Below, piece by piece: positions 1 through 64,000 of a stretch of DNA of 64,000 nucleotides (position 1 is its first letter; each line of letters begins with the position of its first letter). The position numbers and the translations under genes were made by a program. This DNA is from Flavobacterium sp. ASW18X (GTDB taxonomy: Bacteria; Bacteroidota; Bacteroidia; Flavobacteriales; Flavobacteriaceae), in the NCBI RefSeq assembly GCF_005144745.1, contig NZ_SWKK01000015.1, positions 1-64,000 on the forward strand, read 5' to 3'. The notes under the pieces are model-generated. The model searched no databases and had not been told where the DNA came from. It saw nothing but the letters and a program-made list of their open reading frames with translations.

Positions 1-78
1 CCTTGTTGATATTCCATACATTAAGTTACGAAATATCACCAAGGTGACAAAGTAAATTGAGGTGATAAAAAGTGGGTT

Positions 79-1839
79 TTGAGACAGTCTGCCGGCTTAC
101 GATATGTGGCTCCCAACGGAGAACGATTTTATGTTAATTATAGAGGAAGGTCTGGTTCTCAAGGAGCCTCTTTAACCTCTAAGGGTAGAGCTGCCATGGG
201 TACCCAATTTAAATGGGGTGGTGTCCCTAATTTAGGAACCCACGTATCCAAATCTAATACGGTAGGTATTATGGCTACAGAAGATAATACTACTGTAGAT
301 GTTTTTGGGTATGACCCTAACTGTGTTTTTAGACAAGGAGGTAATGCATCTGCGATTACAGCAGATACGTACCAAATAACACTTAATGCCAACGAATCTT
401 TTGTTTTTGAAGCCTATATGGGAAATACATTTTCTGATGCGCAAAGCCAAGGATGGATAGGTACTAGTATTGTTTCTGATAAGGACATTGTAATTAGCAA
501 TGGGTCTTTGAACTACGGTAGACAAGCCAACAACACTAACAGAGATGCCGGTATTGATCAACCCGTACCAGAAAATAGAATTGGTAAAGAATATGTGTTC
601 ATTAGAGGTAATGGTAATACCAATGGATGGACAGAGTTTCCCTTAATTATTGCTACCCAAAACAATACTGAAATTTACGTTAACGGTAACACTACCCCTA
701 TTGCTACTATAAATAATGGAGAATATTTTGAAATCCCTTCCAGTAATTATTCTTCTAACGCTGTAGGTGCCAATATGTATGTTACTACTAATAAAGATGC
801 ATATGCCTACCAGTGTATGGGTGGTTCTACTGCGGCTTACACTCAAGGATTAAACTTTGTAGCACCCGTAAATTGTTTGCTACCAGATACCATGGATAAT
901 ATTCCTGACATAAGAAATGTTGCAGGTATTACCGTTACTGGTGGTGTAACTATAGTCGCGTCTAGCTCCACTCCTGATAGTAATATTACGGTTACCGATG
1001 GCAATGGTACAGTTGCACTACCGGCTGCAACCCCTGTAACAGGTTCCACCTTATGGAAAACATTCTATGTACCTAATTTAAATGGTAATGTAACAGTAAA
1101 TTCATCCGGACCTATTGCTGTTGGTTTTATTGGTTTTAATGGGGCTCGTGGGGTAGCCGGTTATTTTTCTGGTTTTGATACGGTCCCTGAGGTAGATTTG
1201 CAAGTTTCTGGTGGTGGTTGTTTACCATCTGCCACAGTAGAAGTTGTAGACCCCAATTTTGATAGTTACCAGTGGTTTGAAAATGGTTCTTTAATTGCAG
1301 GCGCCAACGGCCCTACTTATACGCCTACGGCTGCTGGAGATTATTTTGTAAGAGTAATAAAAGGAGGTTGCCAATATGATAGCCAACCTTTAACCGCTTA
1401 TTATTGTGACCCAGATGTAGTCATAAAAAAAGTAGCAGACCAGAATACAGTAAGGCATGGTGATACTGTAACCTTTAGTATTACCGTAGAAAGTTTAGGA
1501 TTAGACCCTGTAACTAATGTTGTAATTACTGATATTTTGCCAGACGGTATTTCTTTAGTCAATGCGTCTGTAACCAAAGGAAGCTTTACTTATCCCAATT
1601 GGAATGTGGGTACTATGACAAGTGGCGATTTAGAAACTTTAACCCTAGTTACACAAGTGAATTTACCAGATGTAAATACCCAAACCGCTACATATACTAA
1701 TACAATAAGTAATTCCCAAGACCAAACGGATGGCAATATTACCGTAGATGACCCATCAGAAACTGTGACGGTAAACTTCCAAACACCAACGACTGTAATT
1801 ACAAACAGGCGTATTACTATAAGAGTAAACAGGAACTAA
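79..1839 (+). CDS. Secreted adhesin-like protein (IgGFc-binding-like region plus DUF11 domain), 5' end missing or broken
   Basis: The first 380 or so residues resemble the IgGFc-binding-like region found in many large secreted flavobacterial proteins, with repeated motifs such as GIMATEDNTT and TLNANESFVF. An Ig-like stretch follows (about 375-445, QWFENGSLIAG), then one DUF11 repeat (about 446-570, VIKKVADQNTVRHGDTVTFSITV). The end, VITNRRITIRVNRN, looks like a short conserved tail and not a standard type IX sorting domain. Members normally start with a signal peptide and about 80 further residues. Here the frame opens only after an in-frame TGA at 58-60, and the first usable codon is a TTG at 79. 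GDKKW, which looks like real family sequence, lies before that TTG (61-75), so the true N-terminus is probably lost through a nonsense or frameshift change. It may be a pseudogene. Role inferred: surface or secreted adhesin. Confidence 0.6.
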   Translation: MRQSAGLRYVAPNGERFYVNYRGRSGSQGASLTSKGRAAMGTQFKWGGVPNLGTHVSKSNTVGIMATEDNTTVDVFGYDPNCVFRQGGNASAITADTYQITLNANESFVFEAYMGNTFSDAQSQGWIGTSIVSDKDIVISNGSLNYGRQANNTNRDAGIDQPVPENRIGKEYVFIRGNGNTNGWTEFPLIIATQNNTEIYVNGNTTPIATINNGEYFEIPSSNYSSNAVGANMYVTTNKDAYAYQCMGGSTAAYTQGLNFVAPVNCLLPDTMDNIPDIRNVAGITVTGGVTIVASSSTPDSNITVTDGNGTVALPAATPVTGSTLWKTFYVPNLNGNVTVNSSGPIAVGFIGFNGARGVAGYFSGFDTVPEVDLQVSGGGCLPSATVEVVDPNFDSYQWFENGSLIAGANGPTYTPTAAGDYFVRVIKGGCQYDSQPLTAYYCDPDVVIKKVADQNTVRHGDTVTFSITVESLGLDPVTNVVITDILPDGISLVNASVTKGSFTYPNWNVGTMTSGDLETLTLVTQVNLPDVNTQTATYTNTISNSQDQTDGNITVDDPSETVTVNFQTPTTVITNRRITIRVNRN

Positions 1840-1946
1840 CTTGTATAATTACCAACCATAAAATTAATTCTCTAATAATTTTTACTCTAAACCGTTAATT
1901 TTGTAATTTCACGGTAATTGGGATGCTAAACATTTAGGGCATACCA

Positions 1947-1954
1947 TACTTTTG
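1947..1954 (+). promoter_or_regulatory. -7 promoter element (TACTTTTG) of the M48 peptidase gene
   Basis: TACTTTTG fits the Bacteroidota -7 consensus TAnnTTTG and lies 27 bases before the ATG at 1982. No well-spaced TTG -33 element is visible. It overlaps the alternative TTG start at 1952, which favours the later ATG. Confidence 0.4.
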
Positions 1955-1981
1955 CAATCAAACAACTTAAAACACTACATT

Positions 1982-2749
1982 ATGAAGCAAATTTTGCTTG
2001 TATTCAGCCTTTTTATTATGGCGATGAACACCCAAGCCCAACTTGGTAAATTGGGTAAAAAGGGAAACATTAACGCCGGTAAAAAATTGGTGAAAGCTGC
2101 CACATTATCTGATGAAGATATGACCAAATTATCTTTAGAAGCTGTGCAATGGATGGATGAAAATAATCCCGTTGCGGAACCAGGTGACCCTTATTACGAA
2201 AGATTGAATAAACTTGTTGCTGGCCTTGATAATGCAGATGGGTTAGACTTAAATTTTAAAGTCTATCTGGTAGTAGATATCAATGCTTTTGCTACACCAG
2301 ATGGTAGTATTCGTGTAATGGCTGGTCTTATGGATTTAATGACTGATGATGAAATTCTTGGAGTAATTGGTCATGAAATAGGCCATGTAAAACTAGGGCA
2401 TTCTAAAAAAAGATACCAAACTGCCTACAGTGTTTCTGCCGCAAAAGACTTGGCCGAAGCTAATACTAGTGGTGGAAAAATTTTAGCTGATGATGAAATA
2501 GGTGGTTTCATGGAAAATGTGGCTAATGCTCAGTTTTCTCAGTCTCACGAGTCAGCATCAGACAGTTATGGATTTAAATTTTTAGTAGCTAATGGTCATG
2601 ATTATCATGCTATGGCTTCTGCTTTTCAAAAATTAGCAGATTTAACAGATAACGGTGGTAAAGGGTCTTTAACCTCTTCTCACCCAGGGTCTGCCAAAAG
2701 AGCAGAAAGAGCAAAAAAATGGGCAGAAGAAGAAGACGCAAAAAACTAA
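1982..2749 (+). CDS. M48 family zinc metallopeptidase, exported
   Basis: A Ste24/HtpX-like zinc protease of the soluble periplasmic type (LoiP/YcaL-like), expected to degrade misfolded envelope proteins. From the ATG at 1982 the protein is 255 residues: signal peptide 1-20 (hydrophobic, ends TQAQ), zinc motif HEIGH at 131-135 inside HEIGHVKLGH, and the likely third ligand Glu190 in SHESASDSYG. There are no further membrane spans, unlike HtpX. A frame-extending TTG at 1952 is less likely because it would put ten residues before the signal peptide and overlaps a promoter element. The gene stands alone and ends at a clear terminator. Confidence 0.88.
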   Translation: MKQILLVFSLFIMAMNTQAQLGKLGKKGNINAGKKLVKAATLSDEDMTKLSLEAVQWMDENNPVAEPGDPYYERLNKLVAGLDNADGLDLNFKVYLVVDINAFATPDGSIRVMAGLMDLMTDDEILGVIGHEIGHVKLGHSKKRYQTAYSVSAAKDLAEANTSGGKILADDEIGGFMENVANAQFSQSHESASDSYGFKFLVANGHDYHAMASAFQKLADLTDNGGKGSLTSSHPGSAKRAERAKKWAEEEDAKN

Positions 2750-2775
2750 GATACCATTCTTCATATAAATTTAAT

Positions 2776-2806
2776 AAGTCGCACCACTAAGTGCGACTTT
2801 TTTTAT
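2776..2806 (+). terminator. Rho-independent terminator after the M48 peptidase gene
   Basis: Perfect 9-bp stem AAGTCGCAC/GTGCGACTT with a 6-base loop followed by a run of T. Confidence 0.85.
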
Positions 2807-2815
2807 ATCCTTATA

Positions 2816-3244
2816 TCATCCTAAAAAAATAATAGCAAACCCTGCTAATGCAATACCCAAGCATAATGGTGAAAACAGTTTAGAATCTGCTTTTGCAAAG
2901 GCTGTTGTTTTTACCCTCTTAAAAAAACCAACATAATTAAAGTCACCTATCGCCCTAATTAAAAATAGTATCGGTACAAACCAAAGGGCTACTATACCTA
3001 ATGTTACGGGCAACAAGTGGTTTATAAAAGAGGTTTGTTCAAGGTATACAAAAGCCAAAAAAAGTAAACCTAGCGCAACAAGTAATGTAGCTAACGGCGG
3101 AATCTTTAAATTGCTCTTTTCTTCTTCTTTCGTAGGGATTACTTTGTTTAACGCCCATGTACCCCCAACTAACCAATACAAATGCAGCACTCCTAAAAAC
3201 GCAAATAGAAGTGATAAGGATAGAGAAAGTAAGGACACCATCAT
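2816..3244 (-). CDS. DUF3995 family integral membrane protein
   Basis: A 142-residue protein with four hydrophobic segments (about 5-25, 48-68, 75-98 and 118-140). The N-terminal LHLYWLVGGTWALNKVIP matches the hallmark of the DUF3995 family (a Trp/Gly-rich motif after the first span). The function of the family is unknown. Its 3' end faces the M48 gene, so the pair is convergent around the terminator at 2776-2806. The second Met is an equally possible start. Confidence 0.75.
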   Translation of the reverse strand: MMVSLLSLSLSLLFAFLGVLHLYWLVGGTWALNKVIPTKEEEKSNLKIPPLATLLVALGLLFLAFVYLEQTSFINHLLPVTLGIVALWFVPILFLIRAIGDFNYVGFFKRVKTTAFAKADSKLFSPLCLGIALAGFAIIFLG

Positions 3245-3367
3245 ACGTAATTTATATTATGGGATAGCCTTGTTAAACTAATTAAAAAAGCAAACAAAAT
3301 TTACTATTTCAATTACTAAAATATTCTTTTTCAAAGGTTTAAATACTATATTTCCCTAACGCAAAAG

Positions 3368-3384
3368 TTACAGTTATACTGTAA
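3368..3384. promoter_or_regulatory. Perfect 17-bp dyad, candidate operator for the ABC transporter pair
   Basis: TTACAGT-TAT-ACTGTAA is a perfect 7-3-7 inverted repeat about 85 bases upstream of the ABC ATPase start. No T-run follows, so it is more like a repressor site than a terminator. No cognate regulator gene is adjacent. Confidence 0.4.
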
Positions 3385-3468
3385 ACTCAATCAAGATAAA
3401 GAAGCTCGTTGTAACAAATTTCTGTAGTAGTCGTCAAACCCATACATCAATCTAAAAACCAACTTATT

Positions 3469-4365
3469 TTGAGTACAATTTTAACCGTAAAAAATTTAAC
3501 AAAGAAATTTGGACCATTAACTGCTGTAAACGACCTTTCTTTTAGCATAGAAAAAGGTCATGTTTATGGTATACTAGGTCCAAACGGCAGTGGTAAATCT
3601 ACCACGCTAGGCATTATACTTAATGTGGTCAACGCTACCGACGGAAGTTTTAGCTGGTTTAATGGGAGCACATCTACCCATGAAGCTTTGAAAAAAGTAG
3701 GAGCCATCATAGAACGCCCTAACTTTTATCCGTACATGACGGCCGTGAAAAACCTACGCCTAGTTTGTAAAATTAAAAACGTTCCAGAAAGCAAAATAGA
3801 AGAAAAACTAGAACTCGTGGGCTTATTGGAACGCAAGGACAGTAAGTTTAGAACTTTTTCTTTGGGTATGAAACAACGCTTAGCCATAGCTTCTGCCCTG
3901 TTAAACGACCCAGAAATTTTAATTTTAGATGAACCTACCAATGGATTGGACCCGGCTGGCATTCATCAAATTAGAGAAATAATTAAAAAAATTGCTGCAC
4001 AAGGCACCACTATTTTATTGGCCTCTCATCTATTAGACGAAGTTGAAAAAGTATGTACTCACGTAGTCATTTTAAGAAAAGGGACCAAACTGTATGCAGG
4101 TCCGGTAGATAATATGTTGTCTAGTTTTGGCTTTTTTGAGTTAAAAGCAGACCGAATGCCTGCTTTACAAGCCTTTTTAGAGAAACATCCAAGTTTTGGC
4201 ACAATTAGCATAAATGAGCATCTGCTGACTGCACATCTAAAGGAGGAATTAGATGCTGCAGCCCTTAACCAATTACTATTTAAAGAAGGTATTGTTTTAT
4301 CTCAGCTTGTAAAAAGAAAAGAAAGTTTAGAAGAACAATTTCTTGCCCTAACCAAAAACAACTAA
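3469..4365 (+). CDS. ABC transporter ATP-binding protein (ABC-2/BcrA type)
   Basis: The 298-residue nucleotide-binding subunit of an exporter. Walker A GPNGSGKST is at 37-45, the signature appears as FSLGMKQRLAIA, Walker B as ILILDEPTNGLDPAG, and the switch His in ASHLLDEV. The C-terminal 80 residues form the accessory region typical of BcrA/NatA-type subunits used for peptide-antibiotic, lipid or ion efflux. The start is a TTG, placed where the family begins (MSTILTVKNLTKKFG). Only 2 bases separate it from the permease gene, so they form an operon. The substrate cannot be told from sequence. Confidence 0.88.
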   Translation: MSTILTVKNLTKKFGPLTAVNDLSFSIEKGHVYGILGPNGSGKSTTLGIILNVVNATDGSFSWFNGSTSTHEALKKVGAIIERPNFYPYMTAVKNLRLVCKIKNVPESKIEEKLELVGLLERKDSKFRTFSLGMKQRLAIASALLNDPEILILDEPTNGLDPAGIHQIREIIKKIAAQGTTILLASHLLDEVEKVCTHVVILRKGTKLYAGPVDNMLSSFGFFELKADRMPALQAFLEKHPSFGTISINEHLLTAHLKEELDAAALNQLLFKEGIVLSQLVKRKESLEEQFLALTKNN

Positions 4366-4367
4366 AT

Positions 4368-5201
4368 ATGCTACGTTTACTAGAAATAGAATTTATAAAG
4401 CTTTGGAATAACCGAGCCAGTAAAATATTAATCATTGCCTACTTTATACTATTAACCTCCATTGCATTAATTGCTGCAATTAAGTTTGATATTGGTCCTA
4501 TAAAATTTCATTTGGCAGAACAAGGAATCTTTAATTTCCCTTACATCTGGCATTTGAACACCTTCATGACGGCTCTATTTAAGGTGTTTTTAGCTATTGT
4601 TATCGTTTCTATGATGGCAAATGAGTACAGTAACAAAACATTAAAACAAAACCTTATCGACGGTTTATCTAAAAAGGAATTTGTGTTATCTAAGTTTTTA
4701 ACTGTACTTTCTTTTTCCGTTTTATCTACGGTATTTGTATTTGCAGTTTCCCTAATTTTAGGGCTTGTCTATTCTGATTATACAGAGTTATCCATCATTC
4801 TTTCTGATTTGGAATTTTTACTGGCATTCTTTGTTAAGCTTATGGGCTTTTTTGCTTTTTGCTTATTTGCTGGCGTATTGGTAAAACGTTCCGCTTTTGC
4901 CCTTGGTTTTCTATTTCTATGGCAAATTTTTGAACTCTTTGTAAGAGGCATGTTACGCTGGAAGGTTTTGAGCAAAGAAGGTACAGATATGGTTATGGGC
5001 TTTTTTCCTTTAGAATCATTTTTTAACTTAATAAAAGAGCCTTTTAGCCGCTTAAACGCAGTACAATCTTTTGCTAATCAAGTTGGGGAAACAGTAGTAT
5101 TAGATTATCATGTACAGTGGTATGAGATTGTCATTGCACTAGCTTGGACTTTCATATTTATCTATATGAGCTTCGCCTTGTTAAAAAAGCGCGATTTGTA
5201 G
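4368..5201 (+). CDS. ABC-2 type transporter permease
   Basis: A 277-residue membrane subunit with about six spans (the first at 18-40, the last at 252-272), partner of the ATPase encoded just upstream. The N-terminal LLEIEFIKLWNNRASKILI is typical of ABC-2 permeases such as the BcrB or lantibiotic-immunity type. The charged motif NKTLKQNLIDGLSKKEF after the second span resembles the coupling-helix segment of these permeases. A large loop lies between spans five and six. The exported substrate is unknown. Confidence 0.82.
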   Translation: MLRLLEIEFIKLWNNRASKILIIAYFILLTSIALIAAIKFDIGPIKFHLAEQGIFNFPYIWHLNTFMTALFKVFLAIVIVSMMANEYSNKTLKQNLIDGLSKKEFVLSKFLTVLSFSVLSTVFVFAVSLILGLVYSDYTELSIILSDLEFLLAFFVKLMGFFAFCLFAGVLVKRSAFALGFLFLWQIFELFVRGMLRWKVLSKEGTDMVMGFFPLESFFNLIKEPFSRLNAVQSFANQVGETVVLDYHVQWYEIVIALAWTFIFIYMSFALLKKRDL

Positions 5202-5255
5202 GGTTTGCATCGCTGTTTGATGCTTTAGCGCTCACTCTGGTTGGCAATGCCTTCG

Positions 5256-5263
5256 TATCTTTG
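5256..5263 (+). promoter_or_regulatory. -7-like element directly before uvrB
   Basis: TATCTTTG matches TAnnTTTG and ends only four bases before the uvrB ATG. A TTG is present at 5241-5243, but its spacing (12) is too short for a normal -33 element. If used, the mRNA would be leaderless or nearly so. Confidence 0.35.
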
Positions 5264-5267
5264 AGGT

Positions 5268-7256
5268 ATGAAGTTTAAAGTAGTTTCTGAGTTCAAGCCC
5301 ACAGGTGACCAACCTGGGGCTATAAAGCAGTTGGTAGAAGGTATACATACCGGTGAAGAACACCAAACCTTGCTCGGGGTCACAGGTTCTGGTAAAACTT
5401 TTACAGTGGCAAATGTGGTGGCAGAAGTTCAGCGCCCCACCCTTGTTTTAGCCCACAACAAAACCCTGGCAGCGCAATTGTATTCTGAGTTTAAACAGTT
5501 TTTTCCAGAGAATGCGGTAGAGTATTTTGTCTCGTATTACGACTATTACCAACCTGAAGCATATATACCCACCAGTGGTACCTATATAGAAAAAGATTTA
5601 AGCATTAACGAGGACATTGAAAAGTTACGATTAAGTGCTACTTCTTCCCTCCTATCTGGTCGTAGAGATGTGCTTGTAGTGGCTTCTGTTTCTTGTTTGT
5701 ATGGTATTGGTAATCCCATAGAGTTTCAAAAAAATGTAATTACCATACAAAGAGACCAGGTAATTTCTAGAACTAAGTTTTTACAACAGCTGGTTCAAAG
5801 TTTGTATGCCAGAACTACTGCCGATTTTAGAAATGGAAATTTTAGAGTAAAGGGTGATGTTGTTGACGTGTTTCCAGGATATGCAGACCATGCGTTCAGA
5901 ATCCATTTTTTTGGTGATGAAATTGAAGAGATTGAAGCTTTAGACCCACATAACAACAAGGTCATAGAAGTGTACAATACACTTAATATTTACCCAGCAA
6001 ATATGTTTGTAACCTCACCAGATGTCTTACAAAATGCCATTAGGGAAATACAAGACGATTTGGTGAAACAAATAGACTATTTTAAAGAAATTGGAAGGCC
6101 CTTGGAAGCCAAGCGTTTGGAAGAACGTACCAATTTTGATTTAGAAATGATTCGGGAATTGGGCTATTGTTCTGGAATAGAAAATTATAGTAGGTATTTA
6201 GACGGTAGAAAACCTGGAACAAGACCTTTCTGTTTGTTAGACTATTTTCCAGAAGATTATTTAATGGTGATAGATGAAAGTCATGTAACCATACCCCAAG
6301 TCCATGCTATGTATGGAGGCGACCGCTCTAGAAAAGAAAATTTGGTGGAATACGGTTTCCGATTACCTGCAGCACTAGATAACAGACCTTTGAAGTTTGA
6401 AGAGTATGAGGCATTGCAAAATCAGGCAATATATGTGAGTGCCACACCAGCAGATTATGAGTTAGAAAAAAGTCAAGGTATTTATGTTGAGCAAATTATA
6501 CGCCCTACCGGACTTTTAGACCCTATCATTGAAGTTCGCCCTAGTGAAAATCAGATAGATGATTTAATGGAAGAAATACAGGCTAGGGTTGAATTAGACG
6601 AGCGTACGTTGGTAACCACGTTAACCAAACGTATGGCAGAGGAACTCACTAAATATTTAACGCGTATTGATGTGCGCTGCCGTTACATTCATAGTGACGT
6701 GGATACTTTGGAGCGTGTAGAGATTATGCAAGATTTACGCAAGGGATTGTTTGATGTTTTGGTGGGTGTAAACTTACTACGAGAAGGGTTAGATTTACCA
6801 GAAGTTTCTCTTGTGGCCATATTGGATGCCGATAAAGAAGGTTTTTTAAGAAGTAATCGTTCATTAACGCAAACCGTAGGTAGAGCGGCTCGTAATTTAA
6901 ATGGTAAGGCCATCATGTATGCGGATACAATTACGGATAGCATGCAAAAAACTATTGACGAAACCAATTACCGCAGGGAAAAACAAATGAGCTACAATAA
7001 GGAACACGGCATAACTCCCAAAGCTCTAAACAAAAGCTTAGATAATGTTCTAGCTAAAAATTCGGTTTCAACCTATCATTTTGAAAAAGAAGCGATGCGT
7101 GCTGCAGAACCAGATTTGGATTATTTAACTCCAGACCAAAAAGAGAAGCTCATAAGAGAAAAACGCAAAGCAATGGAAAAGGCTGCGAAAGAATTAAACT
7201 TTATGGAAGCAGCTAAATTAAGAGATGAAATTAAAATCTTACAAGAAAAAGAATAA
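5268..7256 (+). CDS. uvrB: Excinuclease ABC subunit B
   Basis: UvrB, the damage-verification subunit of nucleotide excision repair, which works with UvrA and UvrC (neither is in this window). At 662 residues the length is normal. Walker A is GVTGSGKT with Lys43, the DNA-clamping beta-hairpin is SYYDYYQPEAY at about 90-100, helicase motif II is IDESH near 335, and motif VI is QTVGRAARN. The C-terminal UVR motif that binds UvrC is at about 620-660 (KAMEKAAKELNFMEAAKLRDEI, read in pieces). The start MKFKVVSEF agrees with the family. The gene is transcribed alone and ends at a strong terminator. Confidence 0.97.
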   Translation: MKFKVVSEFKPTGDQPGAIKQLVEGIHTGEEHQTLLGVTGSGKTFTVANVVAEVQRPTLVLAHNKTLAAQLYSEFKQFFPENAVEYFVSYYDYYQPEAYIPTSGTYIEKDLSINEDIEKLRLSATSSLLSGRRDVLVVASVSCLYGIGNPIEFQKNVITIQRDQVISRTKFLQQLVQSLYARTTADFRNGNFRVKGDVVDVFPGYADHAFRIHFFGDEIEEIEALDPHNNKVIEVYNTLNIYPANMFVTSPDVLQNAIREIQDDLVKQIDYFKEIGRPLEAKRLEERTNFDLEMIRELGYCSGIENYSRYLDGRKPGTRPFCLLDYFPEDYLMVIDESHVTIPQVHAMYGGDRSRKENLVEYGFRLPAALDNRPLKFEEYEALQNQAIYVSATPADYELEKSQGIYVEQIIRPTGLLDPIIEVRPSENQIDDLMEEIQARVELDERTLVTTLTKRMAEELTKYLTRIDVRCRYIHSDVDTLERVEIMQDLRKGLFDVLVGVNLLREGLDLPEVSLVAILDADKEGFLRSNRSLTQTVGRAARNLNGKAIMYADTITDSMQKTIDETNYRREKQMSYNKEHGITPKALNKSLDNVLAKNSVSTYHFEKEAMRAAEPDLDYLTPDQKEKLIREKRKAMEKAAKELNFMEAAKLRDEIKILQEKE

Positions 7257-7259
7257 AAG

Positions 7260-7284
7260 AAAACCCTGCCAAAAGCAGGGTTTT
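7260..7284 (+). terminator. Terminator after uvrB
   Basis: 10-bp stem AAAACCCTGC/GCAGGGTTTT with a 5-base loop; the T-run is part of the right arm. Confidence 0.85.
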
Positions 7285-7351
7285 CCTAACTAACCAACTA
7301 AACAAACCAACCATCATGAAACACCTTTAGTTGGTGTTCTCAAACATATTT

Positions 7352-7777
7352 TTATCCTATTTGGATTAAGCGTTTTGGTTTTGGCAATGCTTCTTCTTTT
7401 TTAGGCAATGTCAACTTTAAAATTCCATTTTCATACGCCGCATTAATAGCATCAGAATTCACCGACTCTGGTAACGTAAAAGCGCGTTTAAAAGAGGAAA
7501 TACTAAACTCCTTACGTGTATAATTATCTTCTGTTTGCTCATCTGCTTTCTTTACTTCAGAAGAAATTGTAAGAAGGTCTTTATCTACTTCTACGTTAAA
7601 ATCTTCCTTGTTAAAGCCAGGAATAGAGAGTTCTAATTCAAACTCCTTTTCCGTTTCTTTAATGTTTACGGCAGGAACATTGTTTTTAAAGTTTTCCATA
7701 CCTCCAAACCAATCTGGGGTAAAAAACTCATTCATCAAATTAGGCAGCAATACATTATTTCTTTTTACTAAACTCAT
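7352..7777 (-). CDS. Hsp20 / alpha-crystallin family small heat shock protein
   Basis: An ATP-independent holdase of about 141 residues. The alpha-crystallin domain covers about 35-130, with FELELSIPGFNKEDFNVEV and the closing motif YENGILKLTLPK (the A-x-x-x-n-G-v-L signature). A short C-terminal tail, KPKRLIQIG, contains the I-x-I motif that docks into neighbouring subunits. The ATG at 7777 (MSLVKRNN) is preferred to the TTG three codons earlier because it is the usual family start. The upstream region carries two copies of a 13-base motif that is also found before grpE. Confidence 0.92.
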   Translation of the reverse strand: MSLVKRNNVLLPNLMNEFFTPDWFGGMENFKNNVPAVNIKETEKEFELELSIPGFNKEDFNVEVDKDLLTISSEVKKADEQTEDNYTRKEFSISSFKRAFTLPESVNSDAINAAYENGILKLTLPKKEEALPKPKRLIQIG

Positions 7778-7843
7778 GGTTTTCAATTTTTAAATATTAA
7801 ATACACCATGAATAAGACAATGATTATACCATTACACAATCAC

Positions 7844-7856
7844 TGCCTTTTTGACA
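7844..7856 (-). promoter_or_regulatory. Heat-shock-type 13-base motif, copy 1 (upstream of hsp20)
   Basis: Read on the minus strand this is TGTCAAAAAGGCA, that is, two TGNCA-like half sites in direct orientation separated by AAA. It lies about 67 bases upstream of the hsp20 ATG. Related copies are at 7876-7888 and 50397-50409. Confidence 0.45.
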
Positions 7857-7875
7857 GTTAATATAGTGTAATTCA

Positions 7876-7888
7876 TGTCTTTTTGTCA
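7876..7888 (-). promoter_or_regulatory. Heat-shock-type 13-base motif, copy 2 (upstream of hsp20)
   Basis: Minus strand TGACAAAAAGACA, 11 of 13 bases identical to copy 1 and exactly 32 bases (three helical turns) further upstream. Confidence 0.4.
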
Positions 7889-7893
7889 TTTTT

Positions 7894-8295
7894 TTAATTG
7901 TAATGTGCCCTAAATAAATCTATTAGGACCTTTGGTGGCACCATTTTATTTGGATAGTGATGCATAATCTCTAGCACCTGCCCAATTACTGAGGGAGGCA
8001 AGCCCATTTTTAAACCAATATTATAAAGTTTAGAAACTTCTTTAGAATGCTGCTCATCATCTATATTCATAAGTAACAACAGCCTATGAAATTGAATTAT
8101 CCGGTCTGCCTGTCTTTTTGCCAAAATAACTTTGCGCTCTTTTTTAATTAAACTATCTAGGGTAGCTTTCTTAACCTCTAATAAATGCGCTACGGATAAT
8201 AAAAAATCGTACTCCTCCACCTTAATTTCTTGGTCTACCTTGGCAAATGCAATAAGTTCACTTAAGATGCTTAATTTCTCCTCTTTACTCCTCAT
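7894..8295 (-). CDS. TerB-like all-helical protein
   Basis: A 133-residue, charged, all-helical protein without signal peptide or membrane spans. The pattern LSELIAFAKVDQEIKVEEYDFLLSVAHLLEV matches the helix-acidic loop-helix of TerB-like (tellurite resistance/DjlA-type) domains, where the conserved acidic residues bind metal ions. The function is unknown; members often act as cytosolic stress or membrane-associated adaptors. It lies directly upstream of hsp20 in the same orientation (116-base gap carrying candidate regulatory motifs). The assignment is by fold pattern only. Confidence 0.55.
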   Translation of the reverse strand: MRSKEEKLSILSELIAFAKVDQEIKVEEYDFLLSVAHLLEVKKATLDSLIKKERKVILAKRQADRIIQFHRLLLLMNIDDEQHSKEVSKLYNIGLKMGLPPSVIGQVLEIMHHYPNKMVPPKVLIDLFRAHYN

Positions 8296-8345
8296 AATAC
8301 AACAGCTCTATGGCTATAACGTAAAAAATTAGATTTTAGTCATAA

Positions 8346-8374
8346 AAAAAGCTCTGACCTTGTCAGAGCTTTTT
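8346..8374 (-). terminator. Terminator after the 109-residue exported protein gene
   Basis: 13-bp stem AAAAAGCTCTGAC/GTCAGAGCTTTTT with a 3-base loop; it ends transcription from the gene at 8403-8732. Confidence 0.85.
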
Positions 8375-8402
8375 GACTAATTCAATAATTTTTCCTTGGC
8401 TT

Positions 8403-8732
8403 TTAAGCTTCTATACGTACAGGTACAGTATAGTATCTACCTTCTACAACGTTTTGCACGTCTACTTTTTGGTAGTTTAATCTGCCTTTTACAAAGCTTT
8501 CTAAAGCAGCATCTGCAGTTTCTACAGATAATACTACAATTTCACCCTCCGCATTAATTGTAAATTTTACGTTTGCCGTTAAATCTTTTTCAATTTTAAA
8601 AGAATTGCCCTCTAACATGGAATGGATTTCTCCAGAAAGTTGTTTTGCAACCTTGGCAGGTTCTGTAGTGTTTGCACTTGCGGTTACAACAAATAAAAAT
8701 GCTGCTGCTAAAAATAAACTAACTCTTTTCAT
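8403..8732 (-). CDS. Small exported protein, conserved in flavobacteria, function unknown
   Basis: Starting at the ATG at 8732 the protein has 109 residues: signal peptide 1-21 (MKRVSLFLAAAFLFVVTASA) and a mature domain of about 88 residues that ends in YYTVPVRIEA. The mature part (VKFTINAEGEIVVLSVETADAALESFVKGRLNYQKV) has the layout of a TonB-C-like alpha/beta fold, where a beta-strand pair is followed by a helix and a strand with a basic tail. That suggests a periplasmic protein of the TonB C-terminal/energy-transducer superfamily without a membrane anchor, but this is inference. It is a single gene with its own terminator. Confidence 0.6.
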   Translation of the reverse strand: MKRVSLFLAAAFLFVVTASANTTEPAKVAKQLSGEIHSMLEGNSFKIEKDLTANVKFTINAEGEIVVLSVETADAALESFVKGRLNYQKVDVQNVVEGRYYTVPVRIEA

Positions 8733-9089
8733 GATACATTCGTTTTTATGTGATTGATAATTTGATGAATATGCTAAAAAGACGACCAAAAAATTAGATT
8801 GTTACAATGAAATTCAATTTTAACATAATTTTCTAATCAGCTCTATAGTGCATCAATTTCGAAGTCAAAATTAATAGCCATTCAGCCATCAGAAAAATGG
8901 AAAAGCGCTAATTAATACAACTTTAAATTTGGTAACAGTTTGCTAAAATTAGCGGAAGTTAATAACCAGAATATGTGATTTAGAAGGAAAAAATACAATT
9001 GGCAATATTTAACTAATTATTGATGCCTTGGATAAATAAACACTGCATAAAATGTAACAAAAAGTAAGAAAAGCCTTAAAAAACAAAAA
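8733..9089. other. AT-rich intergenic stretch without a recognisable gene
   Basis: About 360 bases between the start of the small exported protein gene and the sucC terminator. Both strands hold only open frames of fewer than 20 codons without start context. No tRNA, riboswitch-like structure or clear promoter was seen. It must contain the promoter for the gene at 8403-8732, but no TAnnTTTG match is well placed. Confidence 0.5.
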
Positions 9090-9116
9090 CGGGTAATGTT
9101 ACCTAAACATTACCCG
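9090..9116 (-). terminator. Terminator after sucC
   Basis: Perfect 11-bp stem CGGGTAATGTT/AACATTACCCG with a 5-base loop, followed on the minus strand by a T-rich tract (TTTTTGTTTTTT). Confidence 0.85.
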
Positions 9117-9141
9117 CTTTAACATATACTTTAGACATTAG

Positions 9142-10335
9142 TTACGCCAATACTTCTTTTACTTTATCTGCAGCTTCTTGGAACTGTACTGCAGAATGCA
9201 CTGCTAAACCAGAATTATCTATAATTTCTTTTGCTAATTCTGCATTAGTCCCTTGTAAACGAACAATAATTGGTACTTGAATGCTGTCTCCCATGTTCTT
9301 GTACGCGTCTACCACACCCTGCGCTACACGGTCACAACGCACAATACCTCCGAAAATGTTAATCAGTATCGCTTTAACATTAGAATCCTTAAGGATGATT
9401 CTAAATGCCTCTTCTACTCTTTTAGCATCAGCAGTACCGCCAACATCTAAGAAGTTAGCTGGTTCACCACCCGCCATCTTAATTAAATCCATAGTAGCCA
9501 TTGCCAAACCAGCACCATTAACCATACAGCCTACGTTACCATCTAAGTCTACGTAGTTAAGACCAACAGCTCTAGCCTCTACCTCTACGGGATTTTCTTC
9601 CCTAAGGTCTCTCATTTCTGCATACTGCTTTCTTCTGTATAATGCATTATCATCAATGGTAACCTTGGCATCTACCGCCATGATTTTATCGTCAGATGTT
9701 TTAAGTACAGGGTTAATCTCAAACATACTAGAATCACTTTCTACATATGCTTTATATAAGGCAGAAACAAATTTTACCATTTCTTTAAAAGCTGTACCAG
9801 ACAAGCCTAAGTTAAAGGCAATCTTTCTAGCTTGGAAAGGTAAAAGACCTGTTGCAGGATTTATTTCTTCTGTAAAAATAAGGTGCGGTGTCTTTTCTGC
9901 TACCTCTTCAATATCCATACCACCTTCTGTAGAATACATAATCATGTTTCTACCAGTGCCTCTATTTAAAAGTACAGACATGTAAAACTCACTGGTTTCA
10001 CTATCTCCAGGATAGTAAACATCTTCTGCTACCAAAACTTGGTGTACTTTTTTACCTTCTGCAGAGGTTTGCGGTGTCACCAAATTCATGCCGATGATGC
10101 TACCTGCCAACTCTTCTACCTCTTTAAGGTTTTTAGCCAACTTAACACCACCACCTTTACCACGACCACCAGCGTGGACCTGCGCTTTTATTACGTGCCA
10201 ACCGGTTCCGGTCTCTTCTGTTAATTGTTTTGCGGCATCAACGGCTTCTTTTGCATTGTGTGCTACAATACCACGTTGTACCCTTACGCCAAAACTTGCT
10301 AATATCTCTTTGCCTTGATATTCATGAAGGTTCAT
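9142..10335 (-). CDS. sucC: Succinate-CoA ligase (ADP-forming) subunit beta
   Basis: The beta subunit of succinyl-CoA synthetase, the substrate-level phosphorylation step of the TCA cycle. At 397 residues it has the usual length. It begins with MNLHEYQGKEIL. The ATP-grasp domain (about 1-240) carries the glycine-rich HAGGRGKGGGVKLAK. The C-terminal CoA-ligase domain contains FLDVGGTA and NIFGGIVRCD, which contact the phosphohistidine of the alpha subunit. sucD is not adjacent, which is usual in flavobacteria. The gene is monocistronic, with a TATTTTTG element upstream and a strong terminator. Confidence 0.97.
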   Translation of the reverse strand: MNLHEYQGKEILASFGVRVQRGIVAHNAKEAVDAAKQLTEETGTGWHVIKAQVHAGGRGKGGGVKLAKNLKEVEELAGSIIGMNLVTPQTSAEGKKVHQVLVAEDVYYPGDSETSEFYMSVLLNRGTGRNMIMYSTEGGMDIEEVAEKTPHLIFTEEINPATGLLPFQARKIAFNLGLSGTAFKEMVKFVSALYKAYVESDSSMFEINPVLKTSDDKIMAVDAKVTIDDNALYRRKQYAEMRDLREENPVEVEARAVGLNYVDLDGNVGCMVNGAGLAMATMDLIKMAGGEPANFLDVGGTADAKRVEEAFRIILKDSNVKAILINIFGGIVRCDRVAQGVVDAYKNMGDSIQVPIIVRLQGTNAELAKEIIDNSGLAVHSAVQFQEAADKVKEVLA

Positions 10336-10362
10336 AGGTGTATCCTGTTAAATTTTAGAAAA

Positions 10363-10370
10363 CAAAAATA
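10363..10370 (-). promoter_or_regulatory. -7 element of the sucC promoter
   Basis: Minus-strand TATTTTTG (TAnnTTTG), 27 bases before the sucC ATG. No TTG at the ideal -33 spacing. Confidence 0.4.
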
Positions 10371-10444
10371 GGAAACCAAGACCTGAATTAATAATTAAAT
10401 TGAAATAATTGACTTGCGTTTAGTACTAAATACCTTAGCACGGT

Positions 10445-11086
10445 CTATTTAAGTCCATAATCTTTAAAATCTAACGGGTCAAAATTTTTAAAATGCCCAT
10501 TCATTTCTATCACCATTTTAGTATGGTCAATTTTTTTGAGCACTGCTATGGTGTCTTCCAAATGCGAATTTAGAAAACGTAATCTATCGGTTTCTCTATT
10601 CATTTTTAACAAACTAAACTCTTGCTCAAAAGACAAGCCCATTTTGTGAGCAAAAGCATAGCTATTAAATTTATCAAAAGGCACGGGCGGAAAAGCAACC
10701 TGCATTAATTTGTATAATAGTCTAATCTTATCGTATACTTTTTTTCTTTCTGCAGCAGTAGCATCATAAATAGTTTCTAAAAACTCTACCACACCCCCTG
10801 CATACAAACGGTCTTCCATATTTGGTTCAAAGCTTTTCACTTTAAATACTTGTCTAGCAACACAAAGCACATCCATTTCCCCTCCATCATAAGTGTTTAC
10901 AACCTCAACTAATTGCACCTCTGTACCATAATGCATTTCTTTATTGTGATATACCGGAATCCCAAACGTAATCGCTTCTTTACGGCAATCTTTTATAAGT
11001 TGTTGGTAACGCTCCTCAAACACATGAATAGGCACAGTTTCACCTGGAAAGAAAATTGATTTTAAAGGAAAGAAAGGCAGTCTCAT
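10445..11086 (-). CDS. Lon N-terminal (substrate-binding) domain protein
   Basis: A 213-residue cytosolic protein consisting of the LON substrate-binding domain alone (PUA-like beta fold at about 1-110, helical bundle after that) without the AAA+ or protease parts of Lon. The family hallmark LPFFPLKSIFFPGETVPIHVFEERYQQLI is at the N-terminus. Such stand-alone proteins are widespread; the role is unproven, probably binding unfolded or tagged polypeptides. The gene is divergent from lysA. Confidence 0.85.
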   Translation of the reverse strand: MRLPFFPLKSIFFPGETVPIHVFEERYQQLIKDCRKEAITFGIPVYHNKEMHYGTEVQLVEVVNTYDGGEMDVLCVARQVFKVKSFEPNMEDRLYAGGVVEFLETIYDATAAERKKVYDKIRLLYKLMQVAFPPVPFDKFNSYAFAHKMGLSFEQEFSLLKMNRETDRLRFLNSHLEDTIAVLKKIDHTKMVIEMNGHFKNFDPLDFKDYGLK

Positions 11087-11190
11087 ACAGCTTAAATATT
11101 ATCAAAAATAATACGGAAAGCGTTCACCTCCAAAACAGCTTGTTGCATTTACAACAAATTGTGTTATTTATTTATTTTGCTTGTGATTTT

Positions 11191-11221
11191 TTGTCGTACA
11201 AAAGGTATTATTATAGCTTTG
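11191..11221 (+). promoter_or_regulatory. Promoter of lysA
   Basis: TTG at 11191-11193, a 20-base spacer and TAGCTTTG at 11214-11221 match the Bacteroidota vegetative promoter (TTG-N19/20-TAnnTTTG). The ATG follows 14 bases later, giving a very short leader. Confidence 0.65.
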
Positions 11222-11235
11222 ACTAAAATCGACAA

Positions 11236-12477
11236 ATGAAAGCTACAGATTTACTAAACATTGCAAAGGAACACGGCGCTCCAGTGTACGTGTATGATGC
11301 GGAGAAAATTACTGCCCAATACAGTAGATTAACAAGTGCATTTAAGGCAGTTCCACAATTACGATTAAATTATGCTGTTAAGGCATTATCCAATATTTCC
11401 ATTTTACGTCTAATGAATTCTCTTGGTAGCGGTTTAGATACCGTTTCTATTCAAGAGGTGAAATTAGGACTTTTGGCTGGTTTTAAACCGGAATCTATTA
11501 TTTACACCCCCAATGGCGTTTCTTTAGAAGAAATAGAAGAGGCGGCAGCACTAGGGGTTCAAATAAATATTGACAACCTTTCTATTTTAGAACAGTTTGG
11601 CAGTAAGCATCCAGATATTCCTGTTTGTATCCGTATAAATCCACATGTTATGGCTGGTGGAAATTCTAATATTTCTGTTGGTCACATCGATTCTAAATTC
11701 GGAATAAGCATTCACCAAATACCGCATTTACTACGTATTGTAGAACTAACTCAAATGAATATCAACGGTATCCACATGCATACTGGTAGTGATATTTTAG
11801 ATATTGATGTTTTCTTATACGCCTCTGAAATCTTATTTGACACCGCTAAAAACTTTAAAAATTTAGAATTTATAGATTTTGGTAGCGGCTTTAAAGTTCC
11901 TTACAAAAAGGGGGATATTGAGACTAATATTGAGGAATTAGGAAAAAAACTATCCAAACGATTCAATCAGTTTTGCAAAGAATATGGTCGCGATTTAACC
12001 TTGGCTTTTGAACCAGGCAAATTTTTAGTGAGCGAGGCGGGTTATTTTCTTGCTAAAGTAAATGTAGTAAAACAAACCACCTCTACCGTTTTTGCCAGCG
12101 TAGACTCAGGGTTTAATCACTTAATAAGACCGATGCTTTACGGTTCTAGCCACGAGATTGTAAACATAAGCAATCCTAAAGGCAAGGAACGCTACTACAG
12201 TGTAGTAGGTTACATTTGCGAGACGGATACTTTTGGCAGTAACCGCAGAATTAATGAAATATCTGAGGGTGATATTTTAGCTTTTAGAAACGCGGGGGCA
12301 TACTGTTTTACCATGAGTAGTAATTACAACTCTAGATACCGCCCTGCTGAAGTGCTTTGGTACCAAGGAAAAGCGCAGCTTATACGTGAACGAGAAACTT
12401 TTGATGATATTTTGAGAAATCAAGTAGATGTTAAGGACTTGTTCATGGCAGCACCTGCAGCCGTAGACGCAAAATAA
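11236..12477 (+). CDS. lysA: Diaminopimelate decarboxylase
   Basis: A PLP-dependent enzyme that converts meso-diaminopimelate to L-lysine, the last step of lysine synthesis. The 413-residue alanine-racemase-like fold has the PLP lysine Lys49 in NYAVKALSN, the PLP phosphate-binding region IDFGSGFKVPY, and the second-subunit motif CETDTFG, whose Cys contributes to the active site across the dimer. EPGKFLVSEAG is also typical. The start MKATDLL agrees with the family and with the promoter just upstream. It is a single gene; the downstream thioredoxin-like gene has its own possible -7 box. Confidence 0.96.
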   Translation: MKATDLLNIAKEHGAPVYVYDAEKITAQYSRLTSAFKAVPQLRLNYAVKALSNISILRLMNSLGSGLDTVSIQEVKLGLLAGFKPESIIYTPNGVSLEEIEEAAALGVQINIDNLSILEQFGSKHPDIPVCIRINPHVMAGGNSNISVGHIDSKFGISIHQIPHLLRIVELTQMNINGIHMHTGSDILDIDVFLYASEILFDTAKNFKNLEFIDFGSGFKVPYKKGDIETNIEELGKKLSKRFNQFCKEYGRDLTLAFEPGKFLVSEAGYFLAKVNVVKQTTSTVFASVDSGFNHLIRPMLYGSSHEIVNISNPKGKERYYSVVGYICETDTFGSNRRINEISEGDILAFRNAGAYCFTMSSNYNSRYRPAEVLWYQGKAQLIRERETFDDILRNQVDVKDLFMAAPAAVDAK

Positions 12478-12494
12478 TCTGGCATAATTTTCGT

Positions 12495-12502
12495 TAGTTT
12501 TG
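12495..12502 (+). promoter_or_regulatory. Possible -7 element for the thioredoxin-like gene
   Basis: TAGTTTTG fits TAnnTTTG, about 35 bases before the ATG at 12538. No -33 TTG at proper spacing, so weak. Confidence 0.3.
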
Positions 12503-12537
12503 ATATAGTCTGTAGACTACTTATCAAAATGATGGAT

Positions 12538-13047
12538 ATGAAAAATTGGATTTTTGCTATAACACTGCTTTTTACTTTTACAGTAAGTGCACAAGATATT
12601 GAATGGGTAAGTTGGGAAGAAGCAGTTGCATTAACCCAAAACAAAGGGAATACCAAAAAAGTTTTTGTAGATGTTTATACGGATTGGTGCGGCTGGTGCA
12701 AGAAAATGGACAAAGACACTTTTCAGAATCCAGAGGTGGCCGCTTACATGAAAGAAAACTTTATCATGGTTAAATTTGATGCCGAAGGAAAAGACCCAAT
12801 TGAATACCAAGGAAGAACATTTAAATTTGTCCCCTCTGGAAGAAAAGGATACCATGAGCTAGCTGCTGCCTTATTACAAGGAAGATTAAGCTACCCAACC
12901 GTAGTATTTTTGGACCAAGAATTAAAGATGCTTTCTCCTGTTCCGGGTTACCAGAAAGTGGAACCGTTTATGCAAATAGCTAAATATTTTGGTGAAAACA
13001 TCTACAAGGAAAAAGATTGGAAAACCTATGCCGGTGTCGGTAAATAA
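12538..13047 (+). CDS. Exported thioredoxin-fold protein (CGWC active site)
   Basis: Signal peptide 1-18 (MKNWIFAITLLFTFTVSA), then a thioredoxin-like domain of the DUF255/thioredoxin_7 type. The active site is WCGWCKKMDKDTF, with Cys51 and Cys54 counted from the ATG at 12538, and the cis-Pro region is LSYPTVVFLD. About 169 residues in all. Predicted periplasmic thiol-disulfide exchange. Two more Met codons lie in frame just upstream (12529 and 12532); the chosen one gives the cleanest signal peptide. Followed by a strong bidirectional terminator shared with guaB. Confidence 0.85.
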   Translation: MKNWIFAITLLFTFTVSAQDIEWVSWEEAVALTQNKGNTKKVFVDVYTDWCGWCKKMDKDTFQNPEVAAYMKENFIMVKFDAEGKDPIEYQGRTFKFVPSGRKGYHELAAALLQGRLSYPTVVFLDQELKMLSPVPGYQKVEPFMQIAKYFGENIYKEKDWKTYAGVGK

Positions 13048-13060
13048 AATACCCAAACAA

Positions 13061-13088
13061 AAAAAGGCGACCAGTTGGTCGCCTTTTT
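13061..13088. terminator. Bidirectional terminator between the thioredoxin-like gene and guaB
   Basis: Perfect 12-bp stem AAAAAGGCGACC/GGTCGCCTTTTT with a 4-base loop; flanking A and T runs serve both strands. Confidence 0.9.
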
Positions 13089-13110
13089 TTGTTTTATTAA
13101 ATAGTGAGTT

Positions 13111-14583
13111 CTATCTACTATAATTAGGACTCTCCTTGGTAATAGTAACATCATGCGGGTGACTCTCTGCAATACCGCTAAATGTAATTTTCACGAACTT
13201 ACCAGAATCTTGTAGGGTTGCAATATCCTTTGCCCCACAATAGCCCATACCGGCTCTTAAGCCACCAATAAACTGATGCATACTTTCCATAAGCTCGCCT
13301 TTGTAAGGTACACGCCCCACAATACCTTCTGGAACTAGCTTTTTAATATCATCCTCCACATCTTGGAAATAGCGGTCTTTACTACCCTCTTTCATAGCTT
13401 CTACAGACCCCATTCCACGGTAGCTCTTAAATTTTCTACCTTCGTAAATAATAGTTTCTCCTGGAGATTCCTTGGTACCCGCCAATAATGAACCTAACAT
13501 TACCGTGTCTGCACCAGCTGCAATTGCTTTAGGAATATCACCTGTATATCTAATTCCACCATCAGCAATAACCGGAACTCCACTGCCCTTAATAGCTGCT
13601 GCAACTTCTAACACTGCAGAAAACTGAGGAAAACCAACCCCAGCTACAACACGTGTAGTACAAATAGAACCTGGGCCAATTCCTACTTTAACTGCATCCG
13701 CACCTGCTTCTACCAAATAACGAGCTGCTTCTGCCGTGGCAATATTACCTACAACAACATCTATTTGTGGATAGGCTTTCTTTACCTCTTTTAATACATT
13801 TACCACACCTTTAGTATGCCCATGAGCCGTATCTATTATAATAGCATCTACACCAGCTTTTACTAAAGCACCTGCACGGTCTACAGCATCTGGTGTAACC
13901 CCTATGGCTGCCGCTACACGCAGCCTACCATATTGATCCTTATTAGCTATAGGTTTTTGGGTAAGTTTGGTAATGTCCCTGAAAGTAATAAGCCCTACCA
14001 GTTTATAGTTTTCGTCTACAACGGGTAGCTTTTCAATCTTATTTTCTTGCAAAATATCTTCAGCTTGGTCCAAGGTAGTACCAACACCTGCTGTTACCAA
14101 GTTTTCAGAAGTCATCACTTCAGAAATTGGTCTATTGTTATTTTTTTCAAAACGTAAATCTCTGTTGGTTACGATACCTATTAATTTACCTGCATCGTCT
14201 ACTATAGGTATACCCCCTATACTATGTTCTTTCATAGCTGCTTTAGCGTCCTTAACCAAAGCATCTTGTGGTAAGGTTACCGGATCTAAAATCATTCCGC
14301 TTTCTGCTCTTTTAACCTTTCTTACCTTGAGTGCTTGCTGCTCAATAGTCATGTTCTTGTGTAGCACACCTATACCTCCTTCTCTGGCCATGGCAATTGC
14401 CATCTTAGACTCGGTAACCGTGTCCATAGCAGCAGATACCACTGGTACGTTGATAGCTATGTTACGAGAAAATTTAGAGGTGATGTCTACTTCTCTAGGA
14501 AGTACTTCTGAGAAGGCGGGTACTAAAAGTACATCATCATAGGTTAAACCTTCGCCAACTATTTTGTTTTGGTGAAATTCCAT
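13111..14583 (-). CDS. guaB: Inosine-5'-monophosphate dehydrogenase
   Basis: NAD-dependent oxidation of IMP to XMP, the committed step of GTP synthesis. 490 residues, a normal length. The TIM barrel is interrupted by two CBS domains (about 95-210). The catalytic Cys lies in [11 protein letters not shown] near 305, and the phosphate-binding motifs [10 protein letters not shown] and MLGSLLAGT are present. The flap motif is [12 protein letters not shown]. The start [22 protein letters not shown] matches the family. A well-formed promoter lies upstream; the gene is convergent with the thioredoxin-like gene. Confidence 0.97.
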
Positions 14584-14606
14584 TGCAATTACGGATTAAT
14601 TGCGTG

Positions 14607-14635
14607 CAAATATACCACAATAAATAGGACTACAA
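14607..14635 (-). promoter_or_regulatory. Promoter of guaB
   Basis: On the minus strand: TTG (14633-14635), an 18-base spacer, and TATATTTG (14607-14614), about 23 bases before the ATG. Confidence 0.6.
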
Positions 14636-14670
14636 TAATTTACATGACGTTAATCGATTTATTATTAATT

Positions 14671-14693
14671 TTATTTAGACTTATTATAAATAA
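14671..14693. promoter_or_regulatory. Fur-like dyad, copy 1 (upstream of the DUF6686-like gene)
   Basis: A 23-base near-palindrome TTATTTA-N9-TAAATAA. The 30-base stretch 14667-14696 is identical at 29 positions to 22327-22356, upstream of the iron operon. Here it overlaps the -33 region of the promoter whose -7 box is TATATTTG at 14698-14705, a position suited to repression. That the binding protein is Fur is inference from the neighbouring iron genes. Confidence 0.6.
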
Positions 14694-14697
14694 TAAA

Positions 14698-14705
14698 TAT
14701 ATTTG
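14698..14705 (+). promoter_or_regulatory. -7 element of the DUF6686-like gene
   Basis: TATATTTG (TAnnTTTG), 22 bases before the ATG at 14728 and immediately next to the Fur-like dyad. Confidence 0.5.
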
Positions 14706-14727
14706 AGGAGAATTAAATTGCATTAGT

Positions 14728-15078
14728 ATGAAATGTCCTTCTTTACAAATACTTAATACAACAGCACACGGCAGATTTACGTATTGCCATAACAGCAAGC
14801 TTTTTCAATTTGTGTTTAATAATTTGTGTTTTGAATTGTATGAGTGGGAATTACGTACGTTTATTGAGTATTTATATGATATAGATGTATTGTATTGGGA
14901 ACAACAGTTGCAAGCCTATCCACATGATAGAAAAATACCTATCTCTGTGGGTAAGAGTCATTTTATTATTTTAATGAAACGAACGGAAATCCTTGAACTC
15001 AAGGAACTTCTTTCTCCTGCTCCAAAACATCGTATACTTACATCTCAAGAAATAGATTATTCTTTAGAATACAACTAA
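14728..15078 (+). CDS. Small conserved protein, DUF6686-like
   Basis: A 116-residue cytosolic protein without signal peptide. The layout (HGRFTYCHNSKLFQFVFNNLCFELYEWELRTFIEYL at the N-terminus, then KIPISVGKSHFIILMKRTEILELKELL) fits the small flavobacterial family catalogued, as I recall it, as DUF6686. No function is known. A Fur-like dyad sits on its promoter, and the identical dyad controls the nearby iron-uptake operon, so an iron-responsive role is plausible. The gene is monocistronic, ended by the hairpin at 15105-15135. Confidence 0.65.
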   Translation: MKCPSLQILNTTAHGRFTYCHNSKLFQFVFNNLCFELYEWELRTFIEYLYDIDVLYWEQQLQAYPHDRKIPISVGKSHFIILMKRTEILELKELLSPAPKHRILTSQEIDYSLEYN

Positions 15079-15104
15079 ACCTTTGTTCTCATTTATGGTT
15101 TGGC

Positions 15105-15140
15105 AGAAGGCGGCATTGGTATTTGGCCGCTTTCTTTTTT
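15105..15140 (+). terminator. Terminator after the DUF6686-like gene
   Basis: 10-bp stem AGAAGGCGGC/GCCGCTTTCT (one G-T pair) with an 11-base loop, followed by T6. Confidence 0.75.
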
Positions 15141-15182
15141 TAATCAATCTAAATATATATAACTGTTTTACAGCTATTTATA

Positions 15183-15213
15183 TTGATTCCACTCTTTAAT
15201 GCTAGTACCTTTA
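15183..15213 (+). promoter_or_regulatory. Promoter of the tandem Cys/His protein gene
   Basis: TTG at 15183-15185, a 20-base spacer and TACCTTTA at 15206-15213 (one mismatch to TAnnTTTG), 24 bases before the ATG. Confidence 0.4.
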
Positions 15214-15237
15214 AGTGAAACTTAAAAAAGAAATGTT

Positions 15238-15483
15238 ATGCCTATAAGATTAGCAAATAATTGCGTTAACTGTACCAATTACCAAAATGACCATACCTGT
15301 ACACAACACCATACTAAAGTTACGGAAAGACACACGTGTGATAGTTTTAATATGCAACAAGCGCTAAAGATGAATATGACCTGCGGTACATGCTCAAGAT
15401 TTAATACGCCATCCTGTGCACACCCTGCAAAAGCAGCTCCAGAGATGAGTTGCTCCAGTTGGGCACCACAAGCAATGGCTTAA
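15238..15483 (+). CDS. Small tandem zinc-finger-like protein, unrecognised family
   Basis: An 81-residue protein with ten cysteines that is built from an internal duplication. Repeat 1 is C9-x2-C12-x8-C21-x2-H24-x9-C34-x2-F37. Repeat 2 is C49-x2-C52-x7-C60-x1-H62-x9-C72-x2-W75. The spacing suggests two small zinc-binding knuckles, each closed by an aromatic residue. There is no signal peptide, so it is probably cytosolic, with a possible role in nucleic-acid binding or metal sensing/storage. I do not recognise the family. It has its own promoter and a terminator shared with the iron operon on the other strand. Confidence 0.65.
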   Translation: MPIRLANNCVNCTNYQNDHTCTQHHTKVTERHTCDSFNMQQALKMNMTCGTCSRFNTPSCAHPAKAAPEMSCSSWAPQAMA

Positions 15484-15490
15484 TACTAAA

Positions 15491-15513
15491 AAAGGGAGGT
15501 TTTACCTCCCTTT
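15491..15513. terminator. Bidirectional terminator between the zinc-finger-like gene and the iron operon
   Basis: Perfect 10-bp stem AAAGGGAGGT/ACCTCCCTTT with a 3-base loop. Confidence 0.85.
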
Positions 15514-15517
15514 CTCT

Positions 15518-15961
15518 TTATTTTAATTTTGTTCTGGCTTCTTTAGCCCAACTTATTAAAGTTTCTACATCTGCCTCAGACATGCTACCATGCAACCATG
15601 TATAAGAACTTTCTGGCATATGCCCTTCTTCTACTTCTTCAATTAGCTCGTCCAGTTTGTGGTCCTTTTTCTTTACCTCCCATTGAGACCAATCAGATAC
15701 GTTAAAATGCTCTTTGCCTTCTTCCACATGATTGGCAATCATGTAAGATATTGGTGCCACTTCTGCATACCAAGGGTAAATAGTATTATTGCTATGACAA
15801 TCGTAACAGTTTTGTCTTAGAATGGTTTTTACTGCTGCATTCGGCATCGTTTCTGCCTCAAATGCTGCTACAACATCGCCTTCTGCTGTATTTTTATCTG
15901 GTCTGTAAAATTGCATCGCAATAAATACAATTAAAAGTGCTAGCGCTATTTTTCTAAACAT
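15518..15961 (-). CDS. Haem-binding domain protein (CxxCH), last gene of the iron operon
   Basis: 147 residues: an N-terminal membrane anchor or uncleaved signal (about 4-18) and a c-type haem attachment motif CYDCH at 52-56, in the context RQNCYDCHSNNTIYPWYAEVAPIS. That context is diagnostic for the haem-binding domain family of Bacteroidota (Haem_bd). It should face the periplasm. It follows the TonB receptor by 11 bases and is the last gene before the terminator. A redox role, such as ferric reduction or electron transfer during iron uptake, is plausible from the context but unproven. Confidence 0.85.
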   Translation of the reverse strand: MFRKIALALLIVFIAMQFYRPDKNTAEGDVVAAFEAETMPNAAVKTILRQNCYDCHSNNTIYPWYAEVAPISYMIANHVEEGKEHFNVSDWSQWEVKKKDHKLDELIEEVEEGHMPESSYTWLHGSMSEADVETLISWAKEARTKLK

Positions 15962-15972
15962 GATTGGTTATT

Positions 15973-18444
15973 TTAAATTTTGATTTGCAAGGTAGTATAA
16001 AATGTTCTGGGTTCTGCTGGGATAATCCCTGGCCCTGGATAACCTGTTGCCCTACGGGTAAAATAAGTAGTATCTAAAACGTTGTTAATACCCGCTTCTA
16101 TCTTATATCTTTTGTAGGTATAGGACAAAGAAAAATCTAATATATCGTATGCTGGAATAGCCCCTTCTATCCCTCTTTGATTATCTGTTCTATCTTGTTC
16201 CGCATTGGTGGCATCTGTAAACTGTTGCTCTAAATAGGTGTATTGCAAACTCCCTAATAAGTTGCCATAACCAAAGCTTAGCCCTGTTTTTAAATTCACA
16301 TCTGGAATAAATTCTACTTCATTGCCCTCAACCCCTACTCTTTCGGAATTTGTATACTCCGAAGCTGTTAAAGCCATGTTGGCAAAATAGTTAAGCTTTA
16401 TTTTATCCGATTTAAAATTAAGCAACGACTTTAAATTTACATCTGCAAAAGTCTCTAAACCATAGATAAAAGCAGTACCAATATTACCTCTTTTACGGAC
16501 GATACGGCCTGTTGGCACTTCTTGGCCTTGTGAGTTGGTACGTGTCTCTTCTTCTAGTATTTCTCCTAACCGGTCATCATAATACAAGCCAAAAATACTA
16601 GCATCGTAAGATAAAACATCTGATATTCTACCACGTGCACCAAAATCTGCGGTAAAACCAGACTCATCACTTATGTTTGGGTCAATCTGAAAGCTTGGAT
16701 TTACGACTCTAATATCACTAAAAGTGATAGACCTATAGTTCTCTGAAAAATTACCATAGAATTCTAAATTGCTAATGGGTTTATAGGAGAGTCCTAGTCC
16801 TAACAAGAAGAAATTACGTTCAAAATTTCTATCATCGGCAATTTCCTCATTTAGTATGGTATTGCCCGCTAAGTCTTTTACAATATTTTTATACGTTCCA
16901 CTGCTTTTGGTATTAATATACTCCCACCTAAAACCAGGTGTAACAGAAAACTTGTCGTTTAGATTAAAAATATGTTCGCCAAAAACTGCAAAATTTAGAT
17001 TAGGAAAGGTAAAACTTGATTGTCTTTCATAATCTGGAAAATCCGTTGTTGCAAAATTAAAATCAGCATTTGCCGCTGCAGAGCCAGGACCTTGTTGTTG
17101 CTCGTTGTAAGTTTGGTAATACTTAACGCCCAATAAGGCTATTGCATCTTTATCTTGTATTTTATATCTGTGTAACACCCGAGCCTCGGCGCCAATATTG
17201 CTAAAATCATCTACCAACAATTCTCTTGGTTCTTCTGGGTCATCTGGCTGGCTTACCCTATTCGTCCTAAAACCGAGTGCACTACGCGATGCCTGCAAAC
17301 CTGTAAGACTTAGGCTAAAATCTGTTTGTACAGAAAAGCTATGTTCTAGTTTTAAGTTGTATAATTTCCAGTCAATATCAAACCAGTTTCTTTCTCTATT
17401 ACTAAAAGTTGGATCTTCTATAAATTGTGCATCGGTAAGGCCGCCAGGTTGTTGGGCCAGATAATCCAATAGCGTAACCTCTCCACTTAACTTTGTTTTA
17501 TCTGACAGTTGATATCCAATATGTGTATGAAAATTGCGACTACTAAAATCAGAATTGGGCCTAAAACTACTTCCCTGTTTGTAATTAAAAAAAGTATAAT
17601 AACTTAACTCACCTGTAGTACCGGATAAACTATTGAAGCTGGTAAATAAATCATAAGAACCTACGGTTTGCCTAGAAATCAATTCTATTTTTTTTGTAGG
17701 ATTCGGTTTCTTAAACACAAAATTTATAAGACCTCCAAACTGCGGACCATATTGCAAAGAAGCAGCACCACGTACCACTTGTATTTGCTCCAAAGCTTCC
17801 GCTGGTGGGCTGTAATAACTTTCTGGATAACCAAGGGCGTCCGCACTAATATCATACCCGTTTTGCCTCGTATTAAAATTAGCCGAACGGTTGGGGTCTA
17901 AACCTCTACCCCCAATATTTAATTGCAGACCTGCATCGCCATAATCAAAAATATTGAGCCCAACCACTTGGTTGTAAATTTGCCGCGGATTATTGGCTGC
18001 TAAATTGCCTACCAAGTTATCCATCAATACCACTTCACTCTTTTTACCCGCATAGATAGCGGTACCTTCTACGGTTTTTAGTTTTTGTAAGGCGAAAACT
18101 TTTTCCCGTTGTCGGGATAACACCACTTCTGACAATTGTTGTGCCTGTAATGGTCTTAAAGTAATGTCTACCGAAAAAGGCTGGTCAAAGGTTAGTTCCT
18201 TCTCATACACCTCGTATTCCAAAGAAAACACCAGAATGGTATATTTACCTACAGGTATATCTGTAAAAACAAATGTGCCTTTGTCATCTGTTGTCTGCAA
18301 TTCTTGTAACTCTTTTAAATACACCTCTGCATCTGCAATAGTTGCCCCTTCTTGGTTTTTTACGGTACCTGTTATAGTCAACTGTGCCCAAGTAGTAGTA
18401 GCGATAAAAAGTGCAAATAGTGTATTAAATACCTGTAATCTCAT
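15973..18444 (-). CDS. TonB-dependent receptor, FecA-like, with N-terminal carboxypeptidase-regulatory-like domain
   Basis: An 823-residue outer-membrane importer. In order: signal peptide 1-20 (ends TWAQ), CarboxypepD_reg-like beta domain (about 21-105, ITGTVKNQEGATIADAEVYL), plug domain (about 110-235, with NPRQIYNQVVGLNIFDYGDAGLQLNIGGRGLDP read in pieces and QIQVVRGAASLQYGP), then the 22-strand barrel ending in an aromatic-rich strand (FYTTLQIKI). The plug resembles ferric-dicitrate receptors. Its first 20 bases overlap the end of the HTTM gene, so translation is probably coupled. The substrate is inferred to be an iron chelate from the neighbours. Confidence 0.92.
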   Translation of the reverse strand: MRLQVFNTLFALFIATTTWAQLTITGTVKNQEGATIADAEVYLKELQELQTTDDKGTFVFTDIPVGKYTILVFSLEYEVYEKELTFDQPFSVDITLRPLQAQQLSEVVLSRQREKVFALQKLKTVEGTAIYAGKKSEVVLMDNLVGNLAANNPRQIYNQVVGLNIFDYGDAGLQLNIGGRGLDPNRSANFNTRQNGYDISADALGYPESYYSPPAEALEQIQVVRGAASLQYGPQFGGLINFVFKKPNPTKKIELISRQTVGSYDLFTSFNSLSGTTGELSYYTFFNYKQGSSFRPNSDFSSRNFHTHIGYQLSDKTKLSGEVTLLDYLAQQPGGLTDAQFIEDPTFSNRERNWFDIDWKLYNLKLEHSFSVQTDFSLSLTGLQASRSALGFRTNRVSQPDDPEEPRELLVDDFSNIGAEARVLHRYKIQDKDAIALLGVKYYQTYNEQQQGPGSAAANADFNFATTDFPDYERQSSFTFPNLNFAVFGEHIFNLNDKFSVTPGFRWEYINTKSSGTYKNIVKDLAGNTILNEEIADDRNFERNFFLLGLGLSYKPISNLEFYGNFSENYRSITFSDIRVVNPSFQIDPNISDESGFTADFGARGRISDVLSYDASIFGLYYDDRLGEILEEETRTNSQGQEVPTGRIVRKRGNIGTAFIYGLETFADVNLKSLLNFKSDKIKLNYFANMALTASEYTNSERVGVEGNEVEFIPDVNLKTGLSFGYGNLLGSLQYTYLEQQFTDATNAEQDRTDNQRGIEGAIPAYDILDFSLSYTYKRYKIEAGINNVLDTTYFTRRATGYPGPGIIPAEPRTFYTTLQIKI

Positions 18445-19789
18445 CTTTAAAAGGTAATATCCAGTTTTTAGGTTTGAATGATTCTTTTTCTTGGGTCAAG
18501 TCGACTTTTGGATTGATGTAAGGTTGACTTAACCTACCATTTAGCGCCACATAACTTTCTACATAAATGGCGATGTTTTTATGTCCTTGGGCCGTAAAAT
18601 GTTGCTTTAAGTAATGTGCATATTCTAGAATGAAGTCCGGTTGAAAACTCATCTGTTTTTCTTGAAATGTGGTCAAAAAGTCCGAATTATCCACATAAAA
18701 TTGTTTGCCGGTTTTGGTATCTACCACCTTAAACTGCGCGTAACCCGATTTTTCCATCAGCATTACCCGCCATGAAAAACGATACCCTTCTTCTGTCCAA
18801 AACAATTCGCCCGGATACAAAAGGTAACGCCATGGGAATATCAATTGAAATGCCATAAAAATAACCAATACTCCAGTTGCTAATTTTGCCTTTATTCCTT
18901 TAGGTTGATATACCCTTTTATTTTGAAAAAGGGCTATGGAAACCTTAAGTTGTTTCGCAATCCATTCTATTATTTTCTGGTGAAAGCTAGCATCGAAAAA
19001 TACCAAGGCAGAAACTATCATTATGTACGGAAACATACCAATAGGAAATAATACTCGAGTTAACACATGAAAAATGACTACCATTATAAATGCGAATTTG
19101 CGCGTTGGCTTGTAAAACAGTAGAAAAGGAATAGCCAAATCATACAAAGCGCCGGTATAACTAAATACATAATGGACCCATTCTAAGCCCATAAAGTCAC
19201 CGATAAGCGGCACATCAAACTTAGAAGGCAACCAAATTTTAAGGGGTATCGCTTTAACCAACCAATCTGAATTTAGCTTTGCCAAACCCGCATAGAAATA
19301 AACAATACTCAGTAATAGTTTTAAGACTAAAATGCACCACGCTGGAATAAATTTCGCTCTCATTTTTTCACTTTTATAAGCATCCCATGAAAAATAGCGT
19401 TCCGCTGGCAAAAAGAGCATTACAAAAGCTAATACTGAAATAAAATAATAGTGGTTAAGGTAAGTAGTTTTATCCATCAGCTCTATATAAGTGAAGCTGA
19501 GAAAGAATAGCATTATTGCTAAACGGTATTTAACTCCTAAAGCAACCATTAAGGCCGTGATGGCACAAACAATGAATAACAGGTACGTAAAATTCCCCAA
19601 AGGTTTTACCCATTCAAAACCATAGTAAGTAAAATGGAAATTAGGTTCTAAATAGAGTTTTTCTATCCAGCCGTTGGCCCAAAACCTTAGAATACTTAAA
19701 AACATCATTACACCAAAAAAAATACGAAAGACCGCCAAAGGGGCGGCCTCTACAGGTTGTATTAATTTTTTTTGGAGTTGAGCAATCAT
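18425..19789 (-). CDS. HTTM / vitamin K-dependent gamma-carboxylase homologue
   Basis: A 454-residue membrane protein that resembles the animal gamma-glutamyl carboxylase along its whole length, not only in the membrane part. About seven spans occupy residues 15-320; the C-terminal 130 residues keep the counterparts of the lumenal domain (for example FSWRVMLMEKSGYAQFKV and YINPKVDLTQEKESFKPKNWILPF). Compared from memory with human GGCX, the catalytic base Lys218 corresponds to Lys171 (YAGLAKLNSDW) and His160 to His113 (YLNHYYF). The family oxidises reduced quinone and carboxylates Glu; flavobacteria contain menaquinone. The gene abuts imelysin with no gap and overlaps the receptor. The substrate protein is unknown. 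Confidence 0.88.
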   Translation of the reverse strand: MIAQLQKKLIQPVEAAPLAVFRIFFGVMMFLSILRFWANGWIEKLYLEPNFHFTYYGFEWVKPLGNFTYLLFIVCAITALMVALGVKYRLAIMLFFLSFTYIELMDKTTYLNHYYFISVLAFVMLFLPAERYFSWDAYKSEKMRAKFIPAWCILVLKLLLSIVYFYAGLAKLNSDWLVKAIPLKIWLPSKFDVPLIGDFMGLEWVHYVFSYTGALYDLAIPFLLFYKPTRKFAFIMVVIFHVLTRVLFPIGMFPYIMIVSALVFFDASFHQKIIEWIAKQLKVSIALFQNKRVYQPKGIKAKLATGVLVIFMAFQLIFPWRYLLYPGELFWTEEGYRFSWRVMLMEKSGYAQFKVVDTKTGKQFYVDNSDFLTTFQEKQMSFQPDFILEYAHYLKQHFTAQGHKNIAIYVESYVALNGRLSQPYINPKVDLTQEKESFKPKNWILPFKDEITGI

Positions 19790-20926
19790 CTAATCCCCGT
19801 CTGCATCTACAAAATCTACTGCAATACTCATGGCAGAAACCATATCTACCTTTAACATGGGCACAACCAATTGCAATTGGTCATACGCATCTGCAATACT
19901 TGCAGTATTGCTTTCTATCTCTTCTTTAAAAATACCTAAACTGTCAAAGGAATCTCTAGCGTTATCTAACTGCGTGTTAATCAAGTTTTCTAATTCCTCC
20001 CCATTTTTAACGCTATTCAAAGCCACCAAATAACTTGCCAAGCTTTCTCCCTTAGCCGAGCTTTGAAAATGATTACCATTAAAAAAATCTTGAAAAGCAT
20101 CTAAACTTGCCAATAATAAAACTTTACTGTTTTCTGGACTATAAAAAGCCTCTAACGTATTAGGAGCTGCAGTACCCGTGAATTTACCAATAGGGATACC
20201 TACTTTACCTGCCCGCAAGAATTTTTCGTAATAAAAAATAACATCGTTTACCAAGCGGTCTGTGCTAGCAGTAGCAGAAGCACCGTCATTAGTAACAAAA
20301 GTATCTCTGTATCCGCTGGTCCATTCTGTTGCCACGGTAGAAACCCTTGATTGAATATCTAACACAACAGCTTCTAAAAAATCTAAATGAGCTTGACCGG
20401 CAGTTGCATCTTGATAAACTGCAACAATTTCTGCATCTGTAGCTGCTAAACCGTTTAACAAGTAATCCATAGCAGGAAATCCTTTGGTATCACGGCTAGA
20501 AGGTAAATCGAAACCATATGTACCACTAGAAATAGCATCCTTAATGGCGGGTACATCTGTTGGGTAGATATTAATGTTTAAGCGTAGGTCATTATCCTCT
20601 GCAGGACCAATCTCGAACATAGAAATGGTTTGCCAATCTTGATAAGATGTCAACCAAGCGTTACGCAGAATCGTTAAATTTTCTATTGAAACATCTGCTT
20701 TAAAAGCGGCATTCGCAGCCACGACGGCATCAAAATTGGTATTAAAATTCGCGTAAGCAGGAATGATAATATTATCCGCCCAATTGCTCAGCATGGCACC
20801 GCGGTCAAAACTAACATTCACTGGACCATCATCTTCTTGGCTACCATCATCTGTTGCATCAGAACTACAGGCCCAAACTAAGAACGAAGTAAGCACTACT
20901 CCTAAAATCCAAATCTTCCCTTTCAT
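19790..20926 (-). CDS. Imelysin-like (M75) lipoprotein of the iron operon
   Basis: A 378-residue lipoprotein with the cleavage Cys at residue 20 (FLVWACSSD), followed by an acidic stretch that could act as a surface-export signal in Bacteroidota. The imelysin domain spans about 45-370. SMFEIGPAEDNDLRLNI and TKGFPAMDYLLNG mark the two conserved helices. The family motif GxHxxE appears here as GFPAMD, so its His and Glu are replaced and peptidase activity is unlikely; an iron- or chelate-binding role fits better. The stop codon directly precedes the HTTM start. Confidence 0.88.
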   Translation of the reverse strand: MKGKIWILGVVLTSFLVWACSSDATDDGSQEDDGPVNVSFDRGAMLSNWADNIIIPAYANFNTNFDAVVAANAAFKADVSIENLTILRNAWLTSYQDWQTISMFEIGPAEDNDLRLNINIYPTDVPAIKDAISSGTYGFDLPSSRDTKGFPAMDYLLNGLAATDAEIVAVYQDATAGQAHLDFLEAVVLDIQSRVSTVATEWTSGYRDTFVTNDGASATASTDRLVNDVIFYYEKFLRAGKVGIPIGKFTGTAAPNTLEAFYSPENSKVLLLASLDAFQDFFNGNHFQSSAKGESLASYLVALNSVKNGEELENLINTQLDNARDSFDSLGIFKEEIESNTASIADAYDQLQLVVPMLKVDMVSAMSIAVDFVDADGD

Positions 20927-20960
20927 TTCCTAATTTTTATTTATTCTAATTAAGCGAGGG

Positions 20961-20968
20961 CAAATATA
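20961..20968 (-). promoter_or_regulatory. Possible secondary -7 element before the imelysin gene
   Basis: TATATTTG on the minus strand, just after the terminator hairpin and 35 bases before the imelysin ATG. No -33 TTG at the right distance. It could allow separate expression of the downstream genes. Confidence 0.3.
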
Positions 20969-21011
20969 AAAAAGGGGAGTTGAAATATTAACATATTTAC
21001 TCCCCTTTTTT
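20968..21011 (-). terminator. Internal terminator/attenuator of the iron operon
   Basis: Perfect 13-bp stem AAAAAAGGGGAGT/ACTCCCCTTTTTT. The 18-base loop contains a second small hairpin (AAATAT/ATATTT). It lies between the DUF4856 gene and the imelysin gene, so the first gene is probably made in excess over the rest. Confidence 0.8.
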
Positions 21012-21033
21012 TAATATTAACGCTTTTGTTCAA

Positions 21034-22257
21034 TTAATTAGCAGCCTCCTCTAAGGTAAAACTGAAGGCATTTGCAATAGTTTCTGACAAGGCATCCAAA
21101 GTTTCTGGAGTAACATCCCATAAACCGTTAGTACCATCGCCTAAAAGTTGCGCTAACATTTCATCTACCTGCTCTTTATTAAAGTAAGGCGATTGCTTGC
21201 TAGTATCTCTAGTAAATTGCAAACTGTAAACAAAACCATAGCCTTCTGACAAATCATGAAATACGGTTCCGTAAGCAGGAGAATCCTTTTCCAATTCTAA
21301 TTTTGCCTGTTGTAGATAATAAACCGCTCTTACACCTATGATAGTAGATATTTTATCTTGAATAAGTTCTGCTTGTTGATCCCGTACGGTATATTGCTTG
21401 GCAACAATGGCAGCTCTACCCAATTTAAAAGCTTGAAAAATATCATCTGCAATACCGGCAAAATCTTCATCACCCTCTACTCTACCCAAGTATTTATTTA
21501 AAAAATTATCTGCTCCTAAATCTGCGTTAGGATTAGCCGCGTCTGCATTTTGGCCAAATACATAACCGTAAGCCTCATCCCATTTGTGCTCCATAGTGGT
21601 ATAGTTTTTACCATCTTCAGTAATGCCTGCACCGTTATTATCTGGGTTATCACCAGCATCCAACACAGCCGTACTTAAATAATTATTAATGGCTTGGTCT
21701 ACCATTAAAGCCCCAATTAAAGATTTGTTGAACAGTTGATTCATCTCTAAGCCTTGGGCATTTACATATCTGGTAGAAGAACCATCTGCTAGTTGCCCCG
21801 CTACGCCAGCAGTAGCAACTGAATTCCAATTAGGAAACACCTCTTCTACCTGTACCTGTAACCAAGAGTTAAAGTCTGCTCTAATTTCATTTTGTTCAGC
21901 GGTATTAGCAGCGAAATAATCTACAGATGCTGCAGTTTTAGTTATTAAGTTCTTATCCGATGCATTTAAATCTGCATCAGTAAAATCTGCTGCACCTTCT
22001 TCGTGCGCATACATAGCCTGTAATGCGTCTAAGGTAGATGTTGGGTCCATCATCTTAGCCAAAAGCTCATCTCCCATATCTAATCTTGTGGTTTGGCCAG
22101 AAAAAGAAACCGTGGACTCACCATCTCTTTTAAAAGTATAGGAGGCTGGATTTTCAATTTGTATTTCATCAATTATAACATCATCACCATCGTCGTCTAA
22201 AGAACAGGATGTAAAAGCTGATAATCCTACAACTACTGGAAGAATCTTTCTAATCAT
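21034..22257 (-). CDS. DUF4856 lipoprotein, first gene of the iron operon
   Basis: A 407-residue lipoprotein with the lipid-attachment Cys at residue 18 (AFTSCSLDDDGDD). The run of Asp after the Cys resembles the surface-export signal of Bacteroidota lipoproteins. The start of the domain, NPASYTFKRDGESTVSFSGQTTRLDM, is characteristic of DUF4856, and the rest is helical and Asp/Glu-rich. The function is unknown; DUF4856 genes commonly occur with imelysin and TonB receptors in flavobacteria. It is read from a very good promoter carrying a Fur-like dyad. A role as a surface-exposed iron- or chelate-binding protein is inference. Confidence 0.85.
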   Translation of the reverse strand: MIRKILPVVVGLSAFTSCSLDDDGDDVIIDEIQIENPASYTFKRDGESTVSFSGQTTRLDMGDELLAKMMDPTSTLDALQAMYAHEEGAADFTDADLNASDKNLITKTAASVDYFAANTAEQNEIRADFNSWLQVQVEEVFPNWNSVATAGVAGQLADGSSTRYVNAQGLEMNQLFNKSLIGALMVDQAINNYLSTAVLDAGDNPDNNGAGITEDGKNYTTMEHKWDEAYGYVFGQNADAANPNADLGADNFLNKYLGRVEGDEDFAGIADDIFQAFKLGRAAIVAKQYTVRDQQAELIQDKISTIIGVRAVYYLQQAKLELEKDSPAYGTVFHDLSEGYGFVYSLQFTRDTSKQSPYFNKEQVDEMLAQLLGDGTNGLWDVTPETLDALSETIANAFSFTLEEAAN

Positions 22258-22297
22258 AACTTTTATTTAGATTTGATTTAAATAAATTTAACGACTG

Positions 22298-22327
22298 CAA
22301 AAATACTCCTCCGTAGGAATTACACAA
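22298..22327 (-). promoter_or_regulatory. Promoter of the iron operon
   Basis: On the minus strand: TTG (22325-22327), a 19-base spacer, then TATTTTTG (22298-22305). Both elements and the spacing match the Bacteroidota consensus exactly. The Fur-like dyad begins 4 bases upstream of the TTG. Confidence 0.7.
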
Positions 22328-22330
22328 ATT

Positions 22331-22353
22331 TTATTTAGACTTATTGTAAATAA
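22331..22353. promoter_or_regulatory. Fur-like dyad, copy 2 (iron operon promoter)
   Basis: TTATTTA-N9-TAAATAA apart from one base (G for A at the inner edge of the right arm), 29 of 30 identical to the 14667-14696 copy over its full length. It lies directly upstream of the -33 element. Iron-responsive control is inferred. Confidence 0.6.
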
Positions 22354-22368
22354 TAATCAAATTATATT

Positions 22369-23238
22369 TTAATGATATGCAGAAAACAGCTCGGTTGCTT
22401 TATTATAGGCGGCTTCAAACACCATCCAATTCACCCCTGTATTCACTTTTTGTGCAGTAAAATAAGAAAGGACTTTTTCTGTAGGCATGTTACCTGTTAA
22501 ATCGTCCTTTGCCATGGGGCAACCACCAAAACCTTGAATTGCACCATCAAAGCGCACGCAACCCGCTTCATGTGCTGCCTTAACTTTCTCATGCCATTGC
22601 TGGGGGGTAGTATGTAAATGTGCCCCAAATTCAATTTCTGGATATTTAGGAATAAGATTAGAAAATAAATAGGTAATATCTGCTGCAGTAGAACTCCCGA
22701 CGGTATCTGAAAGTGATAAGATTTTACTCCCCATACCTGCTAGTTTTTCTGTCCATTCACCCACAATATCTACATTCCACGGGTCGCCATACGGATTACC
22801 GAAACCCATAGAAATATACGTTACCACCTCTTTATTACTTTTATCCGCCAATTCTAGGATTTCGCTTAAAATTTCTACAGATTGGGCAATAGTTTTATGG
22901 GTATTCCGCATTTGGAAGTTTTCTGATATTGAAAAAGGATACCCCAAATACTGAATTTCTGAATGTATACAGGCGTCTTCTGCTCCACGCACATTAGCCA
23001 CTATAGACAATAACTTGGTTTGGGTTTTAGACAAATCTAACATACCCAAAACTTCTGCTGTATCTTGCATTTGCGGTATAGCTTTTGGCGAAACAAAACT
23101 TCCAAAGTCTAAAGTATCAAAACCGCAACCTAACAAAGCTTGCAAATACCTCACCTTCTCCTTAGTAGGTATAAATGGCTTTATGCCTTGCATGGCATCT
23201 CTAGGACACTCTATAATCTTTACTTGCGGTTTAGTCAT
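22369..23238 (-). CDS. Hydroxymethylglutaryl-CoA lyase
   Basis: A TIM-barrel enzyme of the HMGL-like family that cleaves HMG-CoA to acetoacetate and acetyl-CoA at the end of leucine degradation. About 289 residues from the ATG at 23238. Evidence is the N-terminal motif VKIIECPRDAMQG (metal Asp and catalytic Arg), SLSDTVGSS, the metal ligands in GAHLHTTPQQW, and the C-terminal catalytic Cys motif GFGGCPMAKDDLTGN. A longer frame from 23286 would overlap the LysE gene and adds residues atypical of the family. It lies 16 bases behind the LysE gene. Confidence 0.9.
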   Translation of the reverse strand: MTKPQVKIIECPRDAMQGIKPFIPTKEKVRYLQALLGCGFDTLDFGSFVSPKAIPQMQDTAEVLGMLDLSKTQTKLLSIVANVRGAEDACIHSEIQYLGYPFSISENFQMRNTHKTIAQSVEILSEILELADKSNKEVVTYISMGFGNPYGDPWNVDIVGEWTEKLAGMGSKILSLSDTVGSSTAADITYLFSNLIPKYPEIEFGAHLHTTPQQWHEKVKAAHEAGCVRFDGAIQGFGGCPMAKDDLTGNMPTEKVLSYFTAQKVNTGVNWMVFEAAYNKATELFSAYH

Positions 23239-23254
23239 ACTTCCAAAATTACTA

Positions 23255-23881
23255 CTATTTGCCAGAAAGCAACAAAAAAACGGCAAGACCTAAAAAGACT
23301 ACTATTTGCAACCATTTAAAAAAATGAGGCGCTAAACGCCATCGTTTTAATTTATCAGAAATACTACCTGCAAGAACAGCAATAGCACCAAAAATTGTAA
23401 ATGAAACCCCAATAAAAATAAATCCTAAAATGTAAAACTGCCATATATAGCTTAGTTCTTCACTAAATAAAAAGCCAGGAAAAAAAGCCAGAAAAAAAAT
23501 GGTCACTTTTGGGTTTAAGACATTCATCCAAAAACCTTTTTTAAAAAGTTGCATGTTGGACTTTTGAGCTTCTGGGTTCGCCTTCAAATCAAGGACAGCC
23601 TTACTTTTAAACACTTTAAAGGCTAAATACAAGAGGTAGATTGCCCCAAAAACTTTAATGCTCCAATAAATGGTTTCATTACTCTTAATTAAGCTAGATA
23701 CACCAAATGCCAATAGACTGGTATGGATTAAACACCCCATCATTAACCCAACTACTACAGCCAAGCCTTGTGTTCTACCATACACCATACTCTGTACTAA
23801 TACAAAAATATTATCTGGCCCTGGAGCAATGGCTAAAGTTGCCGTAGCTATACAGAATGCTAAAAGAATCTCGTAACTCAA
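23255..23881 (-). CDS. LysE family amino-acid exporter
   Basis: A 208-residue membrane protein with about six spans. It begins with the LysE/RhtB signature (ATLAIAPGPDNIFVLVQSMVYGRTQGLAVVVG, read in pieces), which contains the conserved P-G-P motif. It exports amino acids or their analogues; the substrate is not predictable. It lies immediately upstream of the HMG-CoA lyase gene on the minus strand and is divergent from the Dabb gene. Confidence 0.88.
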   Translation of the reverse strand: MSYEILLAFCIATATLAIAPGPDNIFVLVQSMVYGRTQGLAVVVGLMMGCLIHTSLLAFGVSSLIKSNETIYWSIKVFGAIYLLYLAFKVFKSKAVLDLKANPEAQKSNMQLFKKGFWMNVLNPKVTIFFLAFFPGFLFSEELSYIWQFYILGFIFIGVSFTIFGAIAVLAGSISDKLKRWRLAPHFFKWLQIVVFLGLAVFLLLSGK

Positions 23882-23950
23882 TTGCGTGCAATTAAAAGGC
23901 TAAATTTACAAAGACATTTAAGAGAATTCCTTACCATAAAAAATGAACTA

Positions 23951-24343
23951 ATGAAAAATTACATACTAATACTATTGTTTTTAACCCTAGCATTACCCAT
24001 TAAAGCACAATATACGCGCATGGAAAAGTCTAATGACAGTTTACTAAGACATATGGTTTTGTTTTCCTTTAAAAAAGAAACCAGTCCAAATAAAATTTCT
24101 GAAATAAGCAATGCCTTTAAAGCGCTACCACAAAAAATACACGTTATTAAAGATTTTGAATGGGGTTTAAATAATAGTCCGGAAGGGCTAAATAAAGGTT
24201 TTACGCATTGTTTTTTTGTCACCTTTGAAAGTGAAAAGGACCGTGAAATATATTTACCACACCCAGCGCATCAAGATTTTGTAAAACTTTTAGATAACCA
24301 GCTAGAAGATGTTTTAGTGGTAGATTATTGGACTAAAAACTAA
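23951..24343 (+). CDS. Exported Dabb (stress-responsive A/B barrel) domain protein
   Basis: 130 residues from the ATG at 23951: signal peptide 1-18 ([19 protein letters not shown]), then a single dimeric alpha/beta-barrel domain starting [19 protein letters not shown] and continuing with [28 protein letters not shown], a textbook Dabb pattern. The role of exported members is unknown. A longer frame reaches to 23882 but would bury the signal peptide. The 3' end overlaps that of pyrD by 4 bases (convergent). Confidence 0.85.
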
Positions 24344-25380
24344 AATTCCCTTGCAGCTAATGCCTTATTTATTTTATTAAGCAAGGCTGGACCTTCATAA
24401 ATAAAACCAGTGTATAATTGTACTAAAGAAGCTCCTGCTTTTAATTTAGCCAAAGCATCTTCTGCAGAAAAGATACCGCCAACCGCAATTATAGGAAAGC
24501 TTCCATTACTATGGTAATGTAAGAATTCAATAACCTCTGTACTTCTGTTGGCAAGTGGCTTACCACTTAAGCCTCCTTTTTCTTCTACTAAGGTTAAGTG
24601 AGATTTTAGTCCCTTTCTAGAAATGGTAGTATTAGTTGCTATTACACCATCTATAGCACTTTCTTTTACAATATCTATAATATCAAACAATTGCGCATTG
24701 GTAAGGTCTGGCGCTATTTTTAAAAGTATCGGCTTTTCCTTTAGCTTCGCCTGTTTGGCTAGCTTAGCATTTTGCCTTTTTAACTTATTTAATATTTCCA
24801 ATAAAGGCTTTTTATCTTGTAATTCTCGCAACCCTGGAGTATTAGGAGAACTTACATTTACTACAAAATAATCTACATGGCTAAAAAGAGCATCAAAACA
24901 AATAAGATAATCTTTTACAGCTTCTTCATTAGGAGTTACTTTGTTTTTACCAATATTGCCACCAACCAAGACTCTATGTTTCTTTTTTAAGCGTTCTACC
25001 GCATCATAAACCCCTTTGTTGTTAAAGCCCATGCGGTTGATTATAGCCTTATCCTCTACCAACCTAAACAATCTTTTTTTAGGATTACCTGCCTGGGGTT
25101 TCGGGGTCAATGTTCCTATTTCTACAAAGCCAAACCCAAAATCTGCAAACTCATTGTACAATTTAGCATCCTTATCAAAACCTGCTGCTAATCCAATAGG
25201 ATTTTTAAATTTGAGACCAAAAACTTCACGTTCTAACCGCTTATCCTCAAAAACGAATATTTTTTTGTACAATCCAGTAAGTCCTAACCTGGAAAATAGC
25301 CTAATAAAAAAGAAAGAAATATGGTGTGCTGTTTCTGCATCAAACAGGAATAAAACAGGACGGAGGATAATTTTGTACAT
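24340..25380 (-). CDS. pyrD: Dihydroorotate dehydrogenase (quinone), class 2
   Basis: A membrane-associated flavoenzyme that oxidises dihydroorotate to orotate with menaquinone as acceptor (pyrimidine synthesis). 346 residues. The N-terminal helical pair (about 1-45) that marks class 2 and binds the membrane and quinone is present. [17 protein letters not shown], the catalytic Ser in [21 protein letters not shown], and the FMN-phosphate motif [11 protein letters not shown] are all seen. It is read as a single gene, convergent with the Dabb gene. Confidence 0.95.
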
Positions 25381-25424
25381 TAGGTCTAATTTCTTGCAAA
25401 AATAGGGGTTCTATTCCCTTATTT

Positions 25425-25880
25425 TCAAGGGCGCTGCTTTTTTTCGTTAAAAGACTTATCCACATAAATAGGTATACGTTGCACACCATTACATAATAGC
25501 ACATAGGCATTGTACTGTTCAACGGTAAAAATCCCCAACAAACGCTTATCTACAAGCCTCATATTCGCTTCCATACTATCTAATAAGGATTTTTGCTTGT
25601 ATGCCATGGTCCGCAAGTCTTCCAAAGTTTCTTTAGGATGATTTCGCAACAAGGATTTCAATTTATTCTGGTGTACTTCATTCCTATAATTCATTTCTGC
25701 GCCCCAATTTCTAAGTTTCGCTTGTTGCGTATCTGTTAACTTAAAAAAGTCGATAATTGCTTCATCGTCCTTACCCCCTATACCCAATAAACAAGTTTCT
25801 TGAGCACTTATATTGATGGTGAAAATGCCATTTAAAATTGCTGAAAAGAATATGATTTTATGATTGTAAGATAATTTCAT
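25425..25880 (-). CDS. Exported helical protein, LTxxQ-like, function unknown
   Basis: A 151-residue protein with an N-terminal signal peptide (about 1-26, ends NISAQ) and an almost entirely helical mature part. KLTDTQQAKLRNWGAEM resembles the LTxxQ motif of CpxP/Spy-type periplasmic chaperones, and a second helix pair (LLDSMEANMRLVDKRLLGIFTVEQYNAYV) repeats the pattern ending in TxxQ. Two Cys (in ETCLLG and LLCNG) remain in the mature part. A periplasmic stress or chaperone role is an inference. It is encoded upstream of pyrD, separated by 44 bases. Confidence 0.5.
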   Translation of the reverse strand: MKLSYNHKIIFFSAILNGIFTINISAQETCLLGIGGKDDEAIIDFFKLTDTQQAKLRNWGAEMNYRNEVHQNKLKSLLRNHPKETLEDLRTMAYKQKSLLDSMEANMRLVDKRLLGIFTVEQYNAYVLLCNGVQRIPIYVDKSFNEKKQRP

Positions 25881-25939
25881 TTTGAGTTAAAAAAAGATAG
25901 AAGCAGGAATATACCTTATTTTTGATAAAATGCATTTTT

Positions 25940-27187
25940 ATGGAACATTTATTAGACCGATTTCTTTCTTATGTAAAAATTGATACACAGAGTAATCCCG
26001 AATCTCAAAATACGCCAAGTACAGATAAACAATGGGATTTGGCCAAGAAGCTCGTATTAGAATTACAACAAATTGGACTAGAAGAGGTTTCTATAGATGA
26101 TAATGCCTACATCATGGCAACCTTGCCGAGCAACACTACCAAAGAGGTACCTACCATTGGTTTTATTTCTCATTTTGATACGAGTCCAGATTTTAGCGGT
26201 ACCAATGTACATCCTAAAGTAATAGAAAATTACGACGGTGAAGATATCGTATTGAATAGCGCAAAGAATATAGTGCTTTCTCCTTCTTATTTTGAGGATT
26301 TACTACAATATAAAGGGCAAACTTTAATTACTACAGATGGAACCACCCTTCTGGGAGCAGATGATAAAGCAGGAATTGCAGAAATAATTACGGCTATGGA
26401 GTATTTAATTCATCATCCGGAAATTAAACACGGTAAAATTAGGATTGCCTTTACCCCAGACGAAGAAATTGGGCGCGGTGCTCACAAATTTGATGTTGAA
26501 AAATTTGGGGCCGAATGGGCATATACCATGGATGGTAGCCAAGTGGGTGAATTAGAATATGAAAATTTTAATGCGGCAGGAGTAAAAGTTACGTTTAGTG
26601 GCAAAAGTGTACATCCTGGCTATGCTAAGAATAAAATGGTTAATGCCATACAGTTAGCTAATGAATTTATAAGTCTATTACCAAAACATGAAACGCCAGA
26701 AAACACTGCTGGTAGAGAAGGTTTTTTTCATGTATACCATACTGAAGGAAGCATTGAAAACGCTAGTATAGCACTTATAATCCGCGACCACGACTCCGAA
26801 CATTTTGAGGCTAGAAAAGAGCTATTATCTGCTATTGCAGAAAAAATCAATTTGAGATTTAAGGAACCTATGGTACACGTAAGCATTACTGATCAATACC
26901 GCAATATGCGAGAAAAAGTGGAACCTGTTTTCCATATTGTAGAGATTGCTAAGGAAGCTATGGAATCTTTAGGAATTACCCCAATAATAAAACCCATCAG
27001 AGGAGGTACGGATGGTAGTCAACTCAGTTTTATGGGGCTACCATGTCCTAATATTTTTGCTGGGGGACATAATTTTCATGGAAAATACGAGTATGTTCCT
27101 TTAGAAAGTATGCAGAAAGCTACAGAAGTTATTATTAGAATCTGTGAACTTACTTGCACGCAAATAGAAAAGGATGGAAAAAAGTAA
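25940..27187 (+). CDS. pepT: Peptidase T (tripeptide aminopeptidase)
   Basis: An M20-family dizinc aminopeptidase that releases the N-terminal residue of tripeptides in the cytosol. 415 residues from the ATG at 25940 ([19 protein letters not shown]); a TTG 18 bases earlier is less likely. Metal-site motifs are present: [23 protein letters not shown], the catalytic Glu pair in TPDEEIGRG, and [17 protein letters not shown] near the end. The dimerisation lid is inserted at about 205-315. Its end overlaps the next gene by 14 bases. Confidence 0.95.
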
Positions 27188-27770
27188 AACGGCAGAAACC
27201 TATTACAATACTCCGCATCAATATCAAAAAGCATTATTAATATTACGGAAGTTAGCATTGCAAACTGAGGCTATTGAAACCTGTAAATGGGGTATGCCAG
27301 TATACACTTATGCTAAAAAAAATGTTTTTGGTATTTGTCGCTTTAAATCTCATTTCGGAATTTGGTTTTATAACGGCGTATTTATGGACGACCCGCTCAA
27401 CATTTTGGAAAATGCCCAAGAAGGTAAAACCAAGGCCATGAGACATTGGAAATTTACTAGAGAAGACCAATTGAACTCTAAACAAATACTTCTTTACCTA
27501 AATAATGCTATTGCCAAACAAAAAGAAGGTAAGGTACACTTAGCCAGTAAAGAAAGTACAAAACCACACCAACTACCAACCGTATTAGTGGCATGTTTAG
27601 AAAGAAATAATTTAACTTCAAAATTCAATGCCTTTTCACCTTATAAGCAAAATGAATTTATAGTATATATTACCAGCGCCAAACAAGAAAAAACTAAAAC
27701 TACTAGACTTGCCAAAATAATACCATTGATTGCTGCAGGTATTGGCTTAAATGATAAGTATAGAAAATAA
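27174..27770 (+). CDS. DUF1801 / YdeI family protein
   Basis: A 198-residue cytosolic protein. The N-terminal half ([46 protein letters not shown], read in pieces) is the DUF1801/YdhG-type domain. The C-terminal part ([36 protein letters not shown]) is the YdeI-type 'bacteriocin-protection' helical tail. No biochemical function is established. It overlaps pepT by 14 bases and is probably co-transcribed with it. A bidirectional terminator follows. Confidence 0.82.
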
Positions 27771-27793
27771 AAAAGCACCCTAAGGGTGCTTTT
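27771..27793. terminator. Bidirectional terminator between the DUF1801 gene and yajC
   Basis: Perfect 10-bp stem AAAAGCACCC/GGGTGCTTTT with a 3-base loop. Confidence 0.88.
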
Positions 27794-27813
27794 TTAATCC
27801 ATTAAAGTTTGGA

Positions 27814-28107
27814 CTATTTTTTAGCAACAGCGCTAGGATTTAATTTTTTACTCGCCTCCATAGAAATAGCGGCTCTATCAAACTTTAATCTCCCTGCCAT
27901 GGTTTCAATAATGCAAGAGTTATCATTGTCATTCAAATCAACAATTTTGCCGTATAGGCCACTCTTGGTCATAATTTTATCACCCTTTTTTAATTCTGCT
28001 GCAAATTTCTTCTCATCTTTCTGACGCTTCATTTGGGGTCTTATCATAAAAAAATAAGCGACCACAAAAATCAATAAAAGGGGAAGAAACTGTTGTACTG
28101 CTTCCAT
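27814..28107 (-). CDS. yajC: Preprotein translocase subunit YajC
   Basis: A 97-residue auxiliary subunit of the SecDF-YajC complex. One N-terminal membrane span (about 6-23), then the family motif FMIRPQMKRQKDEKKF and a small cytosolic domain (LKKGDKIMTKSGLYGKIVDL). It is the last gene of a nusB-DUF1573-yajC cluster that is conserved in Bacteroidota; only 10 bases separate it from the DUF1573 gene. Confidence 0.93.
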   Translation of the reverse strand: MEAVQQFLPLLLIFVVAYFFMIRPQMKRQKDEKKFAAELKKGDKIMTKSGLYGKIVDLNDNDNSCIIETMAGRLKFDRAAISMEASKKLNPSAVAKK

Positions 28108-28117
28108 CTATAAATAT

Positions 28118-28603
28118 TTATCCTTTTTTCATTGGAACTGAAATAGCAGCTCCATCTTTTGGCGTTACAAATGCCTTAATTCTTAACAACTCAGACCCTT
28201 TTGCGGTATTTGCTGTTACTGTAATTGTTTTGGTTACTTGGTTTTGCCCACTACCGTTAAATTTCACTAATAACTCTCCAGAATCCCCTGGTGCAATTGG
28301 CGTGTTCTTAGGATACTCTGGTACTGTACATCCACAGCTACTTTTCGCATCTGTAATAATTAACGGACCATCACCAGCATTAGTGAATTTAAAAATAGTT
28401 TGCTGCGGAGTACCGTTTTCTATCGTACCAAAATCGTGCTCTGTTTTGTCAAACTGCATCACAGGTACTTTCTTAGCCCCTTCATCCCTAACAGAAGCGG
28501 TTTCTACGTTCTCCCCAACAATCTTTGCGCTTGCTTTATCTTTACAAGCAACCGTACCTATTAACAAGGCACCCATAGCAACTACGTAAATTACTTTTTT
28601 CAT
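28118..28603 (-). CDS. DUF1573 domain lipoprotein
   Basis: About 161 residues from the ATG at 28603. Lipoprotein signal with the Cys in LIGTVACKDKA (about residue 20) and one DUF1573 Ig-like domain (about 50-150) with the hallmark FDKTEHDFGTIENGTPQQTIFKFTNAGDGPLIITDAKSSCGCTVPEYP (read in pieces), including the conserved SSCGCT. The function is unknown; the domain is abundant in Bacteroidota periplasmic proteins. It sits in the nusB-yajC cluster. Confidence 0.9.
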   Translation of the reverse strand: MKKVIYVVAMGALLIGTVACKDKASAKIVGENVETASVRDEGAKKVPVMQFDKTEHDFGTIENGTPQQTIFKFTNAGDGPLIITDAKSSCGCTVPEYPKNTPIAPGDSGELLVKFNGSGQNQVTKTITVTANTAKGSELLRIKAFVTPKDGAAISVPMKKG

Positions 28604-28644
28604 GATTCGGTGTATTTTTATCTTCAAAAATAATCAATTCCTAA

Positions 28645-29592
28645 TTAAAGTAAACCCCTGCCAATTTTCTGCATCTTGCCATTGGCCTTGTATTCCTTAA
28701 CTACTTTATCTAAAATTCCGTTAATAAAGATGCTACTTTTAGGTGTGGAGTATTCTTTAGCAATTTCTAAATACTCATTAATGGTCACCTTTTCTGGAAT
28801 AGAAGCAAAATGCACAAACTCACATATAGCCATTTTAAGTAAGATGTGGTCTATCTCTGCAATCCTATCTTTATCCCAATTTGGAGTTTTGGCAGAAATC
28901 TCTTTCTCCCACTCTGCATTATTCAACAAGGTTTTAGACAACAAGTTTTTTGCATAGACCATATCTTGTTCGTCTTTTAGCAACTTGGGCAAAAAGAAAC
29001 TAAAAGTACTGTCTTCCTTTGCCTTTTTAAGACGCTTTACTATAAAGGTGTTTACAATAGGGATATCGTCTACCCAAGTAAGTTTATCGTCCTCAAAATA
29101 CTCGTAAATTTTGTCGTTGGGCGCTACCACTTCTTTAAACAGCGCAATAACAATTTCTTTATCCTCTTCGTAACTATTTTCGGTAGATTGCATGTATTTC
29201 TGGTACAATTTACTCTCTACCATATCTTTATAAATAATCTTAATATATTCTTCATTAAGATACCAATTGTTCAGTTTTCTAGAATCTAAAGCCTCTTTTA
29301 AAGCCGTATTTTCTGCCAACTGTACCAATAATTTGTTATGGATAAATTTTTCTTTATTGGGAAAGTTATCCTGTTCATCTGCCAGATATTTTTTGGATGA
29401 TGCGGATACATGTTTTTGAGCAAGTTGGTGCAATTCTAACAACAAACTCAACATTAACAAATACAAACTATAAACATTAGCGATACTCACGTTTAAAAAT
29501 TTCTGCTGTTTTTCCAATGAGTCGTCTTCTGACTGGATTAACGCATAAATACACTGCATCACCTTAACTCTGATATGCCTTCTTGTTAGCAT
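28645..29592 (-). CDS. nusB: Transcription antitermination factor NusB (long form)
   Basis: At 315 residues it is about twice the length of the E. coli protein, as is usual for Bacteroidota. It starts MLTRRHIRVKVMQCIYALIQ (the family Arg-rich start that binds boxA RNA with NusE). A lineage-specific middle section of about 130 residues follows, and the C-terminal NusB core contains DHILLKMAICEF and IPEKVTINEYLEIAKEYSTPKSSIFINGILDKV (read in pieces). It supports antitermination in rRNA operons. It is first in the nusB-DUF1573-yajC operon and divergent from an ABC exporter gene. Confidence 0.93.
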   Translation of the reverse strand: MLTRRHIRVKVMQCIYALIQSEDDSLEKQQKFLNVSIANVYSLYLLMLSLLLELHQLAQKHVSASSKKYLADEQDNFPNKEKFIHNKLLVQLAENTALKEALDSRKLNNWYLNEEYIKIIYKDMVESKLYQKYMQSTENSYEEDKEIVIALFKEVVAPNDKIYEYFEDDKLTWVDDIPIVNTFIVKRLKKAKEDSTFSFFLPKLLKDEQDMVYAKNLLSKTLLNNAEWEKEISAKTPNWDKDRIAEIDHILLKMAICEFVHFASIPEKVTINEYLEIAKEYSTPKSSIFINGILDKVVKEYKANGKMQKIGRGLL

Positions 29593-29632
29593 TTAAAAGA
29601 ACTTTTCTTTGATTAGTATTTGATTAACGCCG

Positions 29633-29640
29633 CAAAAGTA
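29633..29640 (-). promoter_or_regulatory. -7 element upstream of nusB
   Basis: Minus-strand TACTTTTG, 40 bases before the nusB ATG; no well-placed TTG. Confidence 0.35.
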
Positions 29641-29696
29641 GTACTATATTTCTTCCCCACCTATGACCTTATGTTATCTTATCAGTTTTATAACAT

Positions 29697-29724
29697 TTGT
29701 TTTGCTGTTGATACGCTATCTTTG
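29697..29724 (+). promoter_or_regulatory. Promoter of the ABC exporter gene
   Basis: TTG at 29697-29699, 17-base spacer, TATCTTTG at 29717-29724. Spacing is slightly short of the 19-base ideal. Confidence 0.45.
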
Positions 29725-29762
29725 ACCTTTTGTGATTATGAAATAATGGACCTGCCCGCTAG

Positions 29763-31511
29763 ATGAAAGAGCTAAAGCACCTAAATAAATACTTTAAAAA
29801 ATATTGGTTTAAATTACTCCTTGGCATTTTGATAACCATTATTGCTCGGGTTTTTTCCCTAGTTATGCCTTCTTACGTAAGCAAATCTATTAATGTAGTT
29901 AACCAACTTACAACAGATGCCATAGATAAGGCCACGGCTAAAGAATTACTCTTACAATACATTTTGGTAATAATAGGTACTGCCCTCTTATCGGCTTTAT
30001 TTACCTTTTTAATGCGCCAAACCATCATTAATGTTTCTAGGTATATTGAGTACGATTTAAAGAATGAAGTATTTGACCACTATCAAATCTTAAATCTAAA
30101 TTTTTACAAACGGAACAGAATTGGTGATTTAATGAATAGGATAAGTGAAGATGTTACACAGGTACGTATGTACGGAGGACCTGCCATAATGTACGGCATA
30201 CAAACATTGACTCTGTTTGTTTGTTTAGTTCCACTAATGTTTATCAAGGCTCCAACTATTGCGTTTTACACTTTAATCCCATTACCTATACTATCCGTTT
30301 TAATTTATCAAATAAGTAAAATTATACACCAACGCAGTACTAAAGTGCAGGAGTACCTCTCTACCCTATCCACTTTTGCTCAGGAATCATTTTCTGGTGT
30401 TGCGGTAATTAAAGCGTATGGTTTAGAACCACAAATTAACGAGGATGTAGTTGGTTTAGCTACAGAAGGCAAGAATACCAGCATGGACTTAGCTAAGGTA
30501 AATGCTTGGTTTTTTCCATTAATGATTTTGTTAATTGGTATTAGTAATATTTTTGTTATTTACATTGGAGGTAAACAATACATTGTTGGTGAAATTAGCC
30601 TTGGTGTTATAGCTGAATTTATTTTATATGTAAATATGCTTACCTGGCCAGTAGCTGTCGTAGGATGGCTAACCTCCATAGTACAACGTGCAGAAGCGTC
30701 TCAAAAAAGAATCAATGAGTTTCTAAAGGTTACTCCAGAAATAAGCAACACGAGCGCTGCTAGAAGTACTATAAGTGGCAAGATAGAATTTAAAGCAGTT
30801 TCTTTTACCTATCCAGACACAGGTATTTTAGCCTTAGATAAGGTCTCTTTTACTATAAACCCTGGCGAAACCGTAGCCATTTTAGGAAAAACCGGCTCTG
30901 GTAAATCCACCATTCTAGACTTGGTAGCCCGCCTTTATGATGCTACGGAAGGTGAAATACGCATAGACAACATACCTATACAAGAGGTTAACTTGGACGA
31001 TTTAAGGAACAATATTGGTGCGGTACCGCAAGATGCCTTTTTATTTTCTGACACCATTGCCAACAACATCCGGTTTGGCAAAGAAGATGCCACCCAAGCA
31101 GAAATAGAAAAAGTAGCTAAAGCAGCAGTGGTTCATAAAAATATTAAGGGTTTTACCAACCAATATAATACTATATTAGGGGAACGTGGTATAACCTTAA
31201 GTGGCGGGCAAAAACAACGTGTATCTATAGCAAGGGCCCTTATAAAAGACCCCAAAATCTTTTTGTTTGATGATTGCTTATCTGCAGTCGATACAGAAAC
31301 GGAAGAAAAAATATTGTATAATCTTAAATCTGCTTCCGAAAACAAAACAACCTTAATCGTTAGCCATAGAATATCTTCTGCAAAAAGTGCTGACAAAATT
31401 TTAATTTTAGAAGACGGAAAAATCATTCAGGCGGGCAGCCATCAAGAATTGAACAACTTAGAAGGTTATTACAAGCAATTATATCTTGATCAATTAACAG
31501 AGAAAGATTAA
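29763..31511 (+). CDS. ABC exporter, fused membrane and ATPase domains (MsbA/YheI type)
   Basis: A 582-residue half-transporter. The type-1 exporter membrane domain with six spans occupies about 15-320, the nucleotide-binding domain about 340-582. Walker A is GKTGSGKST, the signature LSGGQKQR, Q-loop GAVPQDAFLF, H-loop VSHRIS. Walker B reads FLFDDCLSAVD: the usual catalytic Glu is an Asp, as in the weak site of heterodimeric exporters of the YheI/BmrC kind. No partner half-transporter gene is adjacent. The substrate (lipid or drug) is unknown. It is expressed from its own promoter, divergent from nusB. Confidence 0.9.
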   Translation: MKELKHLNKYFKKYWFKLLLGILITIIARVFSLVMPSYVSKSINVVNQLTTDAIDKATAKELLLQYILVIIGTALLSALFTFLMRQTIINVSRYIEYDLKNEVFDHYQILNLNFYKRNRIGDLMNRISEDVTQVRMYGGPAIMYGIQTLTLFVCLVPLMFIKAPTIAFYTLIPLPILSVLIYQISKIIHQRSTKVQEYLSTLSTFAQESFSGVAVIKAYGLEPQINEDVVGLATEGKNTSMDLAKVNAWFFPLMILLIGISNIFVIYIGGKQYIVGEISLGVIAEFILYVNMLTWPVAVVGWLTSIVQRAEASQKRINEFLKVTPEISNTSAARSTISGKIEFKAVSFTYPDTGILALDKVSFTINPGETVAILGKTGSGKSTILDLVARLYDATEGEIRIDNIPIQEVNLDDLRNNIGAVPQDAFLFSDTIANNIRFGKEDATQAEIEKVAKAAVVHKNIKGFTNQYNTILGERGITLSGGQKQRVSIARALIKDPKIFLFDDCLSAVDTETEEKILYNLKSASENKTTLIVSHRISSAKSADKILILEDGKIIQAGSHQELNNLEGYYKQLYLDQLTEKD

Positions 31512-31589
31512 CATAAAAGTTGCTATATTATGATTTTTTTTACATTTTTGACAGAATATTGCACCTATTGAAATTAGACACTACACCAA

Positions 31590-31955
31590 ATGAGCGAAAA
31601 AGGATTAATGGAACAGGAAGAAATTTATTCAAAAGTTTTACGGGCGGGGAGACGGACGTATTTCTTCGATGTTAGAAGTACCAAAGCTGGAGATTACTAC
31701 TTAACAGTTACAGAAAGTAAAAAATTTACCAACGAAGACGGTTCTTTTCATTACAAAAAACACAAGATATACCTTTATAAAGAGGATTTCGATTCTTTTA
31801 GGGATATCATGTCAGAAATGATGGATTACATCATTGAACACAAAGGACAAGAAGTTATTTCAGAAAGACATCAAAAAGATTTTAAAAAAGAAGATTTTAC
31901 TCTGGAGAACAACACAGCAGATAGTTTTACAGACGTAAACTTCGAAGACATTTAA
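31590..31955 (+). CDS. DUF3276 (PUR-alpha-like) nucleic-acid-binding protein
   Basis: A 121-residue Bacteroidota protein of the PUR family. The signature EEIYSKVLRAGRRTYFFDVRSTKAGDYYLTVTESKK (read in pieces) is followed by HKIYLYKEDFDSFRDIMSEMMDYI, the beta4-alpha PUR fold. The C-terminal 40 residues are acidic and probably disordered. Homologues bind single-stranded DNA/RNA with G-rich sequence. It is a single gene with its own terminator. Confidence 0.9.
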   Translation: MSEKGLMEQEEIYSKVLRAGRRTYFFDVRSTKAGDYYLTVTESKKFTNEDGSFHYKKHKIYLYKEDFDSFRDIMSEMMDYIIEHKGQEVISERHQKDFKKEDFTLENNTADSFTDVNFEDI

Positions 31956-31975
31956 TATTGTCTTAAATATTTAAC

Positions 31976-32003
31976 AAAACGACCTACCAAAATAGGTCGT
32001 TTT
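31976..32003 (+). terminator. Terminator after the DUF3276 gene
   Basis: Perfect 11-bp stem AAAACGACCTA/TAGGTCGTTTT with a 6-base loop. Confidence 0.85.
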
Positions 32004-32040
32004 GTTATTTTTAAGGATGACTAATTCAAAACCATCCTTA

Positions 32041-34566
32041 ATGAAAATCAGACTTTTTTACATCCTAGTCTTGCTTGGCTTTGGGCTATACGCACAACAA
32101 CCAACGCTAGACTATTACTTACCAAAAAATATTACCTACAACCCAGCAATACCTACCCCAAAAGAGGTTATAGGTCACGAAGTAGGAGAATGGCATGTAA
32201 CACATGATAAACTTTTGTTTTATATGCAAGCATTAGCAAAAGCAAGTAACCGTATTACCCTTGAAAATCGCGGAACCACTTTTGAAGGCAGACCTCTAGT
32301 TCTTTTAACAGTTACGGCACCAGATAACCATGCTAAGTTAGAAGAAATAAGAACTAACCATCTACAACTTACACAAAGCAATGGTAATACCCTTAATACA
32401 GCAGAAATGCCGGCTGTAGTTTACCAAGGATTTTCCATTCATGGAAATGAAGCTTCTGGATCCAATGCTGCTCTGGCATATGCTTATTATTTGGCAGCGG
32501 CTCAAGGCTCAGAAATAGAAGAAAAATTAGATAATTTGGTAATTCTATTAGACCCGAGCTTCAATCCAGATGGGCTGCAACGTTTTGCGTATTGGGCTAA
32601 CATACATAAAAGTCAAAATTTGAACCCTGACCCCAATGAGCGAGAATACCATGAGGTGTGGCCAGGTGGCAGAACAAATCATTATTGGTTTGATATGAAC
32701 CGTGATTGGTTACCTGTTCAATTACCAGAGAGTAGAGCTAGGATAGCTACATTCCATAAATGGATGCCTAATATTTTAACGGACCATCATGAAATGGGCA
32801 CCAATTCTACCTTTTTCTTTCAACCTGGAGAACCTACAAGAGTACACCCATTAACTCCTAAAATAAATCAAGAACTCACCAAAGAAATTGGCACATACCA
32901 TGTTAAAGCTCTAGATAAGATTGGCTCATTATATTATTCAGAAGAAAATTATGATGACTATTACTACGGCAAAGGTTCTACGTTCCCAGATGTAAATGGC
33001 AGTATTGGAATTTTATTTGAACAGGGTAGTTCTAGAGGTCATATTCAAGAGAGTGAGAACGGAATTTTAACTTTTCCTTTCACGGTTAGAAATCAGTTTA
33101 CTACTGCCTTATCTACTATAGAAGCTGCCAATAGCATGCGCAGTAAGTTATTAGATTACCAACGTACTTTTTATAAGGACATGGCCACTAGCGCTAGTAA
33201 AGATAAAGTTAAAGGGTACATTTTTGGGGACGAGAAAGACCCTGCCAAGGCTTGGCACTTAGCAGAAATTTTAGAGCGCCAACAAATTAGGTTTCATGAA
33301 CTGAAGAACGACACTAAGGTTGGAGGTAAAAACTATAAAAAAGGAAGCGCATACATCGTTCCAACAAATCAAAGAAATCCAAGGTTAATTAAGGCGATGT
33401 TTGAAAAGCGTACCACGTTTACAGACAGTTTATTTTATGATATTTCTGCTTGGACCTTTCCTCTCGCTTTTAATTTGGATTACCAAGAATTAAGCAGTAT
33501 TACTACGGCAGGTAGCCCTATAGAAAAATTAGAACCTATTACAGGTAAAATAACAGGCTCCAGTAATTACGCTTATCTTATGCCTTGGAATCCGTATTAC
33601 GCTCCAAAAGCTCTTAATACCATCTCGCAAGCAGGCTTAAGAGCTAAAGTTGCTAAATCTCCTTTTACTTTGGAAGGTAACCGCTACGATTATGGTACTA
33701 TTATGATTCCCGTACAAAATCAAAAGTTAGAGAAAGATGAACTCTACACCTTTTTAAAAGAAGTAGCAGAAGATAATAGCTTAATCATTACTGCGGTAGG
33801 CACAGGGTCTACCCTAGGGATAGATTTAGGTAGTAACGAATTTGACCCGGTAAAAAAACAAAGCGTAGCTATGTTGGTTGGCAATGGTATTAGCCCCTAT
33901 GATGCGGGAGAAATATGGCATTTGTTTGATACCCGTTATGATATGCACATCACTAAAATAGATACTGACTATCTAAACCGTGTAGATTTGAGCAAATACA
34001 CGGATTTAATTATTCCAAGTGGTTGGGGCAGCAATATGCTAGACCAACAAGCGGCGACAAAAATTAAAGAATGGGTAAAAGATGGTGGCACCGTTATTGG
34101 TTTTAGAAATGTAGCCAGTTGGTTTAAGAATAATGATTTTCTTAATCTAACTATGTTAAAAGATACCACTTTAAAAGCAACGAACATCCCGTTTGATAAA
34201 CGAAGAGATTTTAGAGGAGCACAAGTAACAGGTGGCGCTATTTTTGAAGCAAAGTTAGATTTGAGCCATCCCATTGCATATGGTTACAAGAACGATAAGA
34301 TAAGTATGTTTAGAAATACTAACATTTATCTTAAAGCCGAAGAGAACAGCTATGAAAACCCTATTCAATACACCAGTAACCCATTGCAAAGTGGTTATAT
34401 CTCTGAAGAAAATGAAGCTTTAATAAAGAACAGTGTACCTTTTAAAGCAAAACGTTTAGGGAGTGGTAAGGTTATCTTATTTACGGATAACACCAACTTT
34501 AGAGCTTTTTGGTACGGCACCAATAAATTAATGATGAATGCTATCTTTTTTGGCGATAGCATGTAA
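32041..34566 (+). CDS. M14 family zinc carboxypeptidase, exported
   Basis: 841 residues from the ATG at 32041; the signal peptide ends at about 18 (GLYAQQ). Earlier in-frame starts at 32002 and 32017 would precede the signal peptide, and the first overlaps the upstream terminator. The M14 catalytic domain is at about 60-340: zinc ligands in GFSIHGNEASGSN (His and Glu) and the later DHHEMG, with DPSFNPDGLQRF and the substrate-binding MNRDWLP. The C-terminal half (about 400-840) includes a glutamine-amidotransferase-like beta/alpha domain (DLIIPSGWGSN) seen in this large secreted M14 group. It is a periplasmic or secreted peptidase. Confidence 0.88.
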   Translation: MKIRLFYILVLLGFGLYAQQPTLDYYLPKNITYNPAIPTPKEVIGHEVGEWHVTHDKLLFYMQALAKASNRITLENRGTTFEGRPLVLLTVTAPDNHAKLEEIRTNHLQLTQSNGNTLNTAEMPAVVYQGFSIHGNEASGSNAALAYAYYLAAAQGSEIEEKLDNLVILLDPSFNPDGLQRFAYWANIHKSQNLNPDPNEREYHEVWPGGRTNHYWFDMNRDWLPVQLPESRARIATFHKWMPNILTDHHEMGTNSTFFFQPGEPTRVHPLTPKINQELTKEIGTYHVKALDKIGSLYYSEENYDDYYYGKGSTFPDVNGSIGILFEQGSSRGHIQESENGILTFPFTVRNQFTTALSTIEAANSMRSKLLDYQRTFYKDMATSASKDKVKGYIFGDEKDPAKAWHLAEILERQQIRFHELKNDTKVGGKNYKKGSAYIVPTNQRNPRLIKAMFEKRTTFTDSLFYDISAWTFPLAFNLDYQELSSITTAGSPIEKLEPITGKITGSSNYAYLMPWNPYYAPKALNTISQAGLRAKVAKSPFTLEGNRYDYGTIMIPVQNQKLEKDELYTFLKEVAEDNSLIITAVGTGSTLGIDLGSNEFDPVKKQSVAMLVGNGISPYDAGEIWHLFDTRYDMHITKIDTDYLNRVDLSKYTDLIIPSGWGSNMLDQQAATKIKEWVKDGGTVIGFRNVASWFKNNDFLNLTMLKDTTLKATNIPFDKRRDFRGAQVTGGAIFEAKLDLSHPIAYGYKNDKISMFRNTNIYLKAEENSYENPIQYTSNPLQSGYISEENEALIKNSVPFKAKRLGSGKVILFTDNTNFRAFWYGTNKLMMNAIFFGDSM

Positions 34567-34590
34567 ATAAGTAGAAATAAATATTTTATA

Positions 34591-34618
34591 AAACCCACCT
34601 AAATTGTTAGGTGGGTTT
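34591..34618. terminator. Bidirectional terminator between the M14 and PlsC genes
   Basis: Perfect 11-bp stem AAACCCACCTA/TAGGTGGGTTT with a 6-base loop. Confidence 0.85.
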
Positions 34619-34619
34619 A

Positions 34620-35672
34620 TTATTTCTTTTCTATGCACCCAGACTTAACCAGGAATAGGTTTAATCCAAAGTGCGTCAAAATAAAAATTAAAGCCGTTAA
34701 ACCATCCCAAATCACTGTAAAAAGACTAAACATTAAGAGGTATAGCAAAGTGCTAAACAGTAAGGCATACATAAATCTAAAAGTATCAACAAACTCTGGC
34801 TCGGGAATCTTGGGTACTATAAATTTCCTCCAAGTAAGTAGTAACGGAAAATTAAACAACCACAATAAAAGTCTTCCCATACCAAAACCTGACTTTGCTG
34901 CTTCAATATTAAGACCATTTAAATCATCTACCCCAATATCTGCCACCATCTTATTTACTTCAGAAGGATTTAAAAAGTCGACTTTTCTCTTTCTTAAATA
35001 ATCCAGAACAACACTATACTTATTTTCATCAGCTATATGTGTTGTCAAAGTCTTTAAGGCTGTACTTACTTTTTCTTTTAAGTCTGTAATACCATTCTCA
35101 GTAAAAAAACTGTGATGAGTAACGTTGATAGGAGCTCCATATTCAATAGCACAAGAATCTACAAAGTACGTTGGCATAACATAGTTTTGACCTACTGGAA
35201 CAATATATAATGGCTTAACTAAATGATTGTGCAAAGCCTCGTCTACAATTCTGGTAAAACCTTTACTTAGTGGCCGTACTCTTTTTTTAAGATTATGATT
35301 TGCCTCTGGAAAAAGAAGAATAGATTGGTCTTGTTTAAGTAATTCTCCACAAAATGCAAACACCGCCTTGTTCTTTGCCAATTGAGACTTACCGTCTCTA
35401 ATTCTATAGACCGGCATCATTTGTAAATACGTAAAAAACTTTTTTAAGTGCTTATTTTTAAAGACATCAGCACGTGTTAAATACCAAGGTTTTCTAGTGT
35501 TATGCGTTGCAATTAATAAAATATCCAATAACGCATTCTGGTGATTAGATAAAAATAAAACTGGGGCATCCGTAGGTATATTTTCTACCCCTTTTACTCT
35601 AATTCTTCTGTAATAACAGTGTAAACCAATTTTTATCCAATAAAATAATAGCTGATAGCCTAGTTGCTTCAT
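34620..35672 (-). CDS. PlsC-type 1-acyl-glycerol-3-phosphate acyltransferase
   Basis: A 350-residue membrane-bound acyltransferase. The catalytic motif FLSNHQNALLDIL (N-H-x4-D) is at about 41-53 and the second motif is LFPEANHNLKKRVRPLSKGF. Two membrane spans lie near the C-terminus (about 300-345), giving a longer protein than E. coli PlsC. Expected role: acyl transfer in phospholipid (or other lipid) synthesis. The start codon overlaps the stop of the upstream transporter gene by one base (TAATG), so the two are translationally coupled. Confidence 0.88.
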   Translation of the reverse strand: MKQLGYQLLFYWIKIGLHCYYRRIRVKGVENIPTDAPVLFLSNHQNALLDILLIATHNTRKPWYLTRADVFKNKHLKKFFTYLQMMPVYRIRDGKSQLAKNKAVFAFCGELLKQDQSILLFPEANHNLKKRVRPLSKGFTRIVDEALHNHLVKPLYIVPVGQNYVMPTYFVDSCAIEYGAPINVTHHSFFTENGITDLKEKVSTALKTLTTHIADENKYSVVLDYLRKRKVDFLNPSEVNKMVADIGVDDLNGLNIEAAKSGFGMGRLLLWLFNFPLLLTWRKFIVPKIPEPEFVDTFRFMYALLFSTLLYLLMFSLFTVIWDGLTALIFILTHFGLNLFLVKSGCIEKK

Positions 35673-36589
35673 TATACCAATGCTTCATTTTTGTTGGAGT
35701 ATCTTCCCCAAATTCCTCCTATCAATAATCCAGATACAAGATGCCATATTCCCCAGAAAGCTGTGAGTAGTGCCATACCACCTAAACCATCAAAAAAAGT
35801 AAAAATCAACAGCAATCCTAACCCACTATTTTGTATGCCTGTTTCTATAGTAATGCTTTTAACATCAGCACTGTTTAGTCCCATTAATTTAGCTACAGAA
35901 AAGCCTGTAGATAATGCTACTGCATTGTGTAGTAAGACTAGCCAAAACACATAACTCACGTAGTCTAAAAATATAGCTTTGTTCTTGTATAAAGCCATAA
36001 AAATAAGAACTACAAAAAATAATAACGAAGCCCTCTTAAACCATTTTGCTATTTTTTTTGTTTGTTTTGGCAACTTATAGTTCAACCACATCCCTAAAGC
36101 AAGAGGAACAACCAACAAAACCAATCCTAATAATACCATATCTATATAATTAATAGATATACTTGTAAGTAATATAGCTGTAGGTTTATAATTACCTGCC
36201 CAGAAACTTAGATTTAAAGGAGTCATGAATACTGCCGCAAGCGTGGAAATTGCCGTCATGGTAATAGATAGCGCGGTGTTACCTTTTGCTAATTGCGTAA
36301 TAAAATTAGAGACATTACCGCCAGGACAAGCGGCCACCATAAACATACCTAAAGCTACAGAAGGTAAAGGTGTTATGATATTAATCAAAATAAACGTAGC
36401 AAACGGCAATAGCACAAACTGACTAATAGCACCCGTTAGAATTACTTTTGGTTGACGGTAAATTTGCTTAAAATCTGAGAATTTTAATTCTAAAGCCACG
36501 CCAAACATGATAAAGGCTAAAATTACATTTAGCGTCCACAAAGAGCTTTTATCAAAATTGATGTGAACTTGGTCCAATATATTTTCCAA
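35672..36589 (-). CDS. Bile acid:sodium symporter (BASS) family transporter
   Basis: A 305-residue protein with nine to ten membrane spans. The conserved crossover motif PGGNVSNFITQLAKGNTALS (sodium-binding helix break) is present at about 90-110, and the second crossover (IETGIQNSGLGLLL) at about 230-245. These transporters import organic anions such as pantoate or sulfonates, in addition to bile acids. It is encoded in one operon with the PlsC-type acyltransferase. Confidence 0.9.
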   Translation of the reverse strand: MENILDQVHINFDKSSLWTLNVILAFIMFGVALELKFSDFKQIYRQPKVILTGAISQFVLLPFATFILINIITPLPSVALGMFMVAACPGGNVSNFITQLAKGNTALSITMTAISTLAAVFMTPLNLSFWAGNYKPTAILLTSISINYIDMVLLGLVLLVVPLALGMWLNYKLPKQTKKIAKWFKRASLLFFVVLIFMALYKNKAIFLDYVSYVFWLVLLHNAVALSTGFSVAKLMGLNSADVKSITIETGIQNSGLGLLLIFTFFDGLGGMALLTAFWGIWHLVSGLLIGGIWGRYSNKNEALV

Positions 36590-36685
36590 GTAGGGAACGA
36601 TTTAATTAGTTTCACAAGATACTTTTTTCTTATTAAAATTAGATTTCATCAATACTCCTTGTTTTAGTGTTGCCATTTATTTGGG

Positions 36686-36693
36686 TAGTTTTG
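36686..36693 (+). promoter_or_regulatory. -7 element of the thioredoxin/peroxiredoxin-like gene
   Basis: TAGTTTTG (TAnnTTTG) ends 13 bases before the ATG at 36707; nearby TTGs are poorly spaced. Confidence 0.35.
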
Positions 36694-36706
36694 TAAAAAA
36701 AGAGAA

Positions 36707-37261
36707 ATGGCACGTACTCCCAGCAATATGTTACCTCTTGGCACTAAAGCACCTGATTTTTCACTTTTAGACACTCTAAGTGGTTCTGTTTTAGAGCTTG
36801 ACCAACTTAAAGGCGAAAAAGGCACTGTAGTTCTTTTTATTTGCAATCATTGTCCTTTTGTAATCCACGTAAATCCAATGTTAGTAACACTTGCTAACAT
36901 TTACCAAGAAAAGGGAATCAATTTTATTGCCATATCTAGCAATGATGTAGAAAACTATCCACAAGATGCCCCAGAGCTGATGACCAAAGTGGCTAAAAAA
37001 GAAAACTATCCTTTTCCATATTTGTATGATGAAACCCAAGAAGTAGCCAAGGCTTACGATGCTGCCTGTACACCAGACCTATATTTATTTGATCAGGACT
37101 TGGCGCTAGTATATAGAGGTCAATTAGATGATTCTAGACCGCAAAATGGTATACCACTAACCGGCCAAGACCTTAAAGCAGCCATGGATGCATTATTGAG
37201 TGGAGTAGCTATTACAACAGTACAAAAGCCTAGTTTGGGCTGCAACATCAAATGGAAATGA
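36707..37261 (+). CDS. AhpC/TSA-type thioredoxin-fold protein with CxxC (CNHC)
   Basis: A 184-residue cytosolic protein of the redoxin group. TKAPDFSLLDTLSGSVLELDQLKGEKGTVVLFI leads into the active site CNHCPFVIHV at about 46-49. A third and a fourth Cys are in YDAACTPDLYLFD and SLGCNIKWK. The CNHCP site differs from both classical thioredoxin (CGPC) and peroxiredoxin (PVCT) but is standard for this widespread thioredoxin-like subfamily. The substrate is unknown. Its stop directly touches the stop of the convergent YfiT gene. Confidence 0.85.
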   Translation: MARTPSNMLPLGTKAPDFSLLDTLSGSVLELDQLKGEKGTVVLFICNHCPFVIHVNPMLVTLANIYQEKGINFIAISSNDVENYPQDAPELMTKVAKKENYPFPYLYDETQEVAKAYDAACTPDLYLFDQDLALVYRGQLDDSRPQNGIPLTGQDLKAAMDALLSGVAITTVQKPSLGCNIKWK

Positions 37262-37831
37262 TTACCAGCCCTCTCTTTCTACCAAGTTTTTAATATGTGC
37301 GTAGTGATGATTTCCATGATGCGCGTACTTTCCTAAATTTTCCTTTAAGCTTACTACCACATTCCCTTCTGGATGGAGATAAGTTTTCTCAAAATCTTGT
37401 GTGGAAAATCCCTTTAACATGTAGACCAACTTTGCATGTACCGCCTTTAAATGCGCTAAGGATAATTCTATTGGAGCATCGTTCGCATCTTTTAGTTTGG
37501 ACCATTCTTTTTCTTCATATGCTTTTATTAAAGGAGTGTTTTCTGTTAACGCCCATTTAAAACGTACATAGCTGTGATGATGACTATCAGAAATATGATG
37601 AATCAATTGCCTTACTGTCCATCCTTCTGGTCTGTATGGAGTTTCTAATTGAGCATTAGTTAATGAAGCAACTAAAGCCTCTAACTTAGTAGGGAGTGCC
37701 TCTAGCTCGGCTATCCATTGCGTAATCTCTTTATCTGTAATCGTGGCTGGTGGCTCAAATTTACCTATCGGAAATCTAAGCGATTCTAAAGTAGGAGTTT
37801 GCATGCCTAAAGATAAAATTTTAATAGACAT
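37262..37831 (-). CDS. YfiT/DinB family putative metal-dependent transferase
   Basis: A 189-residue four-helix DinB-like protein. LRFPIGKFEPPATITDKEITQWIAELEALP is the characteristic YfiT start. The metal-binding histidines lie in QLIHHISDSHHHSYVRFK and KYAHHGNHHYAHI. B. subtilis relatives act as thiol-S-transferases or metal-dependent hydrolases. Since flavobacteria differ in thiol use, the physiological thiol is uncertain. An in-frame ATG at 37804 is an alternative start. Convergent with the thioredoxin-like gene with no spacing at all. Confidence 0.87.
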   Translation of the reverse strand: MSIKILSLGMQTPTLESLRFPIGKFEPPATITDKEITQWIAELEALPTKLEALVASLTNAQLETPYRPEGWTVRQLIHHISDSHHHSYVRFKWALTENTPLIKAYEEKEWSKLKDANDAPIELSLAHLKAVHAKLVYMLKGFSTQDFEKTYLHPEGNVVVSLKENLGKYAHHGNHHYAHIKNLVEREGW

Positions 37832-37900
37832 TTAACCCCTATAAAACCCAGCTTACTACTTTAATCTAGTATTTTTATAGAGTAAATTAAATTTAAAACG

Positions 37901-38551
37901 ATGGCAACACTTAGACTGGGTGATAAAGCACCCGATTTTACTGTAGATACAACGCAAGGGAGTTTAAACTTTTATGACTATTTAGGCGATAGTTGGGGAA
38001 TTTTATTTTCACACCCTTCTGATTTTACACCTGTTTGCACTACGGAATTAGGAACCGCTGCCAAATTTAAGGATGAGTTTGATAAGCGTAACGTTAAGAT
38101 GATGGCATTGAGCGTAGATGGGGTAGAATCTCACCACGAATGGATAAAAGATATTAATGAAACGCAGAACACAACAATTAACTATCCTATTATTGCAGAT
38201 GAAGATAGAAAGGTGGCAGATTTATATGATATGATTCACCCAAACGAAGACAGTACATTAACCGTACGTTCTGTGTTTATTGTAGCTCCAGATAAAAGTA
38301 TTAAGTTGATTCTGACTTATCCTGCCTCTACTGGTCGTAATTTTTACGAATTATTACGTGTTATTGATTCCCTACAACTTACCGCTTACCACAAGGTTGC
38401 TACTCCTGCAAACTGGAAAAATGGTGAAAAAGTAGTAGTGAGCCCAGCAATACCTACAGAAGAAGCTAAACAATTATTTGAAAAAGGGGTAGAAGAAGTA
38501 AAGCCTTACCTACGTTTTACTCCCGACCCTTTAGCGCCAACACAGGTATAA
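37901..38551 (+). CDS. Peroxiredoxin, Prx6-like
   Basis: A 216-residue thiol peroxidase. The peroxidatic Cys lies in SHPSDFTPVCTTELG (about 47) and the active-site Arg in PASTGRNFYELLRVIDSLQL. The long C-terminal region with TPANWKNGEKVVVSPAIP is the hallmark of the Prx6 (1-Cys) subfamily. It removes hydrogen peroxide and alkyl hydroperoxides. Monocistronic, ending in a strong terminator. Confidence 0.93.
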   Translation: MATLRLGDKAPDFTVDTTQGSLNFYDYLGDSWGILFSHPSDFTPVCTTELGTAAKFKDEFDKRNVKMMALSVDGVESHHEWIKDINETQNTTINYPIIADEDRKVADLYDMIHPNEDSTLTVRSVFIVAPDKSIKLILTYPASTGRNFYELLRVIDSLQLTAYHKVATPANWKNGEKVVVSPAIPTEEAKQLFEKGVEEVKPYLRFTPDPLAPTQV

Positions 38552-38579
38552 GGCTAAAACACATTATATTTTACAACTT

Positions 38580-38602
38580 AAACCCTCGCTAAACGAGGGT
38601 TT
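38580..38602 (+). terminator. Terminator after the peroxiredoxin gene
   Basis: Perfect 9-bp stem AAACCCTCG/CGAGGGTTT with a 5-base loop, then T-rich sequence. Confidence 0.8.
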
Positions 38603-38721
38603 TCTTATGCGCATCAGTTAAAACTGAGTTTACATAATATTTTTTTTGATTTTTAGACGCAACCATCTGCCAATTCTATATCTAAGGGATGAACACCTAA
38701 CAAAATAAACAACAAAACACC

Positions 38722-38820
38722 GTGACCACTTTCTTAACAATTTTATTCACTTTATTGGTAATTAATGTTGTGATGTTACTAGTAAGTGTAAATAGAACTA
38801 AAGACAGAAAAAGTCTATAG
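38722..38820 (+). CDS. Single-span membrane micro-protein, copy A (32 residues)
   Basis: A GTG-started frame of 32 codons: TTFLTILFTLLVINVVMLLVSVN followed by the basic tail RTKDRKSL. One hydrophobic span (about 4-23) with a short positively charged end, so probably N-out/C-in in the inner membrane. It is clearly related to the next frame at 38884 and to the one at 54628 (shared T-F-[FL]-x-[IV]-L-[FI]-x-L-L-x-I-N-x5-x-S-V-N pattern). That similarity is the evidence that it is real, since it is too short to judge alone. The function is unknown. Confidence 0.6.
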   Translation: MTTFLTILFTLLVINVVMLLVSVNRTKDRKSL

Positions 38821-38883
38821 ATTTAACAATTAAAGGGTAGGGTTTTACGTTGGTTATTTGTTACTAAAACAAAACACTTGACC

Positions 38884-38967
38884 ATGAACACTTTCTTTAG
38901 CGTACTCATTGTATTGTTAGTAATTAACATTTGCCTTTTGTTTATTAGTGTAAACAGAGCAAAATAA
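38884..38967 (+). CDS. Single-span membrane micro-protein, copy B (27 residues)
   Basis: An ATG-started frame of 27 codons, NTFFSVLIVLLVINICLLFISVN followed by RAK. It has the same pattern as copy A 63 bases upstream: TF, LLVIN at 11-15 and SVNR at the end of the span. It is directly followed by a strong terminator, which ends a short transcript that contains only these two frames. The function is unknown. Confidence 0.62.
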   Translation: MNTFFSVLIVLLVINICLLFISVNRAK

Positions 38968-38996
38968 AAAACCTCGCAGATTACTGCGAGGTTTTT
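38967..38996. terminator. Bidirectional terminator between micro-protein B and the PPIase gene
   Basis: Perfect 13-bp stem AAAAACCTCGCAG/CTGCGAGGTTTTT with a 4-base loop. Confidence 0.9.
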
Positions 38997-39022
38997 TTTA
39001 TCTAAAAGCAGAAAGCTACTTT

Positions 39023-39955
39023 TTATTTTACATCCATTAATTCTACATCAAAAATTAATGTAGCATCTGGTGGAATAACACCACCTGCGCCTCTACTACC
39101 ATAGCCCAAATGAGAAGGTATAACAAATCTTGCTTTGTCACCTACTTTTAATAGAGCAATACCTTCATCCCATCCAGAAATTACTTGTCCAACTCCTAAT
39201 TGAAAATCTATAGGTTGATTTCTTTTAAACGAAGAGTCAAAAACCTGTCCGTTAGGTAGACTTCCTTCATAATGTACAGATACAGTCTTACCTTTTTCTG
39301 CCTTAGTTCCATCTCCTTTCTGAATCATTTTATACCTAAGTCCAGATTCTGTTTTGTCAAAACCTGCTGCAAGTTTTTCCAATTCTGCTTCTGCTTTTTC
39401 CTTTTGCTCTGCTATTCTTTTTTCACGTGCACCTTCAAAAGTTCTAAAAGCTTCAATAGCATTCCATTTTTCAGCGGCATCACCCACTCTTACAATCTCT
39501 AAAGACTCAATTTTATCACCTTGTGCTATAGCATCTACAGTTTCTTGACCAGCTTCTACAAAACCAAAAACAGTATGTTTACCATCTAACCAAGGAGTTG
39601 GTACGTGGGTAATAAAAAACTGACTACCGTTAGTACCTGGACCTGCATTGGCCATAGATAGTACACCAGGGGCATCATGTTTTAGTTCTTCCCGTATCTC
39701 ATCATCAAACTGGTATCCAGGACTACCTGTGCCAGTACCCTGTGGACAACCTCCTTGAATCATAAAATCTGGAATAACCCTATGAAAGCTAAGACCATCA
39801 TAATAAGGTTTTCCTTGTGGCTTAGCACTATTCTCCATATTTCCTTCTGCTAAAGCCACGAAGTTCCCAACTGTACCTGGGGTTTTGTCGTGTGTAAGTT
39901 TTACTAGAATTTCTCCTTTGCTCGTATTGAACTTTGCGTAGATTCCGTCTTGCAT
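39023..39955 (-). CDS. Peptidylprolyl isomerase, cyclophilin-FKBP fusion
   Basis: A 310-residue protein with two unrelated prolyl-isomerase domains. Cyclophilin spans about 1-165 ([13 protein letters not shown] with catalytic Arg, [19 protein letters not shown]). A charged helical linker follows (about 170-205, [18 protein letters not shown]), then FKBP about 210-310 ([62 protein letters not shown]). No signal peptide is seen, so it acts in the cytosol as a folding helper. Convergent with the micro-protein unit. Confidence 0.93.
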
Positions 39956-40014
39956 TGTTACTTTTTATATTTAAAAGTGCAAAGGTAGTTGATTTTAAGG
40001 GTTTAACTTACTAA

Positions 40015-41418
40015 CTAGCCCTTAATTTTAGCAGGTTTTACGGTGCCATAAGTATCAAAAAGATAGACTAAACTGGCCATGGTTGCTGCTCCCAATTCTA
40101 GCTCTCTTTTGTTCACATGCTCAAAAGTATCATTCTCTGCATGATGATGATCAAAATAACGCTGGCTATCTGGTCTTAAACCCGCTAAAACAATATTTTC
40201 GTCTTTCAATGGCCCTACATCTGCACCACTACCACCTCTAACAAACATGTGTATTAAATAAGGTTCAAAGAGTGATTCCCAACTCTTAACTTGATTAAAA
40301 TTGGCATCAGAACAATCAAAAGAAAAGCCTCTTGGGGTAAAACCACCAGCATCACTCTCCAAAGCAAAAACATGATTTTCCTTTTTAGACTTTGCTACTT
40401 CTGCATATTTATTACCACCGCGCAAACCGTTTTCTTCGTTCATAAATAAAACCACTCTAATTGTACGTTTTGGCTTGTATCCGTTGGCTTTTATTAGGCG
40501 TAATACCTCCATGCTTTGTACGACACCCGCACCATCGTCATGGGAGCCATCACCCAAATCCCAAGAATCTAAATGTCCGCCAACTATCATTATTTCGTCA
40601 GGAAATTCACTTCCTTTAATCTCTCCAATTACATTATAACTCTCTGTGTCTGGAAAAACTTTACAGGTTTGGTGAAAATAAAATTTAATTGACGGATTAA
40701 GTTTTAAAGTGGCACTTAGCAACTCAGCCCCCTTTGTACTAATGGCCGCTGCGGGGATTCTATTTTCTGCGGGTGTATCTCCGTAGCTCATACTACCGGT
40801 ATGTGGATAGTCATCTAAACGCAAGTTCATGGAACGCACCAAAACACCTACTGCGCCATACTTAGCGGCTTCCATAGCTCCTGCATACCGCTGGTCTACA
40901 CAACCAGAATACGCTGTGAACGTACTAATCTGTGTAGGATCCATAGGACGATTGTAAAAAACGATTTTTCCTTCAATTTTTTCTTTTCCTAATTTTTCTA
41001 AATCCTCTATCCCTTGCACTTCTACCAGAGCTGCTTTTAGACCACCGTCTGGAGTAGCCACAGAGCCACCTAGAGCACAAATTGGCACATTGGTAGTTAA
41101 TCCTGGTTGGGTCTCAAAATAAGCAAACTCCGCTGTACCCCTAACCCATTTAGGCACCATTACTGGTTGTAACCAAACTCTGTCTAGACCCAAAGAATCT
41201 AGTTGTTTTTTAGTGTATTCTACGGCATGCTGCGCCTGTACAGAACCAGATAGCCTACCTCCTATTTGGTTGGATAAATAATTAAGCCAATCATAAGCTT
41301 TACCATTGGTCAATGCTTGGTCATATATTGCTCTCAGCTGTTCTTGGTCCTTATTAATTTGAGCAGACAATAATCCAATAACACCAAGGAATAGTAGTAG
41401 TATCGCCTTTTTTTTCAT
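40015..41418 (-). CDS. M28 family zinc peptidase, exported
   Basis: 467 residues with signal peptide 1-19 (LIGLLSAQ). A PA domain is inserted (about 110-250). The M28 catalytic core has VGGHLDSWDLGDGSHDDGAGV (zinc His and bridging Asp), the catalytic Glu pair in LFMNEENGLRGGNKYAE, and the late zinc ligand in FDHHHAENDTFEHV. Related to plasma glutamate carboxypeptidase-type aminopeptidases. It is a periplasmic or secreted dipeptidase/aminopeptidase. Its start overlaps the PPK2 stop by one base (TAATG), so the genes are coupled. Confidence 0.92.
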   Translation of the reverse strand: MKKKAILLLFLGVIGLLSAQINKDQEQLRAIYDQALTNGKAYDWLNYLSNQIGGRLSGSVQAQHAVEYTKKQLDSLGLDRVWLQPVMVPKWVRGTAEFAYFETQPGLTTNVPICALGGSVATPDGGLKAALVEVQGIEDLEKLGKEKIEGKIVFYNRPMDPTQISTFTAYSGCVDQRYAGAMEAAKYGAVGVLVRSMNLRLDDYPHTGSMSYGDTPAENRIPAAAISTKGAELLSATLKLNPSIKFYFHQTCKVFPDTESYNVIGEIKGSEFPDEIMIVGGHLDSWDLGDGSHDDGAGVVQSMEVLRLIKANGYKPKRTIRVVLFMNEENGLRGGNKYAEVAKSKKENHVFALESDAGGFTPRGFSFDCSDANFNQVKSWESLFEPYLIHMFVRGGSGADVGPLKDENIVLAGLRPDSQRYFDHHHAENDTFEHVNKRELELGAATMASLVYLFDTYGTVKPAKIKG

Positions 41419-42299
41419 TACGCTTCTTTTTCTAATTGTTGCTTGTAGGTTTCCAAGTTAGCTTTTATTTCAGCGTCCAATTCTGGTTCCTTAACATCTT
41501 TATACTTTTTTAACGTTTCTAATAAAATAGTAGCCACTATAAGTCGTGCTGCTTTTTTATTATCTGCTGGTACAATATACCAAGGCGCGTGGGGCTTAGA
41601 GGTTTTGTTGAGTGCTGTTTGGTAACATTCTTGGTAAGAATCCCATAGTTGGCGTTCTGCTATGTCTGCTGGAGAGAATTTCCAATTTTTTTCTTGTAAA
41701 TGTAATCTACGCAATAGCCTTTGGCGCTGTTCTTCTTTAGATAGATGTAAAAAGAATTTAAAAATGAGCGTTCCATTTTCAGAAATATGCCGTTCAAAAT
41801 CATTTATTTGCCTGTAACGCTTTTCCCAAAATGCATCGTTAACATCTTCTACAGTAGTAACATCTGGAAGGTTTTCTCCTAATATATACTCTGGATGTAC
41901 CTTGGTCACCAATACATTCTCATAATGTGTTCTATTAAACACAGAAAATTTCCCCCGTTCCGGTAAAGCTATATAATGTCGCCACAAGTAGTCGTGTCTC
42001 TTCTCTAACTTAGTTGGGACTTTAAAACTGTGGACTACAACTCCCCTAGCGTTAAGTTCTTTAAAGACTTCGCGAATTAAACTATCCTTGCCTGCCGTAT
42101 CCATACCCTGCAAACAAATTAGCACCCCGTATTTACCATGTGCATACAAGGTATTTTGAAAATCTGACAATTCTTGACTAACTGTTTTCAATTTTTTACG
42201 CAGCAATTTACCGTCTGCGTTAAAGTCGTCAATAGTGGGTATTTGATCTAGCTGTATATGACCGTCTACTTTATAGTCTGTAATATCAATGTCTTTCAT
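41418..42299 (-). CDS. PPK2 family polyphosphate kinase
   Basis: A 293-residue P-loop kinase that uses polyphosphate to phosphorylate nucleotides. Walker A is LQGMDTAGKDSLI, Walker B-like Asp-Arg pair in SVFNRTHYENVLVTKVHPE, lid motif KFFLHLSKEEQRQRLLRRL. The single-domain length and 'GMDTAGKD' point to class I or III enzymes acting on AMP/ADP or GDP; the class cannot be fixed by eye. It is the first gene of a pair with the M28 peptidase gene. Confidence 0.9.
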   Translation of the reverse strand: MKDIDITDYKVDGHIQLDQIPTIDDFNADGKLLRKKLKTVSQELSDFQNTLYAHGKYGVLICLQGMDTAGKDSLIREVFKELNARGVVVHSFKVPTKLEKRHDYLWRHYIALPERGKFSVFNRTHYENVLVTKVHPEYILGENLPDVTTVEDVNDAFWEKRYRQINDFERHISENGTLIFKFFLHLSKEEQRQRLLRRLHLQEKNWKFSPADIAERQLWDSYQECYQTALNKTSKPHAPWYIVPADNKKAARLIVATILLETLKKYKDVKEPELDAEIKANLETYKQQLEKEA

Positions 42300-42456
42300 A
42301 ACCTGAAATATACATAATTTAAAGCTTAATACGAGTTCTATACAGCTAACATACGGCGAGTAATTTTCCCGTTTAAAGAATATAAAAGCGGTATACCGAT
42401 GATATTTTTAAGCAATTGACTTTACGATTAACTTTAGCAGTCCAAATCTTTAAATA

Positions 42457-43185
42457 ATGAAATCCTACAAGTGGCTATTTACCCCAATAGCTGGTCTTAC
42501 AGGTGCATTGGGTCTTTTGCTCATGGTTTCTTTTACCAAGCTAAACCCGTGCGAATTTGCCTATAAGAATACCGGCTTTATCAAGGACCAAACACAATTG
42601 GCTCTTAATGCCCCTTCTTTGGATTTAGCAAAATACCATGCCTACAAAGCCTTAAAAGGTACTTACAACAGCCAACCTAATTTTGTAGAATGTGGTTGCT
42701 CCCCAGCAGAATCTACTTTTAAGCAAACCAAGGACAATTTGCGCCAAGCAACAAAAAGTGTTGTTTTAGAAGATGCTAAATTGTTTTTGGAATTGGCATT
42801 AAAAAACACCGAATTAACTTTAAACAACCTCAACAATTTTGAAATAGAACAATTTAGCACGTATGGTAATGAAGTATTGGTGATGAACACCACAGAGACC
42901 AATGAACCCGCTTTATTATTTTTGGATAACAAATCTAAAGTTGATCCGTATCAACAAATGGATAAAGTACTAGAGAAAACCTTAGCTAAATTTGAAAAAT
43001 CTTTAAAAGAAGTAACAGAAGTAGTTAGCTGTACGGAGGCCAAGAACTTTATTAACGGCACCTTAGAACGAACTAAAAAAGAAATGGCAAATCCCAATTT
43101 AACAGAAGCAAAACGCTTTTATCATCAACAGGTAATACGTATTGCAACGAATACCCTTACAGAAATGGGAAATTGCCAAGACTAA
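42457..43185 (+). CDS. Membrane-anchored protein of unknown function
   Basis: 242 residues with an N-terminal span (about 6-27, LFTPIAGLTGALGLLLMVSF) and a helical, Cys-containing periplasmic part. Cysteines are at NPCEFAY, FVECGCSP, VSCTEAK and the end, MGNCQD: five in total, with the pattern of a disulfide-stabilised helical domain. It may come from a duplication: each half has a C-x2/3-A-x helix followed by a Leu-rich helix. No family is recognised. Its stop codon touches the stop of the convergent response-regulator gene. Confidence 0.5.
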   Translation: MKSYKWLFTPIAGLTGALGLLLMVSFTKLNPCEFAYKNTGFIKDQTQLALNAPSLDLAKYHAYKALKGTYNSQPNFVECGCSPAESTFKQTKDNLRQATKSVVLEDAKLFLELALKNTELTLNNLNNFEIEQFSTYGNEVLVMNTTETNEPALLFLDNKSKVDPYQQMDKVLEKTLAKFEKSLKEVTEVVSCTEAKNFINGTLERTKKEMANPNLTEAKRFYHQQVIRIATNTLTEMGNCQD

Positions 43186-44349
43186 TTATTTACTTGCAAA
43201 AAGTTTTACATCTTCCTCACTCACCTCTTTACCACCAAGTATAATTAAACGTTCTACCACATTTCTTAATTCGCGTATATTACCAGTCCAATCATAACTT
43301 TGCAATAAGGCTACCGCTTTCTGAGAAAAGCTCTTAACCCCTGTACCTTGTTCAGAAGCAATCTTTTGAGAAAAATGAGAAATTAACAAGGGGATATCGT
43401 CTCTACGGTCATTTAGAGCAGGCACCTTTATTAAAATTACGGCCAATCTATGATACAAATCTTCACGAAAATTTCCTTCAGCGATTTCCTTTTTTAAATC
43501 CTTATTAGTTGCCGCCAACACCCTAACATCTACTTTTATATCCTTATCACTACCCACTCTAGAAATTTTATTTTCTTGTAAGGCTCGTAACACTTTTGCC
43601 TGCGCGGACATGCTCATGTCTCCTATTTCATCTAAAAAAATAGTGCCTTTGTTTGCTGCCTCAAACTTACCAGCCCTATCCTTTACAGCAGAGGTAAATG
43701 CTCCTTTAACATGACCAAAAAGTTCGCTCTCAATTAATTCTGAAGGAATTGCAGCACAATTAACCTCAATAAAAGGGGCAGAGGAACGTGGGCTTTTCTG
43801 GTGTAACCAATGTGCTACAAGTTCTTTACCTGTACCATTAGAACCTGTAATTAGTACTCTGGCATCTGTAGGTGCTACCTTTTCTATCATACCTTTGATA
43901 GTTTCAATAGCTTCACTATTACCTACCATTTCATAATTTTTACTGACCTTCTTTTTAAGAATTTTATTCTCAACCACCAATTCTTTACGGTCTAAAGCAT
44001 TACGGACGGTAGTTAATAATCTATTTAAATCTGGTGGTTTAGAAATGTAATCAAATGCGCCTAGCCGCATAGTATTTACAGCGGTATCTAAATCTCCATG
44101 ACCAGATATCATTATAAAAGGAATTTCTGGCTTTAATTTTTTAGCCGCTTCTAACACCTCTACCCCATCCATTTTAGGCATTTTAATATCGCACAGCACC
44201 AAATCAAAATCTTCCTTTTTTAGTACTTCTATGCCTTTTGCCCCATCTTCTGCTTCTGATAGCTGATAGGCTTCACTCTCTTCTGACAATATTTTAACCA
44301 AAACCCTTCTGATAGCGGCTTCGTCTTCTATGACCAATATTTTTGACAT
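43186..44349 (-). CDS. Sigma-54-type response regulator without DNA-binding domain
   Basis: 387 residues: receiver domain 1-120 with phospho-acceptor Asp54 (LVLCDIKMPKMDG), then an AAA+ sigma-54 activator domain (about 145-385) with Walker A GSNGTGKE, Walker B TIFLDEIGDM and the sigma-54-contact loop as GAFTSA instead of GAFTGA. The protein ends 20 residues after the AAA+ lid, so there is no C-terminal Fis-type HTH. Either it acts from solution on sigma-54 holoenzyme or it has another output. No histidine kinase is adjacent. Last gene of a five-gene envelope operon. Confidence 0.92.
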   Translation of the reverse strand: MSKILVIEDEAAIRRVLVKILSEESEAYQLSEAEDGAKGIEVLKKEDFDLVLCDIKMPKMDGVEVLEAAKKLKPEIPFIMISGHGDLDTAVNTMRLGAFDYISKPPDLNRLLTTVRNALDRKELVVENKILKKKVSKNYEMVGNSEAIETIKGMIEKVAPTDARVLITGSNGTGKELVAHWLHQKSPRSSAPFIEVNCAAIPSELIESELFGHVKGAFTSAVKDRAGKFEAANKGTIFLDEIGDMSMSAQAKVLRALQENKISRVGSDKDIKVDVRVLAATNKDLKKEIAEGNFREDLYHRLAVILIKVPALNDRRDDIPLLISHFSQKIASEQGTGVKSFSQKAVALLQSYDWTGNIRELRNVVERLIILGGKEVSEEDVKLFASK

Positions 44350-44359
44350 TTATTTCGGT

Positions 44360-45244
44360 TTAAAAGATTCCTATTTTGAATCCTCCCCTAAGGAAAAGAT
44401 TTTGTTTACTATTCAATAAAAATACATCATTACGGCTGTTATCTCTTAAAATACTTTCTTGATATACAGAATGCCCAACATAGGCATAGAATGCCATATT
44501 TTTATTTAATTTATATTGATACCCTAAGGTTGCAATAGCTGCGGATAAAGAAATTTTAGAACCCACTTGGCCGTTATCTAAGGCTATATCATTTTGAATA
44601 TTTATAAAGTAACCATCCAATAACAATGCCATTTCCCATACATGGTTTTTATTAGAATGATATTTAAAATTAGTTTTAGGTATACCCAATGTGTAGGACC
44701 AATTGGGATGGTATCTTTTATAATAACTTACCAAGGGTAATGGTATGGGTAAACCCGTAGTACTGTTATAAGACAAACCCAAAACTATTCTATAGGGTTG
44801 ATTTGCTTTATTATTTTCTTTCCAAAAAGCAACCGTAGCATTAAAAAAAAAGTCTTCTGTAGAGGTACCTTCCGTAAGGTTACTCGCTAATCTAGGCGTT
44901 GCAATACTTACTAAACGCCAATTATCATTCCATTTAGTAATGTACCCTAAATTTAAATCTGTTATGTATAACTTGCTTAAATCTGCCGTACTAAAGGGTA
45001 AAACTTTGTCAAAATTAATCCCAAATTGATTGTATTCTCCACCTACCACAAAGTAGCTATCATTATTCACTTTTAAAGGAATATTCACCCCTACTTTTAA
45101 GCGTTCTGTTACAATTCCAGATTCTAAATTTTTAGGGATGTTTAAATATTCTATTTTAAGTACATCTGTACTTTGAGCAATTAGCGGCAGGCTCAAAAAA
45201 ATACATACAACACAGCAAATAACCGCAATAATCTTCTTCTGCAT
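44360..45244 (-). CDS. DUF6268 family outer-membrane beta-barrel protein
   Basis: 294 residues with a signal peptide (about 1-23, SLPLIAQ), followed by alternating amphipathic beta-strands (for example LNLGYITKWNDNWRLVSIATPRLA) and a final aromatic strand FLRGGFKIGIF, as expected of an outer-membrane barrel. The start of the mature part and the internal layout match what I recall as DUF6268. The function is unknown. It lies between mscS and the response regulator with gaps of 5 and 10 bases. Confidence 0.8.
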   Translation of the reverse strand: MQKKIIAVICCVVCIFLSLPLIAQSTDVLKIEYLNIPKNLESGIVTERLKVGVNIPLKVNNDSYFVVGGEYNQFGINFDKVLPFSTADLSKLYITDLNLGYITKWNDNWRLVSIATPRLASNLTEGTSTEDFFFNATVAFWKENNKANQPYRIVLGLSYNSTTGLPIPLPLVSYYKRYHPNWSYTLGIPKTNFKYHSNKNHVWEMALLLDGYFINIQNDIALDNGQVGSKISLSAAIATLGYQYKLNKNMAFYAYVGHSVYQESILRDNSRNDVFLLNSKQNLFLRGGFKIGIF

Positions 45245-45249
45245 ACAAT

Positions 45250-46155
45250 TTATTTTCCGCTATCTATTGCATTATTATGTTGGTATATATGTATATCTCT
45301 TTGTGGAAACGGAATAGCAATATTATTGTGTCTAAACTTAGCATCAATATCATACCTGATAGCACTCTTAGTGCGTGGATCTGCAAAACTATCATTAGTA
45401 AAATAATTTACAGAAAACACCAATGCAGAGTCTCCAAAATCATCAAATGTTACAAATGGTTTAGGGGTTTTGCGTACTTGCTTTTGTTGCAAAGCAACTT
45501 CTTCTAGTAGTTTAGTAACCAAATTTACATCACTACCATAGGCCACCCCAACAGTGACCTTTTCTCTAGTAAGCTTGTGGTTTTGTGTGTAGTTATAGAC
45601 AATATCACTTATAAATTTATGATTAGGTATGATGATAATTTTATCATCTCTGGTAATTGCCCTGGTGGTTCTCAATTTAATATCAAAAACCTTACCTACC
45701 TTTCCATCTATCTCTACAATATCCCCTACGTTGAGCGATTTATCTACGATGATAAAAACCCCACCGATAATATCTTGAAAAAGCTCTTGCAGTGCTAATC
45801 CAAGCCCAACGAACAAGGCTGCAGAAGCGGTTAATACAACCGTTACATTAACACCGGCTGCACTTAACGTAAGTAAAATTACAACCAGATAAATAACGTA
45901 TTTAATAAACTTGAAAACGCTAACAAATTTTAGCGTGTCTTCGTCCGTCATTTTACGGGTAAATAATTGTCTTATAAGACGAAGAATATAACTAGTTAAG
46001 ACAAAGGCGAGAATCAATACCAACAACAATCCAATGGTTAGGTGTATTGTACCTTCACCAGCTGGTATATGAAAGCCGAAGTTTAAGAACTCTTTAATGG
46101 ATCCCCAAACATCTTCTTCTATAAGTTCTTTTATTTGCTCTGCCTCTTGTTGCAC
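45250..46155 (-). CDS. Mechanosensitive ion channel, MscS family
   Basis: 301 residues with three membrane spans (about 40-60, 78-100 and 105-125). The pore helix AALFVGLGLALQELFQDIIGGVFIIVDKSLNVGDIVEI (read in pieces) carries the small-residue packing and the beta-domain entry of MscS. The cytosolic vestibule domain follows (VGVAYGSDVNLVTKLLEE). It releases solutes on hypo-osmotic shock. It follows the ABC permease gene by one base in the same operon. Confidence 0.92.
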   Translation of the reverse strand: MQQEAEQIKELIEEDVWGSIKEFLNFGFHIPAGEGTIHLTIGLLLVLILAFVLTSYILRLIRQLFTRKMTDEDTLKFVSVFKFIKYVIYLVVILLTLSAAGVNVTVVLTASAALFVGLGLALQELFQDIIGGVFIIVDKSLNVGDIVEIDGKVGKVFDIKLRTTRAITRDDKIIIIPNHKFISDIVYNYTQNHKLTREKVTVGVAYGSDVNLVTKLLEEVALQQKQVRKTPKPFVTFDDFGDSALVFSVNYFTNDSFADPRTKSAIRYDIDAKFRHNNIAIPFPQRDIHIYQHNNAIDSGK

Positions 46156-46156
46156 T

Positions 46157-47503
46157 TTAATTATATTTTAACCACGTAAACATTTCTTTGTAAGTTGGTT
46201 TTTTACCGTACATTAAAATACCAACACGGTAAATCTTAGCTGCCAACCACACAATAGCCAAAAAAGTTAAGACCAACAACACAATGCTTAACACAAACTG
46301 CCATATGGGTACCCCAGCTTCTCCTAATCCGCTTGGCAAACGCATCATCATCACGATTGGTGAGGTTAAAGGAAACAAAGAAAACCCTACGGCTATTGGG
46401 CCATGTGGATTGCTGAACACAGAAAAGAAACCTACATAAATTGCCAACATTAAAGGTAAAATAATAGGAAAGATAAATTGTTGTGTATCTGTCTCATTAT
46501 CTACAGCAGCCCCTATTGCTGCATAAATAGAACTATATATAAGATAACCTAAAACAAAATAGATTAAAAAAGACACAACAATTAATACCCAAGGTATTTT
46601 TAAAAATTCTGCTGCATACAGTAAGAACTCACTGTTTTTATCAGAGCTTATTTCTGCCATGGCACCCATGCCGCCCATAGGGCTAACCGTAGCTCCATTA
46701 TTCAGTGCTGCCAAATCTATGTCTAAAAAAACCATAGCCAGTGTTAATAAAATAGCGGCAGAAATCACCCAAATAGCAAACTGCGTTATACCTGCCAAGG
46801 ATGTCCCTATAATTTTACCTAACATCAACTGAAATGGCTTTACTGAAGAAATGATAACTTCTATAATCCTTGATGTCTTCTCTTCTATAACACTGCGCAT
46901 TACGAAACCACCGTAGATAATAATAAACATCATAATAAGATAGCCAAAGCCTCCACCAATTATCGCCTTAATTTCGTTTATTCCTTTTAAGTTTTGTTGA
47001 CCATCAAAGGTGGCTGCTTTTATCTCAAAATTCTTATCAATTTTAGTATACTGTTCTTTAGTCATACCTAAATCTTGTAAACGGTATTGACGTAAGCGTT
47101 GCTGAAAAGTACGCTCTAAACGTTCTAAAACACTACTATTAGGGTTGTCTTTAGTGTATAAGAAAGAATTACCCGCAATCATTTCTCTATCTGTACCCGC
47201 TGGAATATGTAATAAACCATAGTAGCCCATTTGTTGGGTAGAGTCTTTTGCTTCTTCTAGTGAAAGCCCCTTAAAGGTTACAAATGAAATAGACTCAGAA
47301 GGTGTAAACAAATTCTCAAAATAACCACTTTCATTCTGTATTGCAACAACGCGTTTTTCACTATCATTAACCTTAGTTAAATATGCAATGAGCACCACCA
47401 TACCAACCATTAATATGGGGCTTAAAAAGGTCATGATAACAAAAGATTTGTTCCTAACCTTTGCTAAATATTCTCTTTTAATAATCAGTCTTAGTTTACT
47501 CAT
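46157..47503 (-). CDS. ABC transporter permease, NatB-like
   Basis: 448 residues from the ATG at 47503 (MSKLRLIIKREYLAKVRNKSFVIMTF), which is the usual start of this family; the open frame upstream runs into the ATPase gene. One N-terminal span, a large extracytosolic domain (about 50-190), then five to six spans, with VMRSVIEEKTSRIIEVIISSVKPFQLMLGKI as the coupling region typical of ABC-2 (NatB/YhaP) permeases. It overlaps the ATPase gene by 8 bases. The substrate is not known; NatAB relatives export sodium. Confidence 0.88.
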   Translation of the reverse strand: MSKLRLIIKREYLAKVRNKSFVIMTFLSPILMVGMVVLIAYLTKVNDSEKRVVAIQNESGYFENLFTPSESISFVTFKGLSLEEAKDSTQQMGYYGLLHIPAGTDREMIAGNSFLYTKDNPNSSVLERLERTFQQRLRQYRLQDLGMTKEQYTKIDKNFEIKAATFDGQQNLKGINEIKAIIGGGFGYLIMMFIIIYGGFVMRSVIEEKTSRIIEVIISSVKPFQLMLGKIIGTSLAGITQFAIWVISAAILLTLAMVFLDIDLAALNNGATVSPMGGMGAMAEISSDKNSEFLLYAAEFLKIPWVLIVVSFLIYFVLGYLIYSSIYAAIGAAVDNETDTQQFIFPIILPLMLAIYVGFFSVFSNPHGPIAVGFSLFPLTSPIVMMMRLPSGLGEAGVPIWQFVLSIVLLVLTFLAIVWLAAKIYRVGILMYGKKPTYKEMFTWLKYN

Positions 47504-48431
47504 GCCCTTTTGATTTAATTGCTTGAATAAAAATGTCATTTGCAGACGGAATTGTTTCTTCAAAATGATACAAATTACCAACACCATTTAAATTACGTAG
47601 TAATGTGGTAGTATCTGAATCTTCTAGCTTTACAGAAAAGGAAAGTTGTTGATCAGACGAATCATAGAAACTATCTGAAAGTCTGTAATCTACCTGTAAT
47701 TTTTGTAAAACCTCTTGGGCATCTGCACTAATCTGCAAACCAATTTTATAAACATTATTTTTAAACTCCCGTTTTATATCTTTTAACTTGCCGTCAAGTA
47801 TTTTTTCTGACTTATGAATCAAGGCGATATACTCGCACAACTCTTCTACAGATTCCATTCTGTGCGTAGAAAAAATGATGGATGTCCCCTGATTTGTAAG
47901 CTCTAGTATCTCATCTTTGATTTTATTTGCATTGATGGGGTCAAAACCGCTAAAAGGTTCATCAAAAATTAAGAGTTTTGGCTCATGTAGCACCGTGACA
48001 ATAAACTGAATCTTTTGAGCCATTCCTTTAGAAAGTTCTTGAATCTTTTTATTCCACCAGTCGCCTATTTCTAACCGCTCAAACCAATAAAGAAGTCTTT
48101 TTTTTGCCTCCGCTTTGCTCAAACCTTTTAATTGCGCTAAGTACAAAGCCTGTTCACCTACTTTCATACTTTTATACAATCCACGCTCTTCTGGCAAATA
48201 ACCTATAGTGGCAATGTGTTTTGGCGCTAGTGGCTCACCATCAAATAACACCTGACCTTGGTCTGGATACGTTATTTGATTAATAATACGTATTAAAGTG
48301 GTTTTACCTGCACCATTTGGCCCCAAAAGACCGTAAATACTATTCTTTGGAATATTTATGGAAACGTTGCTTAAAGCGGTATGTTCCCCAAATTTTTTGG
48401 AGATATTCTCAGCAACAAGAATTGAACTCAT
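47496..48431 (-). CDS. ABC transporter ATP-binding protein, NatA-like
   Basis: The 311-residue nucleotide-binding subunit paired with the following permease. Walker A is GPNGAGKTT, signature LSKGMAQKIQFI, Walker B LLIFDEPFSGFDP, H-loop STHRMESVEE. A C-terminal regulatory domain of about 90 residues is present. It is first in the five-gene operon ATPase-permease-MscS-DUF6268-response regulator, read from a TATCTTTG promoter element 14 bases upstream. Confidence 0.9.
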   Translation of the reverse strand: MSSILVAENISKKFGEHTALSNVSINIPKNSIYGLLGPNGAGKTTLIRIINQITYPDQGQVLFDGEPLAPKHIATIGYLPEERGLYKSMKVGEQALYLAQLKGLSKAEAKKRLLYWFERLEIGDWWNKKIQELSKGMAQKIQFIVTVLHEPKLLIFDEPFSGFDPINANKIKDEILELTNQGTSIIFSTHRMESVEELCEYIALIHKSEKILDGKLKDIKREFKNNVYKIGLQISADAQEVLQKLQVDYRLSDSFYDSSDQQLSFSVKLEDSDTTTLLRNLNGVGNLYHFEETIPSANDIFIQAIKSKGHE

Positions 48432-48445
48432 GTAAACAATTTTAT

Positions 48446-48453
48446 CAAAGATA
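48446..48453 (-). promoter_or_regulatory. -7 element of the ABC-MscS-regulator operon
   Basis: Minus-strand TATCTTTG (TAnnTTTG) ending 14 bases before the ATG; no clear TTG at -33. Confidence 0.4.
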
Positions 48454-48569
48454 AACTAAAGCCGAATTTATCTTAAAAAGAGACAACAATAAATTACAAA
48501 ACCCCTAAAAAACAAAACCCACCCTTAAACAAATAAGGATGGGAAAAAAATTGCTATGAAAAAGAAAAT

Positions 48570-48594
48570 TAGATACCACCGTAGCGGTATCAAT
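48570..48594 (-). terminator. Possible terminator after dnaJ
   Basis: Minus strand: a 6-bp stem GATACC/GGTATC around an 8-base loop followed by TAATTTTCTTTTTC. Short and imperfect, but it is the only candidate between dnaJ and the next operon besides a weak hairpin at 48519-48543. Confidence 0.4.
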
Positions 48595-48635
48595 TTCAAA
48601 TATACGTTTTTTACTTAAACAAAAGACAGTTTTGC

Positions 48636-49751
48636 CTAAGAGAACATATCTTTTACTTTCTCAAAGAAAGATTTATCAGATTTCTCTGGGCTTGGCTTAA
48701 AATTATCGTCTTCTTGCATACGCTCAAAAAACTCTCTTTGCTCCTTTGTTAGTTCCTTAGGAGTCCAAACATTTACATGCACTAACAGATCTCCACTACC
48801 GTAGCCATTTAAACTCTGTACGCCTTTACCTCTTAAACGTAAAATTTTACCAGATTGAATGCCAGGTTCTAATTTAATTCTAACCTTACCGCCAACAGTA
48901 TCTATCTCTTTAGAACTACCTAATACAGCCTCAGAAAAACTGATATACAAGTCATAATGCAAATTATCACCCTCTCTTTTAAGTGTATCGTGCTCTTCTG
49001 TCTCTATGGCAACTAGTAAGTCTCCCGGAATACCATTATTACCAGGGGCTCCATTACCTTTACCAGATACTTTTAGCTGCATCCCCTCTTCTACACCAGC
49101 AGGAATTTTAATTGAAACGGTTTCTTCTACTGTTTTTAAACCCTGCGCATCTGTTCCACTAGGTCTATTATCTATAGTTTGGCCAGCCCCACCACAAGTA
49201 TTGCAGGTAGTAGCGGTCTGCATTCTTCCTAAAATAGTATTGGTAACTCTAGTAACTTGCCCTGTACCGTTACAAGTAGAACACGTTTTATACGTAACTC
49301 CTTCTGCAGGCACCTTGCGTTTTACTTTTACTTTTTTCTCAACACCATTAGCTATCTCTTCTAACGTAAGTTTAACCCGGATTCTGAGATTGCTACCTTT
49401 AACACGTCTTTGCCCGCCACCAAAGCCGCCAAAGCCACCAAATCCGCCAAAGCCTCCGCCTCCAAAGATGTCTCCAAACTGGCTAAATATGTCATCCATA
49501 TTCATACCACCGCCACCGAAACCACCACCATCAAATGCTGCATGGCCATATTGGTCGTACTTTGCACGTTTATCTGCGTCTCCTAAGATTTCATAAGCTT
49601 CGGCTGCCTTCTTAAACATTTCCTCTGCCTTTTCATCTCCTGGATTTTTATCTGGATGGTATTCTATGGCCTTTTTTCTATAGGCTTTCTTAATCTCTGA
49701 CGCGGTAGCGCCTTTAGAAACGCCTAATATGTCATAGTAATCCTCTTTCAT
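48636..49751 (-). CDS. dnaJ: Chaperone protein DnaJ, with reduced zinc-finger region
   Basis: A 371-residue Hsp40 co-chaperone. J domain 1-70 with the HPD motif (YHPDKNPGDE), Gly/Phe-rich linker (about 75-120), zinc region, two beta-sandwich substrate domains and a C-terminal dimerisation helix. Only two CxxCxGxG repeats are seen (CSTCNGTG and CNTCGGAG) instead of four, so one of the two zinc centres is missing. I recall the same reduction in other flavobacterial DnaJ proteins. Co-transcribed with grpE 9 bases upstream; dnaK is elsewhere. Confidence 0.95.
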   Translation of the reverse strand: MKEDYYDILGVSKGATASEIKKAYRKKAIEYHPDKNPGDEKAEEMFKKAAEAYEILGDADKRAKYDQYGHAAFDGGGFGGGGMNMDDIFSQFGDIFGGGGFGGFGGFGGFGGGQRRVKGSNLRIRVKLTLEEIANGVEKKVKVKRKVPAEGVTYKTCSTCNGTGQVTRVTNTILGRMQTATTCNTCGGAGQTIDNRPSGTDAQGLKTVEETVSIKIPAGVEEGMQLKVSGKGNGAPGNNGIPGDLLVAIETEEHDTLKREGDNLHYDLYISFSEAVLGSSKEIDTVGGKVRIKLEPGIQSGKILRLRGKGVQSLNGYGSGDLLVHVNVWTPKELTKEQREFFERMQEDDNFKPSPEKSDKSFFEKVKDMFS

Positions 49752-49760
49752 AATCTCTTT

Positions 49761-50336
49761 TTAGTTACCTACAACTACTTTTGGGTGGCGAATGATACGG
49801 TCTCCTAGTTTATAGCCTTTTTCAATTACATCTATAATCTTACCCTTCATGCTATCATCTGGTGCTGGTATTTGGGTTACCGCCTCGTGTAGCTCTGCAT
49901 CAAAAGTTTCGCCGGCTTCTACAGCAACTTCTTCTAAACCTTTATTTTTTAGCGTCTCCCTGAATTTAGTACTAATGAGCTCTACCCCTTTTAATAGCTC
50001 TTTTTCTTCTGTTTTAGCAATCTCTTTAAGCGCACGGTCAAAATCGTCCATAACGGGCAACATAGAAGTCATAATCTCTTGCCCCGCAGTCTTAAACAGC
50101 TCCATACGCTCTTTAGATGTTCGCTTTTTAAAATTTTCAAACTCTGCAAACAGACGAAGAAACTTATCTTTTTCCTTGCCTAATTCTTCTTGCAATTGCT
50201 CTTCTTTAGACATTGTCTCTTCTTCCTCTACAGCATCTTCTTGTATATCGTTAGCTTGTTCCAGCTCAGTTGCGTCAACAGATTGCTTTGCATCTTGCAC
50301 CTCATCCATTTCTTGAACCTTACTTTTCTTGCTCAT
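49761..50336 (-). CDS. grpE: Nucleotide exchange factor GrpE
   Basis: 191 residues. An acidic disordered N-terminus (about 1-50), the long dimerisation helix (EELGKEKDKFLRLFAEFENFKKRTSKERMELF, read in pieces), and the C-terminal beta-domain that contacts DnaK (EAVTQIPAPDDSMKGKIIDVIEKGYKLGDRIIRHPKVVVG). It releases ADP from DnaK. First gene of the grpE-dnaJ unit. The upstream region has a -7 box and a heat-shock-type motif shared with hsp20. Confidence 0.95.
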   Translation of the reverse strand: MSKKSKVQEMDEVQDAKQSVDATELEQANDIQEDAVEEEETMSKEEQLQEELGKEKDKFLRLFAEFENFKKRTSKERMELFKTAGQEIMTSMLPVMDDFDRALKEIAKTEEKELLKGVELISTKFRETLKNKGLEEVAVEAGETFDAELHEAVTQIPAPDDSMKGKIIDVIEKGYKLGDRIIRHPKVVVGN

Positions 50337-50369
50337 ATTGCTATTTATTTAATTCTGATTTTCAGGTGG

Positions 50370-50377
50370 CAAAAGTA
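50370..50377 (-). promoter_or_regulatory. -7 element of the grpE-dnaJ promoter
   Basis: Minus-strand TACTTTTG (TAnnTTTG), 33 bases before the grpE ATG. Nineteen bases further upstream lies the heat-shock-type motif. Confidence 0.5.
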
Positions 50378-50396
50378 CTGCCATTTCGCAAATAAA

Positions 50397-50409
50397 TGTC
50401 AAAATGTCA
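50397..50409. promoter_or_regulatory. Heat-shock-type 13-base motif, copy 3 (grpE-dnaJ)
   Basis: TGTCAAAATGTCA: two TGTCA direct half sites separated by AAA. It fits the pattern TGWCAAAAWGNCA formed with the two hsp20 copies and occupies the -33 position of the grpE promoter. Confidence 0.5.
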
Positions 50410-50421
50410 TCGCAATAAAAA

Positions 50422-50445
50422 AAAATCCGCCAATTGGCGGATTTT
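50422..50445 (-). terminator. Terminator after the TIGR01777 gene
   Basis: Perfect 10-bp stem AAAATCCGCC/GGCGGATTTT with an AATT loop; the minus strand continues into a T-run. Confidence 0.85.
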
Positions 50446-50466
50446 CAATAGTCTTAGTGCTTCTTT

Positions 50467-51426
50467 TTAAGAGTAAGTCTCTTCGTACTTTTCTGTTAAT
50501 TTAGGTTCTGGTTTTGGAGCATCGTAGATATTCCTTAACGCTGCACAAATGTTGGCATAGTTAAATAAAAAACCTTCTTCTTCTATCCTTCTACTACTTA
50601 CACGCTGACTAGCAAAAAGAATGTAGCTCATTTCTCCCAAGACTACTCTCATTACCAATTTTGGTATGTTGGGCAGCCACAACGGTTTTTGCAATACATT
50701 CGCTAACTCCTTTGTCATTTTTGAGTTGGTAACTGGATTAGGCGCAACGCCATTGAATACACCTTTAAGTTGATGTTTTAAAATAAAAACGAAAAGTTCT
50801 GCTAAATCCTGAATATGTATCCAGCTTTGCCATTGCTCTCCAGAACCAAATGCAGCTCCAACATAGTTCTGAACTGGCTTTTCTATTTGCGGTAGTGCAC
50901 CTCCATCTTTGGAAAGCACTAGCCCAATCCGAACCATGGATACATTAATGTCAAATTTTTGAAAAGTCTTAATCTCTTCTTCCCAAAGTTTTACAACTTC
51001 ACCTAAAAAACTATCATCTACAGTAGTCTCATCAACATCGTAAAGATTAGTTAATGAATCTGTATAGATACCTATAGCAGAAGCGGAGACAAATCCAATT
51101 AAATTATCATCACCTACTAGCTCAATACCTTTTTTTAAGGTTTTTAAACTATTGATTCTACTATCTATAATTTCTTTTTTATAACTAGATTTCCACCTTT
51201 TAGAAATGGAAGCCCCTGCCAGATTTATAATATCTGTAACCCCGTCAAGTGCGGCCATATCCATTTCTAGGTTTGCTGGATTCCAATAAAATCCTTTATA
51301 CCCGTTTTCTGTCTCTATTTTATTTTTACTAGTTGTGAGATAGTGTATTGGAACACTCTTTTTCTTAAGTTCTTTTACAATAGCCTGCCCCACCAATCCA
51401 GTAGCTCCCGTTATCAAAACTTTCAT
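50467..51426 (-). CDS. TIGR01777 family NAD(P)-binding oxidoreductase
   Basis: A 319-residue Rossmann-fold protein of the extended SDR type. The nucleotide motif is VLITGATGLVGQAIVKEL at 3-20, and the family markers are INLAGASISKRWKSSYKKEIIDSRI, VSASAIGIY and FGSGEQWQSWIHIQDLAELFVFIL. C-terminal DUF1731 motif near the end (LPNIPKLVMRVVLGEMSYILFASQRV). The substrate is unknown; E. coli YfcH is the usual reference. Single gene ended by a strong hairpin. Confidence 0.92.
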   Translation of the reverse strand: MKVLITGATGLVGQAIVKELKKKSVPIHYLTTSKNKIETENGYKGFYWNPANLEMDMAALDGVTDIINLAGASISKRWKSSYKKEIIDSRINSLKTLKKGIELVGDDNLIGFVSASAIGIYTDSLTNLYDVDETTVDDSFLGEVVKLWEEEIKTFQKFDINVSMVRIGLVLSKDGGALPQIEKPVQNYVGAAFGSGEQWQSWIHIQDLAELFVFILKHQLKGVFNGVAPNPVTNSKMTKELANVLQKPLWLPNIPKLVMRVVLGEMSYILFASQRVSSRRIEEEGFLFNYANICAALRNIYDAPKPEPKLTEKYEETYS

Positions 51427-51549
51427 GCTATTTTTTTTACGAATTTACTGTTTAAATAGCCCCAAATTAGGAAGTTATATTCTATTTAACAGTGTTGTTC
51501 AACTTTTAACCAAATTTGGGAAAAACTAAAAACCAATTTTAACAATGGG

Positions 51550-52221
51550 TTAAGCTATTGCTATTTTTGTAGCTCTTAACATTTCTCTTTTACCTGGTGG
51601 GCCAGGCAAACGTTCTACCGTAAAACCTACCGCTTGCATTGCCCTACGAACACTTCCTTTTGCTGCATAAGTAACCAAAATACCACCAGTTTTAAGCGCA
51701 GTAAACATCTTTTTAAAAATTGCCTCTGTCCAAAGTTCTGGTTGTACTCTTGCTCCAAAAGCATCAAAATAAATGAGATGGTACTCTGCTACTGCTTCTA
51801 TATCTTGAAATTTACGCTGTAGCTTATGCAATGAAAAATTTTCTGCAATAGTTACTGGCTGCCCCCATGCAGCATTATGCATTACTGTAAAGATTTTTTT
51901 ATGATTTTGCGCCGCTAAAGCTTCAGCATAATTTAAATATTGTAACTCTTCTGTATTTACAGGATAAGCCTCTACGCCTACATACTGTATTGGTCTAGGA
52001 TTGCTTAAATTTTCTAAATACGTAATAAAGGCATTAAGACCCGTACCAAAACCAATTTCTAGTATGGAAAGTGGAGCATTCTTTACATGTTCAAATCCAT
52101 GTTTAATAAAAACGTGCTTAGCTTCTTGTATTGCACCGTGTTTGGAATGATACTGCTCATTCCACTCCTCTATTTGAATGGTAGTAGAACCATCCCCGGT
52201 TGTAATGATTTTACGCTTCAC
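51550..52221 (-). CDS. mnmD: tRNA (5-methylaminomethyl-2-thiouridine)(34)-methyltransferase MnmD
   Basis: 223 residues, a stand-alone version of the methyltransferase domain that is fused to the oxidase in E. coli MnmC. SAM-binding motif ILEIGFGTGLNAFIT; catalytic region YHLIYFDAFGARVQPELWTEAIFKKM, then GGILVTYAAKGSVRRAMQAVGFTVERLPGPPGKREMLRA. It finishes mnm5s2U at the tRNA wobble position. It follows the DUF4920 lipoprotein gene by 2 bases. Confidence 0.9.
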   Translation of the reverse strand: MKRKIITTGDGSTTIQIEEWNEQYHSKHGAIQEAKHVFIKHGFEHVKNAPLSILEIGFGTGLNAFITYLENLSNPRPIQYVGVEAYPVNTEELQYLNYAEALAAQNHKKIFTVMHNAAWGQPVTIAENFSLHKLQRKFQDIEAVAEYHLIYFDAFGARVQPELWTEAIFKKMFTALKTGGILVTYAAKGSVRRAMQAVGFTVERLPGPPGKREMLRATKIAIA

Positions 52222-52223
52222 CT

Positions 52224-52697
52224 TTATTCTGCAATTAAGACCCCTGAAGCTTCAAAACGCAATGTTCTTTTTGGTTCCGTTATTTTAGACAATTCTTCTG
52301 GAGTTGCTCCTTTATCTTCTGCATAATGCTTTTGCTCATCCACTGGCATTTCTTCTACAAAAGCCAAACCATCTAAAAACACTTGTTTGCCTGCTACATC
52401 TTTAGGAACAAAAAAACCATAGTCCTTAAACTTTACAAAAACTTCTTGCCCATCTGTAAGAGCTACCTGCATCCAACACCCCTTTGCTTGGCATACTTCT
52501 TTTATGGTACCGGAAACCTGAGTAGCAACTGTATCTTTAACTTTTATAGCCGCATATGTAGTTGTAATTTCCTCACTTTGTTTTGATTCTGGCTCAAATT
52601 GAGCACCAAAATACTCACCCTCAGGTGATTTTTGCGCACAACTATTTAAAGTGAAAATCATTAAAAATACAGCAGCAAAGATGTTAAAAACCCTCAT
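52224..52697 (-). CDS. DUF4920 domain lipoprotein
   Basis: 157 residues. Lipoprotein signal with the Cys at about 20 (FTLNSCAQKSPEGEYFGAQF). One DUF4920 beta-barrel domain (IB/OB-like) with SGTIKEVCQAKGCWMQVALTDGQEVFVKFKDYGFFVPKDVAGKQVFLDG, in which the CQAKGCWM pair is a strong marker. The function is unknown. Encoded immediately before mnmD, likely one transcript. Confidence 0.88.
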   Translation of the reverse strand: MRVFNIFAAVFLMIFTLNSCAQKSPEGEYFGAQFEPESKQSEEITTTYAAIKVKDTVATQVSGTIKEVCQAKGCWMQVALTDGQEVFVKFKDYGFFVPKDVAGKQVFLDGLAFVEEMPVDEQKHYAEDKGATPEELSKITEPKRTLRFEASGVLIAE

Positions 52698-52804
52698 ATT
52701 CTTTAAATTTTGAAATATACATCACACTAGAATCGTAAATCATAAGTGTAATGAGGTAAAACTAAGGATAAATACCTAATTTTAGCTTATTAAAGTTAAC
52801 AGAT

Positions 52805-53872
52805 ATGGAGGTAATGGATAACAACATTGCAATAGAAAAATGCAAAACATCTAAGATTAACGATGTAGATTTTGACAACCTTTCCTTTGGAAGTGTTTAC
52901 ACAGACCATATGGTGGTCTGCGACTACAAAGACGGTAAATGGTTGGCTCCAAAAATTGTTCCATATGGTCCTATCTCGTTAAATCCTTCTGCAAAGATTT
53001 TTCATTATGGCCAATCTATATTTGAAGGAATGAAAGCCTACAAAGATGAGGATGGTAAAATCTGGCTGTTTAGACCTACAGATAACCATGCTCGTTTAAA
53101 TAAGAGTGCGGAACGTATGGCAATACCAGAAATTCCGCAATCCTATTTTATGCAAGGTTTAGAAGCCTTATTAAAAGTAGATAGTGATTGGATACCGCAA
53201 AATCCTGGAAGCAGCTTGTACATTAGGCCTTTTATGTTTGCTTCTGGAGAAGGTTTCCACGCTTCTCCAGCAAATGAATACAAATTTATTATTGCTTGCG
53301 CTCCTTCTGGTTCTTATTTCTCTGGCAAGGTCAAGGTGTTAATAGAACAAACGTATTCTAGAGCTGCTAATGGCGGTGTAGGTTATGCTAAAGCTGGTGG
53401 CAATTACGCAGGACAGTTTTATCCAACTAAACTCGCCGCAGAAAAAGGATATCAGCAGATTATTTGGACGGATGATAACAATCATGAGTTTATAGAAGAG
53501 GCAGGAGCGATGAATATATTTATCCGCATTAACGACACTTTAATTACTGCTCCAACGAATGATAGAATCTTAGACGGTATTACCAGAAAGAGCATTCTTA
53601 AAATTGCTGAAGACGAAGGTATAACTACTGAGGTAAGAAAAGTGAGTGTTGCAGAAGTTGTTGCCGCTGCTAAAGACGGGAGTCTAAAAGAAATGTTTGG
53701 CGCAGGAACTGCAGCTGTAATCTCACCATTAGCAGGTTTTGGCTATGACGGCACCGATTACGATTTGCCCGAATTAGAACATCCGTTTGCGGCTCGTTTA
53801 AAAAAGCGAATTACCGATATACAATACAACCGTGCCGAAGACAAGTTTAATTGGCGATACGAAGTAAAATAA
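52805..53872 (+). CDS. ilvE: Branched-chain amino acid aminotransferase
   Basis: A 355-residue fold-type IV PLP enzyme that interconverts Leu, Ile and Val with their keto acids. LNPSAKIFHYGQSIFEGMKAYKDEDGKIWLFRP is the N-terminal signature; the Schiff-base Lys is in VGYAKAGGNYAGQF (near 200). EEAGAMNIFIRI and the PLP-phosphate site ILDGITRKSILKIAEDEG follow. The length fits the longer type II BCAT. An ATG 9 bases downstream is an alternative start. Confidence 0.95.
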   Translation: MEVMDNNIAIEKCKTSKINDVDFDNLSFGSVYTDHMVVCDYKDGKWLAPKIVPYGPISLNPSAKIFHYGQSIFEGMKAYKDEDGKIWLFRPTDNHARLNKSAERMAIPEIPQSYFMQGLEALLKVDSDWIPQNPGSSLYIRPFMFASGEGFHASPANEYKFIIACAPSGSYFSGKVKVLIEQTYSRAANGGVGYAKAGGNYAGQFYPTKLAAEKGYQQIIWTDDNNHEFIEEAGAMNIFIRINDTLITAPTNDRILDGITRKSILKIAEDEGITTEVRKVSVAEVVAAAKDGSLKEMFGAGTAAVISPLAGFGYDGTDYDLPELEHPFAARLKKRITDIQYNRAEDKFNWRYEVK

Positions 53873-53878
53873 AAAAAA

Positions 53879-53902
53879 GGCACCAAATAGGTGCCTTTTT
53901 TT
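53879..53902. terminator. Bidirectional terminator between ilvE and the MazG-like gene
   Basis: 6-bp GC-rich core GGCACC/GGTGCC extended by A7/T7 arms, 5-base loop. Confidence 0.85.
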
Positions 53903-54287
53903 ATCTCTTTAAAACTTCTTCCAAGTTAGGTTTAAAGTAATTTGGTCCCTTAAGCACTTTTCCATCCTCTCTATAAATAGGCTTTCCATCTACACCCAAC
54001 TTACTCATATTACTACGTTGTATTTCATTAAACACTTCTTCTATTTTATACTGCATACCATGTTCCAGAATAGTGCCACATAAAATATAAAGCATATCCC
54101 CAAGCGCATCTGCCACCTCTACTACATCATTATTCATTGCAGCTTCTAAGTACTCTTTGTTTTCTTCATCCATTAAGTTAAATCGTAATAAATTTTTTGC
54201 TTCGCCTAAATTAGCTGTAGGCTCATGCTTTATACCTAAACCAAAAGATTCATGAAATAACTGAACAGCCTTTAATTTACTTTCCAT
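53901..54287 (-). CDS. MazG-like nucleoside triphosphate pyrophosphohydrolase
   Basis: A 128-residue all-alpha NTP pyrophosphatase. Metal-binding motifs are MDEENKEYLEAAMNND (ExxE) and EVADALGDMLYIL (ExxD) on consecutive helices. The C-terminal extension (MSKLGVDGKPIYREDGKVLKGPNYFKPNL) is typical of the phage/bacterial HisE-MazG-like subgroup that acts on nucleotides or phosphoribosyl-ATP-like substrates. It is probably a house-cleaning enzyme. The substrate is not known. Convergent with ilvE. Confidence 0.85.
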   Translation of the reverse strand: MESKLKAVQLFHESFGLGIKHEPTANLGEAKNLLRFNLMDEENKEYLEAAMNNDVVEVADALGDMLYILCGTILEHGMQYKIEEVFNEIQRSNMSKLGVDGKPIYREDGKVLKGPNYFKPNLEEVLKR

Positions 54288-54303
54288 ACCTATCTATTTA
54301 GTG

Positions 54304-54311
54304 TAATTTTG
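54304..54311 (+). promoter_or_regulatory. -7 element before the 62-residue membrane protein gene
   Basis: TAATTTTG (TAnnTTTG), 18 bases before the ATG at 54330; no good TTG at -33. Confidence 0.35.
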
Positions 54312-54329
54312 TCAAAATATAATAAAACT

Positions 54330-54518
54330 ATGTTCAGTTCTGGCCAGATTACTTTTGCTATTCTATTTATCATTGCATTTGTAAGCATCCTTATATATAT
54401 GTATGCAAAAGATAAAAAGCTACACAAAAAAAATTATAAAGGCGTAAAATGGGTTCTAATTACCTTTATTGGTTTCATAATATTTTTATTTCTAGTTAAA
54501 TATTTCCTCAAAAATTAA
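54330..54518 (+). CDS. Small two-span membrane protein, conserved in flavobacteria
   Basis: 62 residues from the ATG at 54330; a TTG 21 bases earlier overlaps the promoter element. Two spans (about 7-26, FAILFIIAFVSILIYMY, and 39-59, WVLITFIGFIIFLFLVKYFL) are joined by a basic loop (KDKKLHKKNYKGVK), so both ends face the periplasm. Similar short proteins occur widely in Bacteroidota, always without known function. It precedes a micro-protein gene and crcB on the same strand. Confidence 0.72.
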   Translation: MFSSGQITFAILFIIAFVSILIYMYAKDKKLHKKNYKGVKWVLITFIGFIIFLFLVKYFLKN

Positions 54519-54598
54519 CAAGAAATTTAGATACACCACAAAAATGAGGAAATACACAACATTATTAGGGATATAGTCGTTAAATATAGGAAAAGACG

Positions 54599-54606
54599 TA
54601 CTTTTG
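54599..54606 (+). promoter_or_regulatory. -7 element of micro-protein C
   Basis: TACTTTTG (TAnnTTTG), 21 bases before the ATG at 54628. No TTG at correct -33 spacing. Confidence 0.4.
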
Positions 54607-54627
54607 TAATCGTAAACCCTACACCAA

Positions 54628-54807
54628 ATGGTTACTTTTTTTAGCATTTTATTTGTACTCCTTGGCATTAATGCATTTCTTTTGATTTTTAGCGTTAACG
54701 GTGCTATGGACAACATCAAAAAACCTTTTCAGAAAATTAAGGACAGTACCGTACTTAAACTATCTACCAATGAATTTTCTGAAAACAAATACAAAAAGGC
54801 CGTATAG
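54628..54807 (+). CDS. Single-span membrane micro-protein, copy C (59 residues)
   Basis: ATG-started frame of 59 codons. The first 24 residues, TFFSILFVLLGINAFLLIFSVN after the start, match micro-proteins A and B at 38722 and 38884 nearly position by position. Then comes an extra, charged, probably amphipathic tail (AMDNIKKPFQKIKDSTVLKL). The hydrophobic part forms one span (about 4-22). The frame has its own -7 box. It lies between the 62-residue protein gene and crcB, 19 bases before the latter. Function unknown. Confidence 0.68.
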   Translation: MVTFFSILFVLLGINAFLLIFSVNGAMDNIKKPFQKIKDSTVLKLSTNEFSENKYKKAV

Positions 54808-54826
54808 TTTCTATTACCTTTAGGGT

Positions 54827-55198
54827 ATGAAACAGGTTCTTTTGGTATTTTTAGGAGGCGGCATCGGAAGCTCGCTCAGATATATAGTCTCCAAAAACCT
54901 TAATCCGCTTTTTCAAAATTTCTTTTTAGGCACATTTGCAGCCAATATTATTGGATGCTTATTAATTGGTCTACTTTTAGGCTTTGCTTCAAAAGGCAAA
55001 TTACTATCAGAAAATCACACCTTATTATTAGCAACAGGGTTTTGTGGTGGTTTTACCACCTTTTCTACATTTGCATTTGAAAAGTATGGCCTCTTAAAAA
55101 GCGGCGAACTTCTTTATTTCACCTTATATCTAGCCATGAGTATTATTATTGGCATAGGGGCTGTTGCATTAGGACTGTACCTTAGCAGACAATTGTAA
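54827..55198 (+). CDS. crcB: Fluoride efflux channel CrcB/Fluc
   Basis: A 123-residue protein with four spans that forms dual-topology dimers and exports fluoride. Motifs are GGGIGSSLRYIVSK at the start, the Asn-containing GTFAANIIGCLLIG in span two, and the signature GFCGGFTTFSTFAFE in span three (sodium site and Phe-box). No fluoride riboswitch is recognisable upstream; expression probably comes from the micro-protein transcript, whose stop is 19 bases away. Confidence 0.93.
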   Translation: MKQVLLVFLGGGIGSSLRYIVSKNLNPLFQNFFLGTFAANIIGCLLIGLLLGFASKGKLLSENHTLLLATGFCGGFTTFSTFAFEKYGLLKSGELLYFTLYLAMSIIIGIGAVALGLYLSRQL

Positions 55199-55321
55199 TA
55201 GCCAAATATTACATTCTACACATCATTTTACTTACATTGTTACATTATTCTCAACATAATAAAGGACTTGTTATATTATTTTAGCTAATATCCACATAAA
55301 GGAGCACTCAATATTATCCTG

Positions 55322-55352
55322 ATTTTAATAAAATGTTATCAATTTTAATAAA
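55322..55352 (+). repeat. Direct repeat pair upstream of the P-II/Amt genes
   Basis: ATTTTAATAAA occurs at 55322-55332 and 55342-55352, 20 bases apart (about two helical turns), immediately before a perfect palindrome. Confidence 0.4.
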
Positions 55353-55370
55353 CCCCTAAAATTTTAGGGG
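55353..55370. promoter_or_regulatory. Perfect 18-bp palindrome upstream of the P-II/Amt genes
   Basis: CCCCTAAAATTTTAGGGG, 103 bases before the P-II ATG. With no loop and no following T-run it is more likely a protein-binding site than a terminator. Confidence 0.45.
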
Positions 55371-55418
55371 GTATAAATTATAATATGATAAAAATTACCA
55401 ATAAGACCCATTTTAATT

Positions 55419-55456
55419 ACCCGTTAGGTTTCCTTTAACATATATTTGACCCGTTA
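55419..55456 (+). promoter_or_regulatory. Promoter region of the P-II/Amt operon with paired ACCCGTTA sites
   Basis: TATATTTG at 55441-55448 is a perfect -7 box. ACCCGTTA occurs at 55419-55426 (the -33 position, replacing TTG) and again at 55449-55456 (next to the start of transcription), 30 bases apart. This layout suggests a regulator that binds in phase on both sides of the -7 box. Confidence 0.5.
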
Positions 55457-55472
55457 ACTAACAAAATCAATT

Positions 55473-55811
55473 ATGAAAAAAGTCGAGGCAATTATTCGAA
55501 AATCAAAATTTGATGAGGTGAAAAAAGCACTTCATGAAATTGAGGTAAACTTTTTCAGTTACTGGGACGTAACGGGAGTTGGTAATGAAAAACAAGGTCA
55601 CGTATACCGCGGTATCACGTATAGTACTACGGATATCCAAAGAAGGTATTTAGTGATTGTGGTTTCTGATGATTTCTTAGAAAGAACCATTCAAACTTTA
55701 ATCAAGACCGCCAGCACTGGTAACGTAGGTGATGGTAAAATCTTTGTTTCTGAGATATCCGAAGCTTATAGGATAAGAACAGGAGAAAGCGGTCACGCAG
55801 GAATCAACTAA
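55473..55811 (+). CDS. P-II family nitrogen regulatory protein
   Basis: A 112-residue trimeric signal protein that senses 2-oxoglutarate, ATP and ADP. It begins KKVEAIIRKSKFDEVKKAL; the T-loop carries YRGITYSTT, with the Tyr in the position that is uridylylated in proteobacteria; the B-loop is TASTGNVGDGKIFV and the C-loop IRTGESGHAGIN. Located 29 bases before amt, it is the GlnK-type partner that blocks Amt when ammonium is plentiful. Confidence 0.94.
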   Translation: MKKVEAIIRKSKFDEVKKALHEIEVNFFSYWDVTGVGNEKQGHVYRGITYSTTDIQRRYLVIVVSDDFLERTIQTLIKTASTGNVGDGKIFVSEISEAYRIRTGESGHAGIN

Positions 55812-55840
55812 ACCAATACTAACTAACAAACAATTTAATT

Positions 55841-57121
55841 ATGTCTCAATTAGAACAAGAAACACTAGACAAGGCAATAGAAGCCATTAATGGTGATATG
55901 GGCGCCTTGTGGATTACTATAGCGGCAATCTTGGTATTCTTTATGCAAGCTGGATTTACGCTAGTTGAAGTTGGTTTTACCAGAAGTAAAAACTCTGGTA
56001 ACATCATTATGAAAAACCTAATGGACCTTGCAGTAGGCTCCATCATGTTCTGGGCTGTAGGTTATGGCATTATGTACGGCAGTGACACCGTTTTAGGTGG
56101 ATTTTTCCGTACAAGCCCTTCTGATCAGGGTTACTTTTTCTTTAGCGCTGACGATTGGTACAACCTATTTTTCCAGACCGTTTTCTGTGCAACAGCTGCC
56201 ACCATTGTATCTGGTGCCGTAGCCGGTAGAACAAAATTCTCTACCTACTTAATTTTATCTGCAGTATTAACTACAATCATCTACCCAATTTCTGGTAGCT
56301 GGTACTGGCCATTTGATGACGACGCTTGGTTAAATGTTGCTGGTTTTGTTGATTTTGCTGGTTCTTCTGTTGTACACGCCGTTGGTGGTGGTGCCGCATT
56401 AGTAGCTGCTATTATGGTAGGACCAAGAATTGGAAAATACGTAGATGGTAAACCACAAGTTATTCCAGGACATAATATGATGTTTGGAGCACTAGGTGTA
56501 CTTATCCTATGGTTAGGATGGTTTGGATTTAACGGTGGTTCCCAATTAGCTTGGGGCGGTAGTGATACGGTTGCAGCTGGTAGTGTAATCATTAATACCA
56601 ATATTGCAGCAGCAGCAGGTGCAATTGCAGCCTTATTTTTTACATGGATGCGTTACAAAAAAGCAGACCTTTCCATGACCTTAAATGGTGCATTAGCAGG
56701 CTTAGTAGGTATCACTGCTGGTTGTGGCGCTGTTAACGCTTTTGGCTCATTAATTATAGGTTTAATTTGTGGCGTAGTAGTAGTTCTTTCAATAGAAACT
56801 TTAGATAAGAAATTTAAGATTGATGACCCTGTAGGTGCTATATCCGTACACGGTGTTTGTGGTTTCTTAGGTACTGTTTTAGTAGGTGTTTTTGCCTTAG
56901 ATGGTGGATTAATCTACGACGGAGGATTTAAATTACTTTGGGTACAAACCTACGGCTCCCTTGCTTACATTTTATGGGCAGCATTAACCACATTTATTTT
57001 ACTTATTATCCTTAAAAAGACCATAGGATTAAGAGTTTCTGAAAAAGAAGAAATTGAAGGTCTAGACATCCATGAGCACGGAATGGAGTCTTACCCAGAA
57101 CATATTTCCAACCAAGACTAA
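55841..57121 (+). CDS. amt: Ammonium transporter
   Basis: A 426-residue Amt/MEP/Rh channel with eleven spans. The conserved twin histidines of the pore are in GSSVVHAVGGGAALVAA and AISVHGVCGFLGTVLVG; the family signature DFAGSSVVHAVGG and the Phe gate region are present. The C-terminal tail (GLRVSEKEEIEGLDIHEHGMESYPE) matches the regulatory helix that docks P-II. In one operon with the P-II gene; a hairpin then separates it from a porin gene. Confidence 0.96.
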   Translation: MSQLEQETLDKAIEAINGDMGALWITIAAILVFFMQAGFTLVEVGFTRSKNSGNIIMKNLMDLAVGSIMFWAVGYGIMYGSDTVLGGFFRTSPSDQGYFFFSADDWYNLFFQTVFCATAATIVSGAVAGRTKFSTYLILSAVLTTIIYPISGSWYWPFDDDAWLNVAGFVDFAGSSVVHAVGGGAALVAAIMVGPRIGKYVDGKPQVIPGHNMMFGALGVLILWLGWFGFNGGSQLAWGGSDTVAAGSVIINTNIAAAAGAIAALFFTWMRYKKADLSMTLNGALAGLVGITAGCGAVNAFGSLIIGLICGVVVVLSIETLDKKFKIDDPVGAISVHGVCGFLGTVLVGVFALDGGLIYDGGFKLLWVQTYGSLAYILWAALTTFILLIILKKTIGLRVSEKEEIEGLDIHEHGMESYPEHISNQD

Positions 57122-57132
57122 TACCAAAGAGA

Positions 57133-57160
57133 AACGGAGCGTTTGGCAGAACGCTCCGTT
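57133..57160 (+). terminator. Intercistronic hairpin between amt and the porin gene
   Basis: Perfect 11-bp stem AACGGAGCGTT/AACGCTCCGTT with a 6-base loop, but no T-run. It may be a partial terminator or an mRNA-stabilising/processing element that limits porin expression relative to amt. Confidence 0.55.
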
Positions 57161-57241
57161 GATTAAACCAATTTTCAAAAGTAACATTCGATTAAAAACT
57201 TAAAAATGACTCAAAAAGAGTCACACAAAAACATCACATTT

Positions 57242-58255
57242 ATGAAAACGATTATTTCTACAAAATACATAAAAAATACAGTATTAGCAGCTGCTGCTTT
57301 ATTTGCAGTTAGTGCAACAGCACAGGAAGAAGAAGAATCTAGCCCATTAAGCCTAAGCGGTAGTGTAGATACTTATTATAGAACTGCACTTACTACTTCT
57401 GATGCAGACGGAACTGTTGACCCTGGCACATCTTTTGCCAACGAAACTGGTTTTGCTTTGGGTATGGCAAACCTAATTGCTTCTTATGAAAAAGGTAGCG
57501 TTGGTGCAGTTGCAGATGTAGTATTTGGTCCTAGAGGCGATGATGCTACAGGAGGTTACAACCTAAACCAATTATATGCCTATTGGAATGTAAGTGAAGG
57601 AACAACTTTGACCATGGGTAGATTCAATACCTTTTTGGGTTATGAAGTAATTGCTCCTGCAGCTAACTTTAACTACAGTACATCTTACCTATTCTCTAAT
57701 GGACCTTTTTCTCACGTAGGTTTAAAGGCGGATTTTGGATTATCTGATGATATGAGCTTAATGCTTGCTGTAATGAATGTAACCGATGTAAACAACAACC
57801 TTACTGGAGCATACTCTTTAGGAGCGCAATTAGGTTTCTATGACCAATTCATCAACTTATATTATGATGGCGGTGAAGCATTAGGTTTTGAGATTGATTA
57901 TACTGGTGGTTTTGATTTATCTGATGATTTCTTCTTAGGAATCAATGCTGCGTTAGCAACAAATGATGGTTCTGGTTTCTACGGTGCTGCATTGTATCCA
58001 CAATACTCTACTTCTGAAAACTTTGCATTAGGTTTAAGAGGAGAATACTTTGCATTTACTCAAGACGAGGGTGACGATGCTCCTGTATTAGCTTTAACTT
58101 TAACTGGAAGCTACAGTGTTGATAATTTAATCATTAAGCCAGAAATTAGATTGGACAGCTGGGGTAACGACATTGAGCCTTACACAGACAACGACTTAGC
58201 TGCCACAAATAGCTTAGCTACATTTGCTATTGCCGCAATCTACTCTTTTGATTAA
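57242..58255 (+). CDS. Outer-membrane porin (porin-2/BBP2-like) of the nitrogen block
   Basis: 337 residues from the ATG at 57242; a signal peptide of about 28 residues (VLAAAALFAVSATAQ) precedes the acidic stretch EEEESS. The mature part has regular amphipathic strands with Gly/Tyr/Phe, such as LNQLYAYWNVSEGTTLTMGRFNTFLGYEVI, typical of the beta-barrel porin-2 group. The earlier frame start at 57206 would lie before the signal peptide. The gene order suggests passage of ammonium or small nitrogen compounds through the outer membrane; inferred from context. Confidence 0.82.
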   Translation: MKTIISTKYIKNTVLAAAALFAVSATAQEEEESSPLSLSGSVDTYYRTALTTSDADGTVDPGTSFANETGFALGMANLIASYEKGSVGAVADVVFGPRGDDATGGYNLNQLYAYWNVSEGTTLTMGRFNTFLGYEVIAPAANFNYSTSYLFSNGPFSHVGLKADFGLSDDMSLMLAVMNVTDVNNNLTGAYSLGAQLGFYDQFINLYYDGGEALGFEIDYTGGFDLSDDFFLGINAALATNDGSGFYGAALYPQYSTSENFALGLRGEYFAFTQDEGDDAPVLALTLTGSYSVDNLIIKPEIRLDSWGNDIEPYTDNDLAATNSLATFAIAAIYSFD

Positions 58256-58311
58256 TGATTAGTTGTGTTTAGTTAACTAACCAACTCACAATAACGTTCA
58301 GTGAAATGATG

Positions 58312-58339
58312 CTAAAAGTCCGGTTAACCGGGCTTTTAG
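58312..58339. terminator. Bidirectional terminator between the porin and DUF1684 genes
   Basis: 12-bp stem CTAAAAGTCCGG/CCGGGCTTTTAG (one G-T pair) with a TTAA loop. Confidence 0.8.
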
Positions 58340-58980
58340 TGTTTTATAAAATCTTTTACTCCTGCCAGAACCTTGGTTTTCATATAATTTTGCCTTGGCA
58401 CCAAGGGGCAGGAGTATTTTTTATTGTAAACACAATAGGGGTTGTACGCTCTGTTAAAATCAATTACAATAGAATCCCCTTCTGGCTCTTTTAAATCTAT
58501 ATAACGACCGCCAGCATACGTTTCTTCTCCATTGGTATTATCTAAAAAAGGTAAAAACAAATAATCCTCATACCCTTCTTCATCTAACAATTCTAAACTC
58601 TGGTATATCTCTAACTGATGCTCAATACCATTTAAAACAAAATGTGCAATAGCATATAACTTTTCATGAGATTTACGACTAGTTGTAGTTGGCAATAAGA
58701 AAGGTTCTGCATCTGGAGTGCGTTGTAATTTAGCAGTCACGATGTAATTGGTATCTGGCATAAAAAAATCTAAACCCTCAAAATCTTTTCTAAACCTATC
58801 CGGCAAAGGAGAACTTTCTGGGTCTTTAAACTCAGAATTGAGTTTATTTTGAAAATATAGAATTTTTCTAACAGCATCACTATTAATTGAAGCTTGCTCC
58901 TCATCAGTTTGTTTGTGATATTTTTTTTGTTGCCCACAAGCTATAATAAAGAAAAGAGTGGATAGTAAAACGTACTTCAT
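58336..58980 (-). CDS. DUF1684 domain lipoprotein
   Basis: 214 residues from the ATG at 58980 (five residues inside the longest frame). Lipoprotein signal with the Cys in FFIIACGQQKK (about 15). The DUF1684 core has FLPFLDNTNGEETYAGGRYIDL, the DFNRAYNPYCVYN motif, YSCPLVPRQN and a final AGVKDF, all diagnostic. The conserved Cys/Asn/Arg cluster hints at an enzymatic role, but none is established. Convergent with the porin gene. Confidence 0.9.
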   Translation of the reverse strand: MKYVLLSTLFFIIACGQQKKYHKQTDEEQASINSDAVRKILYFQNKLNSEFKDPESSPLPDRFRKDFEGLDFFMPDTNYIVTAKLQRTPDAEPFLLPTTTSRKSHEKLYAIAHFVLNGIEHQLEIYQSLELLDEEGYEDYLFLPFLDNTNGEETYAGGRYIDLKEPEGDSIVIDFNRAYNPYCVYNKKYSCPLVPRQNYMKTKVLAGVKDFIKH

Positions 58981-59040
58981 TACACAAAAATACAATCTAT
59001 AGCTTTGCCATCTAAAACCTTAACTTTTAAAGGCACAGAA

Positions 59041-60444
59041 TTAATACCTACTTTCTCCCAGGTATTTTTCTAGTAAGGCATTAAATTCTGGCATAATTTT
59101 TAACAGTGCAGTATGTTCCACATTATAAATTGCTTGTTTGTCTTTGTACCCTATTTTCAACAATTCTTCTAAATAATAAATAGCGGTACCATAATCTTCG
59201 TTCTTAGCGCTTATAGATACTACATTTAGATAATTTTGTGCATTCTCCGGCTCAATAATCGTTTTAATCATATAGGTAATGACCAAGGCTTCTTCATCAG
59301 GAGAATCAGATAATGTTAGCACATCTATTTGGTAATCTGCCAAAGCATTTACATACCCTTTTAATCTTAGCGCCATTTGCCGCTCTAATTTATCTTGCCC
59401 TTGTATTTGCTTATCTAACTCGTTCATTTTAAACAACCACCACCCTAGATTATTATAATTATAAGTTAGAACGTCTTCTTCTAAATAGTAAGCAAAATCC
59501 TCTCTTTTTAAATTCTCATTAAAACGTAATGATTCAAATTGACGTTTTTGAGACCTGTAGGTACTTATCTTTCTTAAATCGCGTTGCAAACGTTTTAGCG
59601 AATCTACATTCATAAAAGGTCTATATAGCGACTGCATTTCTTGTAGAATCCTATCTGCCATTAAATAATTCTGTTGAGACATTTCTGACCTAAAAGCCAT
59701 CTCATCTTTTTTGTAATAAGCAATAGCCTTTGCGGTATCTCTTGCTTTATAACCTTTAGCCATAGCCAACAACTCAAAATAAGATAGCGCACGTGCTACA
59801 TCATCCATTTTTAATTCGCCATCTGCTCCATCGTAAAAAATAAAATTATTCGGTATTCTGTAGCCATTTAGTAATTTTTCCTCCTCTACTATAGTTGCAT
59901 AATTATAATTCTCTCTAGAAGTAAGCCCAACGTAATGATAATTATTCTTACTACTTAATACTTCTACATTTGCCAATGATGTGTGTATCCCTAAAACTCC
60001 TTTAAAATCTTTAATCAAAACTGGCACTAGAGATGCAAAACGACCACCCTCTCCAAAACCAGCAACATATATGGCAGAACGATTAATAGGTAAAGTATTA
60101 ACAACAGTCTCTAAGGCATTTTTAACCTCTAAAATATTATCCGCAATAGCCGCTTTTGAACTTAAGCTATTGGGCGCAACCAAAATATAACCTTTACTTT
60201 CTGCTATTGGAGCCAGTTGCCTTAACTGCTGACTTGCATTCTTTTTTAAATCGGTCACCATTAACAAAGGCCATGTAGTTTTTGCCTCAAAATCGTTAGG
60301 CAGATATAAGGAAAAATCTTCTGCAATAGAATCATTTACCACAATGGAATCCATCACTTTACCTTTAACAAGTTTTATGTCTTGAGCCATTATCATCTGT
60401 GAGATGACAACTGCAATAACCAAAGCCGCGTATTTTTTCACCAT
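59041..60444 (-). CDS. Exported alpha/beta-hydrolase-like protein lacking the nucleophile, with helical C-terminus
   Basis: 467 residues from the ATG at 60444: signal peptide about 1-20 (VVISQMIMAQ), an alpha/beta-hydrolase-like domain (about 21-215), then a long helical, TPR-like region (about 230-467, with EDYGTAIYYLEELLKIGYKDKQAIY). In the hydrolase domain the nucleophile elbow reads YVAGFGEGGRF, that is GxGxG, with Gly where the catalytic Ser should be. It is therefore probably a non-catalytic, ligand-binding protein. The carrier family (esterase/phospholipase-like) is recognisable, but the precise role is unknown. Confidence 0.65.
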   Translation of the reverse strand: MVKKYAALVIAVVISQMIMAQDIKLVKGKVMDSIVVNDSIAEDFSLYLPNDFEAKTTWPLLMVTDLKKNASQQLRQLAPIAESKGYILVAPNSLSSKAAIADNILEVKNALETVVNTLPINRSAIYVAGFGEGGRFASLVPVLIKDFKGVLGIHTSLANVEVLSSKNNYHYVGLTSRENYNYATIVEEEKLLNGYRIPNNFIFYDGADGELKMDDVARALSYFELLAMAKGYKARDTAKAIAYYKKDEMAFRSEMSQQNYLMADRILQEMQSLYRPFMNVDSLKRLQRDLRKISTYRSQKRQFESLRFNENLKREDFAYYLEEDVLTYNYNNLGWWLFKMNELDKQIQGQDKLERQMALRLKGYVNALADYQIDVLTLSDSPDEEALVITYMIKTIIEPENAQNYLNVVSISAKNEDYGTAIYYLEELLKIGYKDKQAIYNVEHTALLKIMPEFNALLEKYLGESRY

Positions 60445-60486
60445 ATTTTTACAACCACAAAAACCTAGCCAGAACATAGACTTAGT

Positions 60487-60939
60487 TTATTTTTTTATTC
60501 TTGTTAGTAATTGATTGGATACTACATTAGACAACACAATGTGCGTACGCGCCTCCCCGTACACAATTAACTTATCTATAAAAGTTTCTAAATGTTTTTG
60601 GTCCCGTATTACTACTTCCATAATAATATTTTCGTTCCCTGTTATGCGATAACAATTACGCACCTCTTCAAAACTTTTGACATGTTCTAAAAAGGGTTTT
60701 AGCTTACCCACAAAGGCTCTTAAGGTTACCATTGCTGTAAGTTGATATCCTAACTGACTGTAAGAGATATTAACGTTATAACCTTCTATGATACCAAGGT
60801 CTTCCATTTTCTTTATCCGCTCTGCCACGGCTGGTGACGTTAAGCCTACTTTACGACCGATATCTGCATAACTTGCCCGTGCATTTTCTTGTAAACAAAG
60901 CAAGATTTCAACACTTAGCTTATCTAATTTATTTTTCAA
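60487..60939 (-). CDS. Lrp/AsnC family transcriptional regulator
   Basis: 150 residues: an N-terminal HTH (about 5-60, SVEILLCLQENARASYADIGRKVGLTSPAVAERIKKMEDLGIIEGY, read in pieces) and a C-terminal RAM effector-binding domain (about 70-140, with VRNCYRITGNENIIMEVV). It should sense an amino acid and control nearby or distant genes. Its target is unknown. It is 42 bases upstream of the hydrolase-like gene, in the same orientation, and divergent from the gene at 61059. Confidence 0.92.
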   Translation of the reverse strand: MKNKLDKLSVEILLCLQENARASYADIGRKVGLTSPAVAERIKKMEDLGIIEGYNVNISYSQLGYQLTAMVTLRAFVGKLKPFLEHVKSFEEVRNCYRITGNENIIMEVVIRDQKHLETFIDKLIVYGEARTHIVLSNVVSNQLLTRIKK

Positions 60940-61058
60940 ACCTAATTCTGCTTAATAAGTTATTTTCTAAAGCCTTTTTAAATAATTGCTTTAAAAACTA
61001 AAGATAATCATTTTAAAAATGGAATTATCTTTAGACTACCAATTTAGTAGGGTAATTA

Positions 61059-61463
61059 ATGGAACAGAATAGTTACAATTCTTTAGCTGTATATAAAAAA
61101 TCGATTGCATTGCGTGATTTGAGTAGTGCAATTGCACTATACTTTTCTAAAGATAATGATGCCTTTACCCTAACTAAAACTGCCGGTCTAAGACATGTTA
61201 TTGCGAATAGTTTGGTTACAGATGCATCATTAATTTCTACCTCCATACAGAAAGCTTACGAAACTAGTTGCTTCACTTCTAGAATCAATACTATGAAACA
61301 CATCAGTATTATGACTAGAAATATTTTATCTTATTGTAACGGTTTAGAACAAGACGGAATTAAAGAAAAAGAATATATATATCTTTTGAGAAGAGAAATT
61401 AAATTATTTAGACGTACTTTTAAGCAATGGAGAAAATCTTTAGTAAATAGTAAAAATGACTAA
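61059..61463 (+). CDS. Four-helix-bundle-like protein, function unknown
   Basis: 134 residues, all helical, no signal peptide, basic at the end (LFRRTFKQWRKSLVNSKND). NSLAVYKKSIALRDLSSAIALYF, the 'L-x-V-Y-K-K-x-I-x-L' start, resembles the rRNA-intervening-sequence / four-helix-bundle family, but the usual NIAEG motif is replaced by TSIQKAYETS. A specific function cannot be stated. It is divergent from the Lrp gene (119-base gap) and convergent with the mutase gene. Confidence 0.5.
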   Translation: MEQNSYNSLAVYKKSIALRDLSSAIALYFSKDNDAFTLTKTAGLRHVIANSLVTDASLISTSIQKAYETSCFTSRINTMKHISIMTRNILSYCNGLEQDGIKEKEYIYLLRREIKLFRRTFKQWRKSLVNSKND

Positions 61464-61484
61464 CCTAGGTGTTTATTAAATACT

Positions 61485-61516
61485 AAAAAGGCTTCAAAAA
61501 ATTTTGAAGCCTTTTT
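61485..61516. terminator. Bidirectional terminator between the helical-protein gene and the mutase gene
   Basis: Perfect 15-bp stem AAAAAGGCTTCAAAA/TTTTGAAGCCTTTTT with a 2-base loop. Confidence 0.92.
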
Positions 61517-61542
61517 TATTTTTGAAGCTCAATACTTAAACT

Positions 61543-64000
61543 TTACATGTTTCTACGATACTGCCCTCCTACTTGAAACAACGCTTTAGTAATTTGACCT
61601 AAAGAACAATATTTAGTCACTTCCATAAGCGCCTCAAAGGTATTGTTATTATCTATAGCTGTTTGCTGTAATTGCTGCAGCAAAGCTTCCGCCTTTTCTT
61701 CGTAAGCAATATGCAAATTATTCAGGGTGGATATTTGAGCTTCTTTTTCATCCTTTGTAGCTCTAATTACTTCTTGTGGCAATACTGTTGGACTACCCTT
61801 AGAACTTAAGAATGTATTCACACCAATAATAGGATACTTGCCAGAGTGTTTCAGGTTCTCATAATGCAAGCTTTCTTCTTGTATTTTAGAACGTTGATAC
61901 ATGGTTTCCATAGCACCTAAAACACCGCCTCTCTCTGTAATTCTATCAAACTCTAACAACACAGCTTCTTCTACTAAATCTGTTAGCTCTTCTATAATAA
62001 AAGAGCCTTGTAACGGGTTCTCGTTCTTAGCTAAACCTAATTCTTTATTTATGATAAGCTGTATGGCCATAGCTCTGCGTACAGATTCTTCTGTTGGTGT
62101 AGTAATAGCTTCATCATAAGCATTGGTGTGCAGCGAGTTACAATTATCATAAATAGCATATAAGGCCTGTAACGTGGTGCGGATATCGTTAAAGTCTATT
62201 TCTTGAGCATGTAAACTCCTACCAGAGGTTTGTATGTGGTACTTTAACATTTGTGCTCGTGGACCAGCCCCGTACTTTTCCTTCATGGCTTTTGCCCAAA
62301 TACGCCTGGCAACCCTACCAATAACAGCATACTCTGGGTCTATTCCGTTAGAGAAGAAAAAAGATAAATTAGGACCAAATTTATCTATATCCATCCCTCT
62401 GCTTAGGTAATATTCTACATAAGTGAATCCATTAGACAAGGTAAAGGCCAATTGTGAAATTGGGTTTGCACCTGCCTCCGCAATATGATACCCAGAAATA
62501 GAAACCGAATAGAAATTACGAACTCCATTTTCTATAAAATACTCTTGCACATCCCCCATTAAACGAATTGCAAATTCAGTAGAAAAAATACACGTGTTTT
62601 GTGCTTGGTCTTCTTTTAAAATATCTGCCTGAACGGTTCCCCTAACCTGTTTTAATGTTGATGCTTTTATTGTATTATAAACGTCTGCTGGCAACACTTG
62701 ATTCCCCGTAACCCCAAGTAACATTAGTCCTAAACCATTGTTCCCTTTTGGTAAATCGCCATTATAAGTTGGCACAGCCATACCCTTTTCCTTATAGATG
62801 GCAGCGATTTTTGACTTTACTTCTTCTTCCAAGCCCTGCTCCTTAATATATTTCTCACAATTTTGGTCTATAGCAGCATTTAGAAAATACCCTAACAACA
62901 TAGGCGCAGGCCCATTAATCGTCATACTCACAGAAGTCATGGGGTCACTTAAATCAAACCCAGAATATAATTTCTTAGCATCATCTAAGCAACAGATAGA
63001 AACCCCTGCATTACCAATTTTACCATAAATATCTGGCCTGTAATCTGGGTCATTTCCATAAAGCGTTACCGAATCAAATGCCGTAGACAAACGTTTAGCC
63101 GGCATATCTAGACTAACGTAATGAAACCTTCTATTGGTGCGCTCTGGACCACCTTCCCCTGCAAACATACGGGTTGGATCTTCTCCTTGTCTTTTAAAAG
63201 GATATATACCAGCTGTGTACGGAAACTCTCCAGGAACATTCTCTTTATACATCCATAAAAGAATATCTCCCCAAGCTTTATACTTTGGCAAGGCAACTTT
63301 TGGAATTTGGTTATGAGATAATGAGGTAGTGTGTGTTTCTATTTTAATTTCCTTGTCTCTAACTTTAAAACTAAAAATTGGGTCTTTATAACGTTTCAAC
63401 TGGTTTCCCCACTGCATTAAACGTTCCCAATTTCTTGGCAGCAAATCCATCTTTACGCGATCAAACTCAGCCAGTAAAAGTTGTAAAAGCTCTTTATTTT
63501 CTTCTTGAACTATAGCCGAAAGTTTATTTACAGCCAATCCGTTAGGTTCTAGAAATTCTGTCTCTTCCAACTCTTTTTGCCCTCCTACAACAGAAAGTAG
63601 CGTCTTGTAAATACCGTATAGTTTTTGAGCTATATGTGCTTGCTTTTCAGCTTCTGTTTCGTAGCCCCTATTGCTTTCTGCAATTTCTGATAAGTACCTA
63701 CTACGAGCTGGCGGAATAATAAATTTCTTTTCGCTTAAACCCACTTCCAACTTAGTTTTAGAAATTAAACCAGCTTTTGCCTTTGAGTTCAAAACCTCCA
63801 TGATAGAAGTATACAAACGGTTCATTCCTGGGTCGTTAAATTGAGAAGCGATTGTTCCATAAACTGGTAAATCTTTTTGGTCTATATCCCAAAGATTGTG
63901 ATTACGCATGTACTGCTTACGAACATCTCTCAATGCATCTTGAGCACCCCGTTTATCAAACTTATTTATTGCCACTAAATCTGCAAAATCTAGCATATCT
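61543..64000 (-). CDS. icmF: Fused acyl-CoA mutase (IcmF, GTPase-mutase), C-terminal part, cut by the window end
   Basis: The frame runs off the window edge. The visible 819 residues start inside the MeaI-type G3E GTPase domain with the G4 motif NKFD (about residue 11 of the visible part). A linker follows ([21 protein letters not shown]), then the large adenosylcobalamin-dependent mutase domain with [44 protein letters not shown] and [17 protein letters not shown]. The order (B12 domain, GTPase, mutase) is that of the isobutyryl-CoA mutase fused protein. Substrate: isobutyryl/n-butyryl-CoA or a similar acyl-CoA; methylmalonyl-CoA is the alternative. The N-terminal cobalamin-binding domain must lie beyond 64000. 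Confidence 0.85.

Follow-up and report, generated by a model that had tools for sequence, protein, structure and literature searches.

The homologue of vitamin K-dependent gamma-carboxylase (VKGC) encoded in the window, i.e., the whole stretch of 64,000 nucleotides of Flavobacterium sp. ASW18X that was analyzed, belongs to a cassette that recurs in many Bacteroidota in the order DUF4856 protein, imelysin, VKGC, and TonB-dependent receptor. Within the otherwise same cassette, a non-homologous fatty-acid hydroxylase (FAH) can stand in for VKGC, and this VKGC/FAH replacement in an iron cassette is new here.

In the window, the cassette lies on the minus strand. Its first gene encodes a DUF4856 lipoprotein of 407 aa (21034–22257; Pfam PF16148, 484 bits), which is followed by an imelysin (Peptidase_M75) lipoprotein of 378 aa with a -DGD end (19790–20926; PF09375, 100.2 bits), by VKGC of 454 aa (18425–19789), and by a TonB-dependent receptor of 823 aa (15973–18444; PF00593, PF07715, and PF13715). 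A haem-binding-domain protein of 147 aa (PF14376; 15518–15961, minus strand) is the last cassette gene in some relatives only. VKGC is as tightly coupled to its neighbors as the earlier note had described, with a gap of 0 to the imelysin and an overlap of 20 bases with the receptor. The label "FecA-like" given there to the receptor is loose, since it scores 79.5 bits on the NCBIfam FecA model against a cut-off of 1100; on TIGR01783, it reaches 113.9 bits against a cut-off of 223.5.

The open reading frame, the homology to human GGCX, and the fold, all of which the earlier note had proposed, were borne out. VKGC residues 11–267 match the HTTM membrane domain (PF05090, 270.5 bits against a cut-off of 27.7), residues 302–450 match the lumenal, here periplasm-side, domain (VKGC_lumenal, PF22777, 216.5 bits against 27.7), and human GGCX chains match residues 9–448 with an E-value of 1.6e-50. 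The predicted model (pLDDT 95.4) overlays human GGCX (9wfc_A) over 438 residues with a Z-score of 34.2 and an rmsd of 2.9 Å in VIA-align. Such an overlay had been suggested as a check. In the pairwise and the 68-row MAFFT alignments, Lys171 (codon 19277–19279, minus strand) corresponds to the human catalytic base Lys218, His113 (codon 19451–19453, minus strand) to His160 of the Glu/vitamin K pocket, and Asn112 to Asn159.

Conservation of the active site in relatives, on which the earlier note had staked its reading, was also found. Among 67 aligned VKGC rows, which include the window copy and three genomes twice (L053/L097, L055/L076, and L059/L069) and leave aside proteins of 400 aa or fewer (split genes in L048 and L092) and most other family copies, Lys218, Trp223, Phe294, and Phe299 are kept in 67, and Asn159, His160, and Phe286 in 66. 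The sole copy of the 67 that lacks Asn159/His160 is that of genome G024, which is also the sole one of 378 family genomes with VKGC but without an imelysin match. The substrate Glu is held in human GGCX by Asn159, His160, and Tyr395 (PMC12589487), which correspond to Asn112, His113, and Tyr336 in the window VKGC; of the 67 rows, 58 have Tyr or Phe at position 395, and the nine rows of the other paralogue clades have His. Of the vitamin K pocket residues Phe286, Phe294, Phe299, Trp223, Val210, and Met401, five of six are identical in the window VKGC, with Val342 in place of Met401.

Unlike human GGCX, which has 758 residues, the window protein is only 454 residues long and its gene is part of a bacterial iron operon. 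The substrate-binding residues Lys217 and Arg436 are replaced by Ala170 and Gln379, His404 and the Cys99–Cys450 pair are not kept, and the human protein past residue ~508 has no counterpart, so that the arch and the remainder of the propeptide-binding domain are missing. Thus, the statement that the protein keeps the C-terminal domain of GGCX holds for the first lumenal part, but not for everything beyond that residue. As judged from the alignments and the model, the window VKGC is a two-domain GGCX homologue in which the active-site residues are kept. The same domain pair is found in bacterial VKGC/HTTM proteins (PF05090), including the Leptospira homologue, the activity of which was reportedly described as altered in 2005. 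Gain by horizontal transfer is presumed for the VKGC of Leptospira interrogans in a passage of PMC4555120.

The neighborhood survey suggested in the earlier note covered 16 orthologue loci, of which 14 show the imelysin–VKGC–receptor order (in one of these, VKGC is split over two ORFs), and 40 more loci hand-picked from phylum and family matches, of which 33 show it. The imelysin is the direct upstream neighbor of VKGC in all 47 loci measured, and the receptor ORF, read from its first start codon, overlaps VKGC in 42 of these. One pocket-intact VKGC (G165, L094) has no cassette gene within ~7 kb. Genome draws centered on the window include its own genome. Nine family genomes without VKGC contain weak imelysin matches, ten M75 matches in total (including L106 and L121 of G013), none of which ends in DGD; hence, they look like classical imelysins rather than exceptions to the cassette. 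Four phylum genomes carry DUF4856 without VKGC (G286, G325, G166, and G185); neither a cassette imelysin nor an FAH relative was found in the stretches examined, and they therefore do not bear on the VKGC/FAH swap. A second, solitary DUF4856 gene was observed in G026 (L140). In a second VKGC setting, the order imelysin–DHOR–imelysin–VKGC resembles the Leptospira LruB operon. The cassette shares an iron-linked imelysin (M75) protein with EfeUOB/IrpA-type systems; unlike in EfeUOB, no EfeU-like permease is among the cassette genes of the window, and VKGC and DUF4856 are present in addition.

The Fur-like site that had been noticed ahead of the operon was confirmed as a box of 19 bases (22333–22351) located 75 bases before the DUF4856 start, which deviates at two positions from the consensus published for Riemerella. 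The window contains two Fur-like places (four strand matches), compared with a mean of 0.30 in shuffled sequences, of which 0 of 100 reached four, and a box with at most four mismatches precedes 30 of 34 cassettes. According to Table 4 of PMC5609570, the four-gene row RAYM_09779–09794 of Riemerella anatipestifer, comprising a TonB receptor, a "vitamin K-dependent gamma-carboxylase", an imelysin lipoprotein, and a hypothetical protein, is up 2.1–3.1 fold without iron; the fourth gene, unlike that of the window, is annotated only as hypothetical and not as DUF4856. The ratios of 1.36–1.93 given in that source for the fur mutant with iron suggest a modest fur dependence, the iron response persists in the mutant, Table 5 gives no Fur box for the row, and no comment on the carboxylase gene was found in the parts of PMC5609570 consulted. 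The gene set is probably iron-regulated.

The replacement of VKGC became visible in the 378 family genomes, of which 123 carry a cassette imelysin and 118 of these 123 also VKGC. FAH of one clade occurs in precisely those five cassette-imelysin genomes that lack VKGC (5/5 vs. 0/373 others; Fisher p = 1.6e-11, with kinship ignored, the five representing three genera only). G012 and G026 prompted the test of FAH, while G357, G551, and G573 came to light only after the choice of the query; the line for a cassette imelysin (E ≤ 1e-28) was set post hoc, but placing it anywhere between 1e-31 and 1e-18 yields the same five genomes without VKGC. In L139 and L176, FAH lies between imelysin and receptor, where VKGC is otherwise found. 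The starred branches of a receptor tree indicate at least six switches between VKGC and FAH in cassettes, counted on 67 selected rows after the removal of near-duplicates, of receptors truncated at contig ends, and of several further loci. The hydroxylase belongs to the FA_hydroxylase superfamily (PF04116), which is non-homologous to VKGC, and all 78 FAHs longer than 250 aa contain its eight-histidine motif. By charge bias, a crude indicator, these histidines look cytoplasmic, in contrast to the periplasm-side site of VKGC. Furthermore, in 40 FAH genomes, taken from 40 of 80 loci, hand-picked mostly for closer hydroxylases and with 39 independent of the discovery (L175 taken as G026), an imelysin match is present in 39 and VKGC (E ≤ 1e-100) is absent from 30. 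The remaining 10 carry a VKGC with Lys218, Asn159, and His160 kept, and three Tenacibaculum records hold both enzymes in one gene row with VKGC behind the receptor. The two enzymes are thus not simply exclusive, and strict exclusivity was rejected on the basis of the 10 double carriers.

The partner proteins were compared with regard to the Glu substrate that the earlier note had placed on the DUF4856 or imelysin lipoprotein. Both look like exported lipoproteins, with near-invariant Cys at 18 and 20, and their acidic N-termini resemble ordinary lipoprotein export signals of Bacteroidota. In 47–48 VKGC and 22–23 FAH sequences per protein, related rows included and partners below set bit scores omitted, no column of DUF4856, imelysin, or receptor had Glu in ≥60% of sequences with VKGC and ≤40% with FAH. 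The four contrasting Glu columns, two in imelysin and two in the receptor, run the opposite way and are commoner with FAH; E171 and E338 of DUF4856 and E234 and E259 of imelysin are common to both groups and may still be substrate candidates. The C-terminal DGD of imelysin was considered as a substrate tag for VKGC; it is present in 49 of 49 aligned imelysins (the window and VKGC loci, matches over 120 bits), as the last three residues in 48 and as DGDS in L086. This candidate was rejected because DGD also ends imelysins that have no VKGC neighbor (L118/L138, L128/L139, L124, and L127) and PDB 3PF0. The DUF4856 model shows a confident all-helical fold (pLDDT 92.8) with no Foldseek match in the PDB at E ≤ 0.001 and none at Z ≥ 8; Algp7, with a Z-score of 4.4, was too weak a structural relative to use.

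A true menaquinol-dependent gamma-carboxylase, which would convert Glu residues in one of the two lipoproteins (DUF4856 or imelysin) or in the receptor to Gla as extra metal ligands, is a rather unlikely reading. It is in agreement with the presence of Asn112, His113, and Tyr336, with the imelysin directly upstream in the 47 loci, and with two partners that look exported; however, no partner Glu tracks VKGC, Arg436, Lys217, and the region past human ~508 are replaced or absent, and a Gla-specific role does not predict replacement by FAH, which counts against a Gla substrate. Gla formation on a lipoprotein is possible but unsupported by the sequences, and the better fit is a target on which VKGC and the hydroxylase both act and which may be lipid-like.

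Two further accounts appear improbable. VKGC may be a device that works on quinol and O2 alone and has neither a protein nor a lipid as target, in which menaquinol epoxidation lowers O2 or moves electrons near the iron importer. Low O2 may benefit iron importers, GGCX epoxidizes its quinone, and the residues of the quinone pocket are well conserved. However, the Glu pocket (Asn159/His160) is kept equally well and is lost, among the 67 rows, only in the genome without an imelysin match, and we know of no FAH that acts as a quinol oxidase, which also counts against such a device. With a comparably small chance, FAH is a bystander near the cassette in these mostly marine bacteria, and the loss of VKGC is unrelated to it. 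The 10 of 40 genomes with both enzymes, the location of FAH away from the cassette on another contig in G357 and G573, and 35 of 80 FAH loci with no DUF4856 or cassette imelysin in the stretch examined, partly due to short contigs, are in keeping with a bystander, but not the 5/5 vs. 0/373 distribution in one draw with three of the five not known beforehand, the repeated switches, or the distance of at most 10 kb between FAH and DUF4856 in 45 of 80 loci spanning two phyla, Bacteroidota and Pseudomonadota.

We tentatively favor VKGC as a predicted working GGCX-type enzyme that carries out the modification step in a cassette for iron uptake under starvation, a proposal to which we grant somewhat less than an even chance. 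Against it stand the 10 double carriers, the FAH loci that show no cassette gene, the FAH of G357 and G573 away from the cassette, the isolated VKGC of G165, the apparently cytoplasmic histidines of FAH, and the iron response that persists in the Riemerella fur mutant. In the inner membrane, the enzyme would oxidize menaquinol with O2, and the strong base arising at Lys171 would reach the periplasm-side His113/Asn112 and activate a target needed by the imelysin/DUF4856/receptor system; guesses at this target include a lipid-soluble carrier of iron, a quinone, and a lipid-attached group of the lipoproteins. VKGC would then be the metal-free route for a step that the hydroxylase performs with iron. 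Known members of the FA_hydroxylase class act on lipids, and because a hydroxylase of this lipid-acting class can replace VKGC, the target is, in our view, more likely lipid-like than a Gla domain, although the quinone is the only lipid that VKGC is known to act on. A bolder and at present doubtful extension is that vitamin K-dependent catalysis serves bacterial iron acquisition on a target that is not a Gla protein, with the iron-sparing VKGC and the eight-histidine, di-iron-type FAH as interchangeable O2-dependent enzymes acting on the same lipid-like cassette component.

A literature search returned no paper on DUF4856, a lone co-mention of "vitamin K-dependent gamma-carboxylase" and imelysin, and, among the matches listed, none that combined imelysin with a fatty-acid hydroxylase. 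One large bacterial clade of GGCX relatives is now tied to a defined gene set with named partners. Since FAH is a natural replacement enzyme, comparing cells or genomes that carry VKGC, FAH, or both should help to reveal what is modified. Should the vitamin K step prove real, this chemistry would have a bacterial function beyond coagulation and bone, which is perhaps older.

The VKGC, the 454-residue homologue of human vitamin K-dependent gamma-glutamyl carboxylase (GGCX), is encoded on the minus strand at 18425–19789; Pfam assigns it an HTTM domain at 270.5 bits and a VKGC lumenal domain at 216.5 bits. Human GGCX matches it at E 1.6e-50, spanning residues 9–448. An AlphaFold2 model built on a 55-sequence alignment (mean pLDDT 95.4, pTM 0.92) is best overlaid on GGCX 9wfc_A (Z 34.2, rmsd 2.9 Å, 438 residues); the 16 GGCX rows have Z values of 23.1–34.2, and the top non-GGCX row has 8.2. 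The domains, match, and overlay thus bear out the earlier note's view of the protein as a GGCX homologue. Its claim that the C-terminal lumenal domain is kept holds in part: the domain is recognized, but the aligned part of human GGCX (758 residues) stops near residue 508, and what lies beyond is missing. A Leptospira carboxylase was reportedly studied in 2005.

In human GGCX, Lys218 is the catalytic base, Asn159, His160, and Tyr395 hold the glutamate, Phe286, Phe294, Phe299, His160, Val210, Met401, and Trp223 form the quinone pocket, and substrate binding involves Lys217 and Arg436 (PMC12589487). The window protein has Lys171, Asn112, His113, and Tyr336 for the base and glutamate ligands, and Phe240, Phe248, Phe253, Val163, Val342, and Trp176 for the pocket residues other than His160. 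Among 67 VKGC copies longer than 400 residues (the window included, three genomes entered twice), Lys218, Trp223, Phe294, and Phe299 in human numbering are invariant, and His160, Asn159, and Phe286 occur in 66; the only copy lacking Asn159 and His160 is L045 (genome G024). Position Tyr395 holds Tyr in 45, Phe in 13, and His in 9. Lys171 and His113 therefore align as had been proposed, and the active-site conservation in orthologues on which the proposal depended extends to an intact pocket in 66 of 67. Conversely, Lys217 is replaced by Ala and Cys99 by Phe in all 67 copies, Arg436 is not kept (Gln in 46/67), and Cys450 and His404 are not conserved. Since Lys217 and Arg436 are not kept, substrate recognition should differ from that of GGCX.

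From the promoter, the minus-strand row of Pfam-assigned genes comprises DUF4856 (21034–22257), imelysin (19790–20926), VKGC, a TonB receptor (15973–18444), and a haem-binding-domain protein (15518–15961). Imelysin directly precedes VKGC in 47/47 loci measured; VKGC without it directly upstream occurs at L045, L094, and the Tenacibaculum loci L182, L188, and L201. The imelysin–VKGC–receptor order is found at 14 of 16 orthologue loci (L033–L048; the L048 VKGC is two ORFs) and at 33 of 40 further loci hand-picked among matches (L061–L100; L086 counted with a weak receptor, 59 bits). This order is absent at L045 and L094, where VKGC stands alone (L045 with the pocket lost, L094 59% identical with the pocket intact), at L047, where imelysin and DHOR occur but no receptor, at L100, which holds the second paralogue, and at the distantly related L081, L091, L092, L093, and L095. 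In a second setting, seen at L047, L155, L156, L157, and L165, the row runs imelysin–DHOR-type gene–imelysin–VKGC and lacks the receptor; Pfam identifies DHOR in L047 and L147. VKGC matches at E ≤ 0.001 occur in 39 of 60 near relatives, 17 with an orthologue at ≥47% identity (own genome counted) and 22 with more distant paralogues only; the window's own genome has a distant paralogue on contig C14. Phylum-wide, 69/296 genomes match at E ≤ 1e-40, and DUF4856 occurs in 50/296, 46 of which also have VKGC at E ≤ 1e-100.

The second paralogue (L049, L050–L052, L100) is ~36% identical and keeps the pocket, with His replacing Tyr395; judged by sequence appearance, its adjoining gene is ribF-like (start TIGTFDGVHIGH) and a gene close by is serS-like. 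The VKGC frame is broken into two ORFs in L048 (7259–8645), where the remaining cassette genes are intact, and in L092 (7028–8476). Imelysins adjoining VKGC diverge widely; nonetheless, a C-terminal DGD is present in 49/49 aligned. As DGD is also found without VKGC, this end may serve the receptor or the binding of metal. The DUF4856 protein is confidently predicted to be all-helical, without a clear solved relative, and its near-invariant Glu171, Lys178, His334, and Glu338 resemble a possible metal site. In L145 (4063–6868, G282), two tandem DUF4856 genes precede imelysin.

A Fur-like box lies before DUF4856 (22333–22351). The window contains only one more (14673–14691), directly upstream of a DUF6686 gene (14728–15078) that also adjoins the cassette in L033–L036; between this gene and the cassette, 15238–15483 on the plus strand encodes an 81-residue cysteine-rich protein. 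Searched from 250 bases before to 30 after the called DUF4856 start, 30 of 34 cassettes have a box with ≤4 mismatches, and L044, L048, L139, and L145 have none. In Riemerella anatipestifer, successive locus tags encode a TonB receptor, a 'vitamin K-dependent gamma-carboxylase', imelysin, and a protein annotated as hypothetical (PMC5609570, Table 4), induced 2.11-, 2.64-, 3.07-, and 2.41-fold, respectively, without iron. This iron response is demonstrated; Fur control there is only weakly indicated, since the fur mutant still responds (2.70–3.07), derepression with iron present is only 1.36–1.93, and Table 5 of that study gives no box for these genes (PMC5609570).

The VKGC-less cassettes L138 (G012) and L139 (G026) each contain a fatty-acid hydroxylase (PF04116, 84.5 bits; 47% mutual identity), of an eight-histidine clade termed FAH here; that of L139 sits exactly in the slot between imelysin and receptor. 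No FAH relative was found among the ORFs of the stretches examined at L033–L100 (blastp E ≤ 1e-3). In one draw of 378 family genomes (imelysin E ≤ 1e-28, VKGC E ≤ 1e-100, FAH E ≤ 1e-50), 118 of the 123 with cassette-type imelysin also have VKGC, and the other five (G012, G026, G357, G551, G573) are all five FAH genomes of the draw (Fisher p 1.6e-11, kinship ignored). FAH occupies the VKGC slot in G026, is next to the cassette in G012 and G551, and lies elsewhere in G357 and G573. Within this draw, VKGC without an imelysin match (E ≤ 1e-6) occurs only in G024.

A genome-contig scan used the five hydroxylases as queries. Among the best 80 loci, which include Flavicella, a Polaribacter MAG, and Crocinitomix MAGs, the stretch examined contains DUF4856 in 45, DUF4856 with imelysin (≥60 bits) in 42, and neither in 35. 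VKGC is present in three, all Tenacibaculum (L182, L188, L201), ordered DUF4856–imelysin–FAH–receptor–VKGC. The 80 also include 14 more distant loci from Gammaproteobacteria, among them Pseudoalteromonas, Colwellia, Aliikangiella, and Parashewanella, ordered DUF4856–imelysin–receptor–hydroxylase; their low DUF4856 (49–106) and receptor (47–76) bits mark these proteins as distant relatives of the window's, and their imelysins end in DND. The eight-histidine motif is present in 78/78 hydroxylases longer than 250 residues. Of 40 genomes from these FAH loci that were searched whole, 39 match imelysin (E ≤ 1e-6) and ten have VKGC (E ≤ 1e-100), nine at 62–67% identity and G726 at 42%, with Lys218, Asn159, and His160 intact in all ten. 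A tree built by a quick method, with SH-aLRT as its only support measure, from the receptors of 67 selected cassettes (43 with VKGC, 21 with FAH, 3 with both) requires 7 changes of the VKGC label against a shuffled mean of 20.0; starred branches force at least 6 of the 7. In the MAG loci L187 and L234, FAH, several imelysins, DUF4856, and receptor share one stretch, mixing both imelysin settings.

The cassette is usually accompanied by either VKGC or FAH, membrane enzymes unrelated to each other and both of O2-using classes, and sometimes by both; this asks for a job that both enzymes could do. By analogy with GGCX, the simplest product would be Gla on one of the partner proteins, and the earlier note had proposed the DUF4856 or imelysin lipoprotein, or a modified chelator. 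The Gla proposal found no support: no Glu column in the cassette partner proteins is common with VKGC yet rare with FAH, four are instead Glu-richer with FAH (imelysin 105 and 294; receptor 343 and 406), and the part of human GGCX beyond residue ~508 is missing. Known fatty-acid hydroxylases act on lipids. A crude charge bias suggests that the FAH histidines face the cytoplasm and the VKGC lumenal domain the periplasm; because the two apparently face opposite sides, any target common to both would be more readily pictured as lipid-like. Since the cassette usually carries VKGC or FAH, the VKGC step looks less like a passenger than a component of the iron system. The known chemistry of VKGC is metal-free, whereas FAH uses iron; VKGC would therefore save iron in iron-starved cells.
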